This document shows positions 1-64,000 of a DNA stretch of 64,000 nucleotides, piece after piece. Source of the DNA: Microbacterium abyssi (lineage in GTDB: Bacteria; Actinomycetota; Actinomycetes; Actinomycetales; Microbacteriaceae); contig NZ_CP063815.1 in the NCBI RefSeq assembly GCF_015277895.1, positions 2,046,001-2,110,000 on the forward strand, written 5' to 3'. The notes under the pieces were generated by a model. That model worked only from the letters and a program-made list of their open reading frames with translations. It ran no database searches and was not told the origin of the DNA. Each line of letters starts with the position of its first letter. Position 1 is the first letter of the stretch. A program made the position numbers and the translations under genes.

Positions 1-1361
1 TGGAAGCCGACGAACAGCATCCAGAAGTGCACGTAGCCCAGACGCTCGTTGAGCATGCGGCCGGTCCACTTGGGCCACCAGAAGTAGAAGCCGGAGAACA
101 TCGCGAACACGACGGTGCCGAACACCACGTAGTGGAAGTGCGCGACGACGAAATACGAGTCGCTGAGGTGGAAGTCCAGCGGCGGCGACGCCAGGATGAC
201 GCCGGTAAGACCACCGAAGACGAACGACACCAGGAAGCCGAGCGCGAACACCATCGGCGTCTCGAAGGTCACGGACCCTCGCCAGAGCGTTCCGATCCAG
301 TTGAAGATCTTCACACCCGTCGGCACCGCGATGAGCATCGTCATGAGCGCGAAGAACGGCAGCAGCACGGAGCCCGTGACGTACATGTGGTGCGCCCACA
401 CGGCCACGGAGAGCGCTGCGATCGCGATCGTCGCGTACACGAGCGTCTTGTATCCGAAGATCGGCTTGCGGCTGAACACCGGGAACACCTCGGAGACGAT
501 GCCGAAGAACGGCAGCGCGATGATGTACACCTCAGGGTGGCCGAAGAACCAGAACAAGTGCTGCCACAGCAGCACGCCGCCGTTCGCTGGGTCGTAGACG
601 TGAGCGCCGAGGATGCGGTCAGCAGCGGCGGCGAAGATCGCAGCGGCGAGCACGGGGAACGCCATCAGGATCAGGAGGCTCGTGATGAGCGTGTTCCACG
701 AGAAGATCGGCATGCGCCACATGGTCATGCCTGGTGCTCGCATCGTGATGATCGTGGTGATGAAGTTCACCGCACCGAGGATCGTGCCGAAACCGGACAT
801 GCCGAGCCCGACCATCCACAGGTTTCCACCGGCACCGGGCGAGAACGACGCGTTCGCCAGCGGCTGGTAGGCGAACCAGCCGAACGATGCAGCGCCCTGA
901 GGCGTGAGGAAGCCGGCGACGGCGATGATCGAGCCGAAGCCGAACAGCCAGAACGCGAAGGCGTTCAGTCGCGGGAAGGCGACGTCGGGGGCGCCCAGCT
1001 GGAGCGGGAGGATCGCATTCGCGAATCCGGCGAACAGCGGCGTCGCGAACATCAGCAGCATGATCGTGCCGTGCATCGTGAACAGCTGGTTGTACTGCTC
1101 CTTGGTGGGGACGATCTGCATCCCGGGAGCGAACAGCTCGGCGCGAATGACGAGCGCCATCACGCCACCCAGCAGGAAGAACAGCACAGACGTGATCAGG
1201 TACATGTACCCGATCGTCTTGTGGTCAGTGGACGTGAGCCACTTGACGACGATGTTGCCCTTCTCCTCCGTGCGGGAGGAGCTCAGCAGAGCGGCCTGAC
1301 GAGCCGGGATCGCGGTGGGGCGAGCGCCAGGAGCCTGGCTGGGGGCCTCAGTTGTTGACAT
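1..1361 (-). CDS. ctaD: Cytochrome c oxidase subunit I (3' end beyond window)
   Basis: Catalytic subunit of the aa3-type terminal oxidase, which reduces O2 at the heme a3-CuB centre in the cell membrane. The 453 codons present read as a multi-helix membrane protein with the family landmarks: MHGT near residue 97, HPEVY (CuB histidine and cross-linked tyrosine) near 275, HHMYVTG near 322 and HFHYV near 408. The ATG at 1361 lies 5 nt after the ctaC stop. Its ribosome site (GGGAGAG) sits in the last codons of ctaC, so the two genes are probably translationally coupled. The C-terminus lies beyond base 1. Confidence 0.97.
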
Positions 1362-1366
1362 GAGGA

Positions 1367-2272
1367 TTACTCTCCCTCTTCCTCGGAGTCCGTTCCCTGG
1401 GCACCCGTGCCCGGGAGATTGCCGAGTCGGTCGTAAGCGTCGTTTATGTCGCCGACGTTGCCCTCCTCGCGGAGCGACTCGACGTATGCGTCGTATTCGT
1501 CCTGCTCGACGACCTTGACGTTGAACATCATCATCGAGTGGTATTCGCCGCAGAGCTCGGCGCACTTGCCGTCGTACTCGCCGACGCGGGTCGGGATGAA
1601 GGACCAGGAATTGTCCTTCCCGATGTACATGTCTTTCTTGTACAGGAAGTCGATGATCCAGAACGAGTGGATGACATCGCGCGACTGCAGGCTGATGTGC
1701 ACCTTCTGGTCGACCGGAAGCACCAGCGTGGGCAGCTCTTCCTTGTCGACGTTGCCATCGGCATCGGGCTGCGCCTGGATCCCCATGGTCCACACGGCGT
1801 CGGACAGATCGTCGTCCTCGCCGGCGTACATGAAGTCGAACGCCCACTGCTTGCCGATCGCCGTGATCTCGACGTCCGCGTCGTCCCACTGCGTCTCGAT
1901 CTCGGCCTGGTCGCGCGCCGTGAAGAAGAACATTCCCATGACGAGGATCAGCGGGATGACCGTGTAGAAGATCTCGATGGGCATGTTGTACCGCATCTGC
2001 ACCGGCAGGCCGGTCTGGCCCTTCCGGCGACGGTACGCGATCGCAGCCCAGCCCATCAGGCCCCACGTGATCACGCCGACGGCGAGCAGCACGATCCAGG
2101 AGTTGACCCAGAGCGACGCGACACGGTCGGTCTGGTTCGTGGCGGCGGTGCCGTCTTCCACGAAGCCCGGGAGGAACCCGTGAAGCTCGGTGGGAGAGCA
2201 TCCCGCCAGGACCACGGCTGCTGCAATTCCTACCGGAACTGCAGCCCAACGAAGGCGGCGTTTCGAGGGCAC
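1367..2272 (-). CDS. ctaC: Cytochrome c oxidase subunit II (lipoprotein)
   Basis: Accepts electrons from cytochrome c at its CuA centre and passes them to subunit I. The 301-residue protein has a lipoprotein signal ending in LAGC, two transmembrane helices (roughly 45-70 and 90-115) and a periplasm-side cupredoxin domain with the CuA motif CAELCGEYH near residues 235-243. The GTG at 2272 is chosen because GAAAGG sits 6 nt upstream and the signal peptide then starts with SKRRLRW. A longer reading to 2305 adds 11 residues before the signal. It is the first gene of a ctaC-ctaD operon. Confidence 0.95.
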
Positions 2273-2368
2273 GATACACCTTTCAAGATCGCGGACAGGG
2301 CTCATCCCAGTCTAGGGCAAGCTCACACCTGATTCATGCCAACCACGCAGGTCGGACACGGCTGACGT

Positions 2369-2731
2369 TCAGTGGAAGCTGTCGCCGCAGGCGCAGCTTC
2401 CGGCCGCGTTCGGGTTGTCGATCGTGAAGCCCTGCTCCGAGATCGTGTCCTTGAAATCGATGGCTGCGCCGTCGAGGTAGGGCACGCTCATGTTGTCGAC
2501 GATGACCTCTACGCCGTCGAACTCGACGGTCTCATCGCCATCCAGGTAGCGCTCGTCGAAGTAGAGCTGGTAGATCAGGCCGGAGCATCCGCCGGGCTGG
2601 ACCGCCACGCGCAGTCGAAGATCCTCGCGGCCCTCCTGCGCGAGAAGGTTCTTCACCTTGGTGGCGGCAGCGTCCGTGAGGGTGACGCCGTGTGCGGTCT
2701 TGGTCTCGGAAGTGATGGTGGTGTCGCTCAT
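2369..2731 (-). CDS. erpA: HesB/IscA-type iron-sulfur cluster insertion protein
   Basis: A-type carrier that delivers Fe-S clusters to apoproteins. The 120-residue length is normal for the family. The three cluster-ligand cysteines are visible as GGCSGL in the middle and CACG close to the end. The first 15 residues (TTITSETK region) are a non-conserved extension. It lies about 100 bp upstream of ctaC on the same strand; M. tuberculosis likewise keeps an ErpA-like gene (Rv2204c) near ctaC (Rv2200c). ErpA is preferred to IscA because no isc operon surrounds it; this assignment is by context. Confidence 0.9.
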   Translation of the reverse strand: MSDTTITSETKTAHGVTLTDAAATKVKNLLAQEGREDLRLRVAVQPGGCSGLIYQLYFDERYLDGDETVEFDGVEVIVDNMSVPYLDGAAIDFKDTISEQGFTIDNPNAAGSCACGDSFH

Positions 2732-2810
2732 GTCGCTCCTTGTGACGCGCCGCGCATGCGCACGGCTGGTGATGCGATTCTACCGTCGAGGGCTGAAGAA
2801 GGCTCCGGGT

Positions 2811-4220
2811 TCAGAGCGTGGCGGCGTTCATGCGCGCGAGCAGCAGCGCCTCGGTGGCGATCGCGTGACGGAAGGTGTCCAGGTGCAGGGACTCGTTCGG
2901 GCTGTGCGCGCGCGAATGCGGGTCCTCCACACCGGTGACGAGGATCTGCGCTTCTGGGAACTCCCGGACGAGATCGGCGATGAACGGGATGGATCCGCCG
3001 ACACCGAGATCCACGGCATCCTTGCCGTAGCCGTCCGCCATCGCCTGACGGGCGAGGCCGACGGCCCACCCGCTGGTGTCGACGAGGAAGCCGTCCCCTA
3101 GGTCGACGTCGGAGAACGTCAGCTCGGCGCCGAACGGCGCGTTCGCACGCAGGTGCCTCTCCAGCGCCGCGTAGGCCTCTTCACCGGTCTGGCCGGGGGC
3201 GACTCGGGCGCTGATGACGACGGTCGCCTCGGGAAGGAGGGTGTTGGACGCCGATTCGACGCTGGTCGCGTCGATGCCGATGACGGTGACGGCCGGCTTG
3301 TTCCAGATGCGGCTGAGGATGCTGTCCCTGCCGATCGGCGTGGTGCCGGACAGGAGTCCGGCCTCATCGCGCAGCGTCTCCTCCGAGTACTCCGGGGTAG
3401 GTGCGTCGCGCTCGGTCATCCCCTCCACCGCGACGGCCCCGTCGGCATCCCACAGAGTCGACAGCAGACGCACCGTGGCCATCATGGCGTCCGGCACCGC
3501 GCCGCCGAACATTCCGGAATGCGACGCATGGTCGAGCGTGCGGACCTTGAGCGTGAAGCGGGCGTTGCCGCGCAGCGAGACGGTCAGACCGGGCGTCGTC
3601 GAGTCCCAGTTCCCGGAGTCGGCGACGACGATGGCGTCCGCCCGCAGAGCCTCCGCGTTGTCGCTGAGGAACTGCGCGAACGAGCGGGAGCCATACTCCT
3701 CCTCGCCCTCGATGAACAGCGATATGCCGAGCTCGAGGTCGTCGCCGAGCGCCTCGCGCACCGCGCGAAGTGAGGCGATGTGCGTCATGATCCCCGCCTT
3801 GTCGTCAGCGGCGCCCCGACCGTACAGCCGCCCGTCGCGCACGGTCGGCTCGAACGGCGGCGTCTCCCACAGCGCGTCGTCACCGGGAGGCTGAACGTCG
3901 TGGTGCGCGTACAGCAGGATGGTCGGCTTGCCTCCTCGTGCGGCCCTGGTCGCCAGCACGGCGGGCTGACCGTGCTCGTCCGTCCCGGGGATCGCGGCGC
4001 GAAGGACGCGAACCTCGTCGAAGACGCCGGTCGCCTCGGCGAGAGCCGCCACGCGCTCGGCGCTGCGCTCGAGCTGCGTCTGCTCGAACGACGGCCAGGC
4101 GATGCCGGGGATGCGCACGAGATCACCGAGATCTGCGAGCGCGCTCGGGATGCTGATCGCCACGGCTTCGCTGACGGCGGATTCGATGGCGGGGTCTGCG
4201 GTGGGCGGCACGGAGGTCAT
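2811..4220 (-). CDS. M20-family metallodipeptidase
   Basis: Cytosolic zinc peptidase of the M20 (Cys-Gly/Xaa-dipeptide) family, 469 residues. The first metal motif is YAHHDVQPPGD near residue 105, followed by GRGAADDKAG (bridging aspartate) and EGEEEYGS (catalytic and metal glutamates). A lid/dimerisation domain lies in the middle, and the last metal histidine is probably in DPHSRAHSPNE near the C-terminus. The ATG at 4220 is preceded on its strand by a -10-like TAAGAT exactly 7 nt upstream, suggesting a leaderless transcript. It diverges from the DUF3043 gene across 46 bp. The exact substrate cannot be read from sequence. Confidence 0.92.
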   Translation of the reverse strand: MTSVPPTADPAIESAVSEAVAISIPSALADLGDLVRIPGIAWPSFEQTQLERSAERVAALAEATGVFDEVRVLRAAIPGTDEHGQPAVLATRAARGGKPTILLYAHHDVQPPGDDALWETPPFEPTVRDGRLYGRGAADDKAGIMTHIASLRAVREALGDDLELGISLFIEGEEEYGSRSFAQFLSDNAEALRADAIVVADSGNWDSTTPGLTVSLRGNARFTLKVRTLDHASHSGMFGGAVPDAMMATVRLLSTLWDADGAVAVEGMTERDAPTPEYSEETLRDEAGLLSGTTPIGRDSILSRIWNKPAVTVIGIDATSVESASNTLLPEATVVISARVAPGQTGEEAYAALERHLRANAPFGAELTFSDVDLGDGFLVDTSGWAVGLARQAMADGYGKDAVDLGVGGSIPFIADLVREFPEAQILVTGVEDPHSRAHSPNESLHLDTFRHAIATEALLLARMNAATL

Positions 4221-4266
4221 GCGAGTAATCTTAAGGCTTCACCCGAATCTTGATCCGAGGAGTCCC

Positions 4267-4830
4267 GTGGCCGCTTCCACCCCATCGACGAACGACGAGT
4301 CCGCCGAGACGCCGGTCGTCGGCAAGGGACGGCCGACTCCGAGCCGCGCCGAGCAGGAGGCAGCCCGCCGTCGTCCGCTCGTCGCGGACACCAAGGAGGC
4401 CCGTGCTGCGGCGAAGGCCCAGCTGCGCGAGCAGCGCGAGCGCGCACAGGCCGGCATGGCCGCCGGTGAGGACAAGTACCTTCCCCCGCGCGACAAGGGG
4501 CCGCAGCGACGCTGGGTGCGCGACTACGTGGATGCCGGCTGGCACGTGTCCGAGTGGGTGATGGCGCTGATGGTCATCGTCATCCTGGTCTCGCTCGTGC
4601 CCAACCCGACCTTCTCGTTCTACGCCTTCGTCGGCCTGTGGTGCTTCATCATCGTCGCCGTGCTCGACATGATCCTGCTGGGCGCGCGCGCGAAGCGGAA
4701 GGCCGCCGCGAAGTTCGGCAAGGAGCGCCTCGAGAAGGGCCTCGGCTGGTACGCCGCGATGCGGTCGCTGCAGATGCGCTTCATGCGCCTGCCCAAGCCG
4801 CAGGTCAAGCGCGGACAGTACCCCGCCTGA
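4267..4830 (+). CDS. DUF3043 membrane protein
   Basis: A 187-residue protein of the actinobacterial DUF3043 family, function unknown. The N-terminal half is charged and soluble (PTPSRAEQEAARRRP and many R/K/E), followed by two hydrophobic helices (about 98-115 and 120-140) and a basic tail with GWYAAMRSLQMR. GTG at 4267 is preferred over the longer open frame because GAGGAG lies 5 nt upstream and the family start is short. It converges on pyrD, with a dispersed repeat between the two. Confidence 0.85.
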   Translation: MAASTPSTNDESAETPVVGKGRPTPSRAEQEAARRRPLVADTKEARAAAKAQLREQRERAQAGMAAGEDKYLPPRDKGPQRRWVRDYVDAGWHVSEWVMALMVIVILVSLVPNPTFSFYAFVGLWCFIIVAVLDMILLGARAKRKAAAKFGKERLEKGLGWYAAMRSLQMRFMRLPKPQVKRGQYPA

Positions 4831-4842
4831 TCCCGCTTTCCC

Positions 4843-4878
4843 TGCGGGTCGTTGAGCGAGCGTTAGCGAGTCGAAGCC
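4843..4878 (+). repeat. Dispersed 'GGGTCGTTGAGCGAGC' repeat, copy A
   Basis: Between the converging DUF3043 and pyrD genes. It reads CGGGTCGTTGAGCGAGCG followed by TTAGCGAGTCGAAGC, one copy of a family that recurs near 43.65, 50.1, 54.3 and 59.2 kb, always at 3' ends of genes. The inner GCGAGCG/TTAGCGAG part can fold. A transcription-end role is an inference. Confidence 0.7.
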
Positions 4879-4879
4879 G

Positions 4880-5902
4880 CTAACGCCGCCTGAGCTCACG
4901 GCTGATCTGACGGGCCCAGAACGGGCCGCGGTACAGGAACGCCGTGTATCCCTGCACGAGCGTGGCACCGGCATCCAGCCGCTCCTGGACGTCGGACGCG
5001 GTCTCCACTCCCCCGACGGAGATGACGCAGAAATCGCTCGGAACCGCCGCGCGCACGACGTGCAGCACCTCCATCGAGCGCTCCCGCAGCGGCGCACCGG
5101 ACAGCCCGCCGGCGCCGGCGGCTTCGACGACCGCGGCATCCGTCTTCAGGCCCTCGCGGCCGATGGTCGTGTTGTGCGCGATGATCCCGTCGAGCCCCTC
5201 CGCCACGGCGAGCCGTGCGATCGCCGCGATCTCGTCGTCCGACAGGTCGGGCGCGATCTTCACCAGCAACGGGGTCGAGCCCGCCGCCGTCTTCACCGCA
5301 CGCAGCAGCGGTGCGAGTGTCTCGACCGCCTGCAGCCCGCGCAGTCCCGGAGTGTTGGGGGATGACACGTTGACGGCGAGGTAGTCCGCGAGCGGGGCGA
5401 GCTTCGTCGCGCTCGCGACGTAGTCTGCGGTGGCGTTCTCGACCTCGATGATCCGGCTCTTGCCGATGTTCACGCCGATGATCGTCTTAGGACGGCGCCG
5501 GCGCAGCTTCGCGAGGCGCTTCGCCGCGGCATCCGCCCCGGCATTGTTGAAGCCCATCCGGTTGATGACGGCGCGGTCGGGCACGAGGCGGAACAGGCGC
5601 GGCTTGGGGTTGCCCTCCTGCGGAATGGCGGTGACCGTGCCAACCTCGACGTGCCCGAAACCGAGCGCCGCGAGCCCGCGCACGCCGACGGCGTTCTTGT
5701 CGAAGCCGGCCGCGACGCCGAACGGCGAGTCGAACGTGAGCCCGAGCGCCGACACCTTGCTTTCTGCCTCGGGCGCACACAGGGCACGGGTGATCCACGC
5801 GAACGGCGGCGCGCCGAGCCCGCGGATCACTGCCATGCCGGCGTGGTGCGCGAACTCAGGGTCGAAGCGCGACAGAACGGTGCGGAAGAGGAGGGGATAC
5901 AT
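4880..5902 (-). CDS. pyrD: Dihydroorotate dehydrogenase (quinone), class 2
   Basis: Oxidises dihydroorotate to orotate in pyrimidine synthesis, passing electrons from FMN to membrane quinone. The 340-residue protein has the class 2 N-terminal membrane-docking segment (MYPLLFRTVLSRFDPE), followed by the barrel with FGHVEVGTVT, NRMGFNNAG, the active-site loop VSSPNTPGLRGLQ and the FMN-phosphate motif GGVETASDVQERLDAGA. The ATG at 5902 gives the usual class 2 N-terminus; longer in-frame reading only runs into nrdR. It lies 10 nt after nrdR. Confidence 0.96.
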   Translation of the reverse strand: MYPLLFRTVLSRFDPEFAHHAGMAVIRGLGAPPFAWITRALCAPEAESKVSALGLTFDSPFGVAAGFDKNAVGVRGLAALGFGHVEVGTVTAIPQEGNPKPRLFRLVPDRAVINRMGFNNAGADAAAKRLAKLRRRRPKTIIGVNIGKSRIIEVENATADYVASATKLAPLADYLAVNVSSPNTPGLRGLQAVETLAPLLRAVKTAAGSTPLLVKIAPDLSDDEIAAIARLAVAEGLDGIIAHNTTIGREGLKTDAAVVEAAGAGGLSGAPLRERSMEVLHVVRAAVPSDFCVISVGGVETASDVQERLDAGATLVQGYTAFLYRGPFWARQISRELRRR

Positions 5903-5912
5903 CCCTGCCAGA

Positions 5913-6389
5913 TTACCGGTCGGCCGTGGCCACCCCGGACTCGGCATGATCGGCGCGCAGATCGGTGATCGCGCTTTCGAAGTCCTCGAGCGATTCGAAC
6001 GCCTGGTAGACGCTGGCGAAACGCAGGTAAGCGACCTCGTCGAGGTCGCGGAGCGGCCCGAGGATGGCCAGTCCGATCTCGTTCGCATCGAGTTGCGATA
6101 CGCCGGTCTGCCGCACTGCCTCCTCGACGCGCTGCGCGAGGATCGCGAGGTCTGCCTCGGTCACCGGGCGCCCCTGGCATGCCTTGCGGACGCCCGAGAT
6201 GACCTTGTCACGGCTGAACGGCTCCATGACGCCGGAGCGCTTGATCACGTTGAGGCTGGCCGTCTCGGTGGTGGTGAACCGGCCGCCGCACTCCGGGCAC
6301 TGCCTGCGCCGACGGATCGAGAGACCGTCATCGCTGGTTCGCGAATCGATCACGCGGGAATCGGGATGACGGCAGAACGGGCAGTGCAT
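5913..6389 (-). CDS. nrdR: Transcriptional repressor NrdR
   Basis: ATP/dATP-sensing repressor of ribonucleotide reductase genes. The 158 residues show the four-cysteine zinc ribbon at the start (CPFC near 3-6 and CPECGG near 31-36), the basic DNA-binding stretch [10 protein letters not shown] and the ATP-cone domain from about 46 to 136 ([15 protein letters not shown]). The tail is variable. No ribonucleotide reductase gene is in the window, so its targets lie elsewhere. The ATG at 6389 is 4 nt after hisD, indicating cotranscription. Confidence 0.97.
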
Positions 6390-6393
6390 GGTG

Positions 6394-7722
6394 TTACAGC
6401 GTAGTCGTTCCCCCGGCGTCAGCCTGGAAGCGCGCTTCGATGGCTTCGCCGTGCCCCGGGAGCACCTCGGTATTCGCCAGGGCGACGACGCCCTCACGGA
6501 CGGCGGCGAGAGCGGCGTGATCGTAGGAGATGATCTGCTGCGGCCGCAGGAACGTGTAGGCGCCGAGCCCCGGCGCGTAGCGCGCCTGTCCCCCGGTCGG
6601 CAGCACGTGATTGCTGCCCGCCATATAGTCGCCCAGACTCACCGGTGTCTGGTCGCCGACGAAGATCGCGCCGGCGCTGGTGAACGCGGATGCCGCCTCC
6701 GGCGCGTCTTCGATGTGGAGCTCGAGGTGCTCGGGTGCGTAGGCGTTGCTGAACGCCGTGGCCATCGCGCGATCGTCGACGAGGACGATCGCGGACTGCT
6801 CGCCCGCCAGCGAGACGCCGACGCGTTCCGCGTGCTTCGTGGATGCTGCGAGCCGAGCGACCTCGGTGACGACGCGCTCGGCGAGACTCTCGTCGTCGGT
6901 GACGAGCACCGCCGACGCCTGCTCATCGTGCTCCGCCTGGCTCACGAGGTCGGCGGCTATGAGTCGCGCGTTCGCTGTGCGGTCGGCCACCACGAGGATC
7001 TCTGTCGCGCCCGCTTCGGAGTCTGTGCCGACGACGCCGGCGACGGCCCGCTTGGCAGACGCGACGTAGTTGTTGCCAGGGCCGGAGAGGACATCGACCG
7101 GGTCGAGGCCGAGATCCTCCACGCCGTACGCGAACGCGCCGATCGCGCCGGCGCCGCCGATGGCATACACCTCGGTGATGCCGAGCAGCCCGGCTGCGCC
7201 GAGAATCGTCGGGTGGATGCGGCCGTCTTCGGTGTGCTGCGGCGGCGACGCGAGGGCGATGTGCTGGACTCCGGCGACCTGCGCCGGAACCGCATTCATC
7301 ACCACGCTCGATGCGAGCGGCGCCTTCCCGCCGGGGATGTACACGCCGACACGGTTCACCGGCTGCCAGCGCTGGGTGATGAGGGCGCCGTCGCCGATCT
7401 GTGTCACTCGGGTCTCCGGCACCTGCGCCGCAGATCCCAGGCGCACGCGGCGAATCGCTTCTTCGAGCGCCGCCCGGACCTCGGGGGCGAGAGCGGCGAC
7501 GGCATCCTGGATGTGGCTTGCCGGCACGCGGATCTCGTGCCCGGTGACGCGGTCGAACTTCTCGGCCTGGGCGCGCAGTGCGGCTTCACCCTCGGTGCGG
7601 ACGTCCTCGACGATGCGCGCTGCGGTCTCCAGGGCCTCGGCACGCGCCTGCGTGGCGCGTGGAACGGCGGCGAGCATGTCTGCCGGCGAGAGCTTCCGCC
7701 CCCGCAGATCGATCGTGCGCAC
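6394..7722 (-). CDS. hisD: Histidinol dehydrogenase
   Basis: Catalyses the last two oxidations of histidine biosynthesis, L-histidinol to L-histidine, using NAD and zinc. The 442-residue length is typical. Visible family segments include [22 protein letters not shown], the NAD-loop region [16 protein letters not shown], and the [13 protein letters not shown] zinc-site region near residue 365. The GTG start at 7722 follows the preceding gene's stop by 1 nt. It is not next to other his genes here; its neighbours are nrdR and a membrane protein next to dnaE. Confidence 0.96.
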
Positions 7723-7723
7723 G

Positions 7724-8719
7724 TCAGCCTCTCGTGATGTCTGCGATGTCGTGCAGGTAGCCGACGCGTCCGTCGTCGTGGCGCACCAGGTAGGCGCCGC
7801 CGCGATCCTCGATCACGAGGACCCAGGCCTCTGGCCCGACGCGGAAGAGCGCTTCACCGGCCTCGTCGAACACGTCGCGCTCGGTGGGGGCGAGCACCCA
7901 GAACGGCTGACCGAGCGCCTCGTCGGTTTCGTCGCCGCCGCGCGATGAGCGGACGTAACCGGGGACGTAGTCTTCGTCGAGCTCGGGTGCGGTGCCGAGC
8001 GCTCCGCCCGAGGCGTGCCCGGTCAGCGGCATGCTCTCGCCGAATCCCGGCTGCTCGGCGTCGTGCGTCGTGTCATCCACGAACTCGTCTTCGATGGCAG
8101 CCAGTGCCTCGTCTGCCGCAGCAGGAGCGGCGACCACGCGCTCCGGCTGGGGACGGGCGACGACCGGACGCACCGGATTCGCGTTGCGATGTGCGAGCGT
8201 GACCAGGCGCCCGCGGAAGTCGTCGCGCAGGCCCGGGATGATCGGCGCGCAGACCGTGAGCACCACCAGCATCAGCAGGACGACCACCTGCACCCACGGC
8301 ACCCAGACGTTCAGCGAGGTGCCGGTCTGGGCCATCGCTGCGACGTACTGCCAGAGCTGCTGGATCCACCAGACGGCGGCGACTGAGAAAGCCACGGATG
8401 CGAACTGATCGATGCCCAGCGAGCCGACCCGGCGGATCCCCTCCGGCGAGAACCGGCGGAGGACGATGAGGAAGACGGCGACCGTCGGCACCCCGAGCGG
8501 CAGGATCCAGGCGATGCCCTGCGTCCACAGAGCCGGACTCCACCCGATCGGGAAGAACGACGTGACGAACACGACCAGCCAGGCGGCGACGATCAGCAGT
8601 TCGCGGACGGTGAATCCGAGGACACCGTGCTGAGGCGCGACTTCTTCTTCGTAGAGGACGCCGTCCTCTTCGGTGAAGGGCTCTTGCGTGAAGGACTCAT
8701 CCGGTATGTCCGTGCTCAT
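7724..8719 (-). CDS. Uncharacterised membrane protein between dnaE and hisD
   Basis: A 331-residue protein that I do not recognise. It has an acidic N-terminus (DEEE-rich, first 35 residues), then about four hydrophobic helices: roughly 37-55, 65-83, 100-120 and 130-160. A cytoplasmic half follows with a Pro/Arg-rich linker (RPVVARPQPE) and a small C-terminal domain from about 270 (PFWVLAPTERDVF, then YLVRHDDGRVGYLHD) that looks like a compact beta domain. It lies 11 nt after dnaE and 1 nt before hisD, so it is cotranscribed with both. No enzyme motif is visible. Confidence 0.75.
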   Translation of the reverse strand: MSTDIPDESFTQEPFTEEDGVLYEEEVAPQHGVLGFTVRELLIVAAWLVVFVTSFFPIGWSPALWTQGIAWILPLGVPTVAVFLIVLRRFSPEGIRRVGSLGIDQFASVAFSVAAVWWIQQLWQYVAAMAQTGTSLNVWVPWVQVVVLLMLVVLTVCAPIIPGLRDDFRGRLVTLAHRNANPVRPVVARPQPERVVAAPAAADEALAAIEDEFVDDTTHDAEQPGFGESMPLTGHASGGALGTAPELDEDYVPGYVRSSRGGDETDEALGQPFWVLAPTERDVFDEAGEALFRVGPEAWVLVIEDRGGAYLVRHDDGRVGYLHDIADITRG

Positions 8720-8730
8720 GTGTCCCTACC

Positions 8731-11700
8731 CTACCCGAGGCAGGCAGGGCCCAGCAGGGACTTGAGGTCGCCGAACAGGTCGGCGGACACCTTCACCGGC
8801 ATGGGCACATCGAACACCTTCGCCGTCTGTCCGCGGTGCACTCGCAGCACCACCTCGGTGTCACCGTTGTGCCGGCGCAGAACGTCGGCGAGCTCGTTCA
8901 TGACGTGCTCCGTGGCGCGCTGCTCGGCGAGCACGAGCGACAGCGGACCGGCGGTGTCGAAGGAGCCGACATCCGGTGAGAACGCGGACTGCGCGTGCAG
9001 GTTTAGCCCGTCGTCGCGGCGGGACACTCGTCCGCGCACAGCGAGGATGGCATCCTGCTGAAGCGTGTGCTGGAACTCGGTGTAGGTCTTGCCCATGAAC
9101 ATCACGGTGACCTCGCCGTTGAAGTCCTCGACGGTGATCATGCCGTACGGGTTTCCGCTGGCCTTGGCGACCCGGTGCTGCACGCTCGTCACCAGCCCGG
9201 CGACCGTGACCTGGTCGCCGTCCTGCAGATCTTCCGACGCGAGGAGATTGTGGATCGAGATCGAGGCATGTTTCGCGAGCGGGACCTCGAGCCCGGCCAG
9301 CGGGTGGTCGGAGACGTACAGCCCGAGCATCTCGCGCTCGAACGCGAGCTTGTCCTTCTTCACCCATTCGGGTCGCTCCGGCACCTTCGCCGGCGGGGCG
9401 TCCTCGTGCGCGACGTACAGGCTGTCGAAGTCGAACCCGATCGCCCCCTGGGCTTCGTTGCGCTTCTGGTCGACGGCGGCTTCCGTGGCATCCTCATGGA
9501 TCTCCATCAGAGCTCTGCGGGTGTCGCCCATCGAATCGAACGCCCCCGCTTTGATCAGCGATTCGACCGTCCGCTTGTTCGAGACGTGCAGCGGCACCTT
9601 CTTGAGGAAGTCGTGGAAGGAGGAGAAGTTCTCCTTCTCGCGAGCCTCGATGATGCCGTCGACGACGTTGCTGCCCACGTTCCGGACGGCACCGAGGCCG
9701 AAGCGGATGTCCTCGCCGACTGCGGCGAAGAAGTTGATCGACTCGCGGACGTCAGGCGGCAGCACCTTGATCCCCATGCGACGGCACTCGTTGAGGTAGA
9801 TCGCCATCTTGTCCTTGGAGTCGCCGACGCTCGTCAGCAGCGCCGCCATGTACTCAGCCGGGTAATGCGCCTTGAGGTACGCGGTCCAGTACGAGACGAG
9901 TCCGTACGCGGCCGAGTGCGCCTTGTTGAAGGCGTAATCGGAGAACGGCAGCAGAATGTCCCACAGCGCCTTGACCGCGCCGTCGCCGAACCCGTTGGCG
10001 TGCATGCCGGCCTGGAAGCCCGCGTACTGCTTGTCGAGCTCGGACTTCTTCTTCTTGCCCATCGCGCGCCGGAGGATGTCGGCCTGACCGAGGCTGAAGC
10101 CGGCGACCTTCTGCGCGATCGCCATCACCTGCTCCTGATAGATGATCAGGCCGTAGGACTCGTCGAGGATGTCCTTGAGGGGCTCTTCGAGTTCGGGGTG
10201 GATCGGTGTGATCGGCTGCAGCCCGTTCTTGCGGAGCGCGTAGTTGGTGTGCGAGTTCGCCCCCATGGGGCCGGGTCGGTACAGGGCGATGAGGGCCGAG
10301 ATGTCACCGAAGTTGTCGGGCTTCATCAGGCGCATGAGCGACCGCATCGGTCCGCCGTCGAGCTGGAACACGCCGAGCGAGTCGCCGCGGGAGAGCAGGT
10401 CGTACGCTGGGCGGTCATCGAGTTCGAGGTGCTCGAGGTCGACCTCTTCGTCGCGGTTCATGCGGATGTTGTCGAGCGCGTCGGAGATGATCGTGAGGTT
10501 CCGCAGGCCGAGGAAGTCCATCTTGATCAGTCCGAGTGTCTCGCACGACGGGTAATCGAACTGCGTGACGATCTGGCCGTCCTGCTCGCGCTTCATGATC
10601 GGGATGATGTCGAGCAGCGGCTCGGACGACATGATCACGCCGGCTGCGTGCACACCCCACTGGCGCTTCAGTCCCTCGAGGCCCAGCGCGCGGTCGAAGA
10701 CCGTCTTCGCCTCCGGATCCGTCTCGATGAGCGTGCGGAACTCGCTGGCCTCCTTGTAGCGCGGATGCGCGGAGTCGAACATGCCGTCCAGCGGCATGTC
10801 CTTGCCCATGACGGGAGGCGGCATGGCCTTGGTCAGACGCTCCCCCATGCTGAACGGGAATCCGAGCACACGCCCGGCATCCTTCAGCGCCTGCTTGGAC
10901 TTGATCGTGCCGTAGGTCACGATCTGCGCGACGCGCTCGGAGCCGTACTTCGCGGTGACGTAGTCGATGACCTCGCCGCGGCGACGGTCGTCGAAGTCGA
11001 CGTCGAAGTCGGGCATCGACACGCGGTCGGGGTTCAGGAAGCGCTCGAAGATGAGGCCGTGCTCGAGCGGGTCGAGGTCGGTGATCTTCATGGCGTACGC
11101 GACCATGGATCCCGCACCGGAGCCACGCCCCGGACCGACGCGGATGCCGTTGTCCTTGGCCCAGTTGATGAAGTCGGCGACCACGAGGAAGTAGCCGGGG
11201 AACCCCATCTGCAGGATGATGCCGGTCTCGTACTCGGCCTGCTTGCGCACCCTGTCGGGGATGCCGTTCGGGTACCGGTAGTGCAGCCCCGTCTCGACCT
11301 CCTTGATGAGCCAGCTGTCCTCGGTCTCGCCGTCGGGCACGGGGAAGCGCGGCATGTAGTTCGCCGAGGTGTTGAACTCGACCTCGCAGCGCTCGGCGAT
11401 CAGGAGGGTGTTGTCGCACGCCTCCGGATGGTCGCGGAACATCTGGCGCATCTCCTGCGCGGTCTTGATGTAGTAGCCGTCGCCGTCGAACTTGAACCGG
11501 TTCGGGTCGTCCATGGTCGAGCCGGACTGCACGCACAGCAGCGCCGCATGCGCGTCGGCCTCGTGCTGATGCGTGTAGTGCGAGTCGTTGGTCGCCACCA
11601 GCGGGATGTTCAGATCCTTCGAGATCTTCAGCAGGTCGGAGATCACGCGCCGCTCGATGGACAGACCGTGGTCCATGATCTCGGTGAAGTAGTTCTCCTT

Positions 11701-12249
11701 GCCGAAGATGTCCTGGAACTCCGCGGCCGCCGCGCGCGCGGCGTCGTACTGGCCGAGTCGCAGGCGCGTCTGGATCTCGCCGGAGGGGCAGCCGGTGGTC
11801 GCGATGAGGCCCTTGCTGTACTTCTGCAGCAGCTCTCGGTCCATGCGGGGCTTGAAGTAGTACCCCTCAATGCTCGACAGCGAACTCAGCCGGAACAGAT
11901 TGTGCATGCCCTCGGTGCTCTGACTCCACATCGTCGTGTGGGTATAAGCACCGGAACCGGAGACGTCGTCGCTCTTCTGATCGGGGGATCCCCAGGCCAC
12001 CCGGGACTTGTCGCTGCGGTGCGTGCCGGGGGTCACGTAGGCCTCGAGCCCGATGATCGGCTTCACCCCGGCGTTCTTGGCGGCGTTGTAGAACTCGAAC
12101 GCTGCGAAGGTGTTGCCGTGGTCGGTCACCGCGATGGCGGGCATGCCGTAATCGGCGGCCGCCTGGGTCATCGCGTTGATCTTCGCGGCACCGTCCAGCA
12201 TCGAGTATTCGCTGTGCACGTGCAGGTGTACGAAGGAGTCGGATGCCAC
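8731..12249 (-). CDS. dnaE: DNA polymerase III alpha subunit
   Basis: Replicative polymerase catalytic subunit, 1172 residues, the usual DnaE length. It opens with the PHP domain (HLHVHSEYSMLDGA). The polymerase core contains the catalytic acidic motif PDFDVDFDD near residue 405 and the GPGRGSGAGS loop just before it. A helix-hairpin-helix region and an OB fold (DQVTVAGLVTSVQ) lie near the C-terminus. GTG at 12249 gives the family N-terminus ASDSFVHLH. A second GTG at 12279 has a GGAAG upstream and would add 10 residues, so the start is uncertain by that amount. Confidence 0.97.
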   Translation of the reverse strand: MASDSFVHLHVHSEYSMLDGAAKINAMTQAAADYGMPAIAVTDHGNTFAAFEFYNAAKNAGVKPIIGLEAYVTPGTHRSDKSRVAWGSPDQKSDDVSGSGAYTHTTMWSQSTEGMHNLFRLSSLSSIEGYYFKPRMDRELLQKYSKGLIATTGCPSGEIQTRLRLGQYDAARAAAAEFQDIFGKENYFTEIMDHGLSIERRVISDLLKISKDLNIPLVATNDSHYTHQHEADAHAALLCVQSGSTMDDPNRFKFDGDGYYIKTAQEMRQMFRDHPEACDNTLLIAERCEVEFNTSANYMPRFPVPDGETEDSWLIKEVETGLHYRYPNGIPDRVRKQAEYETGIILQMGFPGYFLVVADFINWAKDNGIRVGPGRGSGAGSMVAYAMKITDLDPLEHGLIFERFLNPDRVSMPDFDVDFDDRRRGEVIDYVTAKYGSERVAQIVTYGTIKSKQALKDAGRVLGFPFSMGERLTKAMPPPVMGKDMPLDGMFDSAHPRYKEASEFRTLIETDPEAKTVFDRALGLEGLKRQWGVHAAGVIMSSEPLLDIIPIMKREQDGQIVTQFDYPSCETLGLIKMDFLGLRNLTIISDALDNIRMNRDEEVDLEHLELDDRPAYDLLSRGDSLGVFQLDGGPMRSLMRLMKPDNFGDISALIALYRPGPMGANSHTNYALRKNGLQPITPIHPELEEPLKDILDESYGLIIYQEQVMAIAQKVAGFSLGQADILRRAMGKKKKSELDKQYAGFQAGMHANGFGDGAVKALWDILLPFSDYAFNKAHSAAYGLVSYWTAYLKAHYPAEYMAALLTSVGDSKDKMAIYLNECRRMGIKVLPPDVRESINFFAAVGEDIRFGLGAVRNVGSNVVDGIIEAREKENFSSFHDFLKKVPLHVSNKRTVESLIKAGAFDSMGDTRRALMEIHEDATEAAVDQKRNEAQGAIGFDFDSLYVAHEDAPPAKVPERPEWVKKDKLAFEREMLGLYVSDHPLAGLEVPLAKHASISIHNLLASEDLQDGDQVTVAGLVTSVQHRVAKASGNPYGMITVEDFNGEVTVMFMGKTYTEFQHTLQQDAILAVRGRVSRRDDGLNLHAQSAFSPDVGSFDTAGPLSLVLAEQRATEHVMNELADVLRRHNGDTEVVLRVHRGQTAKVFDVPMPVKVSADLFGDLKSLLGPACLG

Positions 12250-12291
12250 GAGATCGAGTCTACGTCGGGGTCCGGACACCGGCTTCCGGCG

Positions 12292-12864
12292 TCACCGCAG
12301 ATCAAGTCGCATGAGCACTCTCGCGAACCCGTTGAGTACGGAGTCGGTCTCGGATGCCTGCGTGAATCCGGCGTTCTCGAACAGTGATTTCGTGCCGACG
12401 TACGCCATCGTCATGTCGACCTTCTCGCCACGGTTGTCCACCGGGTACGACTCCACGGCGGGCGCGCCGCACTCTCTCGCATAGGCGACGGCTCCGGCGA
12501 CCAACTCGTGCGTGATCCCCTGCTTGCGGAACCCGGGGCGCACGCGGACGCACCATAGCGACCACACGTCGAGATCGTCGATACGCGGGATCCGTCGATT
12601 GTTCGCGAAGCTCGTGTTCCGCCGCGGCTGCAGCGCCGCCCAGCCGACCGGTTCGTCATCCAGGTAGGCGATCACGCCGGGCGGCGGGTCCTGGTGACAC
12701 AACTGCCGCATGCGTTCGGCTCGCTGCGGCCCGCGCAGTGCGTTGTTCTCCTTCGACCCGATCCGGTAGCTCAGGCAGAAGCACACGTTCGACGTCGGTT
12801 TCTTGGGGCCGACGAGCGTCGCGACATCCTCGAAGACTGTCGCGGGCCGCACCTCGATGCTCAT
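12292..12864 (-). CDS. GNAT-family N-acetyltransferase
   Basis: A 190-residue GNAT-fold protein that would transfer an acetyl group from acetyl-CoA; the acceptor is unknown. The beta-4/alpha-3 cofactor segment is WSLWCVRVRPGFRKQGIT near residues 93-110, matching the V-x-P-x-x-R-x-x-G pattern of the pantetheine loop. The N-terminal half (VCFCLSYRIGSKENNALRG) resembles a GNAT subgroup often annotated only as hypothetical. ATG at 12864 gives a start at MSIEVRPAT. It lies upstream of dnaE with a 42-bp gap. Confidence 0.83.
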   Translation of the reverse strand: MSIEVRPATVFEDVATLVGPKKPTSNVCFCLSYRIGSKENNALRGPQRAERMRQLCHQDPPPGVIAYLDDEPVGWAALQPRRNTSFANNRRIPRIDDLDVWSLWCVRVRPGFRKQGITHELVAGAVAYARECGAPAVESYPVDNRGEKVDMTMAYVGTKSLFENAGFTQASETDSVLNGFARVLMRLDLR

Positions 12865-12904
12865 GCCGACAGTGTGGCGGATGCCACTGGCATCCGCCAC
12901 CGCG

Positions 12905-13630
12905 TCACCCTGCGTCCGCCTCGACGATGTTCTGGTCGGTGTTCGAGTAGGAGATGGAATCGGCCGTGCTGCCGACCAAGCCCATGGTCACATCGAGCAG
13001 CCCCGGCTCGATCAGGTCCAGGGACGGTGGGGTGTCGGTGCCGAGCGTGAGCGGCTCGCCGCCCATCGAAGACGCCGAGACCGATCCGAGGTACACCGAG
13101 ACGTTCCCCTTCAGCGACATCGTGTCGGCCGTGGTCACCAGTCCCGGCCCGTCGTGCGGGCGGACGGTGAGCGAGAAGCCGCTGATCGTGATGGAGTCCG
13201 CGCTGATCTTGAGTGCGCGGACGCTGCCGCCGTCCACTGTCGGCACGCTGACGATGCTGATGCCCTGCAGCCCGGTGAACGACAGCCCTCCGGAGCGCAT
13301 CGATGCCGGTGTGCCCGTGAAGATCGGCGCGCCGTCGTCGACGGGCGCCGGCACCGGCGTCTCATCGGGTGCGGAGTCTGCCTCGCCCGGGTCCGCAGGC
13401 GTCTCGGCATCCGGGATCAACTCATCAACCACACCGGGGACCTCCGGGGCGTCTGTAGCTGGCGGAGTCGTGGTCTTCCCCGGCGCCGGGTCATCCTTCG
13501 GGCACAGGAACGACAGGAACGAGTCGCAGAAGCCGGCGGGACGCGGCGACGGAGCGGCGTTCACGATGAGCGGCGCCGTGATGAGCAGCGCGGCGATGAC
13601 GGCACCTGCGCGCAGGCGACGCGACGTCAC
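12905..13630 (-). CDS. Secreted beta-rich protein with Pro/Asp linker (operon partner of DUF6230/DUF6114)
   Basis: A 241-residue protein that I cannot assign to a family. It has a signal peptide (RRLRAGAVIAALLITAP, cleaved near residue 26), a pair of cysteines (FCDSFLSFLCP), then a Pro/Thr/Asp-rich linker at about 45-110. A C-terminal domain of regular short beta segments follows (ALKISADSITISGFSLTV, TADTMSLKGNVSVYLGSV). These echo the strand-rich style of the DUF6230 protein two genes upstream. The GTG at 13630 overlaps the DUF6114 stop by 4 bases, so translation is coupled. The protein is probably surface-exposed. Confidence 0.75.
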   Translation of the reverse strand: MTSRRLRAGAVIAALLITAPLIVNAAPSPRPAGFCDSFLSFLCPKDDPAPGKTTTPPATDAPEVPGVVDELIPDAETPADPGEADSAPDETPVPAPVDDGAPIFTGTPASMRSGGLSFTGLQGISIVSVPTVDGGSVRALKISADSITISGFSLTVRPHDGPGLVTTADTMSLKGNVSVYLGSVSASSMGGEPLTLGTDTPPSLDLIEPGLLDVTMGLVGSTADSISYSNTDQNIVEADAG

Positions 13631-14064
13631 CCGGACTCCTCCGTCGGCGCCTCCTGTCGCGACCCGCGACGCGCCTTCGACTCCGCTCGCGCCTCGGGGG
13701 TCATCCATGCGACCACGAGCACGCCGCCGACGCACGCGATGATCGTGCCGAGCAGGAACCCGCCGAGATTGACGCCGACCAGCGCGTAGAGGCCCACAGC
13801 CAGGGAGAGCACCCCGTAGAACACGTGGTGAGCGGGCATCGTGATGGCGAGAACGCCCAGCAGCAGCAGCGCGATCGGGATGATCGTCGCCTGCAGCCCT
13901 TCGATGCCCAATTGCACGCGCAGATGGCCGATGTCCAGCTGGCCGGAGAAGAACATCTCGACACCGGACACGGCGAGCAGCAGCCCTCCGACGAACGGGC
14001 GGTTGCGGCGCCACGCCGCGAAGCGCCGCCATCGGCTGCGAGCGTTCCGGCGAGACACGGGCAC
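13627..14064 (-). CDS. DUF6114 membrane protein
   Basis: A 145-residue protein resembling DUF6114 of streptomycetes, function unknown. It has a basic N-terminus (SRRNARSRWRRFAAWRRNRP) followed by four hydrophobic helices: roughly 22-40, 52-70, 75-95 and 100-118. A short charged tail follows. In this family the gene usually follows a DUF6230 gene, as here. GTG at 14064 is chosen because GGAG lies 9 nt upstream, within the short gap after the DUF6230 stop (14079); a second GTG 6 nt further in is possible. Confidence 0.75.
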   Translation of the reverse strand: MPVSRRNARSRWRRFAAWRRNRPFVGGLLLAVSGVEMFFSGQLDIGHLRVQLGIEGLQATIIPIALLLLGVLAITMPAHHVFYGVLSLAVGLYALVGVNLGGFLLGTIIACVGGVLVVAWMTPEARAESKARRGSRQEAPTEESG

Positions 14065-14078
14065 GTCGACGCTCTCCG

Positions 14079-14675
14079 TCAGAAGCACGGGGTCGATCCG
14101 TCGGTCAGCTCGAGCGTCATGCCGGTCAGCGTGAACACCGAAGCCTGCGTGCTCCACGCGGTCTGCTGGAGGTTCGCGATGGAGACGGTGTCGGCATCCT
14201 GGGCGAAGTCGCCGCCGGTGCCCTTGGCGTCGGTCTGCACGGTCGACGCGTCGACGCCGATCCTGATGTTCCCGAACGACGCATCGCCCGCAAGTCCCGT
14301 CATCCCGATCTGCAGGTCGCTGGCGCTCGCAGGGTTGTCGCCCCCGCCCGCCTTGATGAGGACGCCGACGGTGCCGAGCGGCGTCTCGGTGATCACCGAC
14401 TGGCACAGGTCGCTGAGCGTCGCGCTCTTGATGTTCGCGATCGCGACGGTGTGCTCGCCGCCCTCGGAGTCGGTAGCGACGCCCGCGTACTGCGAGAACC
14501 CGGTGCCCTCGAGCTGACTGGCGGAGATCTGGAACTGGCTTCCCGACACGGCGAAGGAGACCGGGACCTGCCCCTGCGCGACGCCGCCGAGGAGCAGCGC
14601 GGCGACGACGCCAACGGGTACCGCTGCGAGCGTGACGCGACCGGCGTGGGACTTCGTGAGTGACGGGAACTTCAT
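14079..14675 (-). CDS. DUF6230 exported protein
   Basis: A 198-residue protein matching the actinobacterial DUF6230 pattern: basic N-terminus, one hydrophobic segment (AAVPVGVVAALLLGGVAQG), then QVPVSFAVSGSQFQISASQL and LCQSVITETPLGTVGVLIKAGGG. Homologues are sometimes labelled cholesterol esterase; nothing here supports that, because no GxSxG serine hydrolase site is visible. The ATG at 14675 has a strong AGGAGG 5 nt upstream. It is the first gene of a three-gene operon, whose promoter and a perfect palindrome lie at 14719-14747. Confidence 0.8.
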   Translation of the reverse strand: MKFPSLTKSHAGRVTLAAVPVGVVAALLLGGVAQGQVPVSFAVSGSQFQISASQLEGTGFSQYAGVATDSEGGEHTVAIANIKSATLSDLCQSVITETPLGTVGVLIKAGGGDNPASASDLQIGMTGLAGDASFGNIRIGVDASTVQTDAKGTGGDFAQDADTVSIANLQQTAWSTQASVFTLTGMTLELTDGSTPCF

Positions 14676-14718
14676 CGATCCTCCTATGTCGGGCCGTCGT
14701 CGTCGGCGGCCGTGTTCG

Positions 14719-14746
14719 AGCATAGCCCTCATTGACTTCTAGTCAA
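14719..14746 (-). promoter_or_regulatory. Predicted promoter of the DUF6230 operon
   Basis: On the minus strand a -35 hexamer TTGACT (14746-14741) and a -10 hexamer TATGCT (14724-14719) are separated by 16 nt. A transcript would begin near 14712 and carry the AGGAGG site before the ATG at 14675. The -35 and part of the spacer lie inside the palindrome 14731-14747. Confidence 0.6.
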
Positions 14747-14747
14747 T
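14731..14747. promoter_or_regulatory. Perfect 17-bp palindrome, likely TetR operator
   Basis: ATTGACT-TCT-AGTCAAT: two perfect 7-bp arms around a 3-bp centre, in the 106-bp gap between the divergent TetR gene and DUF6230 operon. It covers the operon's -35 region and ends 22 bp before the TetR -10. Size, symmetry and position fit a TetR-dimer operator that represses the operon and perhaps the regulator itself. Binding is inferred. Confidence 0.65.
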
Positions 14748-14769
14748 ATGGGTAGCCCTGCCCACTCGA

Positions 14770-14775
14770 TAGGCT
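14770..14775 (+). promoter_or_regulatory. -10 element of the TetR gene (likely leaderless)
   Basis: TAGGCT ends 6 nt before the ATG at 14782, and no ribosome site lies between. Transcription would start at or next to the start codon. The same arrangement precedes several other lead genes in this window. Confidence 0.5.
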
Positions 14776-14781
14776 GAGCGC

Positions 14782-15381
14782 ATGCCGGAGGAGCGTCGCA
14801 GTCGTCTCACGCCGGAGGACCGTCGCACGCAGCTGATGGCCATCGGGGTGAACTTCCTCGCCGACCACCCGCTGGACGAGCTCACGATGGACGAACTGGC
14901 TCGCCGCGCCGGCGTCTCCCGCGCGCTCGCGTTCCACTACTTCGAGTCCAAGCAGGGGATGCATCGTGCCGTGGTGACCACAGCACGCGACAGTCTCCTG
15001 CACGCGACGGCACCGCGCGCCGATCTCCCGCCGCGCGAGCGCATCGATGACACACTGCGACGATTCGCGATCTTCGTGCGCGATCATCGCGGCACGTTCC
15101 TGTCGCTCGTGCGGGGCGTCGCCAGCAGCGACCCCACCGTGCGCGCCCTGGTGGACGAGTCACGCGAGCTCAACGCGGAGCATCTCAGAGTGGCATTCGG
15201 AGAGCTCGGGATCGTCGACACGCGGGCGGTACGGATGGCGCTGCGCGCCTGGGTCGCGTTCGCCGAGGAGGTCTTCGTCAGCGTCGCCGCCGATGACCTG
15301 GCTGACGACGCCGAACTCGTCGCCCTCCTTGTGCGCACGCTCGATGCGACCGTCGCCGCCTCGCGCGACAGCGCGCTGTGA
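14782..15381 (+). CDS. TetR-family regulator of the DUF6230 operon
   Basis: A 199-residue TetR-type repressor. The helix-turn-helix lies at about residues 38-57 (MDELARRAGVSRALAFHYF), and the remaining helical domain (FVRDHRGTFLSLVRG) would bind an unknown ligand. It is transcribed divergently from the DUF6230/DUF6114/secreted-protein operon, and the palindrome between them is the natural target. It converges on rluD with only 7 bp between the stops. The ligand cannot be read from sequence. Confidence 0.88.
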   Translation: MPEERRSRLTPEDRRTQLMAIGVNFLADHPLDELTMDELARRAGVSRALAFHYFESKQGMHRAVVTTARDSLLHATAPRADLPPRERIDDTLRRFAIFVRDHRGTFLSLVRGVASSDPTVRALVDESRELNAEHLRVAFGELGIVDTRAVRMALRAWVAFAEEVFVSVAADDLADDAELVALLVRTLDATVAASRDSAL

Positions 15382-15388
15382 CGCGGGC

Positions 15389-16309
15389 TCAGTCGCCGCG
15401 GAGCAGCTCGAGGACGTGCACGAAGTCGGCGGGGTAGTCCGACTCGAACTCCACCCACTCCCCCGTCGCCGGGTGCGTGAACCCGAGCCGGTGCGCGTGC
15501 AGCCACTGCCGGGTGAGCCCGAGCCTCGCCGACATCGTCGGGTCCGCGCCGTAGAGCGGGTCGCCGACGCAGGGATGCCGGTGCGCCGCCATGTGGACGC
15601 GGATCTGGTGGGTGCGTCCTGTCTCGAGATGGATCTCCAGGAGGGAGGCGCCAGGGAACGCCTCGAGCGTCTCGTAGTGCGTCACCGATGGCTTGCCGTC
15701 CGGGACCACCGCGAACTTCCACGAGTGGTTCGGATGCCGCCCGATCGGCGCGTCGATGGTCCCTGCGAGCGGGTCAGGATGCCCCTGCACCACCGCGTGA
15801 TACACCTTCTCGACCGTGCGCTCCTTGAAAGCGCGCTTGAGGGCCGTGTACGCCGATTCCGTCTTGGCGACGACCATGAGGCCGCTGGTGCCGACGTCGA
15901 GCCGGTGCACTATGCCGGCGCGTTCGGCAGCGCCGCTGGTGGCGATCCGGAAGCCCGCTCCGGCGAGTGCGCCGAGGACGGTCGGGCCCTCCCAGCCGAC
16001 CGAGGGGTGGGCAGCGACCCCTGTCGGCTTGTCGATCACCACGATGTCATCGTCGTCGTGGACGATGCCGAGCTCGGGTACTTCGATCGGGACGATGGCG
16101 GGGCCTTCTTTCGGCTGCCATTCGACATCGAGCCAGCCCCCGCTGCGCAGCCGGTCGGACTTGTCGAGGACGACGCCGTCGAGCCGTGCGCCGCCCGCCG
16201 CGATCACCTCGGTCGCGAACGTTCGCGAGAAACCGAGCATCTTCGCGAGCGCCGAATCGACGCGTGCCCCGTCGAGCCCGTCAGGCACGGGCAGTGATCG
16301 TGACTCCAC
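15389..16309 (-). CDS. rluD: RluA-family 23S rRNA pseudouridine synthase
   Basis: Converts specific uridines of 23S rRNA to pseudouridine. The 306-residue protein has an N-terminal S4 RNA-binding domain (about 10-75, [14 protein letters not shown]) and a catalytic domain with the active-site aspartate in [13 protein letters not shown] near residue 137. The ending [18 protein letters not shown] is typical. GTG at 16309 begins 2 nt after lspA ends, as in other actinobacterial lspA-rluD pairs. RluD rather than RluA or RluC is assigned by the S4 domain and context. Confidence 0.92.
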
Positions 16310-16311
16310 GA

Positions 16312-16890
16312 TCAGGCGCCCTTCTCGACGGCCCCGTGCTCGATGTCCGGTGCTCCGGCGTCGTCGGACTCGACGTGGTCCTTCTCGCGCGTGCCGTCGA
16401 ATCGGATGCCGAGGACCACCAGCAGTGCGACCGTGATCATGCCGCACACGATGAAGATGTCGGCGACGTTGAAGATCGCGGGCATCATCCAGGGCATCGA
16501 GATCATGTCGACCACGTGACCGACGGCGAAACCGGGTTCGCGGAGCAGACGATCCGTGAGGTTCCCGAGGACCCCGCCGAGCAGGCACCCGAGCACGACC
16601 GCCCAGAGCCTGGAGCGCAGGTCGAACGCCTTCCAGATGATGATGCAGGCGACGACGGTGAGAGCGATCGTGAAGATCCACGTCACTTCGCTGCCCAGAG
16701 AGAATGCCGCCCCGGAGTTGCGGATGTAGTACAGCTGCAGGAACTCACCGAGCACCGGCACCACCTCGTGCAGCGGCAGGTTCTCGATCGTGAGGTACTT
16801 CACAAACTGATCGGCGGCCAGCACCACTGCCGCGAGGACCGCGACAAGGATGCCGGCCGCCGACCGGCGAAGCGGGCGACGTTCAGGCAA
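16312..16890 (-). CDS. lspA: Lipoprotein signal peptidase II
   Basis: Aspartic peptidase of the membrane that cleaves prolipoprotein signal peptides after lipid attachment. The 192 residues hold four membrane helices, and the two catalytic aspartates are in GNLTDRLL near residue 114 and FNVADIFI near 142. DQFVKY and [10 protein letters not shown] are further family motifs. The C-terminus has an extra charged tail of about 25 residues. The start is TTG at 16890, 9 nt after divIVA; the ribosome site there is weak. Confidence 0.95.
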
Positions 16891-16899
16891 AGAGCTGAC

Positions 16900-17517
16900 C
16901 TACAGACCGATCGCGGAGACCGGCGTCGAGTCCGTCGTGGCCGACTTCTCGTCGAGGTCGCGCAGCTGGCCCTCGATGTAGCCGCGGAGCTGCGTGCGGT
17001 AGTCGCGCTCGAAGTTGCGGAGCTCGGTGATGCGAGCCTCGAGCGTGTTGCGCTCGCGCTCGAGACGAGCCGACTCCTCGCGCTGCTTGGCCTGAGCCTC
17101 GGTGCGAATGCGGTCGACCTCGGCCTCGGCCTCGGTGATGAGCTGCTTCTTCTTCGTCTCGCCCTCGGCGACGTGCTCGTCGTGCAGGCGCTGCGCAAGT
17201 TCGATGATGCCGGCGGTGGCAGAGGTGGAACCTGCGGCGTCCGGAGCCTCGACAGAGGGTGCTGGAGTGGCTGCGACCGGTGCGGGCACCTCGTCGACGA
17301 CGGGAGCCTGCTCGGCTGGCTTGGATTCAGCGAAGGGCTTCTCACCCGACTCGTATGCGGCGAGCTTCGCCTTCAGCGCGGCGTTCTCCTCGAGGGCCTT
17401 GCGCCACTCGACGACGATCTCGTCGAGGAAGTCGTCCACCTCGTCCGGGTCGAAGCCGTCCTTGAATCGGACGTGCTGGAACTGCTTGGTGACGACGTCA
17501 TCCGGGGTCAGTGCCAT
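16900..17517 (-). CDS. divIVA: DivIVA/Wag31 polar growth protein
   Basis: Coiled-coil scaffold that marks curved membrane at poles and septa and directs polar wall growth in Actinobacteria. The 205 residues begin with the conserved membrane-binding segment (LTPDDVVTKQFQHVRF, DEVDDFLDEIV) at 1-45, then a Pro/Ala-rich linker at about 65-100 and a long charged coiled coil (TEAEAEVDRIRTEAQAKQRE) to the end. ATG at 17517 has GAGGAG upstream. It sits between yggT and lspA, as in the Rv2145c region of M. tuberculosis. Confidence 0.95.
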   Translation of the reverse strand: MALTPDDVVTKQFQHVRFKDGFDPDEVDDFLDEIVVEWRKALEENAALKAKLAAYESGEKPFAESKPAEQAPVVDEVPAPVAATPAPSVEAPDAAGSTSATAGIIELAQRLHDEHVAEGETKKKQLITEAEAEVDRIRTEAQAKQREESARLERERNTLEARITELRNFERDYRTQLRGYIEGQLRDLDEKSATTDSTPVSAIGL

Positions 17518-17625
17518 TTTCTCGGCTCCTCTTTCGATGAGTTCTGTTGCCAGTGTCTGAAGCATGGCTCGGTATTGATGTGGCGCGTACCCGGGGCGCG
17601 CACCTCGAGCAAGCATAGCCCCCGA

Positions 17626-17922
17626 TCAGATGAACTGCCTCACGATCGCCATCAGGATCAGCACGGCCAGCATCGTGAACGTGAACCCGAAATCCAAGGA
17701 GAGCGTTCCGATGCGCAGTGGAGGAATGAAGCGCCGGAACAGCTTGATGGGCGGGTCGGTGACCGTGTAGACGACCTCAGCCGCGATCAGACCGGCGCCC
17801 TTGGGGCGCCAGCCGCGGTTGAACAGCGGTATGTAATCGAGAATGAGTCGCGCGAACAGCACGAAGATGTAGATCAGCAGGATCAGGTGAACGATCGATG
17901 CGATCCAGGAGACGACTGCCAC
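17626..17922 (-). CDS. YggT-family membrane protein
   Basis: A 98-residue protein with two hydrophobic helices (about 5-28 and 70-95) around a conserved loop, DYIPLFNRGWRPKG and TVTDPPIKLFRRFIPP, which is the YggT signature. The function is not settled; in Actinobacteria it sits in the division cluster between sepF and divIVA. GTG at 17922 gives the family start (AVVSWIASIVHL); the longer frame only runs back into sepF. The gap to sepF is 22 nt. Confidence 0.88.
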   Translation of the reverse strand: MAVVSWIASIVHLILLIYIFVLFARLILDYIPLFNRGWRPKGAGLIAAEVVYTVTDPPIKLFRRFIPPLRIGTLSLDFGFTFTMLAVLILMAIVRQFI

Positions 17923-17944
17923 GACTTCGAGAAGGCTCTGCGGT

Positions 17945-18433
17945 TCAGGACTGGTCGAAGGCCGCAGACTCCGGGTCTGCGTGCGCGATGCCCCCGTGCC
18001 CTGAGACGGCGATGTTCTCGGGCGAGAGCAGGAACACCTTGCTGGTGACACGCTCGATCCGTCCGTACAGCCCGAGCGACAGACCGCTGGCGAAGTCGAT
18101 CAGGCGGCGCGCGTCGGCATCGCTCATCTGCGACAGGTTGATGATCACCGGCACGCCCTCGCGGAAGCTCTCAGCGATCAGCTGGGCGTCGCGGTACTGC
18201 TTGGGGTGCACGGTGAGGATCTCGTTCACAGCGCCCGCGGAAGGCTGACGCACCGCCACAGGACGACGCAGCGGCGTCACGGGGGCGGGGGCGGCCTCAT
18301 CCTGATCGCCACCGCGGTCGCGGTCGCGTTCGCGGTGCGCGCGTGTCGGCGTCGGAGCGGCCTGCTCCTCGTAGGCCTCTTCCTCGTCGGCAAGGCCCAG
18401 GTACACCATGGTCTTCTTCAGCGGGTTTCCCAT
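17945..18433 (-). CDS. sepF: Cell division protein SepF
   Basis: Membrane anchor of the FtsZ ring. The 162-residue protein begins with an amphipathic N-terminal segment ([16 protein letters not shown]), followed by a charged linker and the SepF core from about residue 70 ([21 protein letters not shown], then [22 protein letters not shown]). The [18 protein letters not shown] strand pair is the dimer face. In species without FtsA this is the main membrane tether, and FtsZ here ends in the DIPEFLK tail that SepF can bind. Confidence 0.95.
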
Positions 18434-18473
18434 CGTGTCCTCCGTGTTCGACGTGGGCTGATCTGTTTCGAGG

Positions 18474-19154
18474 TTAACCCCGGTCAGGCCGGGGTCCCGT
18501 GATTGCCGAGCCGATCCGCAGGTGTGTCGCGCCGGCCGCGATCGCTTCGGCGAAGTCGCCGGTCATGCCGGCGGAGATCCAGGTGGCGTCCGGTTCGACC
18601 CGGCGGATGGCATCGGCGACCCCGCGCAACCGCGCGAACGCGGATGCCGGGTCCTCATCGAGCGGCGCGACACCCATGACCCCGCGCAGTCGCAGTGACG
18701 GCAGGGCGAGGATGTGCTCGGCGAGCTGCTCCGCTTCCCCGGGCGCGGCGCCTCCGCGTCCGAGATCTTCGGTGAGGTTCACCTGCACCAGGACGTCGAG
18801 CACGCCGCCGTCCTCCGCAGCGCGGTGCAGCGCGTCGGCGAGTTTGATCCTGTCGACCGAGTGCACGGCATCTGCACTGCGCCTGATCGCGCCGGCCTTG
18901 TTGGTCTGCGCCTGGCCGATGAAATGCCAGCGCAGCCCATCGAGCTCGGCCTCACCGTGCTTAGCAGTGAGCTCCTGCTGCCGGTTCTCACCGACGTCCC
19001 GGACACCGAGCGCGTGCAACTCGCGTACGAGCTGCGCCGGATGGAACTTCGTGACGACGATGCGCGTGATCTCGCCGGCATCCCGACCCGCGGCCCGCGC
19101 GGCGTCCGCGATCTGCGCGTCGATCGCGGATAGCCGCGCGGCGAGGTCTGTCAC
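18474..19154 (-). CDS. yggS: YggS/PLPBP pyridoxal-phosphate homeostasis protein
   Basis: Small fold-III PLP protein that buffers free PLP; it is not known to be an enzyme. The 226-residue protein shows the PLP lysine in [10 protein letters not shown] near residue 37, VGENRQQE near 55, [11 protein letters not shown] near 81 and the phosphate loop [13 protein letters not shown] at the end. It lies 16 nt after ftsZ. The yfiH/pgeF gene (Rv2149c) that separates the two in mycobacteria is absent. Confidence 0.93.
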
Positions 19155-19170
19155 AGCGGGAGTCCTCGGG

Positions 19171-20319
19171 TTACTTCAGGAACTCGGGGATGTCGATGTC
19201 GTCGTCGGCGAACGCCGGCTCGAGGCTCGTCGCCGGCGCGCGTGGCGCGGGCTTGGCCTCCACCGGGTCGGCGGCCTTCGGAGCCTCGGACTCGTCGTCC
19301 GACAGCGTGACCTCGGGCAGCGTGGCCGGCTCGGGGCGCGAGACGACCATCGGGTCCAGGCGCAGCGAGGGCTCGCCGTTGTCGAAGCCGGCGGCGATGA
19401 CCGTGACGCGCACCTCGTCGCCGAGCGTGTCGTCGATGACGGTTCCGAAGATGATGTTCGCCTCGGGGTGCGCGGCCTCCTTGACGAGGTCGGCTGCGTC
19501 GTGGATCTCGAAGATCCCGAGGTTCGAGCCACCCTGGATCGACAGCAGCACGCCGTGCGCGCCCTCGATGGATGCCTCGAGCAGCGGCGACTCCACAGCG
19601 AGCTCTGCGGCCTTGATCGCACGGTCGGCGCCGCGGGCGGAGCCGATGCCCATGAGTGCGGATCCCGCGCCCTGCATGACCGACTTGACGTCGGCGAAGT
19701 CGAGGTTGATGAGACCGGGCGTGGTGATGAGGTCGGTGATGCCCTGCACGCCGGCCAGGAGCACCTGGTCTGCGGTGGCGAACGCCTCGATCATCGAGAT
19801 GCCGCGGTCGCTGATCTCCAGCAACCGGTCGTTCGGGACGACAATGAGGGTGTCGACCTCTTCCTTGAGCTTCGAGACACCCGCCTCGGCCTGGCTCTGA
19901 CGACGGCGGCCCTCGAACGAGAACGGCTTGGTGACGACACCGATCGTCAATGCGCCGATCGACTTCGCGATCCGCGCGACGACGGGGGCGCCGCCGGTGC
20001 CGGTGCCGCCGCCCTCACCGGCGGTGACGAAGACCATGTCGGCGCCGGTGAGGGCCTGTTCGATCTCCTCGGCGTGGTCTTCAGCTGCACGGCGCCCGAC
20101 CTCAGGGTCGGCACCTGCGCCGAGTCCGCGGGTGAGCTCGCGGCCCACGTCGAGCTTGACGTCGGCATCGCTCATGAGAAGCGCCTGGGCGTCGGTGTTG
20201 ACGGCGATGAACTCGACGCCGCGCAGGCCGAGTTCGATCATGCGATTGACGGCGTTGACGCCGCCACCGCCGACGCCGACGACCTTGATCACGGCGAGGT
20301 AGTTCTGGTTCTGGCTCAT
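19171..20319 (-). CDS. ftsZ: Cell division GTPase FtsZ
   Basis: Tubulin homologue that forms the division ring. The 382 residues have [13 protein letters not shown] near 15, the tubulin signature [12 protein letters not shown] near 103, and [11 protein letters not shown] near 205. A variable Pro/Ala-rich linker leads to the C-terminal tail [11 protein letters not shown], the docking site for SepF and other partners. GGAGG precedes the ATG at 20319. The 166-bp gap to ftsQ, with an inverted repeat at 20365-20379, suggests its own promoter. Confidence 0.98.
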
Positions 20320-20364
20320 GGCCGGCCTCCGATATGTCGAGCCTGGAAAGAATGTGAACCTTAA

Positions 20365-20379
20365 ACCTCAACTAGAGGT
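20365..20379. promoter_or_regulatory. Inverted repeat upstream of ftsZ
   Basis: ACCTC-AACTA-GAGGT, perfect 5-bp arms, lies 46-60 bp upstream of the ftsZ start in the only sizeable gap inside the dcw cluster. A TTTACA (-35-like, minus strand) abuts it at 20384-20379, but no convincing -10 is spaced correctly. It may be an operator or part of the ftsZ promoter; the protein that would bind it is unknown. Confidence 0.4.
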
Positions 20380-20485
20380 GTAAAGTATTTCCCGGTATTG
20401 CGTTCTCTTGATCGAAGGTATGCGTCGTTTCGGCGTGCGGACGCAGCGACACGGGCGTGTCGGCTGTTTCGGTGCGGAAAGGCGT

Positions 20486-21415
20486 TCAGCCGGCGACGAC
20501 GACGTCGGGAGAGGACACGTCGATCTTGTTCGCGCCGGGATTCGCAGCCATGGCGGCGACGAGAGTGCGCGCCTTCTCGACGGACTCCTCCGCACTCCCC
20601 CACACCACGGTCAGTCCGCTCCCGAGTCGCAGCGTGACATCGTCCACGGTGCTCGCCGTGACCTCGACCAGCCCGTCCCGTACGTCGGCGGGGACTGACC
20701 GGACGACGAGCCCGACCGACTCGAATGCATCCGACTCGATGCCGCCCTCGACGTGCAGCACCGGCTGACCCGGGGGCTGCTCCGCCGTCGTCGAGAGAGC
20801 GACTCCCGCCGCGTCGACCAGGGTGTATCCGGCGTCCGACTCGATGACTCCGACAGGGGTGCGCTCGACGATGCGCACGGTGAGATCGTGGGGCGGCCTG
20901 GCCTCGAGCGCGTAGGTCTCGATCAGCGGGAACGCCACCAGGGCCGCCTTGATCTCGCTCTCGTCGACGAGCGCGAGCGGCGTGCCGATCTGCCCCGCAA
21001 GCGCGGCCTCGACCGTCGCCGGGTCGAGCGACGACGCACCCGCCACCGTGATCTTCTCGACGGCGAACAGGGGGCTGTAGGCGGCGACCACACTCCCTCC
21101 GACGAGGAGGACGAGCGCGCCCAGCGCGCCGAGCCAGATCAGCCGTCGACGACGCGATCGCTGTGTGAACCGGCGGATCTCAGCACGCAGGCGCTTGCGG
21201 CGGGCGCGGGCCGCGCGCCACACGTCACGCGCCGTGAGGCCGTCGAGGCTCTCCGGCTCACCGGGGCGATCATCCGCCGCTGCAGCCTGCTCGGAGTCGG
21301 TGCCGTGCAGTTCGACCGGGTCGCGCCACTCGTCGACCGCACGGCGACGTCCTGTCTGAGCCTGTACGGGCTCGGTCTCCTCCGGCGTCGGTGGAAGCGG
21401 CCCAGGGCGACGCAT
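20486..21415 (-). CDS. ftsQ: Cell division protein FtsQ
   Basis: Bitopic divisome protein linking FtsB/FtsL to the septal synthase. The 309-residue protein has a long charged cytoplasmic part (1-95), one membrane helix at about 96-117 (IWLGALGALVLLVGGSV), a POTRA domain (FAVEKITVAGASSLDPATVEAAL) and the FtsQ beta domain with IVERTPVGVIE. The gap to murC is 3 nt. The order murC-ftsQ-ftsZ is normal for Actinobacteria. Confidence 0.95.
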   Translation of the reverse strand: MRRPGPLPPTPEETEPVQAQTGRRRAVDEWRDPVELHGTDSEQAAAADDRPGEPESLDGLTARDVWRAARARRKRLRAEIRRFTQRSRRRRLIWLGALGALVLLVGGSVVAAYSPLFAVEKITVAGASSLDPATVEAALAGQIGTPLALVDESEIKAALVAFPLIETYALEARPPHDLTVRIVERTPVGVIESDAGYTLVDAAGVALSTTAEQPPGQPVLHVEGGIESDAFESVGLVVRSVPADVRDGLVEVTASTVDDVTLRLGSGLTVVWGSAEESVEKARTLVAAMAANPGANKIDVSSPDVVVAG

Positions 21416-21418
21416 CGC

Positions 21419-22837
21419 TCAGTCTCCGGCGCTCGGACGCGGCGCCGCGCTCTGCCGCAGCGACTCGAGCACCTGCGGGATGATCAGATACACGTTGCCG
21501 CACCCGAGCGTGATCAGAAAATCGCCCTCGCGCGCGATGGACGCGGCATAGTCGGCCGCCTGCTGCCAGTCGGGGACGTAGTGCACGTGGCCCTGATCGG
21601 CGAAAGCGCCGCTGACGAGCTCACCGGTGACGCCGGGAACCGGGTCCTCGCGCGCGCCGTACACGTCGAGCATGACGGTGTGGTCGGCGTAGGTCTCGAG
21701 CACGTCGGCGAACTCGCGGTACATGTGCTGCGTGCGCGAATAGGTGTGCGGCTGCTGGATCGCGATGATGCGCCCGGCGCCGACGACGCCGCGCGCCGCC
21801 TCGAGAGCGGCCTTCACTTCGGTGGGATGGTGTGCGTAGTCGTCGAAGACGCTCACGCCGCGCTCGACGCCGTGCAGCTCGAAGCGACGCACGGTGCCGG
21901 CGAACCCCTCGACCGCGTGCACAGACTCCTCGAGGCCGTGCCCTAGCGCGAGCAGCACGGCGACGGCGCCGGCGGCGTTGATCGCGTTGTGCTCTCCTGG
22001 CACGGCCAGCTGCATGTGTGCGGTTCGCCCCGCGTGGGTGACGGTCGCCGCGACGGGCCCGGAGGTCGAGATCTCGCTGAGACGCACGTCGGCGTCTGCT
22101 GCACGGCCGAAGGTGATGACCTTCCCGTGCGACAGCCCGGCCTTGACCCTGAGCGCTCCGGGGTCGTCGCTCGAGATCACGACGGCATCGCGCGCGGCAT
22201 CCGCGAATCGGATGAACGCGTCGTGGAACGCGTCATCGGAGCCGTAGTGGTCGAGGTGATCGGGGTCGACGTTCGTGATCAGCGCGATCGCGGTGTCGTA
22301 GAGCAGGAACGTGCCGTCCGATTCGTCCGCTTCGACGACGAACAGGTCGCCGGCACCCGACGCGCTCGAGGCTCCGAGCTGCTCGATCACGCCGCCGTTG
22401 ACGAAGTTCGGGTCGGCACCGAGCGCCTGCAGCGCGGTGACGATCATCCCGGTCGATGTGGTCTTGCCGTGGGCTCCGGCGACCGAGACGAGCCGGCGGC
22501 CTCCGATCAGCCAGTGCAGCGCCTGCGAGCGATGGATGACGTGCAGACCGCGCTCCTTGGCGGTGACGAACTCCGGGTTCTCGGGCCAGATCGCTCCGGT
22601 GTGCACGACTGTGTCGGCATCGCCGAGGTGGGCCGCGTCGTGCCCGACGTGCACGATCGCTCCCGCGGCCGCGAGTGCGCGCAGATTGTCACTGTCCGAG
22701 CGGTCGGAACCGGACACGCGGATGCCGGCGTCCAGGAACATCTTCGCCAGTCCGCTCATGCCGGAGCCGCCGATTCCGATGAAGTGGGCGGCGGTGATGG
22801 ACTCCGGGATCGGGAGCGAGAGGTCAGGTCTGATCAT
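21419..22837 (-). CDS. murC: UDP-N-acetylmuramate-L-alanine ligase
   Basis: Adds L-alanine to UDP-MurNAc, the first step of peptidoglycan stem synthesis. The 472-residue Mur ligase shows the Rossmann loop [12 protein letters not shown] near 21, the ATP loop [13 protein letters not shown] near 118, and the central-domain motif ADESDGTFL near 175. [10 protein letters not shown] lies near 326. It sits between murG and ftsQ in the dcw cluster. Confidence 0.97.
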
Positions 22838-22863
22838 GTCGCATCCATCCTAATTCGCGAGCA

Positions 22864-23943
22864 TCAGCGACCCGCGCTGAGCGCGCGGTCGATCATCGCG
22901 ATGACATTCTCGGTGCCGGTGCGGGTGCCGACGTTCTCCGCCGCGGCGGCCATGGCCGCGATGCGGTCCCGGTCGCCCAGGAGGGGGATGATCCGTTCGC
23001 GGACCGTGTCGCCTTTGAACGTCCCGTCCTCGAGCAGGAAGGCGGCGCCGGCCGCCACCGCGGATGCGGCGTTCAGACGCTGCTCGCCGTTGCCGACCGC
23101 GTACGGCACGTATACGGCGGGGATGCCGAGGGCACTGATCTCGCTGACAGTCGCGGAACCGGCACGGGAGACGATCAGGTCGGCCAGTGCGAACGCGAGG
23201 TCCATGCGGTTGACGTACCGGCGCATCGCGTATCCGGGCACCTCGGGGTCGGCGAGGTCGCTGCGCTCCCCCGTGACGTGCAGCAGCTGCCAGCCGGCGG
23301 CGAGCACGTCCGCCCAGGAGTCCGCCAGCGCCTCGTTGAGCCGCTGGGCGCCGAGCGACCCGCCGAAGACGAGCAGCACGGGGCGCGCAGCATCCAGCCC
23401 GAATTCCTCAGCGGCGTCGGCGCGCCGCGCGGCGCGGTCGAGATCGACGATCTCGCGGCGCAGCGGCATGCCCACGACCTCGCTGTTCTTCAGCGGCGTT
23501 CCGGCGAAGGCGACGCCGATCCCGGCGGCGCTGCCCGCGCCGAGCCGGTTGGCGAGCCCTGGCCTCGCATTGGCCTCATGCACCACGAAGGGCACCTTCT
23601 CGCGACGGGCGGCGACGTACGCCGGGGCGGACGCGTAGCCGCCGAAGCCCACCACCACATCCACATCGTGCTCGCGGATGTGTCGGCGGACCTGCGTCAC
23701 GGCCCGCCCGAACCTGCGCGGAAACGCGAGCGCCTGCGCGTTCGGTCGCCGCGGGAACGGCACCTTGTCGACGATCAGCAGTTCGTAGCCGCGCTCCGGC
23801 ACCAGGCGCGCCTCGAGGCCCTCCTTCGTGCCGAGGACGAGCACGTCGTCTCCGGGCTCCCGGTCGCGGAGTCCGTCGGCGACGGCGAGCAGCGGATTCA
23901 CATGGCCGGCGGTGCCGCCGCCGGCGAGGAGGTACGAGGTCAC
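22864..23943 (-). CDS. murG: Lipid I N-acetylglucosaminyltransferase MurG
   Basis: Transfers GlcNAc from UDP-GlcNAc to lipid I at the inner membrane face, giving lipid II. The 359-residue GT-B enzyme has GGGTAGHVNPLLAVADGL near residue 8, VGFGGYASAPAYVAA near 95 and the donor-site region SRAGSATVSEISALGIP near 258. It overlaps ftsW by 4 bases (ATGA), so the two are coupled. Confidence 0.97.
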   Translation of the reverse strand: MTSYLLAGGGTAGHVNPLLAVADGLRDREPGDDVLVLGTKEGLEARLVPERGYELLIVDKVPFPRRPNAQALAFPRRFGRAVTQVRRHIREHDVDVVVGFGGYASAPAYVAARREKVPFVVHEANARPGLANRLGAGSAAGIGVAFAGTPLKNSEVVGMPLRREIVDLDRAARRADAAEEFGLDAARPVLLVFGGSLGAQRLNEALADSWADVLAAGWQLLHVTGERSDLADPEVPGYAMRRYVNRMDLAFALADLIVSRAGSATVSEISALGIPAVYVPYAVGNGEQRLNAASAVAAGAAFLLEDGTFKGDTVRERIIPLLGDRDRIAAMAAAAENVGTRTGTENVIAMIDRALSAGR

Positions 23944-25118
23944 CTCGCGACCTTACCCCGCTCCGCTTGAGGAATCGTGCGCGCGAAGGCCAGCAGGACT
24001 CCGCACGCGAGCAGCACCGACAGCAGGGCCGTACCGCCCTGCGACATGAACGGCAGCGGGACGCCCATGACGGGGAAGATTCCGATCACGACGCCGATGT
24101 TGATGAGCGCCTGGCCGAGGATCCACACGGTGATGCCGCCCGTGGCGACGCGGATGAACGGGTCGTCGGTCTTGCGCATGACGTGGAACGCGCCCACGGC
24201 GAAGAACGTGAACAGGGCGAGCACGACGACGCATCCGATGAGGCCGAGCTCCTCCCCCACGATCGCGAAGATGAAGTCGTTCGCCGCCGCGGGAAGCCAG
24301 CCGTACTTCTCCTGCGAGTTGCCGAGGCCCAGTCCGAAGATGCCGCCGTTGGCCATGCCCCAGACGGCGTGGATGGACTGGTAGCAGTCGTGCTCGTAAT
24401 TGCTCATGTCGGAGCAGACCGCCGTGATGCGCCGCATCCGGTCGGGACTCACGACGGCGAGGGCGATGACGCCCACCACGCCCAGCAGTACCGGCAGGAT
24501 GAACAGCCGCAGCTTCACGCCGGAGAAGAACAGGCAGCCGAGCAGGATCAGCACGAGCACCATCGCGGTGCCGAGGTCGTTTCCCGCGATGACCGTGCCG
24601 ATCGCGAGCAGCGACACCGGGATCACCGGAATGAACACGTGGTGCCAGATGGCGAGCCGGGTGCGCTTGCGCAGCAGCACGTAGGCGATCCACAGCGCCA
24701 GCGCGAGTTTGAGGAACTCGGACGGCTGCATCGTGAACCCGGCGACCCTGATCCAGTTCCGGTTTCCGGCGTCATCGATGCCGAGCGGGGTGAACACGAG
24801 CAGCTGCATGGCAGTCGCACCGACGAGCGCCGGCCACGCCAGCTTCTTCAGGAAGGAGATCGGGAGGCGGCTGGCCAGGAACATCAGCGGCAGGCCGACA
24901 GCAGCGAACATGCCCTGCTTGAGCGCCGTGTCCATGACACCGGACTCGGTCGCGCTGGTCGCGGAGATGACCATGATCAGACCGAACACCGTCAGCAGCA
25001 CCGCAGTGGATGCGATGAGCATGAACTCGTTCGAGGGCGGTGTGAAGATGCGTCCCAGCGAGACGCGGGCGGCGAGTCCCCTGGACTCAGGGTTCGACGG
25101 GCGAGCCACCTGTGTCAT
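23940..25118 (-). CDS. ftsW: Septal peptidoglycan polymerase FtsW
   Basis: SEDS-family glycosyltransferase that polymerises lipid II at the septum with FtsI. The 392-residue protein has about ten helices. The extracellular loop AANDFIFAIVGEELGLIGC and the PFMSQGGTALLS segment near residue 352 are family signatures. The first 30 residues are cytoplasmic and basic. The ATG at 25118 overlaps murD by 32 bases; a GTG 9 nt further in (VARPSNPESR) is a possible alternative start. Confidence 0.95.
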   Translation of the reverse strand: MTQVARPSNPESRGLAARVSLGRIFTPPSNEFMLIASTAVLLTVFGLIMVISATSATESGVMDTALKQGMFAAVGLPLMFLASRLPISFLKKLAWPALVGATAMQLLVFTPLGIDDAGNRNWIRVAGFTMQPSEFLKLALALWIAYVLLRKRTRLAIWHHVFIPVIPVSLLAIGTVIAGNDLGTAMVLVLILLGCLFFSGVKLRLFILPVLLGVVGVIALAVVSPDRMRRITAVCSDMSNYEHDCYQSIHAVWGMANGGIFGLGLGNSQEKYGWLPAAANDFIFAIVGEELGLIGCVVVLALFTFFAVGAFHVMRKTDDPFIRVATGGITVWILGQALINIGVVIGIFPVMGVPLPFMSQGGTALLSVLLACGVLLAFARTIPQAERGKVAR

Positions 25119-26619
25119 CGGTGCTCCCCCTGTCGATCCATGTGCGCACCGCGTCGGCGAAACGGCGGCCCCGATCCGCGTAGCCGGCGAACTGATCGAA
25201 GGATGCCGCTGCAGGAGCCAGCAGAACCGTGCCCCCGTCGGTGGCGATTCCCGCGGCGAGTTCCACCACGCGAGTCATGACCTCTTCAGTCTCGCCAGTG
25301 GCGACCTCATACACCTGCACCTCGGGCGCGTGTCGTGCGAATGCCGAGACGACTTCGGTGCGGGAGGCGCCGATCACCAGTGCAGCGCTGGCCGTGCGCC
25401 CGGCATCCGCGATCAGATCCGACAGATCGACGCCCTTCAGGTCGCCGCCGACGACCCATACGGCGCCCGGGTAGGCCTGCAGGGAGGAGGCTGCGGCGTG
25501 CGGGTTGGTGGCCTTGGAATCATCGACCCAGGTGATGCCGCCGTGCCGTGCGATGACCTGGATCCGGTGCTCATCGAGACGGAAGGTCTCCAACGCGCTC
25601 CGGATCGCCTCCGGCCGCGTGCCGAGGGCACGCGCCAGCGCGCTGGCGGCGAGGATGTTCTGCACGACGTGAGGCGCGGCGAGCCCGACCCGTTCGAGGT
25701 CGGCGATCGTCGTCAGTTCGAGTGCGCTGTTGCGGCGGTCGTCGAGGAAGGCGCGATCCGCGAGGATGCCGTCGACGACGCCGAGGTCGCTGGGACCGGG
25801 GACGCCGAGGTCGAACCCGATGGCACGCGCGCCCTCGATGACATCGGCATCCTCCACCATCGCGCGCGTCGCCTCGTCGGCCTTGTTGTAGACGCAGGCG
25901 ATACGCGTGTTGCGGTACACATACGATTTCGCCTCACGATATGCGCTGGCACTGCCGTGCCACACGAGATGGTCGTCGGCGAGGTTTAGGCAGATGGACG
26001 AGTGGGGCACGAGCTGACCGGCGGGTTGGCTGCGGCCGATGTACCAGAGCTGATGGCTGGAGAGCTCGACGACGAGCACGTCGAACCCGGCGGGATCGCG
26101 CACCGCATCCAGCACGGGGATGCCGATGTTGCCGCACGGCGCAGCTCGCAGCCCGCCCTCGACGAGCAGGCTCGCGGTGAGCTGCGTCGTGGTGGTCTTG
26201 CCGTTCGTGCCGGTGATCAGCACCCAGTCCGCCGGCGTGCCGTCTGCGCGCACGACCTTGTCGCGCACGCGCCAGGCGAGTTCGACGTCACCCCACAGCG
26301 CGATGCCGGCATCCTGCGTCCAGCGGATGAGCGGGTGCGACGGCGCGAATCCCGGGGATGCGACGATGACGTCCGGGGCGAACTCGAGGAGCTCGTCCGG
26401 CGCCGAGTCTAGGGAGCCGAGCACGAGACGAGCGCCGATGACGGGCACGAGCCTCTCGTACTCCTCCGAGGCGGATTCGGAGAGGACGAGGACGTCGGCG
26501 CCGAGCTCGGTGAGCGTGTCGGCGGCGGAGAACCCGGTCACGGACAGTCCGAGGACGGCCACCCGCAGGCCCTTCCAGTCGGCGTGCCAACTGGTGAGGC
26601 CATCCAGTCTTGCGGTCAT
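25087..26619 (-). CDS. murD: UDP-MurNAc-L-alanine-D-glutamate ligase
   Basis: Adds D-glutamate to UDP-MurNAc-L-Ala. The 510-residue protein has VAVLGLSVTGFSAADTL near 20, the ATP loop ITGTNGKTTTTQL near 135 and VDDSKATNPHAAASSLQ near 370. ATG at 26619 is chosen because it overlaps the mraY stop (ATGA); a longer frame only enters mraY. It is somewhat longer than enterobacterial MurD (about 440), as is common in Actinobacteria. Confidence 0.96.
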   Translation of the reverse strand: MTARLDGLTSWHADWKGLRVAVLGLSVTGFSAADTLTELGADVLVLSESASEEYERLVPVIGARLVLGSLDSAPDELLEFAPDVIVASPGFAPSHPLIRWTQDAGIALWGDVELAWRVRDKVVRADGTPADWVLITGTNGKTTTTQLTASLLVEGGLRAAPCGNIGIPVLDAVRDPAGFDVLVVELSSHQLWYIGRSQPAGQLVPHSSICLNLADDHLVWHGSASAYREAKSYVYRNTRIACVYNKADEATRAMVEDADVIEGARAIGFDLGVPGPSDLGVVDGILADRAFLDDRRNSALELTTIADLERVGLAAPHVVQNILAASALARALGTRPEAIRSALETFRLDEHRIQVIARHGGITWVDDSKATNPHAAASSLQAYPGAVWVVGGDLKGVDLSDLIADAGRTASAALVIGASRTEVVSAFARHAPEVQVYEVATGETEEVMTRVVELAAGIATDGGTVLLAPAAASFDQFAGYADRGRRFADAVRTWIDRGSTDDTGGSPVEP

Positions 26620-27725
26620 ATCAGGGTGAGCCATTCGACGTAGAACAGCCCGATCGCGGAAACCGCGAGGAGGCCGGCGATGATCCAGAGGCGCACGACG
26701 ATCGTGACCTCGGGCCAGCCCCGCATCTCGAGATGGTGATGGAACGGGCTCATCAGGAACAGCCGTTTTCCGCGCGTGACCTTGAAGTAGGTGCGCTGCA
26801 GGATCACCGAGCCGGAAGACAGCACGAAGATGCCGGCGATCACGAAAAGCAGCAGTTCGGTGCGGGTGAGGATCGCCATGGCGGTGATGACGCCGCCGAT
26901 CGCCATGGAGCCGACATCGCCCATGAACACCTTGGCCTTGGGGGCGTTCCACCACAGGAACCCGACGAGACCGGCGGCGAACGATGCCGCGACGATCGCG
27001 AGGCTGAACGGATCCCGCACCTGGTAGCAGGCATCGAGCGCGTCTCCTTCGACGCCGGTTCCGACGCAGGACTGCTTGAACTGCCAGAACGCGATGAGGC
27101 TGTAGGCGCTGACGACGAAGACGCCGGCGCCCGCCGCAAGCCCGTCAAGGCCGTCCGTGAGGTTGACGCTGTTCGACGTCGCGATGCCGATCACTGCTAT
27201 CCAGATCAGGTAGACGATCCATCCGATCACGACCCCGAAGGCGAACAGGTTCAGCCAGGTTATGTCGCGGAACAGCGAGATGTAGCCGCTCGCGGGTGTC
27301 TGCTCGTACTGGTTCGGGAAGTTCAGCGCCACGATGCCGAACGGCACCATCACCAGGAGCTGGCCGATCACCTTCCGCCAGCCGGAGAGCCCGAGACTGC
27401 GCTGCGAACGCACCTTCATGAAGTCGTCGATGAATCCGACCGCACCGAAGCCCACCATCAGCCACAGCACGAGGATGGCCGACAGCGCTGGAGTGCTGCC
27501 GCCGGCGATGACGCCGGCGAAGTAGCCGACGATCGTACCGACGATGAAGATGACGCCGCCCATGGTCGGCGTGCCGCGCTTGGCCTCGTGACTCGGGTTG
27601 GCGATGTCCTCGGGGGTGCGGATGACCTGCCCCCAGCCCCACCGGCGGAACAGCCGGAGGAAGACGGGAGTCAGGAAGAGATTGAAGGCGAGCGATATCG
27701 CCGCCGCCATGAGGAGTGATCTCAC
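26616..27725 (-). CDS. mraY: Phospho-MurNAc-pentapeptide transferase MraY
   Basis: Integral membrane enzyme that makes lipid I from UDP-MurNAc-pentapeptide and undecaprenyl phosphate. The 369 residues hold about ten helices with the catalytic motifs GFIDDFMKV near 100, NLTDGLDGLAAG near 190, and FMGDVGSMAIGG near 267. It overlaps murF by 4 bases at its start and murD by 4 bases at its end, showing tight coupling. Confidence 0.97.
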   Translation of the reverse strand: MRSLLMAAAISLAFNLFLTPVFLRLFRRWGWGQVIRTPEDIANPSHEAKRGTPTMGGVIFIVGTIVGYFAGVIAGGSTPALSAILVLWLMVGFGAVGFIDDFMKVRSQRSLGLSGWRKVIGQLLVMVPFGIVALNFPNQYEQTPASGYISLFRDITWLNLFAFGVVIGWIVYLIWIAVIGIATSNSVNLTDGLDGLAAGAGVFVVSAYSLIAFWQFKQSCVGTGVEGDALDACYQVRDPFSLAIVAASFAAGLVGFLWWNAPKAKVFMGDVGSMAIGGVITAMAILTRTELLLFVIAGIFVLSSGSVILQRTYFKVTRGKRLFLMSPFHHHLEMRGWPEVTIVVRLWIIAGLLAVSAIGLFYVEWLTLI

Positions 27726-29134
27726 GAGAACAATTCTCCCAGACGATCGCCGAGATGCCGCAGCCCCACGGAGTTGGATGATTTCACAAGCACTCGGTCT
27801 CCCTCGCGGAGTTCGGTGCGGAGGTACTCGAACGCGGCGTCCTGATCGGGCAGATGCACCGCCTCACTGTCCCAGGAGCCTTCGCCGACGGCCGCGAGGT
27901 ACAGGCGTCGCGCCTCGGCGCCGACAACGACGATACGACGGATGTTGAGCCGGACCGCGAGCAGACCGATCCGATCGTGCTCCTCCCCCGCGTTCTCGCC
28001 CAGCTCGCTCATTGCGCCGAGGACGGCGACAGTGCGCTCGTCGGGACCGGTGATCTGCGCGAGCGTGCGGAGGGCCGCAGCCATGGAATCGGGGCTGGCG
28101 TTGTACGCGTCGTTGATGATGCGGACATGGTCGTTGCCCATCGGCTGCATCCGCCAGCGCTCGGCGACCTCGACGGACTCGAGCCGTGCGATGGCATCGG
28201 CGAGCGTGACGCCGAGCACACCGGCCGCGGTGATCGCCGCCAATGCGTTACCGATGTGGTGCGCGCCGAGCACCTTCAGGCGCAAGGGCTGCGACTCGCC
28301 GCCTGCGGTGATCGTCGCGCGCGTCCCGGAAGCCTCGACATGGACGTCGGATGCTCGTACGTCGGCGCCGGCGCTCTGCCCGAAGCCCATGACGGTCATG
28401 CCGCGGCGCTCGGCCGTCTCGCGCATGGCCGCCACCCGGGGGTCGTCGATGTTGAGCACTGCGACACCGCCGGGGCGGGATGCCGTGATGAGCTCCGCCT
28501 TCGCCTTCGCGGTCTCCTCGATTCCGCCGAATCCGCCGGCGTGCGCCATGCCGACCATGAGGATCACGGCGAGATCGGGCTCGACGAGTCCGGCGAGACG
28601 GGCGATGCTCCCTGGCGCGGCGGCGCCGAACTCGCTCACCAGGAACCGGGTGTTCTCGGTGACGCGCAGCATGGTCACCGGGGCACCGACCTCGTTGTTG
28701 TACGAGTCGATCGGCGCGACGGTCTCTCCGGCGGGTTCCAGGATGCGGGCGAGGAAGTTCTTCGTCGTGGTCTTGCCGTTGGATCCGGTGATGCCGACGA
28801 TCTTCAGCATCCCGCCGGCGCGCACGCGCGCGACGACCGCGGAGGCGAGGGCGGCGAGTGCATCCACGACGTCGGCGACGACGATCTGCGAGACGGCGTC
28901 GTCGACCAGGTGCTCGACGAGGGCGAGGCCGGCGCCGTTCTCGACGGCTGCTCCGACGAACCGATGACCGTCGGTCTCCGCACCGGGCTTCGCGACGAAG
29001 ATGCCACCGGCGCTCATCTTCCGCGAATCGGTGTCGACCACGCCGTGCACGACGGTGTCTGCTGTGTCGGGGTCGGCGGGGTGCAGATCACCGCCCGTGA
29101 TGGTTGCGATCTCGGCGAGCGACAGGGCGATCAT
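27722..29134 (-). CDS. murF: UDP-MurNAc-tripeptide-D-Ala-D-Ala ligase
   Basis: Completes the UDP-MurNAc-pentapeptide by adding D-Ala-D-Ala. The 470-residue protein has the ATP loop GITGSNGKTTTKNF near 115, DAYNASPDSMAAAL near 350 and VLGAMSELGENAGEEHDR near 378. It follows ftsI after only 28 nt. In most Actinobacteria murE occupies that position; it is missing here and no murE occurs elsewhere in the window. Confidence 0.97.
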   Translation of the reverse strand: MIALSLAEIATITGGDLHPADPDTADTVVHGVVDTDSRKMSAGGIFVAKPGAETDGHRFVGAAVENGAGLALVEHLVDDAVSQIVVADVVDALAALASAVVARVRAGGMLKIVGITGSNGKTTTKNFLARILEPAGETVAPIDSYNNEVGAPVTMLRVTENTRFLVSEFGAAAPGSIARLAGLVEPDLAVILMVGMAHAGGFGGIEETAKAKAELITASRPGGVAVLNIDDPRVAAMRETAERRGMTVMGFGQSAGADVRASDVHVEASGTRATITAGGESQPLRLKVLGAHHIGNALAAITAAGVLGVTLADAIARLESVEVAERWRMQPMGNDHVRIINDAYNASPDSMAAALRTLAQITGPDERTVAVLGAMSELGENAGEEHDRIGLLAVRLNIRRIVVVGAEARRLYLAAVGEGSWDSEAVHLPDQDAAFEYLRTELREGDRVLVKSSNSVGLRHLGDRLGELFS

Positions 29135-29162
29135 GACGTCTCCATGCGCGGCGCAGTGCCGG

Positions 29163-30944
29163 CTACTTGAACTTCGGGAGCAGCTCGCCCATCGGCTCTG
29201 TGGACGGCGAGACTCGGTAGGTCTTCAGCACCTGAGTCATCGCCTTCTGGAAGGCGGGCGCTGTAGCTGCGGATGAAGTCAGTTTAGTCGGCTCGTCGAG
29301 GGTGACCACGACGACGTACTTCGGATCGTCCGCCGGAGCGAAGCCCACCATGCTCGTGTAGTACACGCCGGACTTGTAGCCGCCCTTGCCGTCCGGCACC
29401 TGCGCGGTACCGGTCTTGGTCGCCACGCGGTACCCGGGAACCTCGACCTGTTCGGCGAGTCCACCCTGGACGGAGACGTTCTCCAGCATCCGCGACACGG
29501 TGTCCGCCGTCGACTCTGAGACGATCTGCTCGTGCTCCGGCGCCTCCGGCGTGACGACGGTGCCGTCGGCTAGCGTGCACGACTCGACGAGTGACAGGTC
29601 GATCTTCTCGCCGTGGTTCGCGATCGCCTGATAGGCGCCGGCGAGCTGGGGGGCGGTGACGGTGAAGTACTGGCCGAAGGTCGTCGTGTAGATCGACTGG
29701 TTGTCCCACTCGGATACCGGGTGGATGACGCCCTGGCCCTCACGCGGGAAGTCGATGGTCTTCTCGCCCACGCCGAACTTCTTCATGTAGTCGTAGCGCA
29801 CCTGGGGCTCGACCATGGTGCCGAACTTCGACAGCGCGACGTTGGAGGAGTCGATGAGAGCGCCGGCGAGGGTGTAGTTGTAGGCGCCGTGCACGAAGGC
29901 GTCGTTGATGACCGCGCCGTTCGGGAACTCCTCGCGCCCGGCGGCCGACACCGTCGTGTTCAGGTTCACAGCCCCGGAGTCCAAGATGGCGGAGGCGGTG
30001 ATCGCCTTGAACGTCGAGCCGGGCTCGAACGTGCGGCCGAAGACGCGGGTGCCCCAGTCCTTGGGAGATGAGGCATCCAGATCATTGGGGTCGAGGGCCG
30101 GCCACTCCGCGGCTGCACGAATCTTCCCCGTCTCGACCTCAGCGATGAACGCGGTGCCCGCCTTCGCGCCCTGCTTCTGCGCCTCTTCCGAGATCATCTG
30201 CTGCATGTACCACTGCAGATCGCTGTTGATCGTGAGCTGCACGGTGCCGCCGTCCACGGCATCCACCGTGCGGTCGCTGCCGGGGATGATCACGCCGTCC
30301 GTTCCGCGCAGGTAGGTGCGCTCGCCGTTCTCCGGCGCCAGGCACTCGGTCTGCATCTGCTCGATGCCGGCCTGGGCCTTGCCCGCGCTGTCGAGGTATC
30401 CGACCACGTTTCCGGCGACAGCGCCGTTCGGGTACACGCGCGTCTCGCGCGGGATCTGATGGACGTAGCTCAGACCCAGATCGCGCAGCTTCAGGTAGTC
30501 GGCAGTGCTCAGCCCCTTCTTCAGCGGGTAGTACTGCGATTCGGGATCCGCTGCGAGCGTCTCGGCCACGCCGGCGCGAAGGTCGTCGGCATCCAGCCCC
30601 GTGACCTCCGCGATCTTGTCGGCGGCTTCATTCCACGGCGTCTTCGGCGGGTTGTCCTCGTTCTCCTCCAGCAGCTTCATGACCTTGGGGTCCAGCTGCG
30701 CGTCGTAGACCTTGGTGCTCGAGGCGAGCAGGGTGCCATTCTCGTCAACGACCGAGCCGCGATTCCCTCGGAGTGTCTCGGTGTAGCCCAGCTGACCGAC
30801 GTTCAGCGAATCCGCGACGTGGTCACTCGCGTTCACGACCTGGATGTCGACGAGCCGGACGACGAATGCGGCGAGGACGGCGAGGATCACCGCGAGGGCG
30901 ACGACGGTCCTTCGGCGAGGTCCGCGCGTGGCTCGAGTCGTCAT
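29163..30944 (-). CDS. ftsI: Septal transpeptidase FtsI (PBP2x/PBP3 type)
   Basis: Class B penicillin-binding protein that cross-links septal peptidoglycan with FtsW. The 593-residue protein has a basic N-terminus and one membrane helix (VVALAVILAVLAAFVVRL), the PBP dimer domain (about 50-230), and the transpeptidase. The active serine is in PGSTFKAI near residue 311, SSN is near 362 and KTGTAQ is near 505. ATG at 30944 gives this start; the frame further upstream only overlaps ftsL. M. tuberculosis Rv2163c (pbpB) is the positional counterpart. Confidence 0.96.
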   Translation of the reverse strand: MTTRATRGPRRRTVVALAVILAVLAAFVVRLVDIQVVNASDHVADSLNVGQLGYTETLRGNRGSVVDENGTLLASSTKVYDAQLDPKVMKLLEENEDNPPKTPWNEAADKIAEVTGLDADDLRAGVAETLAADPESQYYPLKKGLSTADYLKLRDLGLSYVHQIPRETRVYPNGAVAGNVVGYLDSAGKAQAGIEQMQTECLAPENGERTYLRGTDGVIIPGSDRTVDAVDGGTVQLTINSDLQWYMQQMISEEAQKQGAKAGTAFIAEVETGKIRAAAEWPALDPNDLDASSPKDWGTRVFGRTFEPGSTFKAITASAILDSGAVNLNTTVSAAGREEFPNGAVINDAFVHGAYNYTLAGALIDSSNVALSKFGTMVEPQVRYDYMKKFGVGEKTIDFPREGQGVIHPVSEWDNQSIYTTTFGQYFTVTAPQLAGAYQAIANHGEKIDLSLVESCTLADGTVVTPEAPEHEQIVSESTADTVSRMLENVSVQGGLAEQVEVPGYRVATKTGTAQVPDGKGGYKSGVYYTSMVGFAPADDPKYVVVVTLDEPTKLTSSAATAPAFQKAMTQVLKTYRVSPSTEPMGELLPKFK

Positions 30945-30963
30945 GCTGTGTCTCCCATCTTCG

Positions 30964-31536
30964 TCAGCGGGTCGAGGGGCTGGGGAGGCCGTCGGTGATG
31001 GGCGGGGGAAGATCCGGGTCGACGGCGGTGCTCGGGGCTTCGTCGGCTTTCGCGGCAGCGGCGGCCTCAGCCTCCTTCGCGTCGAGCAAGGCGTTGTCGA
31101 CGGCCCCTGCGCCGGTCGGGTCAACGGTGGAGCGCCATCCTGCGCCCGTGTTCGCCCCGAGCACTGCGGAGTCGCTAAGTCGCAGGTACGAGGCGGAGCC
31201 GGCGACGACCATCCCCAGCTCGGATGCCTCCGTCGCCAGGTACTGAGGCGAGGCGATCCCGGCGAGGTCGTCCTCCAGCGCGCTGGTCTGCAGGTTGAGC
31301 TCACGCTGCTGCGAGTTGAGATCGGCCAGGACGTATGAATCGTGGGTGATCGCGAGCGAGAGCCCGATCTGCGCAGCGCCGATGGCGAAGGCGCCGCCGA
31401 GCGCGATCAGCGCGTACGCGAGCTTCGGCCGACGGCGGGGCGACGGAGCGGTGACCGGTCTGAGCGATCGAGAGGGACGGGTCTGGGCGGGCTTGTGCGG
31501 CTGCGGCAGCATCGCTGCGGCGGTGGCGCGACTCAT
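30964..31536 (-). CDS. ftsL: FtsL-like cell division protein
   Basis: A 190-residue bitopic protein between rsmH and ftsI, the FtsL position. It has a Pro/Arg/Thr-rich cytoplasmic part (1-38), a helix at about 39-62 ([19 protein letters not shown]) and a short coiled coil ([20 protein letters not shown]). The remainder is a low-complexity Ala/Pro-rich tail (about 125-190) that is longer than usual. Sequence conservation of FtsL is weak, so the call rests on topology and synteny. It overlaps rsmH by 4 bases. Confidence 0.85.
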
Positions 31537-32471
31537 GCGGCCTCCCTTACTCGTTCTGCGGCGCGCAGGCGCACCGGAATGGCGCGCGGATTGCGCGCCT
31601 TCTCTTCATCGCTGGCGAATTCTGCCCCCTTGGTGAGGGTGCGGAACCGTGGTGCGTGCTCCGGCAGCTCGACCGGCAGGCCGGCCGGGGCGGTGGATGC
31701 CGATGCCGCCGCGAACGCCTGCTTGACGAGGCGGTCCTCCAGCGACTGGTAGCTCATGACGACGATGCGGCCGCCGACCCTCAGCGCATCCATGGCCGCG
31801 GGGATCGCGTCGGCCAGCACGCTCAGCTCGGAGTTCACCTCGATGCGCAGCGCCTGGAAGACCCGCTTGGCCGGGTGTCCGCTGCGCTGGGCCGCCGCCG
31901 GGGTCGCCGTCTGAAGCAGGTCGACGAGATCCTGCGACCGGACCAGGGGGCTCGCGTCGCGGGCCTGGACGATGAAGCGAGCGTAGCGCGCGGCGAGCTT
32001 CTCCTCGCCGTAGCGCTCGAAGATGCGGCGGAGGTTCCCCTCGCTGTAGGTCGCGAGAACCTCGGCCGCCGTCACACCCTTGGTCTGATCCATCCGCATG
32101 TCCAGCGGGGCGTCCTTCGCGTATGCGAATCCGCGCTCGGCTTCGTCGAGCTGCAGGGAGGAGACGCCGAGATCCATGAGGATCGCCGACGCGCCCTGCG
32201 CGTGCAGGCCGATCTCGTCGTAGACGGTGTGCACGAGCGTGACCCTGTCGGCGAAGCGCTCCAGACGCTGCCCCGCGATGCGCAGGGCATCGGTGTCGCG
32301 ATCGAGCCCGATGAGTCTGATGTTCTCGAAGCGCTCGAGCAGAGCCTCGGAATGGCCGCCCATGCCGAGCGTCGCATCGACGACGACGGCACCATCATGC
32401 TGCAGCGCGGGAGCCATCAGCTCGATGCAGCGCTCGAGGAGCACGGGAGTGTGGATGTCGCGGAGATTCAT
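31533..32471 (-). CDS. rsmH: 16S rRNA m4C1402 methyltransferase
   Basis: Methylates N4 of C1402 in 16S rRNA using SAM. The 312 residues contain [17 protein letters not shown] near 31, [10 protein letters not shown] near 54, [14 protein letters not shown] near 97 and [15 protein letters not shown] near 238. It is the second gene of the dcw cluster, about 100 nt after mraZ, which fits a shared mraZ promoter. Confidence 0.97.
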
Positions 32472-32570
32472 GATCGTTTCCGGTGACCTTGGCCCTGATC
32501 CCCCTCCGCATCTCGACCCGGCACCGGGGAAGTGTGTCGGGGCGGGAGCGGCGGGGCATCACAGCCGAGG

Positions 32571-33002
32571 TCAGAAGAGTCCCGGAATCACCTCCTGCTC
32601 CAGTTCTGAGTACGTGTCCTCGCCGGCGGCGAGGTAGTCGTTCCAAGCCGCGGCGTCCCAGATCTCGGCGTGTGCTCCGACACCGGTGACGATGAGTTCC
32701 TTCTCGAGCCCCGCGTACTGGCGGAGGTGCCCGGGGATGGTGATGCGGTTCTGGCTGTCGGGCATCTCGGCGCTTGCACCCGAGAGGAACATGCGCAGGA
32801 AGTCGCGGGCCTGCTTGTTGCTGAGCGGTGCTTGCCGGATCCGCTCGTGCATCGCCTCGAACTCCGCGGTGCTGAAGACGTACAGGCACCGCTCCTGGCC
32901 GCGGGTGACGACGATGCCGCCGCCCAGATCCTCACGGAACTTCGCAGGCAGGATGACTCGGCCTTTGTCGTCGAGCTTGGGTGAGTGCGTTCCCAGCAAC
33001 AT
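32571..33002 (-). CDS. mraZ: Transcriptional regulator MraZ
   Basis: Ring-forming AbrB-fold regulator of the dcw operon, 143 residues. It has two swapped-hairpin half domains: [15 protein letters not shown] near 12 with [10 protein letters not shown], and [17 protein letters not shown] near 84. It probably binds the three 10-bp-spaced GTGG(A/G)G boxes just upstream (33043-33068) and perhaps the opposite-strand set at 33151-33198. GAGGGGG lies before the ATG at 33002. Confidence 0.96.
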
Positions 33003-33042
33003 CGGCCATCACCCCCTCTGCGTCCGGCCAACTCGAGGTGAA

Positions 33043-33068
33043 CCCCACTTTACTCCACTTTCCTCCAC
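33043..33068 (-). promoter_or_regulatory. MraZ-box array: three GTGG(A/G)G repeats, 10-bp period
   Basis: On the minus strand the boxes are GTGGAG (33068-33063), GTGGAG (33058-33053) and GTGGGG (33048-33043), exactly 10 bp apart. They end 41 bp before the mraZ ATG. Repeats of this kind at one-turn spacing are the known MraZ target class, so autoregulation of the dcw operon is expected. Confidence 0.75.
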
Positions 33069-33150
33069 ATTGATATGGAGAACCGCGAAAAGAATGCCAC
33101 ATCTCACGGGCTCACCACCCCGCTCCCCCGTCATTCCGCCGGAAGACACG

Positions 33151-33198
33151 GTGGAGCACCGGTGGAGGGCAGTGGAGGCCCAGTGGAGGAAAGTGCTC
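33151..33198 (+). promoter_or_regulatory. Second GTGGAG array on the opposite strand
   Basis: GTGGAG begins at 33151, 33162, 33172 and 33183, followed by a degenerate GTGCTC at 33193; the spacing is 11, 10, 11 and 10 bp, averaging one helical turn. It lies 83 bp upstream of the first array and faces the other way. A single further GTGGAG is at 33245. Whether MraZ binds here is an inference from box identity and phase. Confidence 0.55.
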
Positions 33199-33205
33199 AG
33201 AAACG

Positions 33206-33238
33206 CAAAAAAACCCGGATGCCGTGGGCATCCGGGTC
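33206..33238 (-). terminator. Rho-independent terminator of the DUF3040 gene
   Basis: A perfect 11-bp stem (33213-33223 with 33227-33237, arm ACCCGGATGCC) around a 3-base loop is followed on the minus strand by a run of seven T (33213-33207). It starts 14 nt after the DUF3040 stop and insulates that gene from the mraZ promoter region. Confidence 0.85.
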
Positions 33239-33251
33239 TGTGAAGTGGAGG

Positions 33252-33641
33252 TCAGTGACCGTCTTGACGACGATCCCAGCGATCGCTCATCCGATCCATG
33301 AAGGAGGAGGAGCCCTGCGGAGACTTGGAGGAGGGGGACTTCGCCTGGCGCGCAGGACCAGTTCGACGGGTCGGAGTGACGGCGAGGATGACGCCGGCGA
33401 GCATCGCTGCGAAACCGATCACGCCGATGATGATGCTGACGACCGGGCCGAGCTGGCTGCCGAGCGCCACACCCGCGACGAGAGCGCCGATGCCCACGAG
33501 CAGCAGCACGGCACCGTAGACGAGGTTGCGATAGCTCAGTGTTCGATCCCCCGACGGCGCGCTGACGATGTCAGCGTCGTTGTGCAGGAGATGACGTTCC
33601 ATCTCATCGAGCAGACGCTGCTCCTGTTCAGACAGTGGCAT
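33252..33641 (-). CDS. DUF3040 membrane protein
   Basis: A 129-residue protein of the actinobacterial DUF3040 family (compare Rv2169c), function unknown. It begins with the family motif PLSEQEQRLLDEMERHL, then has two helices (about 38-60 and 65-88) and a basic, Ser-rich tail. It lies upstream of mraZ, as in mycobacteria, but its own terminator separates it from the cluster. Confidence 0.87.
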   Translation of the reverse strand: MPLSEQEQRLLDEMERHLLHNDADIVSAPSGDRTLSYRNLVYGAVLLLVGIGALVAGVALGSQLGPVVSIIIGVIGFAAMLAGVILAVTPTRRTGPARQAKSPSSKSPQGSSSFMDRMSDRWDRRQDGH

Positions 33642-33715
33642 GACGCCCCCCTCGGGTTAAGTGTCTTCCAGTCTACGCGCGCAGGACCGCGGAGGCTAGG
33701 TTTCGGCTGAGAACC

Positions 33716-33721
33716 TAAGCT
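33716..33721 (+). promoter_or_regulatory. -10 element of the polyprenyl synthase gene
   Basis: TAAGCT ends 7 nt before the GTG start at 33729 and no ribosome site is present, suggesting a leaderless mRNA. Confidence 0.4.
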
Positions 33722-33728
33722 GATTATC

Positions 33729-34817
33729 GTGCCCCTCTCCAGCCAAGTCCAGCAGGCCGTCGCCGCTCGCCTGGATCGCTTCCTCACCGACGCACGAGCG
33801 GAGTCGGCGCCCTACGGCCCTGATGCCGCGATGTTCCTGGATGCCGCAGCCGAGACGCTGCAGGGCGGCAAGCGTCTGCGCGCTCGGTTCTGCCATTCCG
33901 GCTGGCGCTCCGTCGCGCGTTCGGCGGATCGTACGGCCACGGAGACGGACGCCGTGTGGGATCTGTGCGCCGCGCTCGAGATCTTCCAGTCCGCCGCCCT
34001 CGTGCACGACGACCTGATCGACAACTCGGACACCCGCCGAGGGCGCGCGGCCGCGCACCGTGCGCTCGAGGCGCGGCACGGCGACCTCGCATGGTCGGGC
34101 GGCGCCGAGGCGTTCGGACGGTCGGCTGCGATCCTCCTCGGTGACCTCCTGATCGCGTGGAGCGATGACCTTCTCGAGCACGCCCTCGCGCAGCATCCGC
34201 ATGCCGCGCCCGTTCGCCGGGAGTACGCACGCATGCGCCGGGATGTGACCACGGGGCAGTTCCTCGACATCGCTGAGGAGTCCGCGTGGCGCGTCAATCC
34301 CGACGCGAAGCACGCTGAGCGGGCTCTTCAGGTGGTCTCGCTGAAATCGGCGCGCTACAGCATCGAGCAGCCGCTCGTACTGGGGGCCGCGCTGGCCGGC
34401 GCCGACGCAGATCAGCAGGGCGCGCTGCGCGCCTTCGGGCACCCGGTCGGCATGGCGTTCCAACTGCGCGACGACGTCCTGGGCGTGTTCGGCGACGGCT
34501 CCGTGACCGGCAAGCCGGCCGGCGACGATCTGCGCGAGGGAAAGCGCACCGTGCTGATCGCCTTGACTCGGGAGCGTCTGGACACCTCTGCCCGCAACGT
34601 TCTCGACGACCTTCTCGGGGATGTGGACCTCGACGCCGGCCAGGTGGCGGCGCTGCAAGCGACGATAGTCGACTCCGGAGCACTCGAGCGGGTCGAGGAC
34701 ATGATCCGCTCCTACGTGGGCGAGGCCGACCGCGCACTTGCAGGGGCGCGCCTCGACAACGCATCGGTCAGCGAACTGCGCGAGCTTGCCCGCGCGGCGA
34801 CCGTGCGCACAGCCTGA
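33729..34817 (+). CDS. Polyprenyl diphosphate synthase
   Basis: Trans-isoprenyl diphosphate synthase that condenses isopentenyl diphosphate with allylic primers. The 362-residue protein has GGKRLRARF near 48, the first aspartate-rich motif VHDDLIDNSDTRRG near 97 and the second motif FQLRDDVLGVFGD near 246. Chain length cannot be set with confidence; the gene occupies the position of idsA2 (Rv2173) in M. tuberculosis. It converges on the Rv2175c-like gene with 3 bp between stops, inside the palindrome GCCTGAC-T-GTCAGGC (34812-34826). Confidence 0.93.
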   Translation: MPLSSQVQQAVAARLDRFLTDARAESAPYGPDAAMFLDAAAETLQGGKRLRARFCHSGWRSVARSADRTATETDAVWDLCAALEIFQSAALVHDDLIDNSDTRRGRAAAHRALEARHGDLAWSGGAEAFGRSAAILLGDLLIAWSDDLLEHALAQHPHAAPVRREYARMRRDVTTGQFLDIAEESAWRVNPDAKHAERALQVVSLKSARYSIEQPLVLGAALAGADADQQGALRAFGHPVGMAFQLRDDVLGVFGDGSVTGKPAGDDLREGKRTVLIALTRERLDTSARNVLDDLLGDVDLDAGQVAALQATIVDSGALERVEDMIRSYVGEADRALAGARLDNASVSELRELARAATVRTA

Positions 34818-34820
34818 CTG

Positions 34821-35171
34821 TCAGGCGAGCGCCCGCGCGATCCGACGGACAGCGCTCTTGTGTCCATCCAGCAGCGCGGCGATCGGTGTGCGCCCGAGCT
34901 CCTCGTCCTCTTCGAACAGCCAGTCGATGACCTCGTCATCGGTGAATCCGGCATCCGTGAGGACGATGACCGTGCCCCGCAACGATGCGAGCGGACGCCC
35001 GTCGACGATGAACACCGACGGCACCGCGAACGCCCCGTTCCGGGTGGAGCCGATCAGGTGCTGCTCGGCGATCAGGCGGCGCACCCGCCCGAGCGGCTCG
35101 TCGAGGATCTCGACCAGATCCGGTGTGGTCAGCCATTCGACGGCGGGTAGTTCAGCGGCATTCTCAGACAC
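34821..35171 (-). CDS. Rv2175c-family DNA-binding protein
   Basis: A 116-residue helix-turn-helix protein of the Rv2175c family. The winged HTH lies at about 15-75 (WLTTPDLVEILDEPLGRVRRLI, then VPSVFIVDG). The C-terminal part (DEEVIDWLFEEDEELGRTPIAALL) is the second family domain. In M. tuberculosis this protein is a substrate of the kinase PknL, whose gene is adjacent; here the PknL-like gene is 1.5 kb away with a LysM gene between. Its N-terminal Thr residues near 16-17 are possible phosphosites (inference). Confidence 0.88.
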   Translation of the reverse strand: MSENAAELPAVEWLTTPDLVEILDEPLGRVRRLIAEQHLIGSTRNGAFAVPSVFIVDGRPLASLRGTVIVLTDAGFTDDEVIDWLFEEDEELGRTPIAALLDGHKSAVRRIARALA

Positions 35172-35303
35172 GACTCGACTATCTCACCTCCCGCCGAAGG
35201 ACGCACATCGCCGCGCTGTGCACACCAGTCACATCCGTCACTTCTGTTGACTTCTCTTTACATCCGTGTCAGCGTTTCAGGAGTCTGAACAGGGGGGGAA
35301 GCC

Positions 35304-36557
35304 TTGAGACTCACTGCTTTGTCGAACCGTACCCGTTACGCCCAGCTCGGCGTTCCCGCAGCGGCGCTGGGGGTGCTGGCGAGTGCATTCGCCGCCGCGC
35401 CGGCGACCGCAGCCGCCCCGGCCTCCGCCGTGCCGGTCGACATCGGATCGCTCCAACGGCTGCCCGGTCTTCCACAGCCAGTGGTGGCCCCCGCGAAACC
35501 GGTCGCTGTGACACGATCCCCGGTCAAGCAGGCCCAGTCCGCGCCCGCCTCGTACACCGTCCAACCGGGTGACACCATCGCCGGGATCGCGCACCGGTTC
35601 GGCCTCGCGACTGTCGATGTCCTCGCCTGGAACGACCTCGGATGGCGTTCGGTGATCTACCCCGGGCAGACGATTCGGCTGTCCGCCGCTCCTGCTGCTG
35701 CTGCGGCGGCCGCGCCCGCACCGACCGCCACTGCGCGGACCCACGTCGTCGCCGCCGGTGACACCATCTTCGGCATCGCCCAGAAGAACGGCACCTCGGT
35801 CGATGCGATCCTCGCCGCGAACGAGCTGAGCTCCGGAGCAGTCATCTACCCCGGTCAGGAGATCGCCGTATCCGGCACGGCCGCCCCCACCGCAGCATCC
35901 GCACCCGCAGCGACTCCGCCAGCGGCCCCCGCTCCGGCGTCTGCGGCCGCATCGCACACGGTCGCCGCGGGCGACACGCTGTGGGCCATAGCCCAGAAGC
36001 ACGGGATCACTGTCGCCGAGCTGTACGCCGCGAACGGTCTGGAGCCGTCGTCGATCATCTATCCGGGTCAGCGTCTCAAGATCGCCGCTGCAGCGGCGCC
36101 GGCATCCGCGCCGTCTCCTGCGTCGAAGGCCAGCACACCGCACAGCACGACGCTGAACTCACCGCAGGCCGAGAACGCCGCACTCATCATCAAGATCGGG
36201 CGTGAACTCGGCGTCTCCGACCGCGGCATCGCGATCGCCCTGGCGACCTCGATGGTCGAGTCGTGGCTGCGCAACCTCGACTGGGGCGACCGGGATTCCC
36301 TCGGACTGTTCCAGCAGCGCCCGAGCACCGGCTGGGGCACCGCCGAGCAGATCATGGACAGGGCGCACAGCATCCGCTCGTTCTTCCACGGCCAGTCGAA
36401 CCCCGACGGCACGATCACTCACGGCCTGCTCGACGTGCCCGGCTGGGAGAGCATGCCCTTCGGCGACGCGGCGCAGGCAGTGCAGATCTCCGCGTACCCG
36501 GAGCGGTACGGTCCGTGGGAGGACGCCGCCTACGAGTGGCTCGCTCTCTACGGGTGA
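35304..36557 (+). CDS. Secreted triple-LysM protein with lysozyme-like domain
   Basis: A cell-wall binding and probably wall-cleaving exported protein, 417 residues. It has a signal peptide (LGVLASAFAAAPATAAAPA), then three LysM repeats at about 75-120 (SYTVQPGDTIAGIAHRFG), 148-192 (HVVAAGDTIFGIAQKNG) and 216-260 (HTVAAGDTLWAIAQKHG), joined by Ala/Pro linkers. The C-terminal domain (about 290-417) has a lysozyme/transglycosylase look: ALATSMVESWLRNLDWGDR and SLGLFQQRPSTGWG. The start is TTG at 35304 with GGGGGGAA upstream. It stands before pknL. Confidence 0.88.
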   Translation: MRLTALSNRTRYAQLGVPAAALGVLASAFAAAPATAAAPASAVPVDIGSLQRLPGLPQPVVAPAKPVAVTRSPVKQAQSAPASYTVQPGDTIAGIAHRFGLATVDVLAWNDLGWRSVIYPGQTIRLSAAPAAAAAAAPAPTATARTHVVAAGDTIFGIAQKNGTSVDAILAANELSSGAVIYPGQEIAVSGTAAPTAASAPAATPPAAPAPASAAASHTVAAGDTLWAIAQKHGITVAELYAANGLEPSSIIYPGQRLKIAAAAAPASAPSPASKASTPHSTTLNSPQAENAALIIKIGRELGVSDRGIAIALATSMVESWLRNLDWGDRDSLGLFQQRPSTGWGTAEQIMDRAHSIRSFFHGQSNPDGTITHGLLDVPGWESMPFGDAAQAVQISAYPERYGPWEDAAYEWLALYG

Positions 36558-36609
36558 GTTACCCGACCGAAAGGGTGAGGCGCTCCGCGGGCTTGCAGTC
36601 ACTTCTCCA

Positions 36610-36615
36610 TAGAAT
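36610..36615 (+). promoter_or_regulatory. -10 element of pknL
   Basis: TAGAAT ends 6 nt before the GTG start at 36622. The 64-bp gap after the LysM gene has no ribosome site next to the start, so a leaderless transcript is likely. Confidence 0.45.
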
Positions 36616-36621
36616 CTGTAC

Positions 36622-38562
36622 GTGACGACCAATCAGCAGGCCGACCCCCTCATCGGGCGGCTTGTCGACGGTCGGTACCGGGTTCGCGCCCGGATCGCGC
36701 GCGGTGGCATGGCCACCGTCTACGTCGCCACCGACCTCCGGCTGGAGCGGCGTATCGCCCTCAAGGTCATGCACGGCCACCTCAGCGACGACTCGGTCTT
36801 CCAGAGCAGGTTCATCCAGGAGGCGCGCGCTGCCGCACGCCTCGCCGATCCGCACGTCGTGAACGTCTTCGATCAGGGCCAGGACGGCGAGCTCGCCTAT
36901 CTCGTCATGGAGTATCTGCCCGGCATCACGCTGCGCGAACTGCTGCGCGAGCAGAAGCGACTGACGGTCCCGCAGACCATCTCGATCATGGACGCGATCC
37001 TCTCCGGCCTCGCCGCAGCTCACAAGGCCGGCATCGTGCACCGTGACGTCAAGCCCGAGAACGTGCTCCTCGCCGAGGACGGCCGCATCAAGATCGGCGA
37101 CTTCGGCCTCGCGCGCGCGACGACCGCGAACACGGCCACGGGGCAGCAGCTGCTCGGGACGATCGCCTATCTGGCACCGGAGCTCGTCACCCGCGGCACC
37201 GCGGATGCCCGCAGCGACATCTACGCCCTCGGCATCATGCTCTACGAGATGCTCGTCGGCGAGCAGCCTTACAAGGGCGAGCAGCCGATGCAGATCGCGT
37301 TCCAGCACGCGACGGAATCGGTGCCGCGCCCGAGCGTCCGCAACCCCGGCGTCCCCGAGCAGCTCGACGAGCTGGTGCTGTGGTCGACCGAGAAGGTGCC
37401 GGACGAACGACCGAACGACGCGCAGGAGATGCTCGACCGGCTGCGCGAGATCGAGCGCGATCTCGGCATCGCCCCCGCGCCCGCCACGACGGCGACCACA
37501 CCCATGCGATCGCAGAGCGACTCCGGCGATGTCACGACGGTCATGCCCGCCACCATGGTGCTCGCGCCGGCGACCGGCCCGATCTCCCAACCGGTCGATA
37601 ACGCGACCGTGCTGCGCCGCCGAGCCTCGAAACGCCGTGCACGGGGAGCGTTCCTGCTCGCGCTCGTGCTGTTGCTGGCGGTGCTGGCCGGCGGCGTCGG
37701 ATGGTGGTTCGGCTCCGGACCCGGCTCTCTGGTCGCGGTGCCCTCGGTGGCCGGGCTCACGTACGAGCAGGCCGCAGATGCGCTCGAAGATGAGGGCTTC
37801 GTCGCCGTGCAGGCGGATGAGAGCTCTGTCGATGTCGAGCCCGGAATCGCGATCCACAGCGACCCATCAGAGGGCGAGCGCCGCGACAAGGGCACGGAGG
37901 TCACGGTGTTCGTCTCCACCGGGCCTGCGCCGCGCACCGTGGAAGCGCTCAACGGCAAGACCGCAGACGAGGCGCGCAGTTATCTGGCCGAGCTCGGCAT
38001 CAAGGTCTCCGACGACGATCTCCTGCTCTATTCGGATGCCGCAGAGGGCGTAGTGATCAACGCCAGCGTCGCGCCGCGCGCCGGGGGCGACGCGGTCGCC
38101 TGCGGCGACGGCTGCGAGGTGTTCGAGGATGACACGGCCAACCTGATCGTGTCGTTGGGCGGCCTCCCCGACGTGGTGGGAATGACCGTCTCGGAGGCGT
38201 CGAGCGCGCTCGGCGGGAAGCAGATCAAGACCAGCACGGTCGAGGAGTACAACAACGACGTCGAAGAGGGGCGTGTCATCCGCACCGGCGATCGGCAGGA
38301 GCCCGGCAACTGGCGCCCCGGCGACACGATGACCCTCGTGGTCTCGCTCGGCCCGCAGCTGTTCGAGGTGCCCGACGTCGAGGGTCTCACGCGCGACGAG
38401 GCTGCGCAGAGCCTGCGTGACGCCGGGTTCGAGCCGACGAACGCCCCCCTCTGGAACGCCGCGCCGAATGACATCACAGAAGTGACCGGCACCGACCCTG
38501 GCGCGGGTTCGATGCGCCGCGCCGGCACCGAGATCTACATGCAAATCACCGCCGCCTTCTAA
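36622..38562 (+). CDS. pknL: PASTA-domain Ser/Thr protein kinase (PknL type)
   Basis: Membrane receptor kinase, 646 residues. The kinase domain (about 18-285) has the glycine loop ARIARGGMATVY, catalytic Lys48, HRDVKPENVLL near 145 and IGDFGLARA near 162. One membrane helix lies at about 345-367. Four extracellular PASTA repeats follow (about 375-435, 436-512, 513-575 and 576-646), which usually sense muropeptides or lipid II. The second repeat carries an insertion with two cysteines (ACGDGCEV). Mycobacterial PknL has no PASTA repeats, so the symbol rests on gene order with Rv2175c and aroG. Confidence 0.92.
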   Translation: MTTNQQADPLIGRLVDGRYRVRARIARGGMATVYVATDLRLERRIALKVMHGHLSDDSVFQSRFIQEARAAARLADPHVVNVFDQGQDGELAYLVMEYLPGITLRELLREQKRLTVPQTISIMDAILSGLAAAHKAGIVHRDVKPENVLLAEDGRIKIGDFGLARATTANTATGQQLLGTIAYLAPELVTRGTADARSDIYALGIMLYEMLVGEQPYKGEQPMQIAFQHATESVPRPSVRNPGVPEQLDELVLWSTEKVPDERPNDAQEMLDRLREIERDLGIAPAPATTATTPMRSQSDSGDVTTVMPATMVLAPATGPISQPVDNATVLRRRASKRRARGAFLLALVLLLAVLAGGVGWWFGSGPGSLVAVPSVAGLTYEQAADALEDEGFVAVQADESSVDVEPGIAIHSDPSEGERRDKGTEVTVFVSTGPAPRTVEALNGKTADEARSYLAELGIKVSDDDLLLYSDAAEGVVINASVAPRAGGDAVACGDGCEVFEDDTANLIVSLGGLPDVVGMTVSEASSALGGKQIKTSTVEEYNNDVEEGRVIRTGDRQEPGNWRPGDTMTLVVSLGPQLFEVPDVEGLTRDEAAQSLRDAGFEPTNAPLWNAAPNDITEVTGTDPGAGSMRRAGTEIYMQITAAF

Positions 38563-38570
38563 CCCCGACC

Positions 38571-38631
38571 CGCGAGACTTCGCGTGTGTCCTCGTGACCG
38601 CGGGTCAGCGAGACTTTCGCGAAGTTTCGCG
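38571..38631. repeat. 61-bp palindromic repeat, copy 1
   Basis: Starts 9 nt after the pknL stop. It begins CGCGAGACTTCGCG and ends CGCGAAGTTTCGCG, so the ends pair as a hairpin (16 of 20 bases per arm). It is 85% identical, without gaps, to the copy at 39440-39500 in the same orientation. The two flank the broken endonuclease gene. Confidence 0.8.
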
Positions 38632-39386
38632 TGCGCGAATGATGCGCGCGATCAGAGCGGGAAGAGTTCGATCCGTGACGTCGTCTGCGCCGATCAGCAT
38701 TGTGCGGTAGCCCGCGTCTTCGAAGAGCTGCACACGGGTGAGGTCCTCCAGCCACTGGTTTCGATCCGTCCGGTGCTGATCGCCCTGGTACTCGAACAGC
38801 AGCCGGAGCTCCGGATATCCGAGGTCCGCGTGTCTGAGCCCCTCAGCGGTGTGCACAGGCACCTGCACTTGGGGCTCGGGGAGTCCGAAGTCGACCATGG
38901 CCAACCGCAAGAAGGTCTCCTTCGGCGAGTGCACCGGAGCACGGGCCCGATCGACTGCTTCCCGGAGTGCCTTCACTCCGCGCTTGCCCGTGCGACGAGC
39001 GATCGCCGCCAGCAGATCCGCGCGAGTGCACAACGGTACTCGCCGGCCCTCTCGACGTGGTCCTGTCAACAGATAGTCGGCGACCGCGACCAGCCAACGG
39101 TGACCGAGGTTGCGCTTGCGCCCGTCGGCATCGACGCCGGTGGCACCGTGCACGGCGAGCTGACACCACACGTCAGCAGGAGCGAGGAGCGGCAGCCCTG
39201 CGTACGAACCGTGCGGAAGACCGGGCGTTCCGTCTCCCATCCGGCAACGCCCGGTCGTCGCATCGGCTGCGGATGATCGAGGTCCGGTCCCCTGAGCCGA
39301 CTGCACGGCACTCCTGCCTCGGCCGCATCCTCGTACGTGAAGGCACCGCCGGAGAGTGTTATCGGCAGGGGACGATGTCGCGGCAT
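38605..39386 (-). pseudogene. DUF559-type endonuclease-domain gene, internally deleted and frameshifted
   Basis: The N-terminus from ATG 39386 reads PRHRPLPITLSGGAFTYEDA and SRLRGPDLDHP, the usual start of the AbiEi-like/DUF559 proteins common in Microbacteriaceae. It then jumps to MRRPGVAGWE, a motif that normally comes about 50-60 residues later, so a central piece is missing (near 39265). Near 39195 the reading frame changes: the rest (LPLLAPADVWCQL, then LRLLFEYQGDQHRTDRNQW, the nuclease-like core) continues in another frame to the stop at 38605. A downstream ATG could yield only the C-terminal half. The gene lies between two 61-bp palindromic repeats. Confidence 0.75.
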
Positions 39387-39439
39387 CCCCTCACACTGCC
39401 GCCACGCGTCGATCCTCGTTCGCGTTATCCACAACCAAC

Positions 39440-39500
39440 CGCGAGACTTCGCGAATGTCCTCGCGAACGCAGTTCAGCGAGACATTCGTGAAGTCTCGCG
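39440..39500. repeat. 61-bp palindromic repeat, copy 2
   Basis: Ends 8 nt beyond the aroG stop on the minus strand. The terminal 20-bp arms (starting CGCGAGACTTCGCG, ending TGAAGTCTCGCG) pair at 19 of 20 positions around a 21-base centre. Differences from copy 1 include positions that keep G-T pairing in the stem. It may fold at the aroG 3' end, although no T-run follows. Confidence 0.8.
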
Positions 39501-39508
39501 GAAGAGGG

Positions 39509-40849
39509 TCAGCGCTTCTCGAGCTCTTCGGCGACGAGGAAGGCGAGCTCGAGGCTCTGCATGTGGTTCAGGCGCGGGTCGCACAGGCTCTCGTAACGCG
39601 TGGCGAGACCCTGCTCGTCGATCCGCTCCGAGCCGCCGAGGCACTCGGTGACGTCGTCTCCGGTGAGTTCGACATGGATGCCACCAGGGAACGTGCCCAC
39701 GGCACGATGCGCCTCGAAGAAGCCGCGCACCTCATCCACGACGTCGTCGAAGCGACGGGTCTTGTACCCCGTCGGCGTCGTGATGCCGTTGCCGTGCATG
39801 GGGTCGGTGACCCACAGCGGCTGCGCACCGGATTCGCGCACGGCCTCGAGCAGCGGGGGCAGCGCGTCGCGGATCTTCCCCGCTCCCATGCGGGTGATGA
39901 ACGTGAGACGGCCCGGCTCGCGGTTCGGGTCGAGCTTGTCGATGAGCGCCAGCGCCGTCTCGCGAGTCGTGGTCGGGCCGAGCTTGACGCCGATGGGGTT
40001 GCGGATCTTCGAGAAGTAATCGACATGCGCGCCGTCGAGGTCGCGCGTGCGCTCCCCGATCCAGAGGAAGTGCGCCGACGTGTTGTAGGGCGTATTCGTG
40101 CGAGAGTCGATCCGGGTCATCGGGCTCTCGTAGTCCATGAGAAGGCCCTCGTGGCCCGTGAAGAACTCCACGCGCTTGAGCTCGTCGAAGTCGGCACCGG
40201 CCGCCTCCATGAACTTGATCGCGCGGTCGATCTCGGCCGCCATGCGCTCGTAGCGCTGGTTGGCCGGGTTCTGGGCGAAGCCCTTGTTCCAGGAGTGCAC
40301 CTCGCGCAGGTCCGCGAAACCACCCTGCGTGAACGCGCGGATCAGATTCAGCGTGGATGCCGCGGTGTGGTAGCCCTGCAGCAGCCGTCCGGGATCGGCC
40401 TGCCTCGAGCCCTCGGTGAAGTCGTAGCCGTTGACGATGTCGCCCCGGTAGGCGGGAAGAGTCACCTCACCGCGCGTCTCTGAGTCGCTGGAGCGGGGCT
40501 TGGCGAACTGCCCGGCCATCCGGCCCATCTTGACGATCGGCATCGACGCACCGTACGTGAGCACGACGGCCATCTGCAGCACGGTCTTGATGCGGTTGCG
40601 GATCTGTTCAGCGGTCGCGCCGGCGAAGGTCTCCGCGCAGTCGCCGCCCTGCAGCAGGAACGCCCCGCCGGATGCCGCCCGCGCCAGGCGATCACGAAGG
40701 TTGTCGACCTCACCGGCGAACACCAGCGGCGGAAGAGCCGCGATCTGCCGCGAGATATCCGACACGCGATCGGCATCCGGCCACATGGGCTGCTGCTTGA
40801 TGGGGAGGTCGCGCCAGGTGTCGAGATCGGCATCGTGCTGCTGAGGCAT
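39509..40849 (-). CDS. aroG: Class II DAHP synthase
   Basis: First enzyme of the shikimate pathway: condenses phosphoenolpyruvate and erythrose 4-phosphate. The 446-residue length and sequence fit the plant-like class II family. Landmarks are LLQGGDCAETFAG near 66 (metal cysteine), KMGRMAGQFAKPRS near 107, and TDPMHGNGITTPTGYKTR near 352. It sits between the pknL region and plsC, the place of aroG (Rv2178c) in M. tuberculosis. No chorismate mutase gene is adjacent. Confidence 0.96.
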   Translation of the reverse strand: MPQQHDADLDTWRDLPIKQQPMWPDADRVSDISRQIAALPPLVFAGEVDNLRDRLARAASGGAFLLQGGDCAETFAGATAEQIRNRIKTVLQMAVVLTYGASMPIVKMGRMAGQFAKPRSSDSETRGEVTLPAYRGDIVNGYDFTEGSRQADPGRLLQGYHTAASTLNLIRAFTQGGFADLREVHSWNKGFAQNPANQRYERMAAEIDRAIKFMEAAGADFDELKRVEFFTGHEGLLMDYESPMTRIDSRTNTPYNTSAHFLWIGERTRDLDGAHVDYFSKIRNPIGVKLGPTTTRETALALIDKLDPNREPGRLTFITRMGAGKIRDALPPLLEAVRESGAQPLWVTDPMHGNGITTPTGYKTRRFDDVVDEVRGFFEAHRAVGTFPGGIHVELTGDDVTECLGGSERIDEQGLATRYESLCDPRLNHMQSLELAFLVAEELEKR

Positions 40850-40887
40850 CTCCCCAGCTTACTGGCGCGGCACGTGCTCTCGCGCCG

Positions 40888-41574
40888 TCAGGAGTGGCGC
40901 CGCGTCCGCTCTTTCACCGACGATGCGTAGACGTCGTCGTACTGCTGCTCCCCCAGCCGCTGCAGCGCGACCATGATCTCGTCGGTCACGGAGCGCAGGA
41001 TGTAGCGGTCATTCTCCATGCCCGCGTAGCGCGAGAAGTCGAGCGGCTCGCCGATCACGATGCCGACGCGCACGACGCGCGGGATGCTGCGTCCGATCGG
41101 CATCGCCGTGTCGGTGTCGACCATGATCACCGGGATGACGGGAACCTTGGCCTCCAGTGCCATCCGGGCGATGCCGGTGCGCCCGCGATACAGCTTGCCG
41201 TCGGGGCTCCGGGTCCCCTCCGGGTAGATGCCCAGTACATCGCCACGGCCGAGCACCTGCAGTCCGGTGTTCAGCGACGCCTCGGATGCTTTGCCTCCCG
41301 ACCTGTCGATCGGGATCTGCCCGGTGGCCTTCATGAAGTTCTTCGTCGCCCAGCCCTTGATGCCACGACCGGTGAAGTAATCGCTCTTGGCGAGGAAGCT
41401 CATCGAGCGGTCGATCAGCAGTGGAAGGAAGATCGAGTCGGAGACGGAGAGGTGGTTGCTGGCGAGGATCGCCGCGCCGTTGCGCGGCACGTTGGAGCGC
41501 CCCACGATCCACGGCCGGAAGACCGCCTTCACGATGGGACCGACCACCACGTACTTCATCAGCCAGTAGAACAT
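40888..41574 (-). CDS. 1-acyl-sn-glycerol-3-phosphate acyltransferase (PlsC type)
   Basis: Membrane-associated acyltransferase of phosphatidic acid synthesis, 228 residues. It has the catalytic NHLSVSDSIFLP (an HxxxxD variant, H-L-S-V-S-D) near residue 42 and the acyl-acceptor motif YPEGTRSPDG near 117. An N-terminal hydrophobic segment (MFYWLMKYVVVGPIV) anchors it. ATG at 41574 gives this start. It diverges from the acyl-CoA ligase across 181 bp; the same pair is found near Rv2182c and fadD15 in mycobacteria. Confidence 0.93.
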   Translation of the reverse strand: MFYWLMKYVVVGPIVKAVFRPWIVGRSNVPRNGAAILASNHLSVSDSIFLPLLIDRSMSFLAKSDYFTGRGIKGWATKNFMKATGQIPIDRSGGKASEASLNTGLQVLGRGDVLGIYPEGTRSPDGKLYRGRTGIARMALEAKVPVIPVIMVDTDTAMPIGRSIPRVVRVGIVIGEPLDFSRYAGMENDRYILRSVTDEIMVALQRLGEQQYDDVYASSVKERTRRHS

Positions 41575-41755
41575 CGTCACGCAGTCTATCGCCGGGTATC
41601 CGGGCCGGCCATCGCGTCCCGAGCCGAGCGCCCGAAGGCCCCTGCGACTCAGTCTCAGTTGATACGCCACTGAATGCCAATTTTGATCGAGTTCGCGCGA
41701 GGTTGTGCCCTAGACTCAGGGAAAGCCGTGCCCGACCGGTACCGAAGGAGTTGCC

Positions 41756-43582
41756 GTGGTTCAATTCGAAGTCCCTGCGATCGTTCCCGCCGATCCCGAG
41801 GCGAACATCACCGATCTTCTGGTGAAGCGCGTCGAGGCAACGCCGGATCGCCCCCTCTTCTCCGTGCCGGACGGCGCGGGATGGCGCGACATCTCCGCCG
41901 CTGATTTCCAGACCGCGGTCATCGCGCTCGCCAAGGGCTTCGTGGCGGCCGGCATCCAGCCCGGCGAGAAGGTGGGGTTCCTGGCCCGAACCACCTACGA
42001 ATGGTCGCTCGTCGACTTCGCGCTGTTCTACGCCGGCGCGGTCATGGTGCCGATCTACGAGACCAGCTCCCCCGCGCAGATCCAGTGGATCATGGAGGAC
42101 TCCGGCGCCATCGCGCTGATCGTCGAGTCCGCAGACCACTTCTCCAAGCTCGATGAGGTGCGCGGCGACCTGCCGCTCATCCGCGAGGTGTGGCAGCTGC
42201 ACCTGGGCGCGATCGACACGCTCACGGCGGCGGGAATCGACGTCGATGACGCCGAGATCGAGCGCCGGCGCAACATCGCAGTCGGCTCCGACATCGCGAC
42301 CCTCATCTACACCTCGGGGTCGACCGGACGCCCCAAGGGCTGCGTGCTCACGCACAGCAACTTCGTCGAGCTGACCCGCAACTCGGCCAAGTCGCTCGAC
42401 AAGGTCGTGCAGACGCCGGGCGCATCGACGGTGCTGTTCATCACCACGGCGCACGTCTTCGCGCGGTTCATCTCGATCCTCAACGTCCACGCCGGTGTGC
42501 GCACCGGGCACCAGCCCGACACCAAGCAGCTGCTGCCGGCGCTCGGATCATTCAAGCCGACCTTCCTCCTCGCCGTTCCGCGCGTGTTCGAGAAGGTCTA
42601 CAACTCCGCCGAGCAGAAGGCCGAGGCCGGCGGCAAGGGCAAGATCTTCCGTGCCGCGGCCGCCGCCGCCATCGAGCACTCGCGACTGCTGGAGGAGGGC
42701 AAGAAGATCCCCTTCGGACTGAAGATCAAATTCGCTCTCTTCGACAAGCTCGTCTACAACAAGCTGCGCGAGGCCATGGGCGGCAACATCCAGTACGCCG
42801 TCTCGGGTTCCGCGCCGCTCGGCGCACGCCTCGGCCACTTCTTCCACAGCCTCGGCGTCGTGATCCTCGAGGGTTACGGCCTCACCGAGACGACCGCCCC
42901 GGCGACGGTGAACCTGGCGGACAAGTCGAAGATCGGCACCGTCGGTCCCGCGCTCCCGGGTGTCGGCGTGCGTCTCGCCGACGACGGCGAGATCGAGGTC
43001 AAGGGAGTCAACGTCTTCAAGGAGTACTGGAACAACCCCGAGGCGACCGCAGAGTCGTTCCATGACGGCTGGTTCCGCACGGGCGACATCGGCAGCTTCG
43101 ACTCGGAGGGCTTCCTCACCGTCACCGGCCGCAAGAAGGAGATCATCGTCACGGCCGGCGGCAAGAACGTCGCGCCTGCCGCGCTCGAAGACCCGATCCG
43201 CGCGAACCCGATCGTCGGCCAGGTCGTCGTCGTCGGCGACCAGAAGCCGTTCATCTCCGCGCTGATCACGCTCGATCCCGAGATGCTGCCCACGTGGCTC
43301 GGCAACAACGGCCTGCCGGCGGACATGTCCCTCGCAGATGCGAGTTCGAACGCCGCCGTGCGCGACGAGGTGCAGCGCGCAGTCGACATCGCCAACAAGA
43401 GCGTCTCGCGCGCTGAGTCGATCCGCAAGTTCACGATCCTCGACAGCGAGTGGACCGAGGCGAGCGGTCACCTGACGCCGAAGATGTCCATCAAGCGCAA
43501 CGTGATCGTGTCGGACTTCGCGGGTGAGATCTCCGCGATCTACGACGAGCCGGTGCAGACCACGAACGTACCGATCGGCTGA
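41756..43582 (+). CDS. Long-chain fatty acid-CoA ligase (FadD15 type)
   Basis: AMP-forming acyl-CoA synthetase, 608 residues. The P-loop-like A3 motif is LIYTSGSTGRPKGCVLTH near 184. YGLTETTAPATVN near 377 and the hinge region WFRTGDIGSFDSEGFLTVTGRKKE near 440 complete the family pattern. GTG at 41756 has GAAGGAG 5 nt upstream. A -10-like TAGACT is at 41711-41716. It ends in a strong terminator and probably activates fatty acids for the neighbouring acyltransferase pathway (inference). Confidence 0.94.
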   Translation: MVQFEVPAIVPADPEANITDLLVKRVEATPDRPLFSVPDGAGWRDISAADFQTAVIALAKGFVAAGIQPGEKVGFLARTTYEWSLVDFALFYAGAVMVPIYETSSPAQIQWIMEDSGAIALIVESADHFSKLDEVRGDLPLIREVWQLHLGAIDTLTAAGIDVDDAEIERRRNIAVGSDIATLIYTSGSTGRPKGCVLTHSNFVELTRNSAKSLDKVVQTPGASTVLFITTAHVFARFISILNVHAGVRTGHQPDTKQLLPALGSFKPTFLLAVPRVFEKVYNSAEQKAEAGGKGKIFRAAAAAAIEHSRLLEEGKKIPFGLKIKFALFDKLVYNKLREAMGGNIQYAVSGSAPLGARLGHFFHSLGVVILEGYGLTETTAPATVNLADKSKIGTVGPALPGVGVRLADDGEIEVKGVNVFKEYWNNPEATAESFHDGWFRTGDIGSFDSEGFLTVTGRKKEIIVTAGGKNVAPAALEDPIRANPIVGQVVVVGDQKPFISALITLDPEMLPTWLGNNGLPADMSLADASSNAAVRDEVQRAVDIANKSVSRAESIRKFTILDSEWTEASGHLTPKMSIKRNVIVSDFAGEISAIYDEPVQTTNVPIG

Positions 43583-43596
43583 CACGACTCGTACAG

Positions 43597-43625
43597 AAAT
43601 GCCCCTGCGATCGCAGGGGCATTTC
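43597..43625 (+). terminator. Terminator of the acyl-CoA ligase gene
   Basis: Perfect 11-bp stem (TGCCCCTGCGA paired with TCGCAGGGGCA), with an upstream A-run and downstream TTTCT, 17 nt after the stop. It could work on both strands. Confidence 0.85.
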
Positions 43626-43639
43626 TCATGTGGGAGGAG

Positions 43640-43671
43640 GTTTCGACTCGTCGCTTCGCTCCTCGCTCAAC
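43640..43671 (-). repeat. Dispersed repeat, copy B
   Basis: On the minus strand it reads GGTTGAGCGAGGAGCGAAGC then GACGAGTCGAAA, a variant of the GTTGAGCGAGC family, between two converging genes. Confidence 0.65.
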
Positions 43672-43672
43672 C

Positions 43673-43726
43673 TTGACAGGCTGACGCATCAACGCCGCTT
43701 TGCGGCGTTGATGCGTCATCTGTCAA
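43673..43726. terminator. Long perfect hairpin between converging fadD and def
   Basis: Arms TGACGCATCAACGCCGC (43682-43698) and its exact complement (43702-43718) flank a TTT loop. Outer arms TTGACAG and CTGTCAA extend the stem to 24 pairs with small bulges. The def stop codon (43723-43725) lies in the outer arm. The likely role is a bidirectional terminator. Confidence 0.75.
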
Positions 43727-44214
43727 AACCAGTCGCTCTCGCGCACCTGGCGCATGGCGATCTTGCGGTCGGCGGGGGTGAGACGCGAGAGGTACAGCAT
43801 CCCGTCGAGGTGATCCGTCTCGTGCTGGAGGGCCTGTGCGAGCAGCCCCTCCCCTTCGAGCACGACCGGTTTCCCATCCAGGTCGACCCCCTCGACTCGC
43901 GCCCACGGGTGACGCAGCGCGTCGTGCCAGAGCCCGGGCACCGACAGACACCCCTCGCCGGTGGGAACGGGCTCGCCGCGCACCTCGACCAGCACGGGAT
44001 TGATGACGTACCCGATGTCGCCGTCGATGTTGTAGCTGAACGCCCGCACGGCGACGCCGATCTGCGGAGCGGCGACGCCGGCGCGCCCCGGCAGCTTCAC
44101 GCTGTCGACGAGGTCGGCGACGAGTGCGCGCACCCCGTCGTCGATCTGCTCGACGGGAGCGCATACGGTACGCAGCACCGGGTCGCCGAAGACCCTGATC
44201 TCGCGAGCAGTCAT
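43723..44214 (-). CDS. def: Peptide deformylase
   Basis: Metallohydrolase that removes the N-formyl group from nascent proteins. The 163-residue protein shows the three motifs: GRAGVAAPQIGV near 43, EGCLSVPGL near 91 (metal cysteine) and QHETDHLDG near 133 (metal histidines). Its ATG shares a base with the stop of the MinD-like gene (TGATG), so the two are cotranslated. The gene ends in the long hairpin at 43673-43726. Confidence 0.97.
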   Translation of the reverse strand: MTAREIRVFGDPVLRTVCAPVEQIDDGVRALVADLVDSVKLPGRAGVAAPQIGVAVRAFSYNIDGDIGYVINPVLVEVRGEPVPTGEGCLSVPGLWHDALRHPWARVEGVDLDGKPVVLEGEGLLAQALQHETDHLDGMLYLSRLTPADRKIAMRQVRESDWF

Positions 44215-45668
44215 CAGGCCGCGCTCACCCGCAGACCCTCGACGAGGACTGCTGCCAGTTCGCGGGCAGCCTGACGGGTCTCGGGCTGCAGGCCGCCGAA
44301 CACGATCGCCCCGCCACCGGCGATCTGCGGGTCGTAGGGCATGCGCACGACGTGCCGTGCACGCGTGCGGAAGTGCGCCTCGAGCTCGTTGAGCCGCACG
44401 AGCGGGCTGCCCGGCGTCGACTGGTTGAGCACGATGATGGCGGCGCGCGCCTGCGCCTCGTAGCCGTTGGTCTCCAGCCAGGTCAGCGTCTCGGACGCGA
44501 GGCGCGCCTCGTCGACGCTCAGACCCGACACGATGACGATCTGGTCGGCGAGGTCGAGCGTCGCCGACATGACGGAGTGCACGATGCCGGTGCCGGTGTC
44601 GGTGAGCACGAGCGAGTAGTAGTGCGCCGCGACATCGGCGACGTTGCGGTAGTCCTCGTCGCTGAAAGCCTCGGCGATGCGCGGATCCGCGTCGGATGCC
44701 AACACGTCCAGGCGCGTCGAGTCCCTCGCCACGATCGCGGAGATGTCATGGTAGCCCTTGACCTCGTCATGGATGCGCACGAGGTCGCGCACCGACTTGC
44801 CGTGCGTGCGCACGATGCGATCGGCGAGCGTGCCGCGATCGGGGTTGGCGTCGACGGCGATGACGCGGTCGTCGCGGGCGTCGGCCAGCGCCATGCCGAG
44901 CAGTGCCGTGATCGTCGTCTTGCCGACGCCGCCCTTGCGGGACAGCACGGGGACGAACCGCGCCCCACCGGTCAGCGGACTCGCAATGCGGGTGCTGAGC
45001 GCCTTGCGCGCGCGTGCGCGCTTGCCGTCGCCGATGTTGATGCGGCGGCCGGACACAGTGTAGAGCAGGTGACTCCAGGCTCCCTCGGGCTCAGGTTTGC
45101 TGACCTGGCTCGGGTCGAGCAGCCGATCGGCTGTGAGCAGATCGGCCGTCTCTCGGGAGGACTGACCGAGCTGGTCGCCGAGCCGCTTCGAGGCCAGCGT
45201 CACCTCGGCCGGATGCTCCTTGGGCGTCGTGACGGGCGCGGCGGCTTCCTTCGGCGCCGGGGCGCTCGCCGCGGCGCTCGATACGGAGGCGCCCGACTTG
45301 GGCGCGCTCGATTTGGGCGCGCTCGACTTCGACGCGCTCGGCGCGGCTGCCGTCACGATGGCGATCGACTCGACGACGACCTCTGCCGTCTCGGCGTTCT
45401 CATCGCCGGATGCCGAGTTCTCGGCCTCCACGTCGGTGTCGTCTTCGTGCGCGGATTCGATCACGCCTTCGACGATCTCGCCCGAGAACTCGCCGTCCAG
45501 CACGGAGTCCTCGCCGAGATCATCGTCGTCATCGCTGCCTCCGGGCAGCGTCACGGTGACCTGCGCCGTCTGTCCGAGCACTCCGAGCGCGGTCGTGTCC
45601 ACCGACGCGGCGTCGTCGAGCACGCCGAGGTCGTCGTTCTCCGCGTCGGGATTCTTCTTCGATGTCAC
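44214..45668 (-). CDS. MinD/ParA-like ATPase with long acidic N-terminus
   Basis: A 484-residue protein. The first 200 residues are low-complexity: acidic (DDDDDLGEDS) then Ser/Ala/Pro/Lys repeats (KSSAPKSSAPKSG). The C-terminal half is a SIMIBI ATPase with deviant Walker A LSRKGGVGKTTITALLG near 250 and VIAVDANPDRGTLADRI near 275. It resembles actinobacterial MinD/ParA-like proteins that accompany secretion or polarity genes; no partner system is evident here, only def downstream. Target and location are unknown. Confidence 0.85.
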   Translation of the reverse strand: MTSKKNPDAENDDLGVLDDAASVDTTALGVLGQTAQVTVTLPGGSDDDDDLGEDSVLDGEFSGEIVEGVIESAHEDDTDVEAENSASGDENAETAEVVVESIAIVTAAAPSASKSSAPKSSAPKSGASVSSAAASAPAPKEAAAPVTTPKEHPAEVTLASKRLGDQLGQSSRETADLLTADRLLDPSQVSKPEPEGAWSHLLYTVSGRRINIGDGKRARARKALSTRIASPLTGGARFVPVLSRKGGVGKTTITALLGMALADARDDRVIAVDANPDRGTLADRIVRTHGKSVRDLVRIHDEVKGYHDISAIVARDSTRLDVLASDADPRIAEAFSDEDYRNVADVAAHYYSLVLTDTGTGIVHSVMSATLDLADQIVIVSGLSVDEARLASETLTWLETNGYEAQARAAIIVLNQSTPGSPLVRLNELEAHFRTRARHVVRMPYDPQIAGGGAIVFGGLQPETRQAARELAAVLVEGLRVSAA

Positions 45669-45687
45669 TGTGTCACTCCAAGCCTGT

Positions 45688-45704
45688 GCGAGCGTGTCGC
45701 TCGC
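45688..45704 (-). terminator. Hairpin after pyc (weak terminator candidate)
   Basis: GCGAGCG-TGT-CGCTCGC, perfect 7-bp stem, lies 6 nt beyond the pyc stop. No T-run follows, so termination is uncertain. Confidence 0.35.
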
Positions 45705-45710
45705 CCAAGA

Positions 45711-48700
45711 TTACTTGTCCGGAGTGACCACGACCAAAAGGTCCCCGGCATCCACCTGCTGAGTCTCACCGATCGCGAGGCGTTCGACGACCCCGTCGAC
45801 GGGAGCGGTGATGGCCGCTTCCATCTTCATCGCCTCAATCGACGCGACCGGTTCGCCTGCGCGGACCCTCGTACCGACCTCGACCTTGAGCGTGACGACA
45901 CCCGAGAACGGAGCGGCGACCTGACCGGGTTTGGACGTGTCGGCCTTCTCAGCATCGTGGGCGTCGACGGCGATCGCGCGGTCGCGGACGAACACGGGCC
46001 GCAGCTGACCGTTCAGCGTGGTCATGACCGTGCGCATGCCACGCTCGTCGGCCTCGCCGATCGCCTCGAGGCCGATGTACAGCTGAACCCCTCGGTCGAT
46101 CTCGATGAGGTGCTCCTGGCCCTGGACGAGCCCGAACAGGTAGTCGCCGGTGTCGAGCACGGACAGATCCCCGTACTGCTCCCGCTGCTGCTCGAACTCG
46201 CGCGTCGGCGCGGGGAACAGCAGGGTGTTCAGGCGTGCGCGCCGCTCGTCGCTCGTGCCGGCGAGTGCCTTCTCATCGTCTGCGGTGATGGCGGTGAGCC
46301 CTGTTCGCACCTGACGCCCCGCGAGCACCTTGCTGCGGAACGGCTCGGGCCAGCCGCCCGGCAGATCGCCGAGTTCGCCGGCCATGAAGCCGACGACCGA
46401 GTCGGGGACGTCGTACTTCTCGGGATTCGCCTCGAAGTCCGCTGGATCGGCCTTCACAGCAGCGAGGTGCAGCGCGAGGTCGCCGACGACCTTCGACGAG
46501 GGCGTCACCTTCGGCACACGGCCGAGGATGCGGTCGGCAGCGGCGTACATGTCCTCGATCAGCTCGAAGTCGTCGGCGAGACCGAGCGCCTTGGCCTGCT
46601 GGCGCAGATTCGACAGCTGACCGCCCGGGATCTCGTGGTGGTAGACGCGCCCGGTCGGCCCCGGCAGCCCGGATTCGAACGGCGCGTACTGGTTGCGCAC
46701 CGCCTCCCAGTACGGCTCGAGGTCGGAGACACCGCTCAGGTCGATCCCGCTGTCGCGCTCGGTGTGCGCGAGCGCTGCGACGAGCGAGGACAGCGAGGGC
46801 TGGCTGGTGGTGCCGGAGAGAGGAGCGGATGCCGCGTCCACGGCATCCACGCCGGCCGCAGCGGCGGCGAGCAGGGTGGCGAGCTGACCGCCCGGGGTGT
46901 CGTGCGTGTGCAGATGCACCGGCAGGTCGAAGCGCTCTCGCAGAGCTCTGACGAGCTTCGCGGCGGCGCCGGGGCGAAGCAGCCCCGCCATGTCCTTGAT
47001 CGCGATGATGTGAGCACCGGCGTCGACGATCTGCTCCGCGAGTCGGAGGTAGTAGTCAAGCGTGTACAGATCCTCGGCCGGATTCAGCAGATCACCGGTG
47101 TAGCACAGGGCCACCTCGGCGACGGAGGCGCCAGTGGCGCGTACCGCGTCGATCGCAGGACGCATCTGCTCGACGTCGTTGAGCGCGTCGAAGATGCGGA
47201 AGATGTCGACCCCACCGGACGCCGCCTCGGCGACGAACGCCTCGGTCACCGCGGTCGGATACGGCGTGTAGCCGACGGTGTTGCGCCCGCGCAGCAGCAT
47301 CTGGATGTTGATGTTCGGCAGCGCCCCGCGCAGCTTGTCGAGCCGCTCCCACGGGTCTTCTCCCAGGAAGCGGAGGGCGACGTCGTAGGTGGCCCCGCCC
47401 CACGCCTCGACCGAGAGCAGTCCCGGCGTGAGGCGAGCGAGATAGGGGGCTGCGGCGACCAGATCTTTGGTGCGCACGCGGGTCGCCAGCAGCGACTGGT
47501 GCGCGTCGCGGAACGTGGTGTCGGTGATCGCCAGCGGTGCCTGCGCGCGCAGGCTGCGGGCGAACCCCTCGGGGCCGAGCTCCTGCAACCGCTGACGCGA
47601 ACCGGGCTCCGGCTCGACGTTCAGGTCGATGTCGGGCAGCTTGGCAGCGGGATCGATGGTTCCGGGGTGCGGTCCGTTGGGCTTGTTGACGGTGACGTCG
47701 ACGAGCCAGTTCAGCAGCTTCGTGCCGCGGTCCTTCGACACGCGGCCCTGCAGCAGGTCGGGTCGCTCATCGATGAACGATGTACTGATGTCGCCCGAGA
47801 CGAACGCCTCGTCGGCCAGCAACGCCTGCAGGAACGGGATGTTGGTGGAGACGCCGCGGATGCGGAACTCGGCCAGCGCACGGCGTGCGCGCCCCACAGC
47901 AGCCTCGAAGTCCCTGCCTCGGCAGGTGAGCTTGGAGAGCATCGAGTCGAAGTGCGGGCTGATCTGCGCACCCTGGTGCACGGTGCCGCCGTCGAGCCGG
48001 ATGCCGGCACCGCCGGGCGAGCGGTAGGTGGTGATCTTGCCGGTGTCGGGACGGAATCCCTGTGTCGGGTCCTCCGTGGTGATGCGGCACTGCAGCGCGG
48101 CGCCGCGCAGGCGGATGTCCTGCTGCTGCAGGCCGAGGTCGATCAGGCTCTCGCCTGCGGCGATACGCATCTGGGCCTGCACGAGGTCGACGTCGGTGAC
48201 CTCCTCCGTCACCGTGTGCTCGACCTGGATGCGCGGGTTCATCTCGATGAAGACGACTTCGCCAGTGCGCTCTCCCGCCGTCTCGAGCAGGAACTCGACG
48301 GTGCCGGCGTTCTCATAGCCGATGGATCGTGCGAACGCGATGGCGTAGCCGTGCAGGGCGGTGCGGATGCCGTCATCGAGGTTCGGCGCCGGGGCGATCT
48401 CGACGACCTTCTGGTGGCGGCGCTGCACCGAGCAGTCGCGCTCGAACAGGTGAACGGTCTCGCCGGTCTTGTCGGCGAGAACCTGCACCTCGATGTGACG
48501 AGGCCGGACGACGGCCTGCTCGAGGAACATGCGCGGGTCGCCGAATGCGCTCTCGGCCTCGCGCATCGCCTCGGCGAGGGCGGGGGCCAGCTCGCCCTTG
48601 GTCTCGACCCGGCGCATGCCGCGGCCGCCACCGCCGGCGACCGCTTTGGCGAACAGCGGGAACCCGATGTCATCGGCCTGCGCGACCAGCGCGTCGACGT

Positions 48701-49118
48701 CGTCGGATGCCTCGGTCGAGCGCAGCACGGGAACACCTGCCTCGATCGCGTGCCGCTTCGCCTCGACTTTGTTGCCCGCCATCTCGAGCACGCGTGAGGG
48801 CGGGCCGATGAAGACGATGCCGTTCGCGGCCGCCTTTTCGGCGAGCTCGGGGTTCTCGGAGAGGAATCCGTATCCCGGGTAGATCGCGTCGGCACCGGAT
48901 TCGCGTGCGACGCGGACGATCTCGTCGACGTCGAGGTAGGCGCGAACAGGATGGCCCCGCTCGCCGATCTCGTACGCCTCGTCAGCCTTCAGCCGGTGTT
49001 GCGAGCCGCGGTCCTCGTAGGGGAACACGGCGACCGTGCGCGCCCCCACCTCGAACGCAGCCCGGAATGCGCGGATCGCGATCTCGCCGCGATTGGCCAC
49101 AAGGATCTTCTGGAACAT
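45711..49118 (-). CDS. pyc: Pyruvate carboxylase
   Basis: Biotin enzyme that carboxylates pyruvate to oxaloacetate to refill the TCA cycle. The 1135 residues hold all parts in one chain: biotin carboxylase (about 1-450, FQKILVANRGEIAIRAF and the glycine loop AGGGGRGMRR), carboxyltransferase (about 530-800, TDTTFRDAHQSLLATR) and the C-terminal biotinyl domain with EAMKME near 1100. ATG at 49118 has AGAGGTG upstream; the longer frame adds ten non-family residues. It diverges from parA. Confidence 0.97.
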   Translation of the reverse strand: MFQKILVANRGEIAIRAFRAAFEVGARTVAVFPYEDRGSQHRLKADEAYEIGERGHPVRAYLDVDEIVRVARESGADAIYPGYGFLSENPELAEKAAANGIVFIGPPSRVLEMAGNKVEAKRHAIEAGVPVLRSTEASDDVDALVAQADDIGFPLFAKAVAGGGGRGMRRVETKGELAPALAEAMREAESAFGDPRMFLEQAVVRPRHIEVQVLADKTGETVHLFERDCSVQRRHQKVVEIAPAPNLDDGIRTALHGYAIAFARSIGYENAGTVEFLLETAGERTGEVVFIEMNPRIQVEHTVTEEVTDVDLVQAQMRIAAGESLIDLGLQQQDIRLRGAALQCRITTEDPTQGFRPDTGKITTYRSPGGAGIRLDGGTVHQGAQISPHFDSMLSKLTCRGRDFEAAVGRARRALAEFRIRGVSTNIPFLQALLADEAFVSGDISTSFIDERPDLLQGRVSKDRGTKLLNWLVDVTVNKPNGPHPGTIDPAAKLPDIDLNVEPEPGSRQRLQELGPEGFARSLRAQAPLAITDTTFRDAHQSLLATRVRTKDLVAAAPYLARLTPGLLSVEAWGGATYDVALRFLGEDPWERLDKLRGALPNINIQMLLRGRNTVGYTPYPTAVTEAFVAEAASGGVDIFRIFDALNDVEQMRPAIDAVRATGASVAEVALCYTGDLLNPAEDLYTLDYYLRLAEQIVDAGAHIIAIKDMAGLLRPGAAAKLVRALRERFDLPVHLHTHDTPGGQLATLLAAAAAGVDAVDAASAPLSGTTSQPSLSSLVAALAHTERDSGIDLSGVSDLEPYWEAVRNQYAPFESGLPGPTGRVYHHEIPGGQLSNLRQQAKALGLADDFELIEDMYAAADRILGRVPKVTPSSKVVGDLALHLAAVKADPADFEANPEKYDVPDSVVGFMAGELGDLPGGWPEPFRSKVLAGRQVRTGLTAITADDEKALAGTSDERRARLNTLLFPAPTREFEQQREQYGDLSVLDTGDYLFGLVQGQEHLIEIDRGVQLYIGLEAIGEADERGMRTVMTTLNGQLRPVFVRDRAIAVDAHDAEKADTSKPGQVAAPFSGVVTLKVEVGTRVRAGEPVASIEAMKMEAAITAPVDGVVERLAIGETQQVDAGDLLVVVTPDK

Positions 49119-49202
49119 GCACACCTCTGATAGCTCGATGCGCGGCACTGTCGACGCACACGGGGCGGGGCTGAGTGTTTTCCAAGCCTAGGGGAAGGTA
49201 AC

Positions 49203-50024
49203 GTGGTCATCGTGCACGTACTCAGCGTCAGCTCCCTAAAAGGCGGTGTCGGCAAGACGACCGTGACTCTCGGCCTGGCCTCCGCGGCCTTCGCCCGGGG
49301 CGTCCGTACCCTCGTCGTCGACCTCGATCCCCAGTCCGATGTCTCGACGGGGATGGACATCCAGGTCGCTGGTCGTCTGAACGTCGCCGACGTGCTGGCG
49401 AACCCGAAGGAGAAGGTCGTCCGCCAGGCGATCACGTCCAGCGGCTGGGCGAAGGTTCACCCGGGAACCATCGACGTGCTCATCGGCAGCCCGTCCGCCA
49501 TCAACTTCGACGGCCCGCATCCGAGCGTCCGCGACGTCTGGAAGCTCGAGGAGGCGCTGGCCGCCGTCGAGAGCGATTACGACCTCGTTCTCATCGACTG
49601 TGCGCCGTCCCTGAACGCGCTGACCCGCACGGCCTGGGCTGCGAGCGACCGCGTCATGGTCGTCACCGAGCCGGGTCTGTTCTCGGTCGCCGCGGCCGAC
49701 CGCGCGCTGCGCGCCATCGAGGAGATCCGCCGCGGCCTCTCCCCCCGCCTCCAACCGCTCGGCATCGTCGTCAACCGCGTGCGCCCGCAGTCGATCGAGC
49801 ACCAGTTCCGCATCAAGGAGCTGCGTGACATGTTCGGCCCGCTGGTGCTGTCTCCCCAGCTTCCTGAGCGCACCTCGCTGCAGCAGGCACAGGGCGCCGC
49901 GAAGCCGCTTCACATCTGGCCGGGTGACTCCGCACAGGAGCTCGCAGCGGACTTCGATCTGCTGCTGGATCGCATCGTGCGCACCGGCCGCGTGCCCGTC
50001 CCGGAGACCGGCGCTCAGGCCTAG
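49203..50024 (+). CDS. ParA-family ATPase (lone)
   Basis: A 273-residue ParA-type protein. The deviant Walker A is SSLKGGVGKTTVTLGLA near 10-26, Walker A' is VVDLDPQSDVSTGMD near 41 and LVLIDCAPSLNALTR is near 127. No parB gene follows, so it is probably not the chromosomal segregation ParA of the parAB-parS system. GTG at 49203 has GGAAGG 4 nt upstream; an in-frame GTG at 49212 is possible. It converges on the MerR gene across a 246-bp repeat-rich gap. Confidence 0.88.
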   Translation: MVIVHVLSVSSLKGGVGKTTVTLGLASAAFARGVRTLVVDLDPQSDVSTGMDIQVAGRLNVADVLANPKEKVVRQAITSSGWAKVHPGTIDVLIGSPSAINFDGPHPSVRDVWKLEEALAAVESDYDLVLIDCAPSLNALTRTAWAASDRVMVVTEPGLFSVAAADRALRAIEEIRRGLSPRLQPLGIVVNRVRPQSIEHQFRIKELRDMFGPLVLSPQLPERTSLQQAQGAAKPLHIWPGDSAQELAADFDLLLDRIVRTGRVPVPETGAQA

Positions 50025-50039
50025 GGCTCTTGCGGGTGG

Positions 50040-50250
50040 GCGAGACGTTTCGACTCGTCGCTGCGCTCCCTCGCTCAACGCGTTTCGTCTCGCTGCGCTC
50101 GCTCAACGACCCGCCCGAGCGCTCCGCCGTTGACCCCGCGGGTCGTTTAGGGGGCGCAGAGTGCCGCTGACCCCGCGGGTCGTTGAGCGGAGGGGCTGAG
50201 CGCCGCAGACGAAACGGGTTGAGCGAGCCGAAGGCGAGTCGAAACCTCGC
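50040..50250. repeat. Repeat-filled gap: clustered copies of the GTTGAGCGAGC family
   Basis: Almost the whole 246-bp space between converging parA and MerR genes. Two minus-oriented copies (50048-50110, ending GCTCAACGACCCGC) face plus-oriented copies (CGCGGGTCGTTGAGCGGAGG from about 50175, then GGGTTGAGCGAGC and GCGAGTCGAAACC). They form a large imperfect inverted repeat. No gene is seen here. Confidence 0.75.
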
Positions 50251-50270
50251 CGAGAAGCAGAAACCGTTGG

Positions 50271-50816
50271 TTACGCGCTGCGCTTGGCGCGACGAGCACT
50301 GAGCTCGTCGACCGGGTCCGGTGCCGTGGGGTCGAACTCGACGAGAGTGGTCTCCACCTCGCGGAGGACCTTACCGACGGCGATGCCGAATACGCCCTGG
50401 CCGCGGCTGACGAGGTCGATGACCTCGTCGTTCGACGTGCACAGGTAGACGGAAGCGCCATCGCTCATCAGCGTGGTGCCGGCGAGGTCGCGGATGCCGG
50501 CGGCACGGAGCTGTTCGACGGCGACGCGGATCTGCTGCAGCGAGATGCCGGTGTCGAGGAGGCGCTTGACGAGCTTCAGGACGAGGATGTCGCGGAAGCC
50601 GTACATGCGCTGCGAGCCGGAGCCGCTGGCGCCGCGCACGGTGGGCACGACGAGCTCGGTGCGCGCCCAGTAGTCGAGCTGGCGATACGTGATGCCTGCG
50701 GCGCGAGCGGCGACTGCGCCGCGGTAACCGACCTCGTCATCCATCGCGGGCAGACCGTCGGTGAAGAGGAGCTCGGTCACGAACCGCGGGTCGCCGGTAC
50801 GCTCATCCGCATTCAT
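50271..50816 (-). CDS. MerR-family regulator (Rv1830 type)
   Basis: A 181-residue MerR-like protein. The winged HTH is near residues 28-95 (GVAARAAGITYRQLDYWARTELV, then SQRMYGFRDILVLKLVKRLLDTG), and the C-terminal part (GQGVFGIAVGKVLREVETTL) resembles the Rv1830 family. It is the last of a garA-ftsR-merR series matching Rv1827-Rv1830 without the nuclease gene Rv1829. The target is unknown, possibly growth- or division-linked. Confidence 0.88.
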   Translation of the reverse strand: MNADERTGDPRFVTELLFTDGLPAMDDEVGYRGAVAARAAGITYRQLDYWARTELVVPTVRGASGSGSQRMYGFRDILVLKLVKRLLDTGISLQQIRVAVEQLRAAGIRDLAGTTLMSDGASVYLCTSNDEVIDLVSRGQGVFGIAVGKVLREVETTLVEFDPTAPDPVDELSARRAKRSA

Positions 50817-50915
50817 CTGAAGTCCTCTCTGAAACGATTACCTCCACGCTAGAGCAGTGCCCCGGCACCGGCAACGACATCCGCTTCGCGGTCAAGGTGT
50901 GTCGCAACCAGTTCG

Positions 50916-51605
50916 TTACGAAAGCACGCGCGCGAGCGCTTCTTTGATGAAGACCGCTCGCACCTCGTCGATCTTGCCCGCCAGCTCGGGCGCCATCTCG
51001 CGCGCCTTGCCTCGGGACGCGGCATCCGTTCTGCGCAGCAGTGCCGACATCGCGGACTCGATCAGCGAGACTTCGCGCTCGGCGCTCTGACGAAGCGTCC
51101 GCAGGTGCCGCGGCTCGATGCCGTGCCTGTCGAGGGCGACGAGCCCGCGCAGCAGGGTGACGGTCGACTCAGGGTAGGTCTCGGCCGCGGTGATGATTCC
51201 CGTGCTGATGGCGTCGTTGAGGATCTGCGGGCCGGCTCCGGCCGCCGAGAGCAGTTCCTCACGCCGGTAGCGGCGCGGTGCCGGCGCGATGGAGGGCGGC
51301 GGCGCGATGGCCGACACGGCCCCGCCATCGGCCTCTGCCTCATCGAGCTGCTCGCGTATGACGCTGAGCGGCAGGTAATGGTCGCGCTGGAGGGTGAGCC
51401 CGAGCCGCAGGCGATCGATGTCGGTCTGCGAGAACTTTCGGTACCCGGAGTCCGTGCGCGAAGGACTGACGATGCCCTGCACTTCGAGGAAGCGAAGCTT
51501 GCTGGAGGTGAGATCCGGGAACTCCGGGGTGAGTCTCGCGAGCACCTGACCGATGCTCAGAAGCCCCGCGGTCGCTGAGCGGTCGCGGGCGTGGAGTGCT
51601 GCCAT
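50916..51605 (-). CDS. ftsR: MerR-like regulator FtsR
   Basis: A 229-residue protein matching FtsR of Corynebacterium and Rv1828, an activator of ftsZ. The HTH is at the N-terminus (SIGQVLARLTPEFPDLTSSKLRFLE) with the family signature SPSRTDSGYRKFSQTDIDRL. A second helical domain begins at about 110 (YRREELLSAAG). The start used is ATG 51605, which overlaps the garA stop (TGATG); a GTG one codon earlier is equally possible. ftsZ in this window is a plausible target. Confidence 0.9.
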   Translation of the reverse strand: MAALHARDRSATAGLLSIGQVLARLTPEFPDLTSSKLRFLEVQGIVSPSRTDSGYRKFSQTDIDRLRLGLTLQRDHYLPLSVIREQLDEAEADGGAVSAIAPPPSIAPAPRRYRREELLSAAGAGPQILNDAISTGIITAAETYPESTVTLLRGLVALDRHGIEPRHLRTLRQSAEREVSLIESAMSALLRRTDAASRGKAREMAPELAGKIDEVRAVFIKEALARVLS

Positions 51606-52090
51606 CACTCAGTCGCCGCCGCGAGGTCGGTGGGCGACATGAAGAAGTTGAGACGGAACTTGCCGATGCGAAGCTCGTACCCGTTCGCGAGCGCACTGCG
51701 ATCGACCCGCTCGCCGTTGACGTACGTGCCGTTGAGCGAGCGCTGGTCGATGATCTCGAACGAGCTGCCGGAGCGCGTGATCTCGGCGTGACGACGCGAC
51801 ACGGTCACGTCGTCGAAGAAGATGTCGGCCTCGGGGTGACGGCCGATCGTCGTGACGTCGGTGTCGAGCAGATAGCGCGCACCCGCCAGCGCACCCGAGC
51901 GGACCAGGAGCAGCGCCGACCCGGAGGGAAGTGCGGCGATCGCGGACTGCTCGACGTCGGTGAGCTCGGCGCCGAAGGGCACGAACGACAGATCGGAGTC
52001 GTGTCCGAATGTCTGTGTGGCGTCGTGCCTCTGCTCACCGTCGCGGTGAATCGACGCGTCGCGAGCCGGTCGGCTTTCGAAATCTGTCAC
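51605..52090 (-). CDS. garA: GarA/OdhI-type FHA-domain protein
   Basis: Regulator of the 2-oxoglutarate node; in its family an N-terminal phosphothreonine controls binding to 2-oxoglutarate dehydrogenase and glutamate dehydrogenase. The 161 residues have the FHA domain at about 75-150 with GRHPEADIFFDD, SRRHAEI and LNGTYVNGERV. The phosphorylation motif at 24-28 reads ATQTF (Thr25, Thr27) instead of the usual ETTSVF. GTG at 52090 has GGAAGGAGG upstream. The first gene of a garA-ftsR operon. Confidence 0.9.
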   Translation of the reverse strand: MTDFESRPARDASIHRDGEQRHDATQTFGHDSDLSFVPFGAELTDVEQSAIAALPSGSALLLVRSGALAGARYLLDTDVTTIGRHPEADIFFDDVTVSRRHAEITRSGSSFEIIDQRSLNGTYVNGERVDRSALANGYELRIGKFRLNFFMSPTDLAAATE

Positions 52091-52179
52091 GGGTGGCCCT
52101 CCTTCCGCTCCAGACTAACGGATCGACGGACCCCCGAGCGAGGGTCTGTACGACACAGCCGGTGCACAACGCCATTTCC

Positions 52180-52185
52180 TATGGT
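52180..52185 (+). promoter_or_regulatory. -10 element of the CopC-domain gene
   Basis: TATGGT ends 6 nt before the GTG start at 52192, the leaderless pattern seen at other lead genes here. Confidence 0.45.
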
Positions 52186-52191
52186 TGAGGT

Positions 52192-52827
52192 GTGCGCACA
52201 CTCACATCCTCACGCTCCGTCGCTCCTCTCTCTCTCGCCGCGACGCTGCTCGCCGCGTTCGTGCTCCTGTTCGCCTGGCCGCAGCCGGCGGCCGCGCATG
52301 ACTCGCTGGTCGAGTCGAGCCCCGCGGCGGACTCGACGGTCGAGACGCTCCCCGGCGAGCTGAGCCTGACATTCAGCGCCGCACTGATCGGCGGAGACGG
52401 CTCGACCGAGATCGTCGTGACGGATGCCGCGGGCGAATCGGTCACCGACGGCCCGGCGGAGCTGGACGGCGCGATGGTGACCCAGCCCCTTGTCGCAGAG
52501 GCGGATGCCGGCGAGTACCACGTGCTGTGGAAGGTCGTCTCCAGCGACGGACACCCCACCTCGGGCGAGTTCGGCTTCACCGTGGCCACGAGCACGCTGG
52601 CCGCAGAGCCGTCGGCCGCACCGACCGAGACCGTCGCGCCGGCGCCGGACGAGACGCAGGCGCCCGCGCCCGCCGACGACCCGGACATGGAATCCGGAGC
52701 GTCGTTCTCGCCCGGCTGGCTCATCGGCGGCGCCGTCGTGCTCGTCGTCGTCGCGATCGCGCTCTTCCTCTTGCTGCGTCGTCGCCGACCACGCGATTCC
52801 GAATCGGACACCCCTGCAGAGCGATAG
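52192..52827 (+). CDS. CopC-domain exported protein
   Basis: A 211-residue exported, membrane-tethered copper-binding type protein. It has a signal peptide ending AAAHD, so the mature protein begins with His as in CopC copper sites (HDSLVESSPAAD). The CopC beta domain runs to about 130 with SSDGHPTSGEFGFTV holding a second histidine. A Pro/Thr linker and a C-terminal helix (IGGAVVLVVVAIALFLLL) followed by an Arg-rich end complete it. No CopD neighbour is present. Confidence 0.87.
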   Translation: MRTLTSSRSVAPLSLAATLLAAFVLLFAWPQPAAAHDSLVESSPAADSTVETLPGELSLTFSAALIGGDGSTEIVVTDAAGESVTDGPAELDGAMVTQPLVAEADAGEYHVLWKVVSSDGHPTSGEFGFTVATSTLAAEPSAAPTETVAPAPDETQAPAPADDPDMESGASFSPGWLIGGAVVLVVVAIALFLLLRRRRPRDSESDTPAER

Positions 52828-52830
52828 GCT
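52825..52830 (+). promoter_or_regulatory. -10 element of lpdA
   Basis: TAGGCT lies at the end of the CopC gene and stops 6 nt before the lpdA ATG (52837). The GGAG between them could be a ribosome site only if transcription starts further upstream. Confidence 0.4.
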
Positions 52831-52836
52831 GGAGCC

Positions 52837-54234
52837 ATGCCACACTACGACGTCGTCATCCTCGGCGCGGGCCCCGGCGGGTACGTCGCCGCAGTCCGCA
52901 GCGCACAGCTCGGACTCTCCACCGCGATCATCGAAGAGAAGTACTGGGGCGGTGTGTGCCTCAACGTCGGCTGCATCCCCTCCAAGGCTCTGCTGAAGAA
53001 CGCAGAGCTCGCCCACACCCTGAATCACAAGGCCGAGTTCTTCGGCATCTCGGGTGACTTCACGATCGACTTCGGCAAGGCGTTCGACCGCTCCCGCGAG
53101 GTCGCCGAGGGCCGAGTCAAGGGCATCCACTTCCTGATGAAGAAGAACAAGGTGACCGAGTACAACGGTCGCGGCACCTTCACCGGCCCGAAGGCGATCT
53201 CGGTCGCGAAGGCCGACGGCACGACCGAAGAGGTCACCTTCGACAACGTCATCATCGCGACCGGCTCGAAGGTGCGTCTGCTCCCCGGCGTCGAGCTCAG
53301 CGAGAACGTCGTGACGTTCGAGGAGCAGATCCTCACCCGCGAGCTTCCCGAGTCGATCGTCATCGTCGGCGCCGGCGCCATCGGCATGGAGTTCGCGTAC
53401 GTCCTCACGAACTACGGCGTGAAGGTCACGATCATCGAGTTCCTCGACCGCGCACTTCCCAACGAGGATGCCGACGTGTCGAAGGAGATCACCAAGCAGT
53501 ACAAGAACTACGGCGTCGACATCCTCACCTCCACCAAGGTCGAGAAGGTCGTCGACAACGGTTCGTCCGTCACCGTCACCTACACCGGCAAGGACGGCCA
53601 GCAGGCATCCATCGAGGCCGGCAAGGTCCTCATGTCGGTCGGCTTCGCACCGAACGTCGAGGGCTACGGTCTCGACAAGACGGGTGTGAAGCTCACCGAG
53701 CGCGGCGCGATCGACATCGACGACCACATGCGCACCAATGTCGACGGCATCTACGCCATCGGCGACGTCACGATGAAGCTGCAGCTCGCGCACGTGGCCG
53801 AGGCACAGGGCGTCGTCGCAGCCGAGACCATCGGGGGAGCCGAGACCCAGACGCTGGGCGACTACCGCATGATGCCGCGCGCGACGTTCTGCTCGCCGCA
53901 GGTCGCCTCGTTCGGTCTCACCGAGCAGCAGGCGAAGGACCAGGGGCGCGAGATCAAGGTGTCGACCTTCCCGTTCATGGCCAACGGCAAGGCGCACGGC
54001 CTGGGCGAGCCGGTCGGCTTCGTCAAGCTCGTGGCGGATGCCGAGCACCTCGAGCTCATCGGTGCGCACATGATCGGGCCGGACGTCTCCGAACTCCTCC
54101 CCGAGCTGACGCTCGCGCAGAAGTGGGATCTCACGGCTCTCGAGCTGGCCCGCAACGTGCACACCCACCCGACGTTGTCGGAGGCGCTGCAGGAGGGCTT
54201 CCACGGCCTCGCAGGCCACATGATCAACTTCTGA
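52837..54234 (+). CDS. lpdA: Dihydrolipoyl dehydrogenase (E3)
   Basis: Flavin disulfide reductase that reoxidises lipoyl groups of 2-oxoacid dehydrogenase complexes. The 465-residue protein has [21 protein letters not shown], the redox pair [15 protein letters not shown] near 40-54, the NAD loop [17 protein letters not shown] near 174 and the C-terminal HTHPTLSE (catalytic His-Glu) near 446. It stands alone, without E1/E2 genes, but near garA, whose partner is the 2-oxoglutarate dehydrogenase complex. A strong hairpin follows. Confidence 0.97.
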
Positions 54235-54281
54235 CACGAAAGGGCTCAATGCGCCGCAGGCGCGTTGAGCCCTTTCGTGTC
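54233..54281 (+). terminator. Long hairpin at the lpdA stop
   Basis: Two 23-bp arms (54233-54255 and 54259-54281, beginning GACACGAAAGGGCTCAA) with one wobble and a GCA loop. The stem starts within the lpdA stop codon. No clear T-run, but stem strength suggests termination. Confidence 0.75.
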
Positions 54282-54345
54282 AGGGTTGAGCGAGCGCAGC
54301 GAGTCGAAACCTCTACACCCGCTCCCAGAACGAGCGAGTCGAAAT
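54282..54345 (+). repeat. Dispersed repeat, copy D
   Basis: AGGGTTGAGCGAGCGCAGCG then AGTCGAAACC, followed by a partial copy GAACGAGCGAGTCGAAAT. It lies between converging lpdA and glpD, directly after the hairpin. Confidence 0.7.
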
Positions 54346-54363
54346 CCCTACTGCGGTCGTACA

Positions 54364-55938
54364 TCACCCGAGCCGCGCCAGCGTCTCTCCCACGACCTGC
54401 GCGACGACATCCGCTGCCGCCGCCCGGTCGTCGCGAACCAGGCCGATGCGCGTGCGTCGGTCGAGGACATCGTCCGCATCGAGTGCCCCCTCGGCACGCA
54501 CCGCGAACGCGACTTCGGCGCGGATGACGTCGATTCCCTCGGCGACGCGCTCGGCGCCGCCCGATCCGCCGGCAGCGAGGACTGCTGCGGCTTCCGCGCC
54601 GTAACGCGCGCGAAGCGTGGCGGACGACCGGCCCGAGGCGCCGGGATCCGCGATCGGCACCGGCGAGCCGGGGGCTCCGACCAGCGGAAGCAGATCGGTG
54701 CGGCATCCGGGGTCGTCGAGTCCTGCGTGCCGGCATGCGAGGTCGACGGCATCCTTCGCCATGGCGCGATACGTCGTCAGCTTGCCGCCGAGGATCCCGA
54801 CGGACCCGTTCGTCGACACCTCGACGCGATGGCGGCGCGAGATGTCGGCCGTCGAGGCGACCGCATCGGACTCGACGAGCGGGCGGAGCCCGGCGAACGA
54901 GCCGCGGACGTCATTGCGAGTGAGCGGACGGTTCAGCGCTTGCGACAGCGTCGTCAGCAGGAAGTCGATCTCGTCACCGGTGGGCGACGGCACGTCCGGA
55001 ATCGGACCGGGGGCATCGACGTCGGTGAGGCCGACGATGACGCGCCCGAGCTGGGTGGGCAACGCGAACACGAAGCGGCTGATGGATCCGGGGTGCGGCA
55101 CGGTGAGCGCTGCGGTGGGATTGCCGAGGGTCGCGGCATCCAGGACGATATGCGTCCCGCGGCTGGGTCGTAGGTGGATGTCGGGGTCGAGCTGCCCGGC
55201 CCACACGCCCGCCGCGTTCACGACCGAGCGGGCGCGCACGCGGACCGATCCCCCGCCGAGCTCGTCGTGCAGGGTCGCACCGCTGCCGTCGACGTCGGTC
55301 GCCCGGGTTCGCGTGAGAATCGTGGCACCGTGTGCGGCGGCCGTTCGCGCGACGGTGACGACGAGCCGTGCGTCGTCGATGAGCTGGCCGTCGGTGCTGA
55401 TCATCCCGCCCCGCAGGCCGCTTCTGCTCAGAGCGGGGAACATGGCGACGGCGCCCCTCGGCGACGCTCGATGCGGCCGGGGCAGGACGGTACCGGGAGT
55501 CCCGGCGATGCGGCGCAGCCCGTCGCCGAGCCAGAGCCCGATGCTCCCGATGGCGCGTTGTCTCAGCGACACACCGTCCACGAACGGCAGCAGCTGCGGC
55601 AGCGTGCGGGTCAGGTGCGGCGCGATGCGCGTGATCAGCAGATGTCGCTCCACGGCGCTCTCCCGCGCGACCGCGAAGTCGCCCGATGCCAGGTAGCGCA
55701 GTCCGCCGTGCACGAGCTTCGAGCTCCAGCGGCTCGTGCCGAAGGCGAGGTCGCGGGCTTCGGCGAGGACGACGGAGAGGCCTCGGCTCGCGGCATCCAG
55801 AGCGACGCCCGCGCCGGTCACACCACCGCCGATCACGAGCAGATCGACCTCACCGCCGTCGGCGAGGATGTCGAGTTCACGCGAGCGCCGCGTGGCGTTC
55901 AGCATCGATGAGGCGCGAACGCCGGCGTCGCCGGTCAT
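54364..55938 (-). CDS. glpD: Glycerol-3-phosphate dehydrogenase/oxidase (FAD)
   Basis: Membrane-associated flavoprotein that oxidises sn-glycerol 3-phosphate to dihydroxyacetone phosphate. The 524-residue protein has LLVIGGGVTGAGVALDAASR near 31, the family signature FGTSRWSSKLVHGGLRYL near 65, and GGKLTTYRAMAKDAVD near 390. Its ATG (55938) overlaps the TetR stop by 4 bases, so the regulator controls its own partner. Order glpD-tetR facing a flavoprotein and lipid kinase equals Rv2249c-Rv2252. Confidence 0.94.
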   Translation of the reverse strand: MTGDAGVRASSMLNATRRSRELDILADGGEVDLLVIGGGVTGAGVALDAASRGLSVVLAEARDLAFGTSRWSSKLVHGGLRYLASGDFAVARESAVERHLLITRIAPHLTRTLPQLLPFVDGVSLRQRAIGSIGLWLGDGLRRIAGTPGTVLPRPHRASPRGAVAMFPALSRSGLRGGMISTDGQLIDDARLVVTVARTAAAHGATILTRTRATDVDGSGATLHDELGGGSVRVRARSVVNAAGVWAGQLDPDIHLRPSRGTHIVLDAATLGNPTAALTVPHPGSISRFVFALPTQLGRVIVGLTDVDAPGPIPDVPSPTGDEIDFLLTTLSQALNRPLTRNDVRGSFAGLRPLVESDAVASTADISRRHRVEVSTNGSVGILGGKLTTYRAMAKDAVDLACRHAGLDDPGCRTDLLPLVGAPGSPVPIADPGASGRSSATLRARYGAEAAAVLAAGGSGGAERVAEGIDVIRAEVAFAVRAEGALDADDVLDRRTRIGLVRDDRAAAADVVAQVVGETLARLG

Positions 55939-56546
55939 GGCCGCAGGTATCCGTCCACGGCGCGGGCGAGTTCGGCGTGCCACTCGCCGGCGCCGATGAG
56001 CGAGGAGACAGCGTTGCGGGAGAGGACCGCGGATTGGACGATGAGCAGCAGCATCACCGACATGTCCCCCGGGTCACCCGCGCGGACCGTCCCGCCGTTC
56101 TGCGCGTGGGCGACGGCATCCGCCAGCCAGCGCAGCATGACGCGCTGACTGGATCCGACGCGCTCCAGGCTGTACTGCGTGAACGCCTCCGGCTCGCTGG
56201 AGAGCAGGCGTCCGAACACGGGATCCTCCCGGAAGAGATCCGCGAATCGCAGCACCTCTGCGACGAGCCCCTCCCGGGTGCTCACCTCGGGTTCGAGCCG
56301 ACGCAGGATCATGACGGTCTGACGGAGGAGCGCCGCGCGCACCACCTCGTCGGCGCCGGACCAGCGACGGTAGATCGTGGGCCGGCTGACCCGCGCCTCG
56401 CGGGCGAGTTCGGCGATGGTGAGGCGTGCAGTTCCCCGGCCGGCGATGAGGGCGGAGGCCCGTTTCAGGATGTGCACGTCGGCGTCGTCCCAGTCCGGCG
56501 TCTCCGCGGCGGACGGCGACATCTCGGCTGCTTGACGCTCTTCCAC
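55935..56546 (-). CDS. TetR-family regulator upstream of glpD
   Basis: A 203-residue TetR-type repressor. The HTH is at about residues 43-62 (TIAELAREARVSRPTIYRRW) and the helical ligand domain follows. GTG at 56546 leaves just 20 bp to the divergent gene; an in-frame ATG at 56522 would leave 44 bp and is as likely. The small palindrome GTGT-C-ACAC (56550-56558) between the genes is a candidate operator. It probably regulates glpD and the flavoprotein-kinase pair. Confidence 0.88.
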   Translation of the reverse strand: MEERQAAEMSPSAAETPDWDDADVHILKRASALIAGRGTARLTIAELAREARVSRPTIYRRWSGADEVVRAALLRQTVMILRRLEPEVSTREGLVAEVLRFADLFREDPVFGRLLSSEPEAFTQYSLERVGSSQRVMLRWLADAVAHAQNGGTVRAGDPGDMSVMLLLIVQSAVLSRNAVSSLIGAGEWHAELARAVDGYLRP

Positions 56547-56558
56547 AATGTGTCACAC
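56532..56558 (+). promoter_or_regulatory. Promoter/operator of the AGPS-like gene
   Basis: TTGACG (56532-56537) and CACACT (56554-56559) are 16 bp apart and end 7 nt before the ATG at 56567. The palindrome GTGT-C-ACAC overlaps the -10, so a repressor here would block transcription. Weak hexamers make this tentative. Confidence 0.35.
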
Positions 56559-56566
56559 TGTAACGC

Positions 56567-58186
56567 ATGACGACGGAGACGACACCTGCCGCGATGATGC
56601 GCTGGAACGGTTGGGGCGACCCGGCTCTCGCGAAGGATCTTCCCCTCGCCGTGCGGGCGCTGCTGCCCACCGTCCTCGGAAGGGTGCACCGCGCGGAGCC
56701 CGCAGTCGCTCTCGAGGACGTCCGTCTGTCCCCGTCCGCGCTGGCTGCGGAGGACCGCGCGGCGCTCACCGCGATCGTCGGCCAATCGCACGTCAACACC
56801 GACGACGAGGCGCGCATTCGGCACTCCGGTGGCCGATCGACGATCGATCTCGTGCGCCGGCGTGCCGCCGATCAGAATGCCCCGGATGCCGTCGTCTCCC
56901 CCGCCGGTCACGATGAGGTTCTCGCCGCGGTGCAGCTGGCCGCCGAGCGCTCCATCGCCGTCGTGCCGTTCGGCGGAGGCACGAGCGTCGTCGGTGCACT
57001 GGACCCGGAGCGCGGCAGCCACCGCGCCGTCATCGCGCTCGACCTGAGGCGACTGAGCGGCCTGCTGCACCTGGACGAGGTCAGCGGCGAGGCCCGATTC
57101 CTGGCCGGCACGACCGGCCCCGAGTCCGAGCGTCTGCTCGCCGAGCGCGGCTTCGAGCTCGGTCACTACCCGCAGAGCTTCCTGTACGCCACGCTCGGCG
57201 GCTTCGCCTCGGCTCGCTCTTCCGGGCAGAACTCGGCAGGCAACGGCAGATTCGACGCGATGGTCATCGCCCTGCGCGTCGCCACGCCCACGGGCGAGGT
57301 CGCCCTCGGCGGCGCGCCGGGCACGGCGGCCGGCCCCGATCTCATGCGCATGTTCCTCGGCGCGGAGGGGATCCTCGGCGTCATCACCGAGCTCACCCTG
57401 CGCGTGCACCGCCTGCCCGAGACCCGGATCCACCAGGGGTGGACCTTTCCGGACTTCGCGACCGGGGTCGAGGCCCTGCGACGAGTGGCGCAACTCGGCA
57501 CAGGGCCGACCGTGATCCGTCTCTCCGACGAAGCAGAGACCGGAATCGGCCTTGCGCAGCACGGCAAAATCGGCAGGGCACTGTCGAAGGGATGCAGCGC
57601 CGTCACCGTGTTCGAGGGAGAGCACGAGGTCGCCGCCTCCCGTCAGGCGCTGACCGAGCACGTGCTCACCGCGGCGGGCGGCAGGACGACAGGATCTGCT
57701 CCAGCCGAGGAGTGGGCGAAGGGCCGGTTCGGTGCGCCGTATCTGCGCGACGCCCTGCTCGATCACGGGGTGTTCTGCGAGACGCTGGAGACCGCGACGA
57801 TATGGTCGAACATCGCCCGGCTGAAGTCGGCGGTCACCGAGACGCTCCGCACAGGGTTCGCCGATCACGACGCCAAGTCGCTCGTGATGTGCCACATCTC
57901 GCACGTCTACCCCACCGGCGCGGCGCTGTACTTCACGATCATCGGGAACCTGCGGGGCGACGTCTTGGACCAGTGGGATGCGATCAAGTCGCGGGTGAAC
58001 GACACGATCCTCGCGAACGCCGGCACCATCAGCCACCACCACGGCGTCGGTCGCGATCACGCACCCTGGCTGGCGCAGGAGATCGGCGCCGGGGGCATCC
58101 GGATCCTGCGGGCGGTCAAGGACGCGCTCGATCCCACCGGGATCATGAATCCCGGTGCGCTCCTCGCGGCTCCTCAGGCGGGCTGA
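56567..58186 (+). CDS. AGPS-like FAD-binding oxidase (Rv2251 type)
   Basis: A 539-residue flavoprotein of the vanillyl-alcohol oxidase fold, close to alkyldihydroxyacetone-phosphate synthase. The FAD-binding domain has VPFGGGTSVVGALDP near 136, FLAGTTGPESERLLAERG near 183 and GHYPQSFLYATLGGFASARSSG near 203. The end HHHGVGRDHAPWL is the typical active-site histidine cluster. The following lipid kinase gene starts 1 nt after its stop. Real ether-lipid synthesis is not shown; the partner acyltransferase is not adjacent. Confidence 0.88.
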   Translation: MTTETTPAAMMRWNGWGDPALAKDLPLAVRALLPTVLGRVHRAEPAVALEDVRLSPSALAAEDRAALTAIVGQSHVNTDDEARIRHSGGRSTIDLVRRRAADQNAPDAVVSPAGHDEVLAAVQLAAERSIAVVPFGGGTSVVGALDPERGSHRAVIALDLRRLSGLLHLDEVSGEARFLAGTTGPESERLLAERGFELGHYPQSFLYATLGGFASARSSGQNSAGNGRFDAMVIALRVATPTGEVALGGAPGTAAGPDLMRMFLGAEGILGVITELTLRVHRLPETRIHQGWTFPDFATGVEALRRVAQLGTGPTVIRLSDEAETGIGLAQHGKIGRALSKGCSAVTVFEGEHEVAASRQALTEHVLTAAGGRTTGSAPAEEWAKGRFGAPYLRDALLDHGVFCETLETATIWSNIARLKSAVTETLRTGFADHDAKSLVMCHISHVYPTGAALYFTIIGNLRGDVLDQWDAIKSRVNDTILANAGTISHHHGVGRDHAPWLAQEIGAGGIRILRAVKDALDPTGIMNPGALLAAPQAG

Positions 58187-58187
58187 C

Positions 58188-59087
58188 GTGCGGAACGTCC
58201 ACGTCCTGATCAACCCGGATGCCGGACGCGGCAAGGGGTCTGCGAGAGCGGAGGCCGCGCTCACCCGGCTGCGCGACCGCGGGATCGACCCCGTCGTGCA
58301 CTCCGGGGGGTCGCCCGAGGATTCCCGTCGGTTGGCCGCCGATGCCGTCGCGGCAGGGCCCGATGCGCTCGTAATCGTCGGAGGCGACGGGACGCTGGCG
58401 ACCGTGGTCGACGTGCTCGCCGGATCCGGCATCCCGCTCGTGCTCGTGCCGGCGGGGACGGGCAACGATCTCGCCCGTTCGCTGGGCATCCCTTACGGAT
58501 CGGACGAGGCTGCGGCCGATGCGGCGACGGCCGCGATCGACGGCGTGCTTCGATCGCTGGACGTCGGCGAGGCGATCTGCCCCGATGCGACCGCGCGCTT
58601 CCTCACGGTCGCCGCGCTCGGCTTCGATGCCAAGGTGAGCGAGCGCACGAACCGCCTGCGCTGGCCACGCGGCCGTGCTCGCTACTACCTCGCGCTGCTC
58701 ATCGAGCTGGCGCGTCTGGCGCCGATGCGATTCTCGGTACGCGTGGACGGCGCAGCGGCGCCGGTCGCGGACGGCACGCTCATCGCCGTCGGCAACACGC
58801 GCAGTTACGGTGGCGGGATGCCGGTGTGCCCGGGCGCCGACCCGCACGACGGTCTGTTCGACATCACTCACGTCGCCCATGTCGGACGGTTCCAGCTGCT
58901 CCGGCTGTTCCCGCGGTTGCTGCGCGGCACGCACGTTCAGCTGCCGCAGGTGACGACGATGCGCGGTCGAGAGGTCGAGGTGTCAGCGCCGGGACTCGTC
59001 GTCTACGCCGACGGCGAGCGCATCGGCACTGGCAGCGTTCGCATTCGAGTGGTTCCCGGAGCGCTCAGCATCCTCCTGCCGCACTGA
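58188..59087 (+). CDS. Diacylglycerol kinase-family lipid kinase (Rv2252 type)
   Basis: A 299-residue DagK/YegS-type kinase that phosphorylates a lipid alcohol with ATP. It has the start VHVLINPDAGRGKGSARAE, the nucleotide motif VGGDGTLATVVDVL near 64 and PAGTGNDLARSLGIP near 88. GMPVCPGADPHDGLFD near 218 is the second-domain metal motif. GTG at 58188 is 1 nt after the flavoprotein stop. The Rv2252 counterpart has diacylglycerol kinase activity; the substrate here is inferred. Confidence 0.92.
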   Translation: MRNVHVLINPDAGRGKGSARAEAALTRLRDRGIDPVVHSGGSPEDSRRLAADAVAAGPDALVIVGGDGTLATVVDVLAGSGIPLVLVPAGTGNDLARSLGIPYGSDEAAADAATAAIDGVLRSLDVGEAICPDATARFLTVAALGFDAKVSERTNRLRWPRGRARYYLALLIELARLAPMRFSVRVDGAAAPVADGTLIAVGNTRSYGGGMPVCPGADPHDGLFDITHVAHVGRFQLLRLFPRLLRGTHVQLPQVTTMRGREVEVSAPGLVVYADGERIGTGSVRIRVVPGALSILLPH

Positions 59088-59109
59088 CTGCGGCCGCTCA
59101 GCGCGCCGC

Positions 59110-59345
59110 AGATGCTGACCTCCTTCGGGTCGTCGAGCGAGCGCAGCGAGACGAAACGCGGTGAGCGACGAGCATAGGCTTCGACTCCCTCCGGTCGCTC
59201 AGCCCGTTTCGTCTGCGGCGGCTCCGCCGCCTCCGCTCAACGACCCGCGGATGAACTCCGCGCGGGATGCTGGAGTCGCGGGTCGTTGAGCGAGCGCAGC
59301 GAGACGAAACGCGGTGAGCGACGAGCGCAGCGAGGAGTCGAAGCG
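59110..59345. repeat. Repeat-filled gap between lipid kinase and monooxygenase genes
   Basis: A 263-bp space between converging genes, made of copies of the GTTGAGCGAGC family. A 39-bp piece is repeated exactly at 59135-59173 and 59288-59326 (begins GAGCGAGCGCAGCGAGACGA). Between them a minus-oriented copy (CCGCTCAACGACCCGC, about 59233-59250) and the hairpin GGCGGCTCCGCCGCC make an inverted structure. No gene is seen. Confidence 0.75.
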
Positions 59346-59350
59346 TCGGC

Positions 59351-60460
59351 TCATCCTCCCCGCATGGTGATCATGTCGGCGGTGCGGGCGCGCACCGGGG
59401 GTACGCCCAAGGTGCGGATGAGGACGTTCCGCACAGCGAGTGCAGGGCCTCGAGCAGGGCGCCCCATCGTCATATAGAAGAACGAGCGGCGCTGCGCACG
59501 CGCTGCCGCGCGAAGCGTGCGTCGCTCGTAGTCGGCGAAGTCCGGCAGCTCGGCGCGCAAAGAGCACTCGATCGCCGCGGCGAGGCGGACCGCGGCCGCC
59601 CAGCCGAGGTTCATGCCCTGCCCGCCGATCGGGCTCGTCTCATGCGCGGCGTCCCCGACGAGCGCGATCCGTCCCGCCGCCAGCCGGGCGGCGCGATGCT
59701 GCCCCGCCCGGAACACGGTCGGCTGCAGATCGCCGGGGAGTGCGAGGTGGATGCCGGTGCGCTCGTGGATCGCGGATGCGAACGCTCTCGCCTCGCCGAG
59801 CGCGCGCCGCGAATCGGATGCGACCCAACGGCGACGTCCCTGCGGAAGAGGGAACGACTCGACGAGTCCGTCCGCCTCGCAATACAGTTGCGCGCGCGGT
59901 CCGCGGTCGATGTCGGGGATGTCGGCCATCGCGTAACAGCCGCTGCCCGGCCGCCCTCGCCAGCCGATGCCGAGCTGTCGCCGGATGCCGCTGCGCACAC
60001 CATCGGCGGCGACCGCGAACGAGGCCGTGATGTCGCGCGCGCCATCGAACGACAGCCTGACGGCGGCACCTTCGTCCTGCACCCGGGTGACGCGGCGACC
60101 CGAGTGCAGCGCTCCTGCCCGCAGCGTCGACAGCCGCAGCCGGAGCAGCGCGTCGGTGCGGCGTTGCGGCAGGATCAGCACCCGCTGCCGCTCGTTGAAC
60201 GACAGCGACGCCAGGACGCGGCCGTCGCAGATCACCTCGCCCCCGTCGAGCGCGAGTGCCTCCTCGCGCACCTCCGCGCCGATCCCTGCGGCGGCGAGGG
60301 CGGCGCGGCCCGGCGGGTGGATGCCGATCGCCCGCGACCGATCGTCGGCGCCGTCGCGCGCCTCGAACACCGCGACGTCAAGACCGCGGGTCGCGAGCAG
60401 GCAGGCGAGCAGCAGTCCGACCGGTCCTGCGCCGACGATCGCGACATCATGGTCGGGCAT
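59351..60460 (-). CDS. FAD-dependent monooxygenase of the PKS operon
   Basis: A 369-residue flavoprotein hydroxylase of the PHBH-like group. It has the FAD loop VAIVGAGPVGLLLACLLATR at 5-24, the NAD(P)H/FAD motif near 155 (AVAADGVRSGIRRQLGI) and GDAAHETSPIGGQGMNLGW near 290. It probably hydroxylates the aromatic ring made by the type III polyketide synthase two genes upstream, possibly on the way to a quinone. Its ATG (60460) overlaps the methyltransferase by 14 bases. The exact substrate is not readable. Confidence 0.88.
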   Translation of the reverse strand: MPDHDVAIVGAGPVGLLLACLLATRGLDVAVFEARDGADDRSRAIGIHPPGRAALAAAGIGAEVREEALALDGGEVICDGRVLASLSFNERQRVLILPQRRTDALLRLRLSTLRAGALHSGRRVTRVQDEGAAVRLSFDGARDITASFAVAADGVRSGIRRQLGIGWRGRPGSGCYAMADIPDIDRGPRAQLYCEADGLVESFPLPQGRRRWVASDSRRALGEARAFASAIHERTGIHLALPGDLQPTVFRAGQHRAARLAAGRIALVGDAAHETSPIGGQGMNLGWAAAVRLAAAIECSLRAELPDFADYERRTLRAAARAQRRSFFYMTMGRPARGPALAVRNVLIRTLGVPPVRARTADMITMRGG

Positions 60461-61160
60461 CCCACGCCTCCCATCGCAGCTCGAGCCGTGCGGGGAACGC
60501 CTGGCGAACCTGCCAGCCCGGCGCGACGACCTCTGCGATCTCGCCGGGCGCGTACGCGCGGCGGATGCTGGTGAGCCCGTCATCTCGGATGAAGGAGTCC
60601 GCGAGCAGATTCCTCGTGAACGGCAGGGTTCCGGCGGCGAATCCCCAGTACGCGAAGCGGCTGCGAGCGATGTCGCGATGCAGGACGAGCCCGTCGTCCG
60701 CGGCGAGCGCGACGGAATCCTCCAGCAGCGCGGGCAGCTCCTCTTCAGTCAGGTGGTGCAGCAGATGATTGGAGACCACGATGTCGAAGCGCTCTCCCGC
60801 AGCGACCAGTTCACCCGTGTAGGCGCGGCGGTATTCCACCCCGCCGCCGCGCTCCTGCGCCCAGCGGATCGCCCGCGCATCGGCATCCAGTGCCGTGACG
60901 GCCACCGACAGCGCATCGCGGCGTGCCCACCCTGCGATCGCCCGTGACACGTCGCCGCCCCCTGCGCCGACGTCGAGCAGCCGGATCGGCCCGCGCCTGG
61001 CCCGCGGGCGGATGTCGCGACGGTACACGGCGCGCCACCGGGAGACGACGGCGTTGACGAGCGGGAAGCGCTCATATGTCCGCTGCAGCATCCGGAGGTC
61101 CGCATCCGGATCATCCATCAGCTCCCGCGCGTCGACCGCGCGGGATGAGAGATCGACCAT
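60447..61160 (-). CDS. SAM-dependent methyltransferase of the PKS operon
   Basis: A 237-residue class I methyltransferase. Motif I is LLDVGAGGGDVSRAI near 61, with an acidic loop TALDADARAIRWA near 89 and VVSNHLLHHLTEEEL near 127. It shares its ATG with the PKS stop (TGATG) and overlaps the monooxygenase, so the three are made together. A methylation of the polyketide ring or its hydroxyls is the natural inference. Confidence 0.87.
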   Translation of the reverse strand: MVDLSSRAVDARELMDDPDADLRMLQRTYERFPLVNAVVSRWRAVYRRDIRPRARRGPIRLLDVGAGGGDVSRAIAGWARRDALSVAVTALDADARAIRWAQERGGGVEYRRAYTGELVAAGERFDIVVSNHLLHHLTEEELPALLEDSVALAADDGLVLHRDIARSRFAYWGFAAGTLPFTRNLLADSFIRDDGLTSIRRAYAPGEIAEVVAPGWQVRQAFPARLELRWEAWDARP

Positions 61161-62314
61161 CAGGTCGGCGCGACGACGGTCATGAGCGCGGCCTCGGCGG
61201 TCAGTCCCGGTCCGAAGGCCATTGCGGCCACCCGATCGCCGTCACGTGCGCCCTCCTGCTCGAGGATCCGCCGGAGCACGAACAGAACGGTCGCGCTGGA
61301 CATGTTGCCGTACTGCCGGAGCACCTCACGGGCGGGGCGGAGCTGGTCTTCGGTGAGTGCCAGCTTCTCCTCGACGCGGTCCAGGATGCTGCGCCCACCG
61401 GGATGGATCGCCCAGTGCGTCACCTCGTTCCCGATCGTCCCGTCATCGAACGCAGAGGCCAGTGCGGCCTCTCCGGCGTAGAGCGGGCGGAGGGCGTCTG
61501 TGATGTGGTCCCCGATGAGTTGCGGCACCGCGGTCGACAGAACCATCTCGAAGCCCTCGTCGCCGATCATCCAGGCCATGTCCTGCTTGCCCTCCGGGAT
61601 GATCCCGGTGTGGAACCGGTCCAGTGCGAAGCCGGGGACGGCGGAGTCGAACGCGCGCGCGGTGACGAGACCGGCGGCGGCGCCGTCGGCGAACAGCGAG
61701 GTGGCCACGATCATGTCCGGGTCCTCGGAGGAGCGCAGGTGCAGGGTGCACAGCTCGACGCTGACCACGAGGACCACGGCATCCGGGTTCGCCGCGCAGA
61801 ACTGGCCGGCTGCCCGCAGCGCGGGCATCGACGCGTAGCATCCCATGAACCCGAAGTGGTAGCGCTCCACGCTGTCCGGTAGCCCGAGGGCACGCACGAT
61901 CTCGTAGTCGGGACCCGGCGCGTAGAACCCGGTGCACGAGACGGTGATCACATGGGTGATGTCGGCGGCGGTGATGTCCGGGTCGGACTCGAGGCTCTGC
62001 CGTGCGGCATCGACGTAGAGCTTCCACGCCTCGCGGACGTAGATCTCGTTGCGCGTCTTCGTCCCGGGCGACAGCAGGGCTCCGCTCTTCCGGTCGAAGA
62101 ACTGCGGTGATTCCACCGTCGAGGAGAAGGACAGTTCGTCGAGCACGGTGTAGCGGGTGTCGATGCCGGAGCCGTTGAACGACGCCGTCACGATGCGCTT
62201 GGCCAATCTGCCGAGATCCGGCTGGGCGGCGAAGACGTCCCGCACCTCCTCCTGCCTCAGCTCGGTGCCGGGAACGATCGTCTGCAGGGAGCGAAGTGTG
62301 GCGGAGCGACTCAT
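61160..62314 (-). CDS. Type III polyketide synthase
   Basis: Chalcone/stilbene synthase-like enzyme that extends an acyl-CoA starter with malonyl-CoA and cyclises it to a resorcinol or pyrone. The 384-residue protein has the full Cys-His-Asn triad: Cys159 (HFGFMGCYASMPAL), His304 (WAIHPGGRSI) and Asn337 (YGNMSSATVLF). GDEGFEM near 251 is in the acyl-binding region. No strong ribosome site precedes ATG 62314; a TTG at 62326 is an alternative. It leads a three-gene operon with methyltransferase and monooxygenase. Confidence 0.93.
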   Translation of the reverse strand: MSRSATLRSLQTIVPGTELRQEEVRDVFAAQPDLGRLAKRIVTASFNGSGIDTRYTVLDELSFSSTVESPQFFDRKSGALLSPGTKTRNEIYVREAWKLYVDAARQSLESDPDITAADITHVITVSCTGFYAPGPDYEIVRALGLPDSVERYHFGFMGCYASMPALRAAGQFCAANPDAVVLVVSVELCTLHLRSSEDPDMIVATSLFADGAAAGLVTARAFDSAVPGFALDRFHTGIIPEGKQDMAWMIGDEGFEMVLSTAVPQLIGDHITDALRPLYAGEAALASAFDDGTIGNEVTHWAIHPGGRSILDRVEEKLALTEDQLRPAREVLRQYGNMSSATVLFVLRRILEQEGARDGDRVAAMAFGPGLTAEAALMTVVAPT

Positions 62315-62331
62315 GAGGTCACTCAAGCACG

Positions 62332-62345
62332 CCGGAATCTTCCGG
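62332..62345. promoter_or_regulatory. Palindrome upstream of the type III PKS gene
   Basis: CCGGAA-TC-TTCCGG, perfect 6-bp arms, lies 18 bp upstream of the PKS ATG (6 bp from the alternative TTG). It could be an operator or a hairpin in the leader. No regulator gene is adjacent. Confidence 0.4.
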
Positions 62346-62376
62346 AGAAGGGGGTTGTGTCAGAACCGCAACGTCA

Positions 62377-63009
62377 TCAATGACCCAGTGCACGTGCGAG
62401 TTTGGAATCGGATGCCGCCGGGCGGGCGCCTGCGGCGAAGACGACGGCTTCGACCGCGGCGAAGAGCGCGTCACGACCGGTGTCGTCCGTCGGGGCGGCC
62501 GGCCCCAGCTCGACCTCCCACTCCCGCCATTCCCTCTGCACCGGGTTGTCCGAAGGATCGGGTTGCCGCAGGTCAGTGGCGCGGACCCGGTCGTCGACGA
62601 ACTCGGCGATGACGCCGTCCGGCCCGGTGAGCCGGTATGCGGTGCGGCTGTTCTCGATGCGCGCGAGGGGCGTCAGAGGTGCGGTCGTCCACCTGGCGAG
62701 GGCATCGGCGACGGCATCCGGAATCGTGTCGTCAGCACTCAACGGCCAGGCGATCTCGAGACGTCCGTCGCCCTCGCGCGGGCCCTTGATGTGCCAGCCG
62801 GCATCCGGCCCGCCGGTGCGGCGGCGAACCGCGACACCCGCACGGGCGAGCTCTGCGTGTTCCGTGTCGAAGTAGCGGGCATCCAGTTCGCGCAGCTCGC
62901 CGGAGCTGACGGCATCGACCTGCTCGATCCCGGTCCATGCGGGCAGGGGCGTATCGGCGTCGACGTCGTACTTGCGCTCGACCTCGACGGTCCGGGCGCC
63001 CTCAGTCAT
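62377..63009 (-). CDS. CYTH-domain protein
   Basis: A 210-residue CYTH-family (triphosphate tunnel) protein acting on a triphosphate or polyphosphate substrate. It has the ExExK signature VEVERKYDV near 9-17, tunnel residues YFDTEHAELARAGVAVRRRTGG near 46, HIKGPREGDGRLE near 73 and EFVDDRVRA near 135. There is no CHAD domain, so a short single-domain form. It overlaps the following 70-residue protein's stop by 8 bases. Confidence 0.87.
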   Translation of the reverse strand: MTEGARTVEVERKYDVDADTPLPAWTGIEQVDAVSSGELRELDARYFDTEHAELARAGVAVRRRTGGPDAGWHIKGPREGDGRLEIAWPLSADDTIPDAVADALARWTTAPLTPLARIENSRTAYRLTGPDGVIAEFVDDRVRATDLRQPDPSDNPVQREWREWEVELGPAAPTDDTGRDALFAAVEAVVFAAGARPAASDSKLARALGH

Positions 63010-63214
63010 CGTTGCTGGTCAGACCTTCGAGCGCCTCGTCGAACCAGTAGTCGATCTCGGTGGGGCCGTCGTCGGAACCCGTTTTCTGCGCGTCGCCGCG
63101 GCGGTTGTAGACCACCTGCGTCTCGCTGTAGGGGACGATGAGCTTCTCATCGGCGTCCCCCAGGGGGACGATCTGCCCGTCCAGCGGGCCACCGTGGAGT
63201 CGTGCGATTGCCAT
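63002..63214 (-). CDS. Small uncharacterised acidic protein
   Basis: A 70-residue protein with the motif IARLHGGPLDGQIVPL near 3-18, then DEKLIVPYSETQVVYNRRG and an acidic tail. Similar small proteins (GGPLDG-type) are common in Actinobacteria and sometimes mislabelled response regulator; no receiver domain is present. The ATG at 63214 has a short gap to the prepilin peptidase stop, and the gene overlaps the CYTH gene by 8 bases, suggesting joint expression. Confidence 0.75.
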   Translation of the reverse strand: MAIARLHGGPLDGQIVPLGDADEKLIVPYSETQVVYNRRGDAQKTGSDDGPTEIDYWFDEALEGLTSNDD

Positions 63215-63230
63215 GTGCTCACCATAGTCC

Positions 63231-63710
63231 TCACCCGATGGCGATGCCGAGAACCGCACCGATGATCATCCAGGGCCCGAATGCGATGCGGGTGGACCTG
63301 TTCGCGCGCCTGAACACCATGAGCGCGAGTGCGTAGAACGCGCCGAGGACGAAGGCGGATGCCGCGCCCACCGCCAGCACCTGCCAGCCGTTCCAGCCCA
63401 GCACCAGCCCGATGAGGGCGGCGAGCTTCACGTCTCCCCCGCCGATCCCGCCTCGGCTCACTCCGCGGAGCACCGCGTAGAAGCCGCCGAGGATCAGCAT
63501 TCCCGCCAGCGCTCCGATCAGCGGGCCGCTGCGCTGCGTGACCAGCGCGTCTATCCCGGCCAGGCCGAGGGATGCCGCGAGGGTTGGCAGCACGATCCGG
63601 TTCGGGAGCCTGTGGGTGCGCGCATCGATCGCCAGCAGCCAGATGCCGATCCCCGCCAGCCCCGCATGCACGACGACGACTGCGACCTCGTACGGGGAGA
63701 TGGACGGCAT
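63231..63710 (-). CDS. A24-family prepilin peptidase (short form)
   Basis: Membrane aspartic peptidase that cleaves type IV-type prepilin leaders. The 159-residue protein keeps only the peptidase part, without the methyltransferase half. Catalytic aspartates are in AIDARTHRLPNRIV near 28 and GGGDVKLAALIGL near 93. About six hydrophobic helices are visible. No pilin or tad genes are in the window, so its substrate is elsewhere. Confidence 0.9.
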   Translation of the reverse strand: MPSISPYEVAVVVVHAGLAGIGIWLLAIDARTHRLPNRIVLPTLAASLGLAGIDALVTQRSGPLIGALAGMLILGGFYAVLRGVSRGGIGGGDVKLAALIGLVLGWNGWQVLAVGAASAFVLGAFYALALMVFRRANRSTRIAFGPWMIIGAVLGIAIG

Positions 63711-63751
63711 GGCGGAAGGTTACGAGAACCGCGGGCGTCGTGGTTGCGGCC

Positions 63752-63760
63752 TGTGGATAA
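63752..63760 (-). promoter_or_regulatory. Perfect DnaA-box match
   Basis: TTATCCACA on the minus strand, in the gap before the ImuA-like gene. A second one is at 39425-39433 on the plus strand. Isolated boxes, not an origin. Confidence 0.3.
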
Positions 63761-63808
63761 CGTCGATGTCCGATGTGCGAATTACGATCTGAGGACAGCT
63801 TGCTTTAT

Positions 63809-63824
63809 TCGTAGATACATTCGA
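63809..63824. promoter_or_regulatory. Degenerate SOS-box-like site before the ImuA-like gene
   Basis: TCGTAGATACATTCGA has the 16-bp layout of actinobacterial LexA boxes (TCGAAC....GTTCGA) with one intact half and one damaged half. It overlaps a -10-like TAGATA (63812-63817) and ends 10 bp before the ATG. The match is weak. Confidence 0.35.
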
Positions 63825-63834
63825 GGATGGATGC

Positions 63835-64000
63835 ATGGGCACAGCACTTCCCGCCCCCGCGGCTCTCCCTCGCGAGAGCACCGCCTCCCGCGCGCAGGAG
63901 GTGCATCGCCTGCGCAGCGAGATCTCCCGCATGCAGCGGCGACGCAGCGACGTGCCCTTCCTCCCGCTCGATCCGGCGCTGGAGGGGCTGCTGCCCGATC
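63835..64000 (+). CDS. Probable ImuA-like (RecA-related) protein, N-terminal fragment
   Basis: Only 55 codons are inside the window. They read as a basic helix (AQEVHRLRSEISRMQRRR) followed by FLPLDPALEGLLPD, the pattern that starts actinobacterial ImuA/SOS mutasome proteins just before the ATP-binding core. ATG at 63835 has GAGGA 7 nt upstream; earlier ATGs at 63827 and 63831 overlap that site. If right, imuB and dnaE2 should follow beyond 64 kb. The fragment is short, so this is tentative. Confidence 0.5.
   Translation, partial: MGTALPAPAALPRESTASRAQEVHRLRSEISRMQRRRSDVPFLPLDPALEGLLPD

Follow-up and report, generated by a model that had tools for sequence, protein, structure and literature searches.

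Operons with the DUF6230-DUF6114 pair occur in several actinobacterial families, and the job that these protein families do at the cell surface is not yet understood. The Pfam families PF19741 (DUF6230) and PF19609 (DUF6114) carry no function, and our literature search found no functional study of either. Presumably, Streptomyces genomes label DUF6230 proteins as "cholesterol esterase." That name appears to go back to the purified enzyme of Xiang et al. (2007).

The described counterpart is the Streptomyces locus SCO5419-SCO5423. There, SCO5419 is the thioredoxin gene trxA4 (PMC2631018), SCO5423 is pyk2 (PMC7494193), and SCO5420 is called a cholesterol esterase whose level rose almost 37-fold on Tween, namely Tween 40 (PMC7494193). 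By comparing eight Streptomyces-type loci, which come from large genomes (7.1-9.9 Mb) that presumably belong to Streptomyces, we found the order thioredoxin-DUF6230-DUF6114-third gene in all of them, with a pyruvate kinase gene, read by eye, next in seven; the complete order of SCO5419-SCO5423 is the same as in L067-L073. Because the order matches, SCO5420 would be the DUF6230 protein, SCO5421 the DUF6114 protein and SCO5422 the third protein, an assignment made by gene order alone. An earlier note on this DNA, which described such pairs in streptomycetes as lacking a function, had overlooked this label and the Tween induction (PMC7494193; DUF6230 by gene order). Other proteins of the same name, which may or may not be DUF6230 members, appear in three further reports. 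In Streptomyces scabiei, two "cholesterol esterases" are extracellular and counted in the lipid class (PMC5158115), and one of the two was not suberin specific (PMC4098958); one protein of Streptomyces SirexAA-E went up on xylobiose/xylose (PMC12772271).

Organization of the locus

The window analyzed here is a stretch of 64,000 nucleotides from Microbacterium abyssi (contig NZ_CP063815.1, positions 2,046,001 to 2,110,000). Gene calls and Pfam confirmed that positions 12905-15381 hold, as first read from the letters, a DUF6230 gene, a DUF6114 gene and a gene for a secreted-type protein without assignment, all in one operon, and a TetR gene divergent from it. The DUF6230 gene (14079..14675, minus strand) encodes an exported-type protein of 198 amino acids with a hydrophobic segment at residues 14-32 and is a clear family member (158.6 bits against a cut-off of 27.5), as is the DUF6114 membrane protein (about 13627..14088, minus strand, start codon uncertain; 101 bits against 27.9). 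The third gene (12905..13630, minus strand) begins with GTG and encodes 241 amino acids. On the plus strand, the regulator gene (14782..15381) encodes the helix-turn-helix domain TetR_N (PF00440, 41.1 bits) and the C-terminal ligand domain TetR_C_46 (PF21943, 41.2 bits), which places it in the TetR family. The third gene overlaps the DUF6114 gene by 4 bases, and the DUF6114 and DUF6230 genes overlap by up to 10 bases, depending on the DUF6114 start; because of these short overlaps, a single transcript for the three genes is likely.

The cassette is tightly enclosed. A GNAT gene (12292-12900) lies 4 bases from the third gene, with dnaE on the same side, and rluD (15389) lies 7 bases from tetR, followed by lspA-, divIVA-, sepF- and ftsZ-like genes; the GNAT and pseudouridine synthase names were checked in Pfam, and all the others were read by eye. 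In the genome G106 of the same genus, which has no DUF6230, GNAT and rluD are directly adjacent and the four genes are absent, which argues that they come and go as one block.

Conservation and distribution of the operon

To follow the operon in relatives, we scanned with a single peptide pattern, which gave 275 of them, and kept the best 80. These named loci belong to Microbacterium, Leifsonia, Brevibacterium, Arthrobacter, Curtobacterium and other genera. Among these best 80, the highest DUF6230 identities are those of Microbacterium sp. Bi121 (95%) and M. murale (94%). In 77 of the 80 loci, DUF6230-DUF6114 is followed by the third gene, and in the remaining 3 the contig ends there; with the window's third protein as tblastn query, 76 loci matched, and L113, which was missed, was recovered by profile. 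DUF6114 is detectable by tblastn in all 80, including L150, L153 and L164, where the simple gene caller used on relatives left it uncalled; this caller missed or shortened genes, and those of L058 and L063 look affected as well.

A profile search of 120 family genomes placed DUF6230 and DUF6114 above cut-off in an identical set of 16, and the third protein occurs in the same 16 (in G022 on another short contig), with one extra weak match that is probably chance. The two sets of loci partly overlap (L058/L136, L053/L117). Across the phylum, 19 of 296 genomes, carrying seven family labels, hold DUF6230, and DUF6114 is over the cut-off in 21. As judged from these comparisons of sequence, the operon is conserved far beyond chance, and the three genes are one conserved operon. 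Conservation of the four-gene order in Microbacteriaceae, which the earlier note had named as a result that would support it, was confirmed, and neither finding that would have told against its proposal turned up: the third gene and TetR are conserved beside DUF6230-DUF6114, and the third protein has no clear match to an enzyme family.

Several loci depart from the common arrangement. Brevibacterium sp. UCMA 11754 (L153, L155, L156, L157, L160) shows several near-identical operon places on different contigs, which may be assembly redundancy or real copies. In Rhodococcus sp. 008, the large mobilizable plasmid pR8L1 (L086) carries DUF6230-DUF6114 followed by an unnamed 178-amino-acid protein without the third domain, which shows that plasmids can carry the core pair. 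Loci L078, L079 and L080, from distant actinobacterial families, have a diverged DUF6230 beside a short DUF6114, with a convergent TetR gene in L079. At L077:7155-10881, tandem DUF6230-DUF6114 genes precede a gene for a 326-residue exported-type protein outside any Pfam family.

The third protein and its link to DUF6114

The third protein starts with one hydrophobic signal-like segment (residues 8-26), followed by a Pro/Asp/Glu-rich linker, and ends in a beta-rich domain at about residues 100-236; it also has a C35/C43 pair. Searches returned no Pfam family at an E value of 1 or below, no NCBIfam family and no convincing relative in the PDB. It is a real if unnamed member of the operon, as first supposed, with the third gene in nearly every named locus and no family found for it. 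At its C terminus, the domain can be aligned with the one encoded by the third gene in the eight Streptomyces-type loci (hhalign probability 96.2, E value 2e-9, 125 columns), and the Microbacteriaceae profile finds all eight of them (E values 2.6e-5 to 3.4e-12) as well as L075 (4.9e-9). The domain thus also belongs to the main Streptomyces-type operon, and the idea that a third member is peculiar to the present version did not hold. The same profile found nothing in L076-L083, L086 and L087, which are second copies and distant families; therefore DUF6230-DUF6114 can do without the third domain. The third protein represents an unnamed family that accompanies the operon in Micrococcales and in the main Streptomyces-type locus. 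L081 and L082, where second DUF6230-DUF6114 copies of large, Streptomyces-like genomes occur without a third gene, have a divergent gene for a secreted-type protein of 214-222 amino acids (cluster c38) next to them.

The earlier note had also suspected a shared fold between DUF6230 and the third protein. Hhalign between the two gave a probability below 1%, and this comparison detected no shared fold. The note's description of DUF6114 as "four-helix" and of the third domain as "beta-rich" agrees with the hydrophobicity scan, which gives DUF6114 three to four hydrophobic segments, and with the structure model.

A single polypeptide comprises both DUF6114 and the third protein in five members of the set of 16 family genomes (L052, L056, L058, L065, L066) and in L075; L084 looks fused but matches the third-protein profile weakly (E value 0.007) and was left out of this count. 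In every fusion, the DUF6114 domain is followed by a hydrophobic segment, and in L065 by two. These fusions argue that the third protein contacts DUF6114 and that the beta domain lies outside the membrane; with four membrane spans in DUF6114, the segment behind it would put the beta domain outside. Of the proposal that the membrane protein exports or anchors the two beta-rich proteins, anchoring is favored by the fusions for the third protein, and export found no support: the window's two beta-rich proteins each have their own signal-like segment, nothing shows that DUF6114 exports anything, and a role in export is not indicated.

TetR and its putative operator

A dedicated repressor had been postulated from the gene arrangement, and in agreement with this we found a palindrome that comes and goes with TetR. 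Its core, TTGAC-N5-GTCAA, occurs in 44 of 50 such tetR-DUF6230 intergenic stretches, the window included. The longer form TATTGAC-N5-GTCAATA is present within 2 mismatches in 47 of the 52 loci with this TetR nearby (within four genes and above 150 bits; L108, with a split gene, was set by hand, and L115 is counted among the loci with TetR and operator) but in none of the 28 without it. The five exceptions with TetR lie at three mismatches (one locus) or at five with altered spacing (four loci), and two Brevibacterium loci without TetR reach three mismatches. Because 27 of the 28 TetR-less loci are Brevibacterium, 5 of them from one genome, few independent losses stand behind these counts (Brevibacterium, L154, and L055, L059 and L062). 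In a separate genome-survey set, the operator was found at 3 mismatches or fewer in 11 of 11 loci with TetR, and at 6 to 8 mismatches in L055, L059 and L062, which lack TetR, and in L060, whose contig ends 382 bases upstream of DUF6230, so that the presence of TetR cannot be judged there. Across these alignments, TetR and the palindrome are found together and missing together.

In the window, the palindrome ATTGACTTCTAGTCAAT occupies 14731..14747 (no strand assigned). One half-site, TTGACT at 14741-14746 (minus strand), is predicted to serve the operon as its -35 element, with TATGCT at 14719..14724 (minus strand) as the -10 element. In 38 of 46 sites, TANNNT sits 16 bases behind TTGACN, while the next best spacing accounts for 11 of 46; this suggests that one half-site is likely the -35 box and therefore that bound repressor would block the promoter. 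The TTGACN5GTCAA core occurs at three places in the genome, this locus among them, in keeping with a local regulator. We propose TATTGAC-N5-GTCAATA as a putative TetR operator over the operon -35 box, new here, to which the regulator would bind. On the plus strand, a TAGGCT element at 14770-14775 lies six bases before the tetR start codon, so tetR may be read from a leaderless transcript; CCTA is found there in many of the listed loci.

Sequence features of DUF6230

Residues 33-41 of DUF6230 (14553-14579, AQGxVPVSF), around the expected signal-peptide cut, are among its most conserved stretches. Such conservation would be unusual if the signal were merely removed, and the stretch was used as a genome-scan pattern.

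The stronger rival to our reading takes DUF6230 as a genuine secreted esterase of a new kind, belonging to the actinomycete cholesterol esterase family, with DUF6114 and the third protein as anchor or chaperone, in an operon that feeds on sterol or fatty esters. The name and strong Tween induction of SCO5420 (DUF6230 by gene order; PMC7494193) and the two S. scabiei proteins in the lipid class (PMC5158115) favor it, and S44, H75 and D142 are kept in 46, 45 and 46 of 46 close relatives, so a Ser-His-Asp set is possible there. However, in a more diverse set these residues occur in 22, 16 and 20 of 22 proteins, and GxSxG is absent from all 78 DUF6230 proteins of 190-220 amino acids in the 80-locus set and scattered over 4 of 36 diverse ones. 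Among the 31 core members, which exclude the five most distant of the 36, S44, C91 and C197 are invariant, and conservation stays below 85% at every His, Asp and Glu; across all 36, the three invariant residues occur in 33, 32 and 34. No hydrolase fold was found for DUF6230, in a search with a poor structure model, and Foldseek returned no PDB fold at an E value of 0.001 or below for DUF6230, with the same model, or for the third protein. Since GxSxG is not conserved and the His is not consistently kept beyond close relatives, a classical esterase is unlikely from its sequence. An esterase of a new kind is a possible explanation of the operon, somewhat less probable than the one we favor.

Proposed function

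We tentatively favor a repressor-controlled monoderm envelope module handling lipids or lipid esters, to which we give a probability of about 0.43; in broader terms, fatty or sterol-like molecules are probably what the operon deals with at the surface of the cell. In this module, ligand-free TetR would sit on the palindrome and block RNA polymerase, until a small lipophilic molecule, perhaps a fatty acid, an acyl ester or a sterol-like compound (a guess as to the ligand), frees it. DUF6230 would be exported and bind or process lipid esters outside the membrane, a role modeled on its Streptomyces counterpart SCO5420. In the membrane, DUF6114 would hold the third protein, whose beta-rich domain would be exposed outside by way of a Pro/Asp linker, which might extend into the peptidoglycan. 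The three proteins might jointly bind lipids at the surface, or present them there, and hand them on to the membrane. The lipid link comes by analogy from one Streptomyces transcript figure and one name, for a protein taken as DUF6230 by gene order, and no lipid gene was seen as a shared neighbor of the operon in the neighborhoods compared. The behavior of the like-named proteins of S. scabiei (PMC4098958) and SirexAA-E (PMC12772271) also speaks against it, if they are DUF6230 proteins.

A bolder version, which we consider improbable, is a lipid shuttle of Gram-positive actinobacteria in which DUF6230 and the linker-borne beta domain are lipid-groove proteins that move hydrophobic molecules across the wall to a DUF6114 base in the membrane, with a lipid-sensing TetR as the switch. 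If it were true, the operon would correspond in function to Lpt-like carriers, and the name cholesterol esterase would be a misassignment. A non-lipid envelope or stress module, in which DUF6230 and the third protein have a structural or adhesive role at the surface, DUF6114 links them to the membrane and TetR answers a toxic compound, would suit the low-complexity linker, the lack of a recognizable conserved catalytic residue in the third domain and the neighboring rluD/lspA/divIVA/ftsZ-like region of the window (names by eye), but it is unlikely, with no transporter or stress gene seen traveling with the operon and with the Tween induction of the Streptomyces counterpart (PMC7494193) against it.

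The Microbacteriaceae version has a compact repressor-operator switch, so a reporter could identify the inducer and, with it, the purpose of the system. The operon also makes it possible to test an old enzyme name, cholesterol esterase, and contributes a protein family that has no name yet.

Comparison with known systems

Among characterized regulators, FasR (NF053731) is of the same TetR family, but the window TetR reaches 44.1 bits, far below the equivalog cut-off of 330. EthR and most other TetR matches cover only the DNA-binding end, whereas 2qib matches residues 6-194 (E value 5e-18). The beta-jellyroll proteins of the Lpt system (LptA, LptF) and BPI gave no sequence match and no Foldseek match at an E value of 0.001 or below, and the low Z scores against them may reflect arrangement only.

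Another close system is the SCO5419-SCO5423 locus. By gene order, it shares DUF6230 and DUF6114 with the window, followed in the same way by a third protein that has a long linker and a related domain at its C terminus. In contrast, loci of this type have no TetR of the window kind and no operator, a thioredoxin gene stands upstream, and the third protein has 421-483 amino acids by our own gene calls, compared with 241 in the window. They do have a TetR of another type (TetR_C_11 in L067), divergent from the upstream thioredoxin gene; this other type (cluster c10) is present in 6 of the 8 loci (L067, L068, L070, L071, L072, L074). The Microbacterium unit, equipped with a repressor and an operator of its own, is one version of a core operon from several actinobacterial families.
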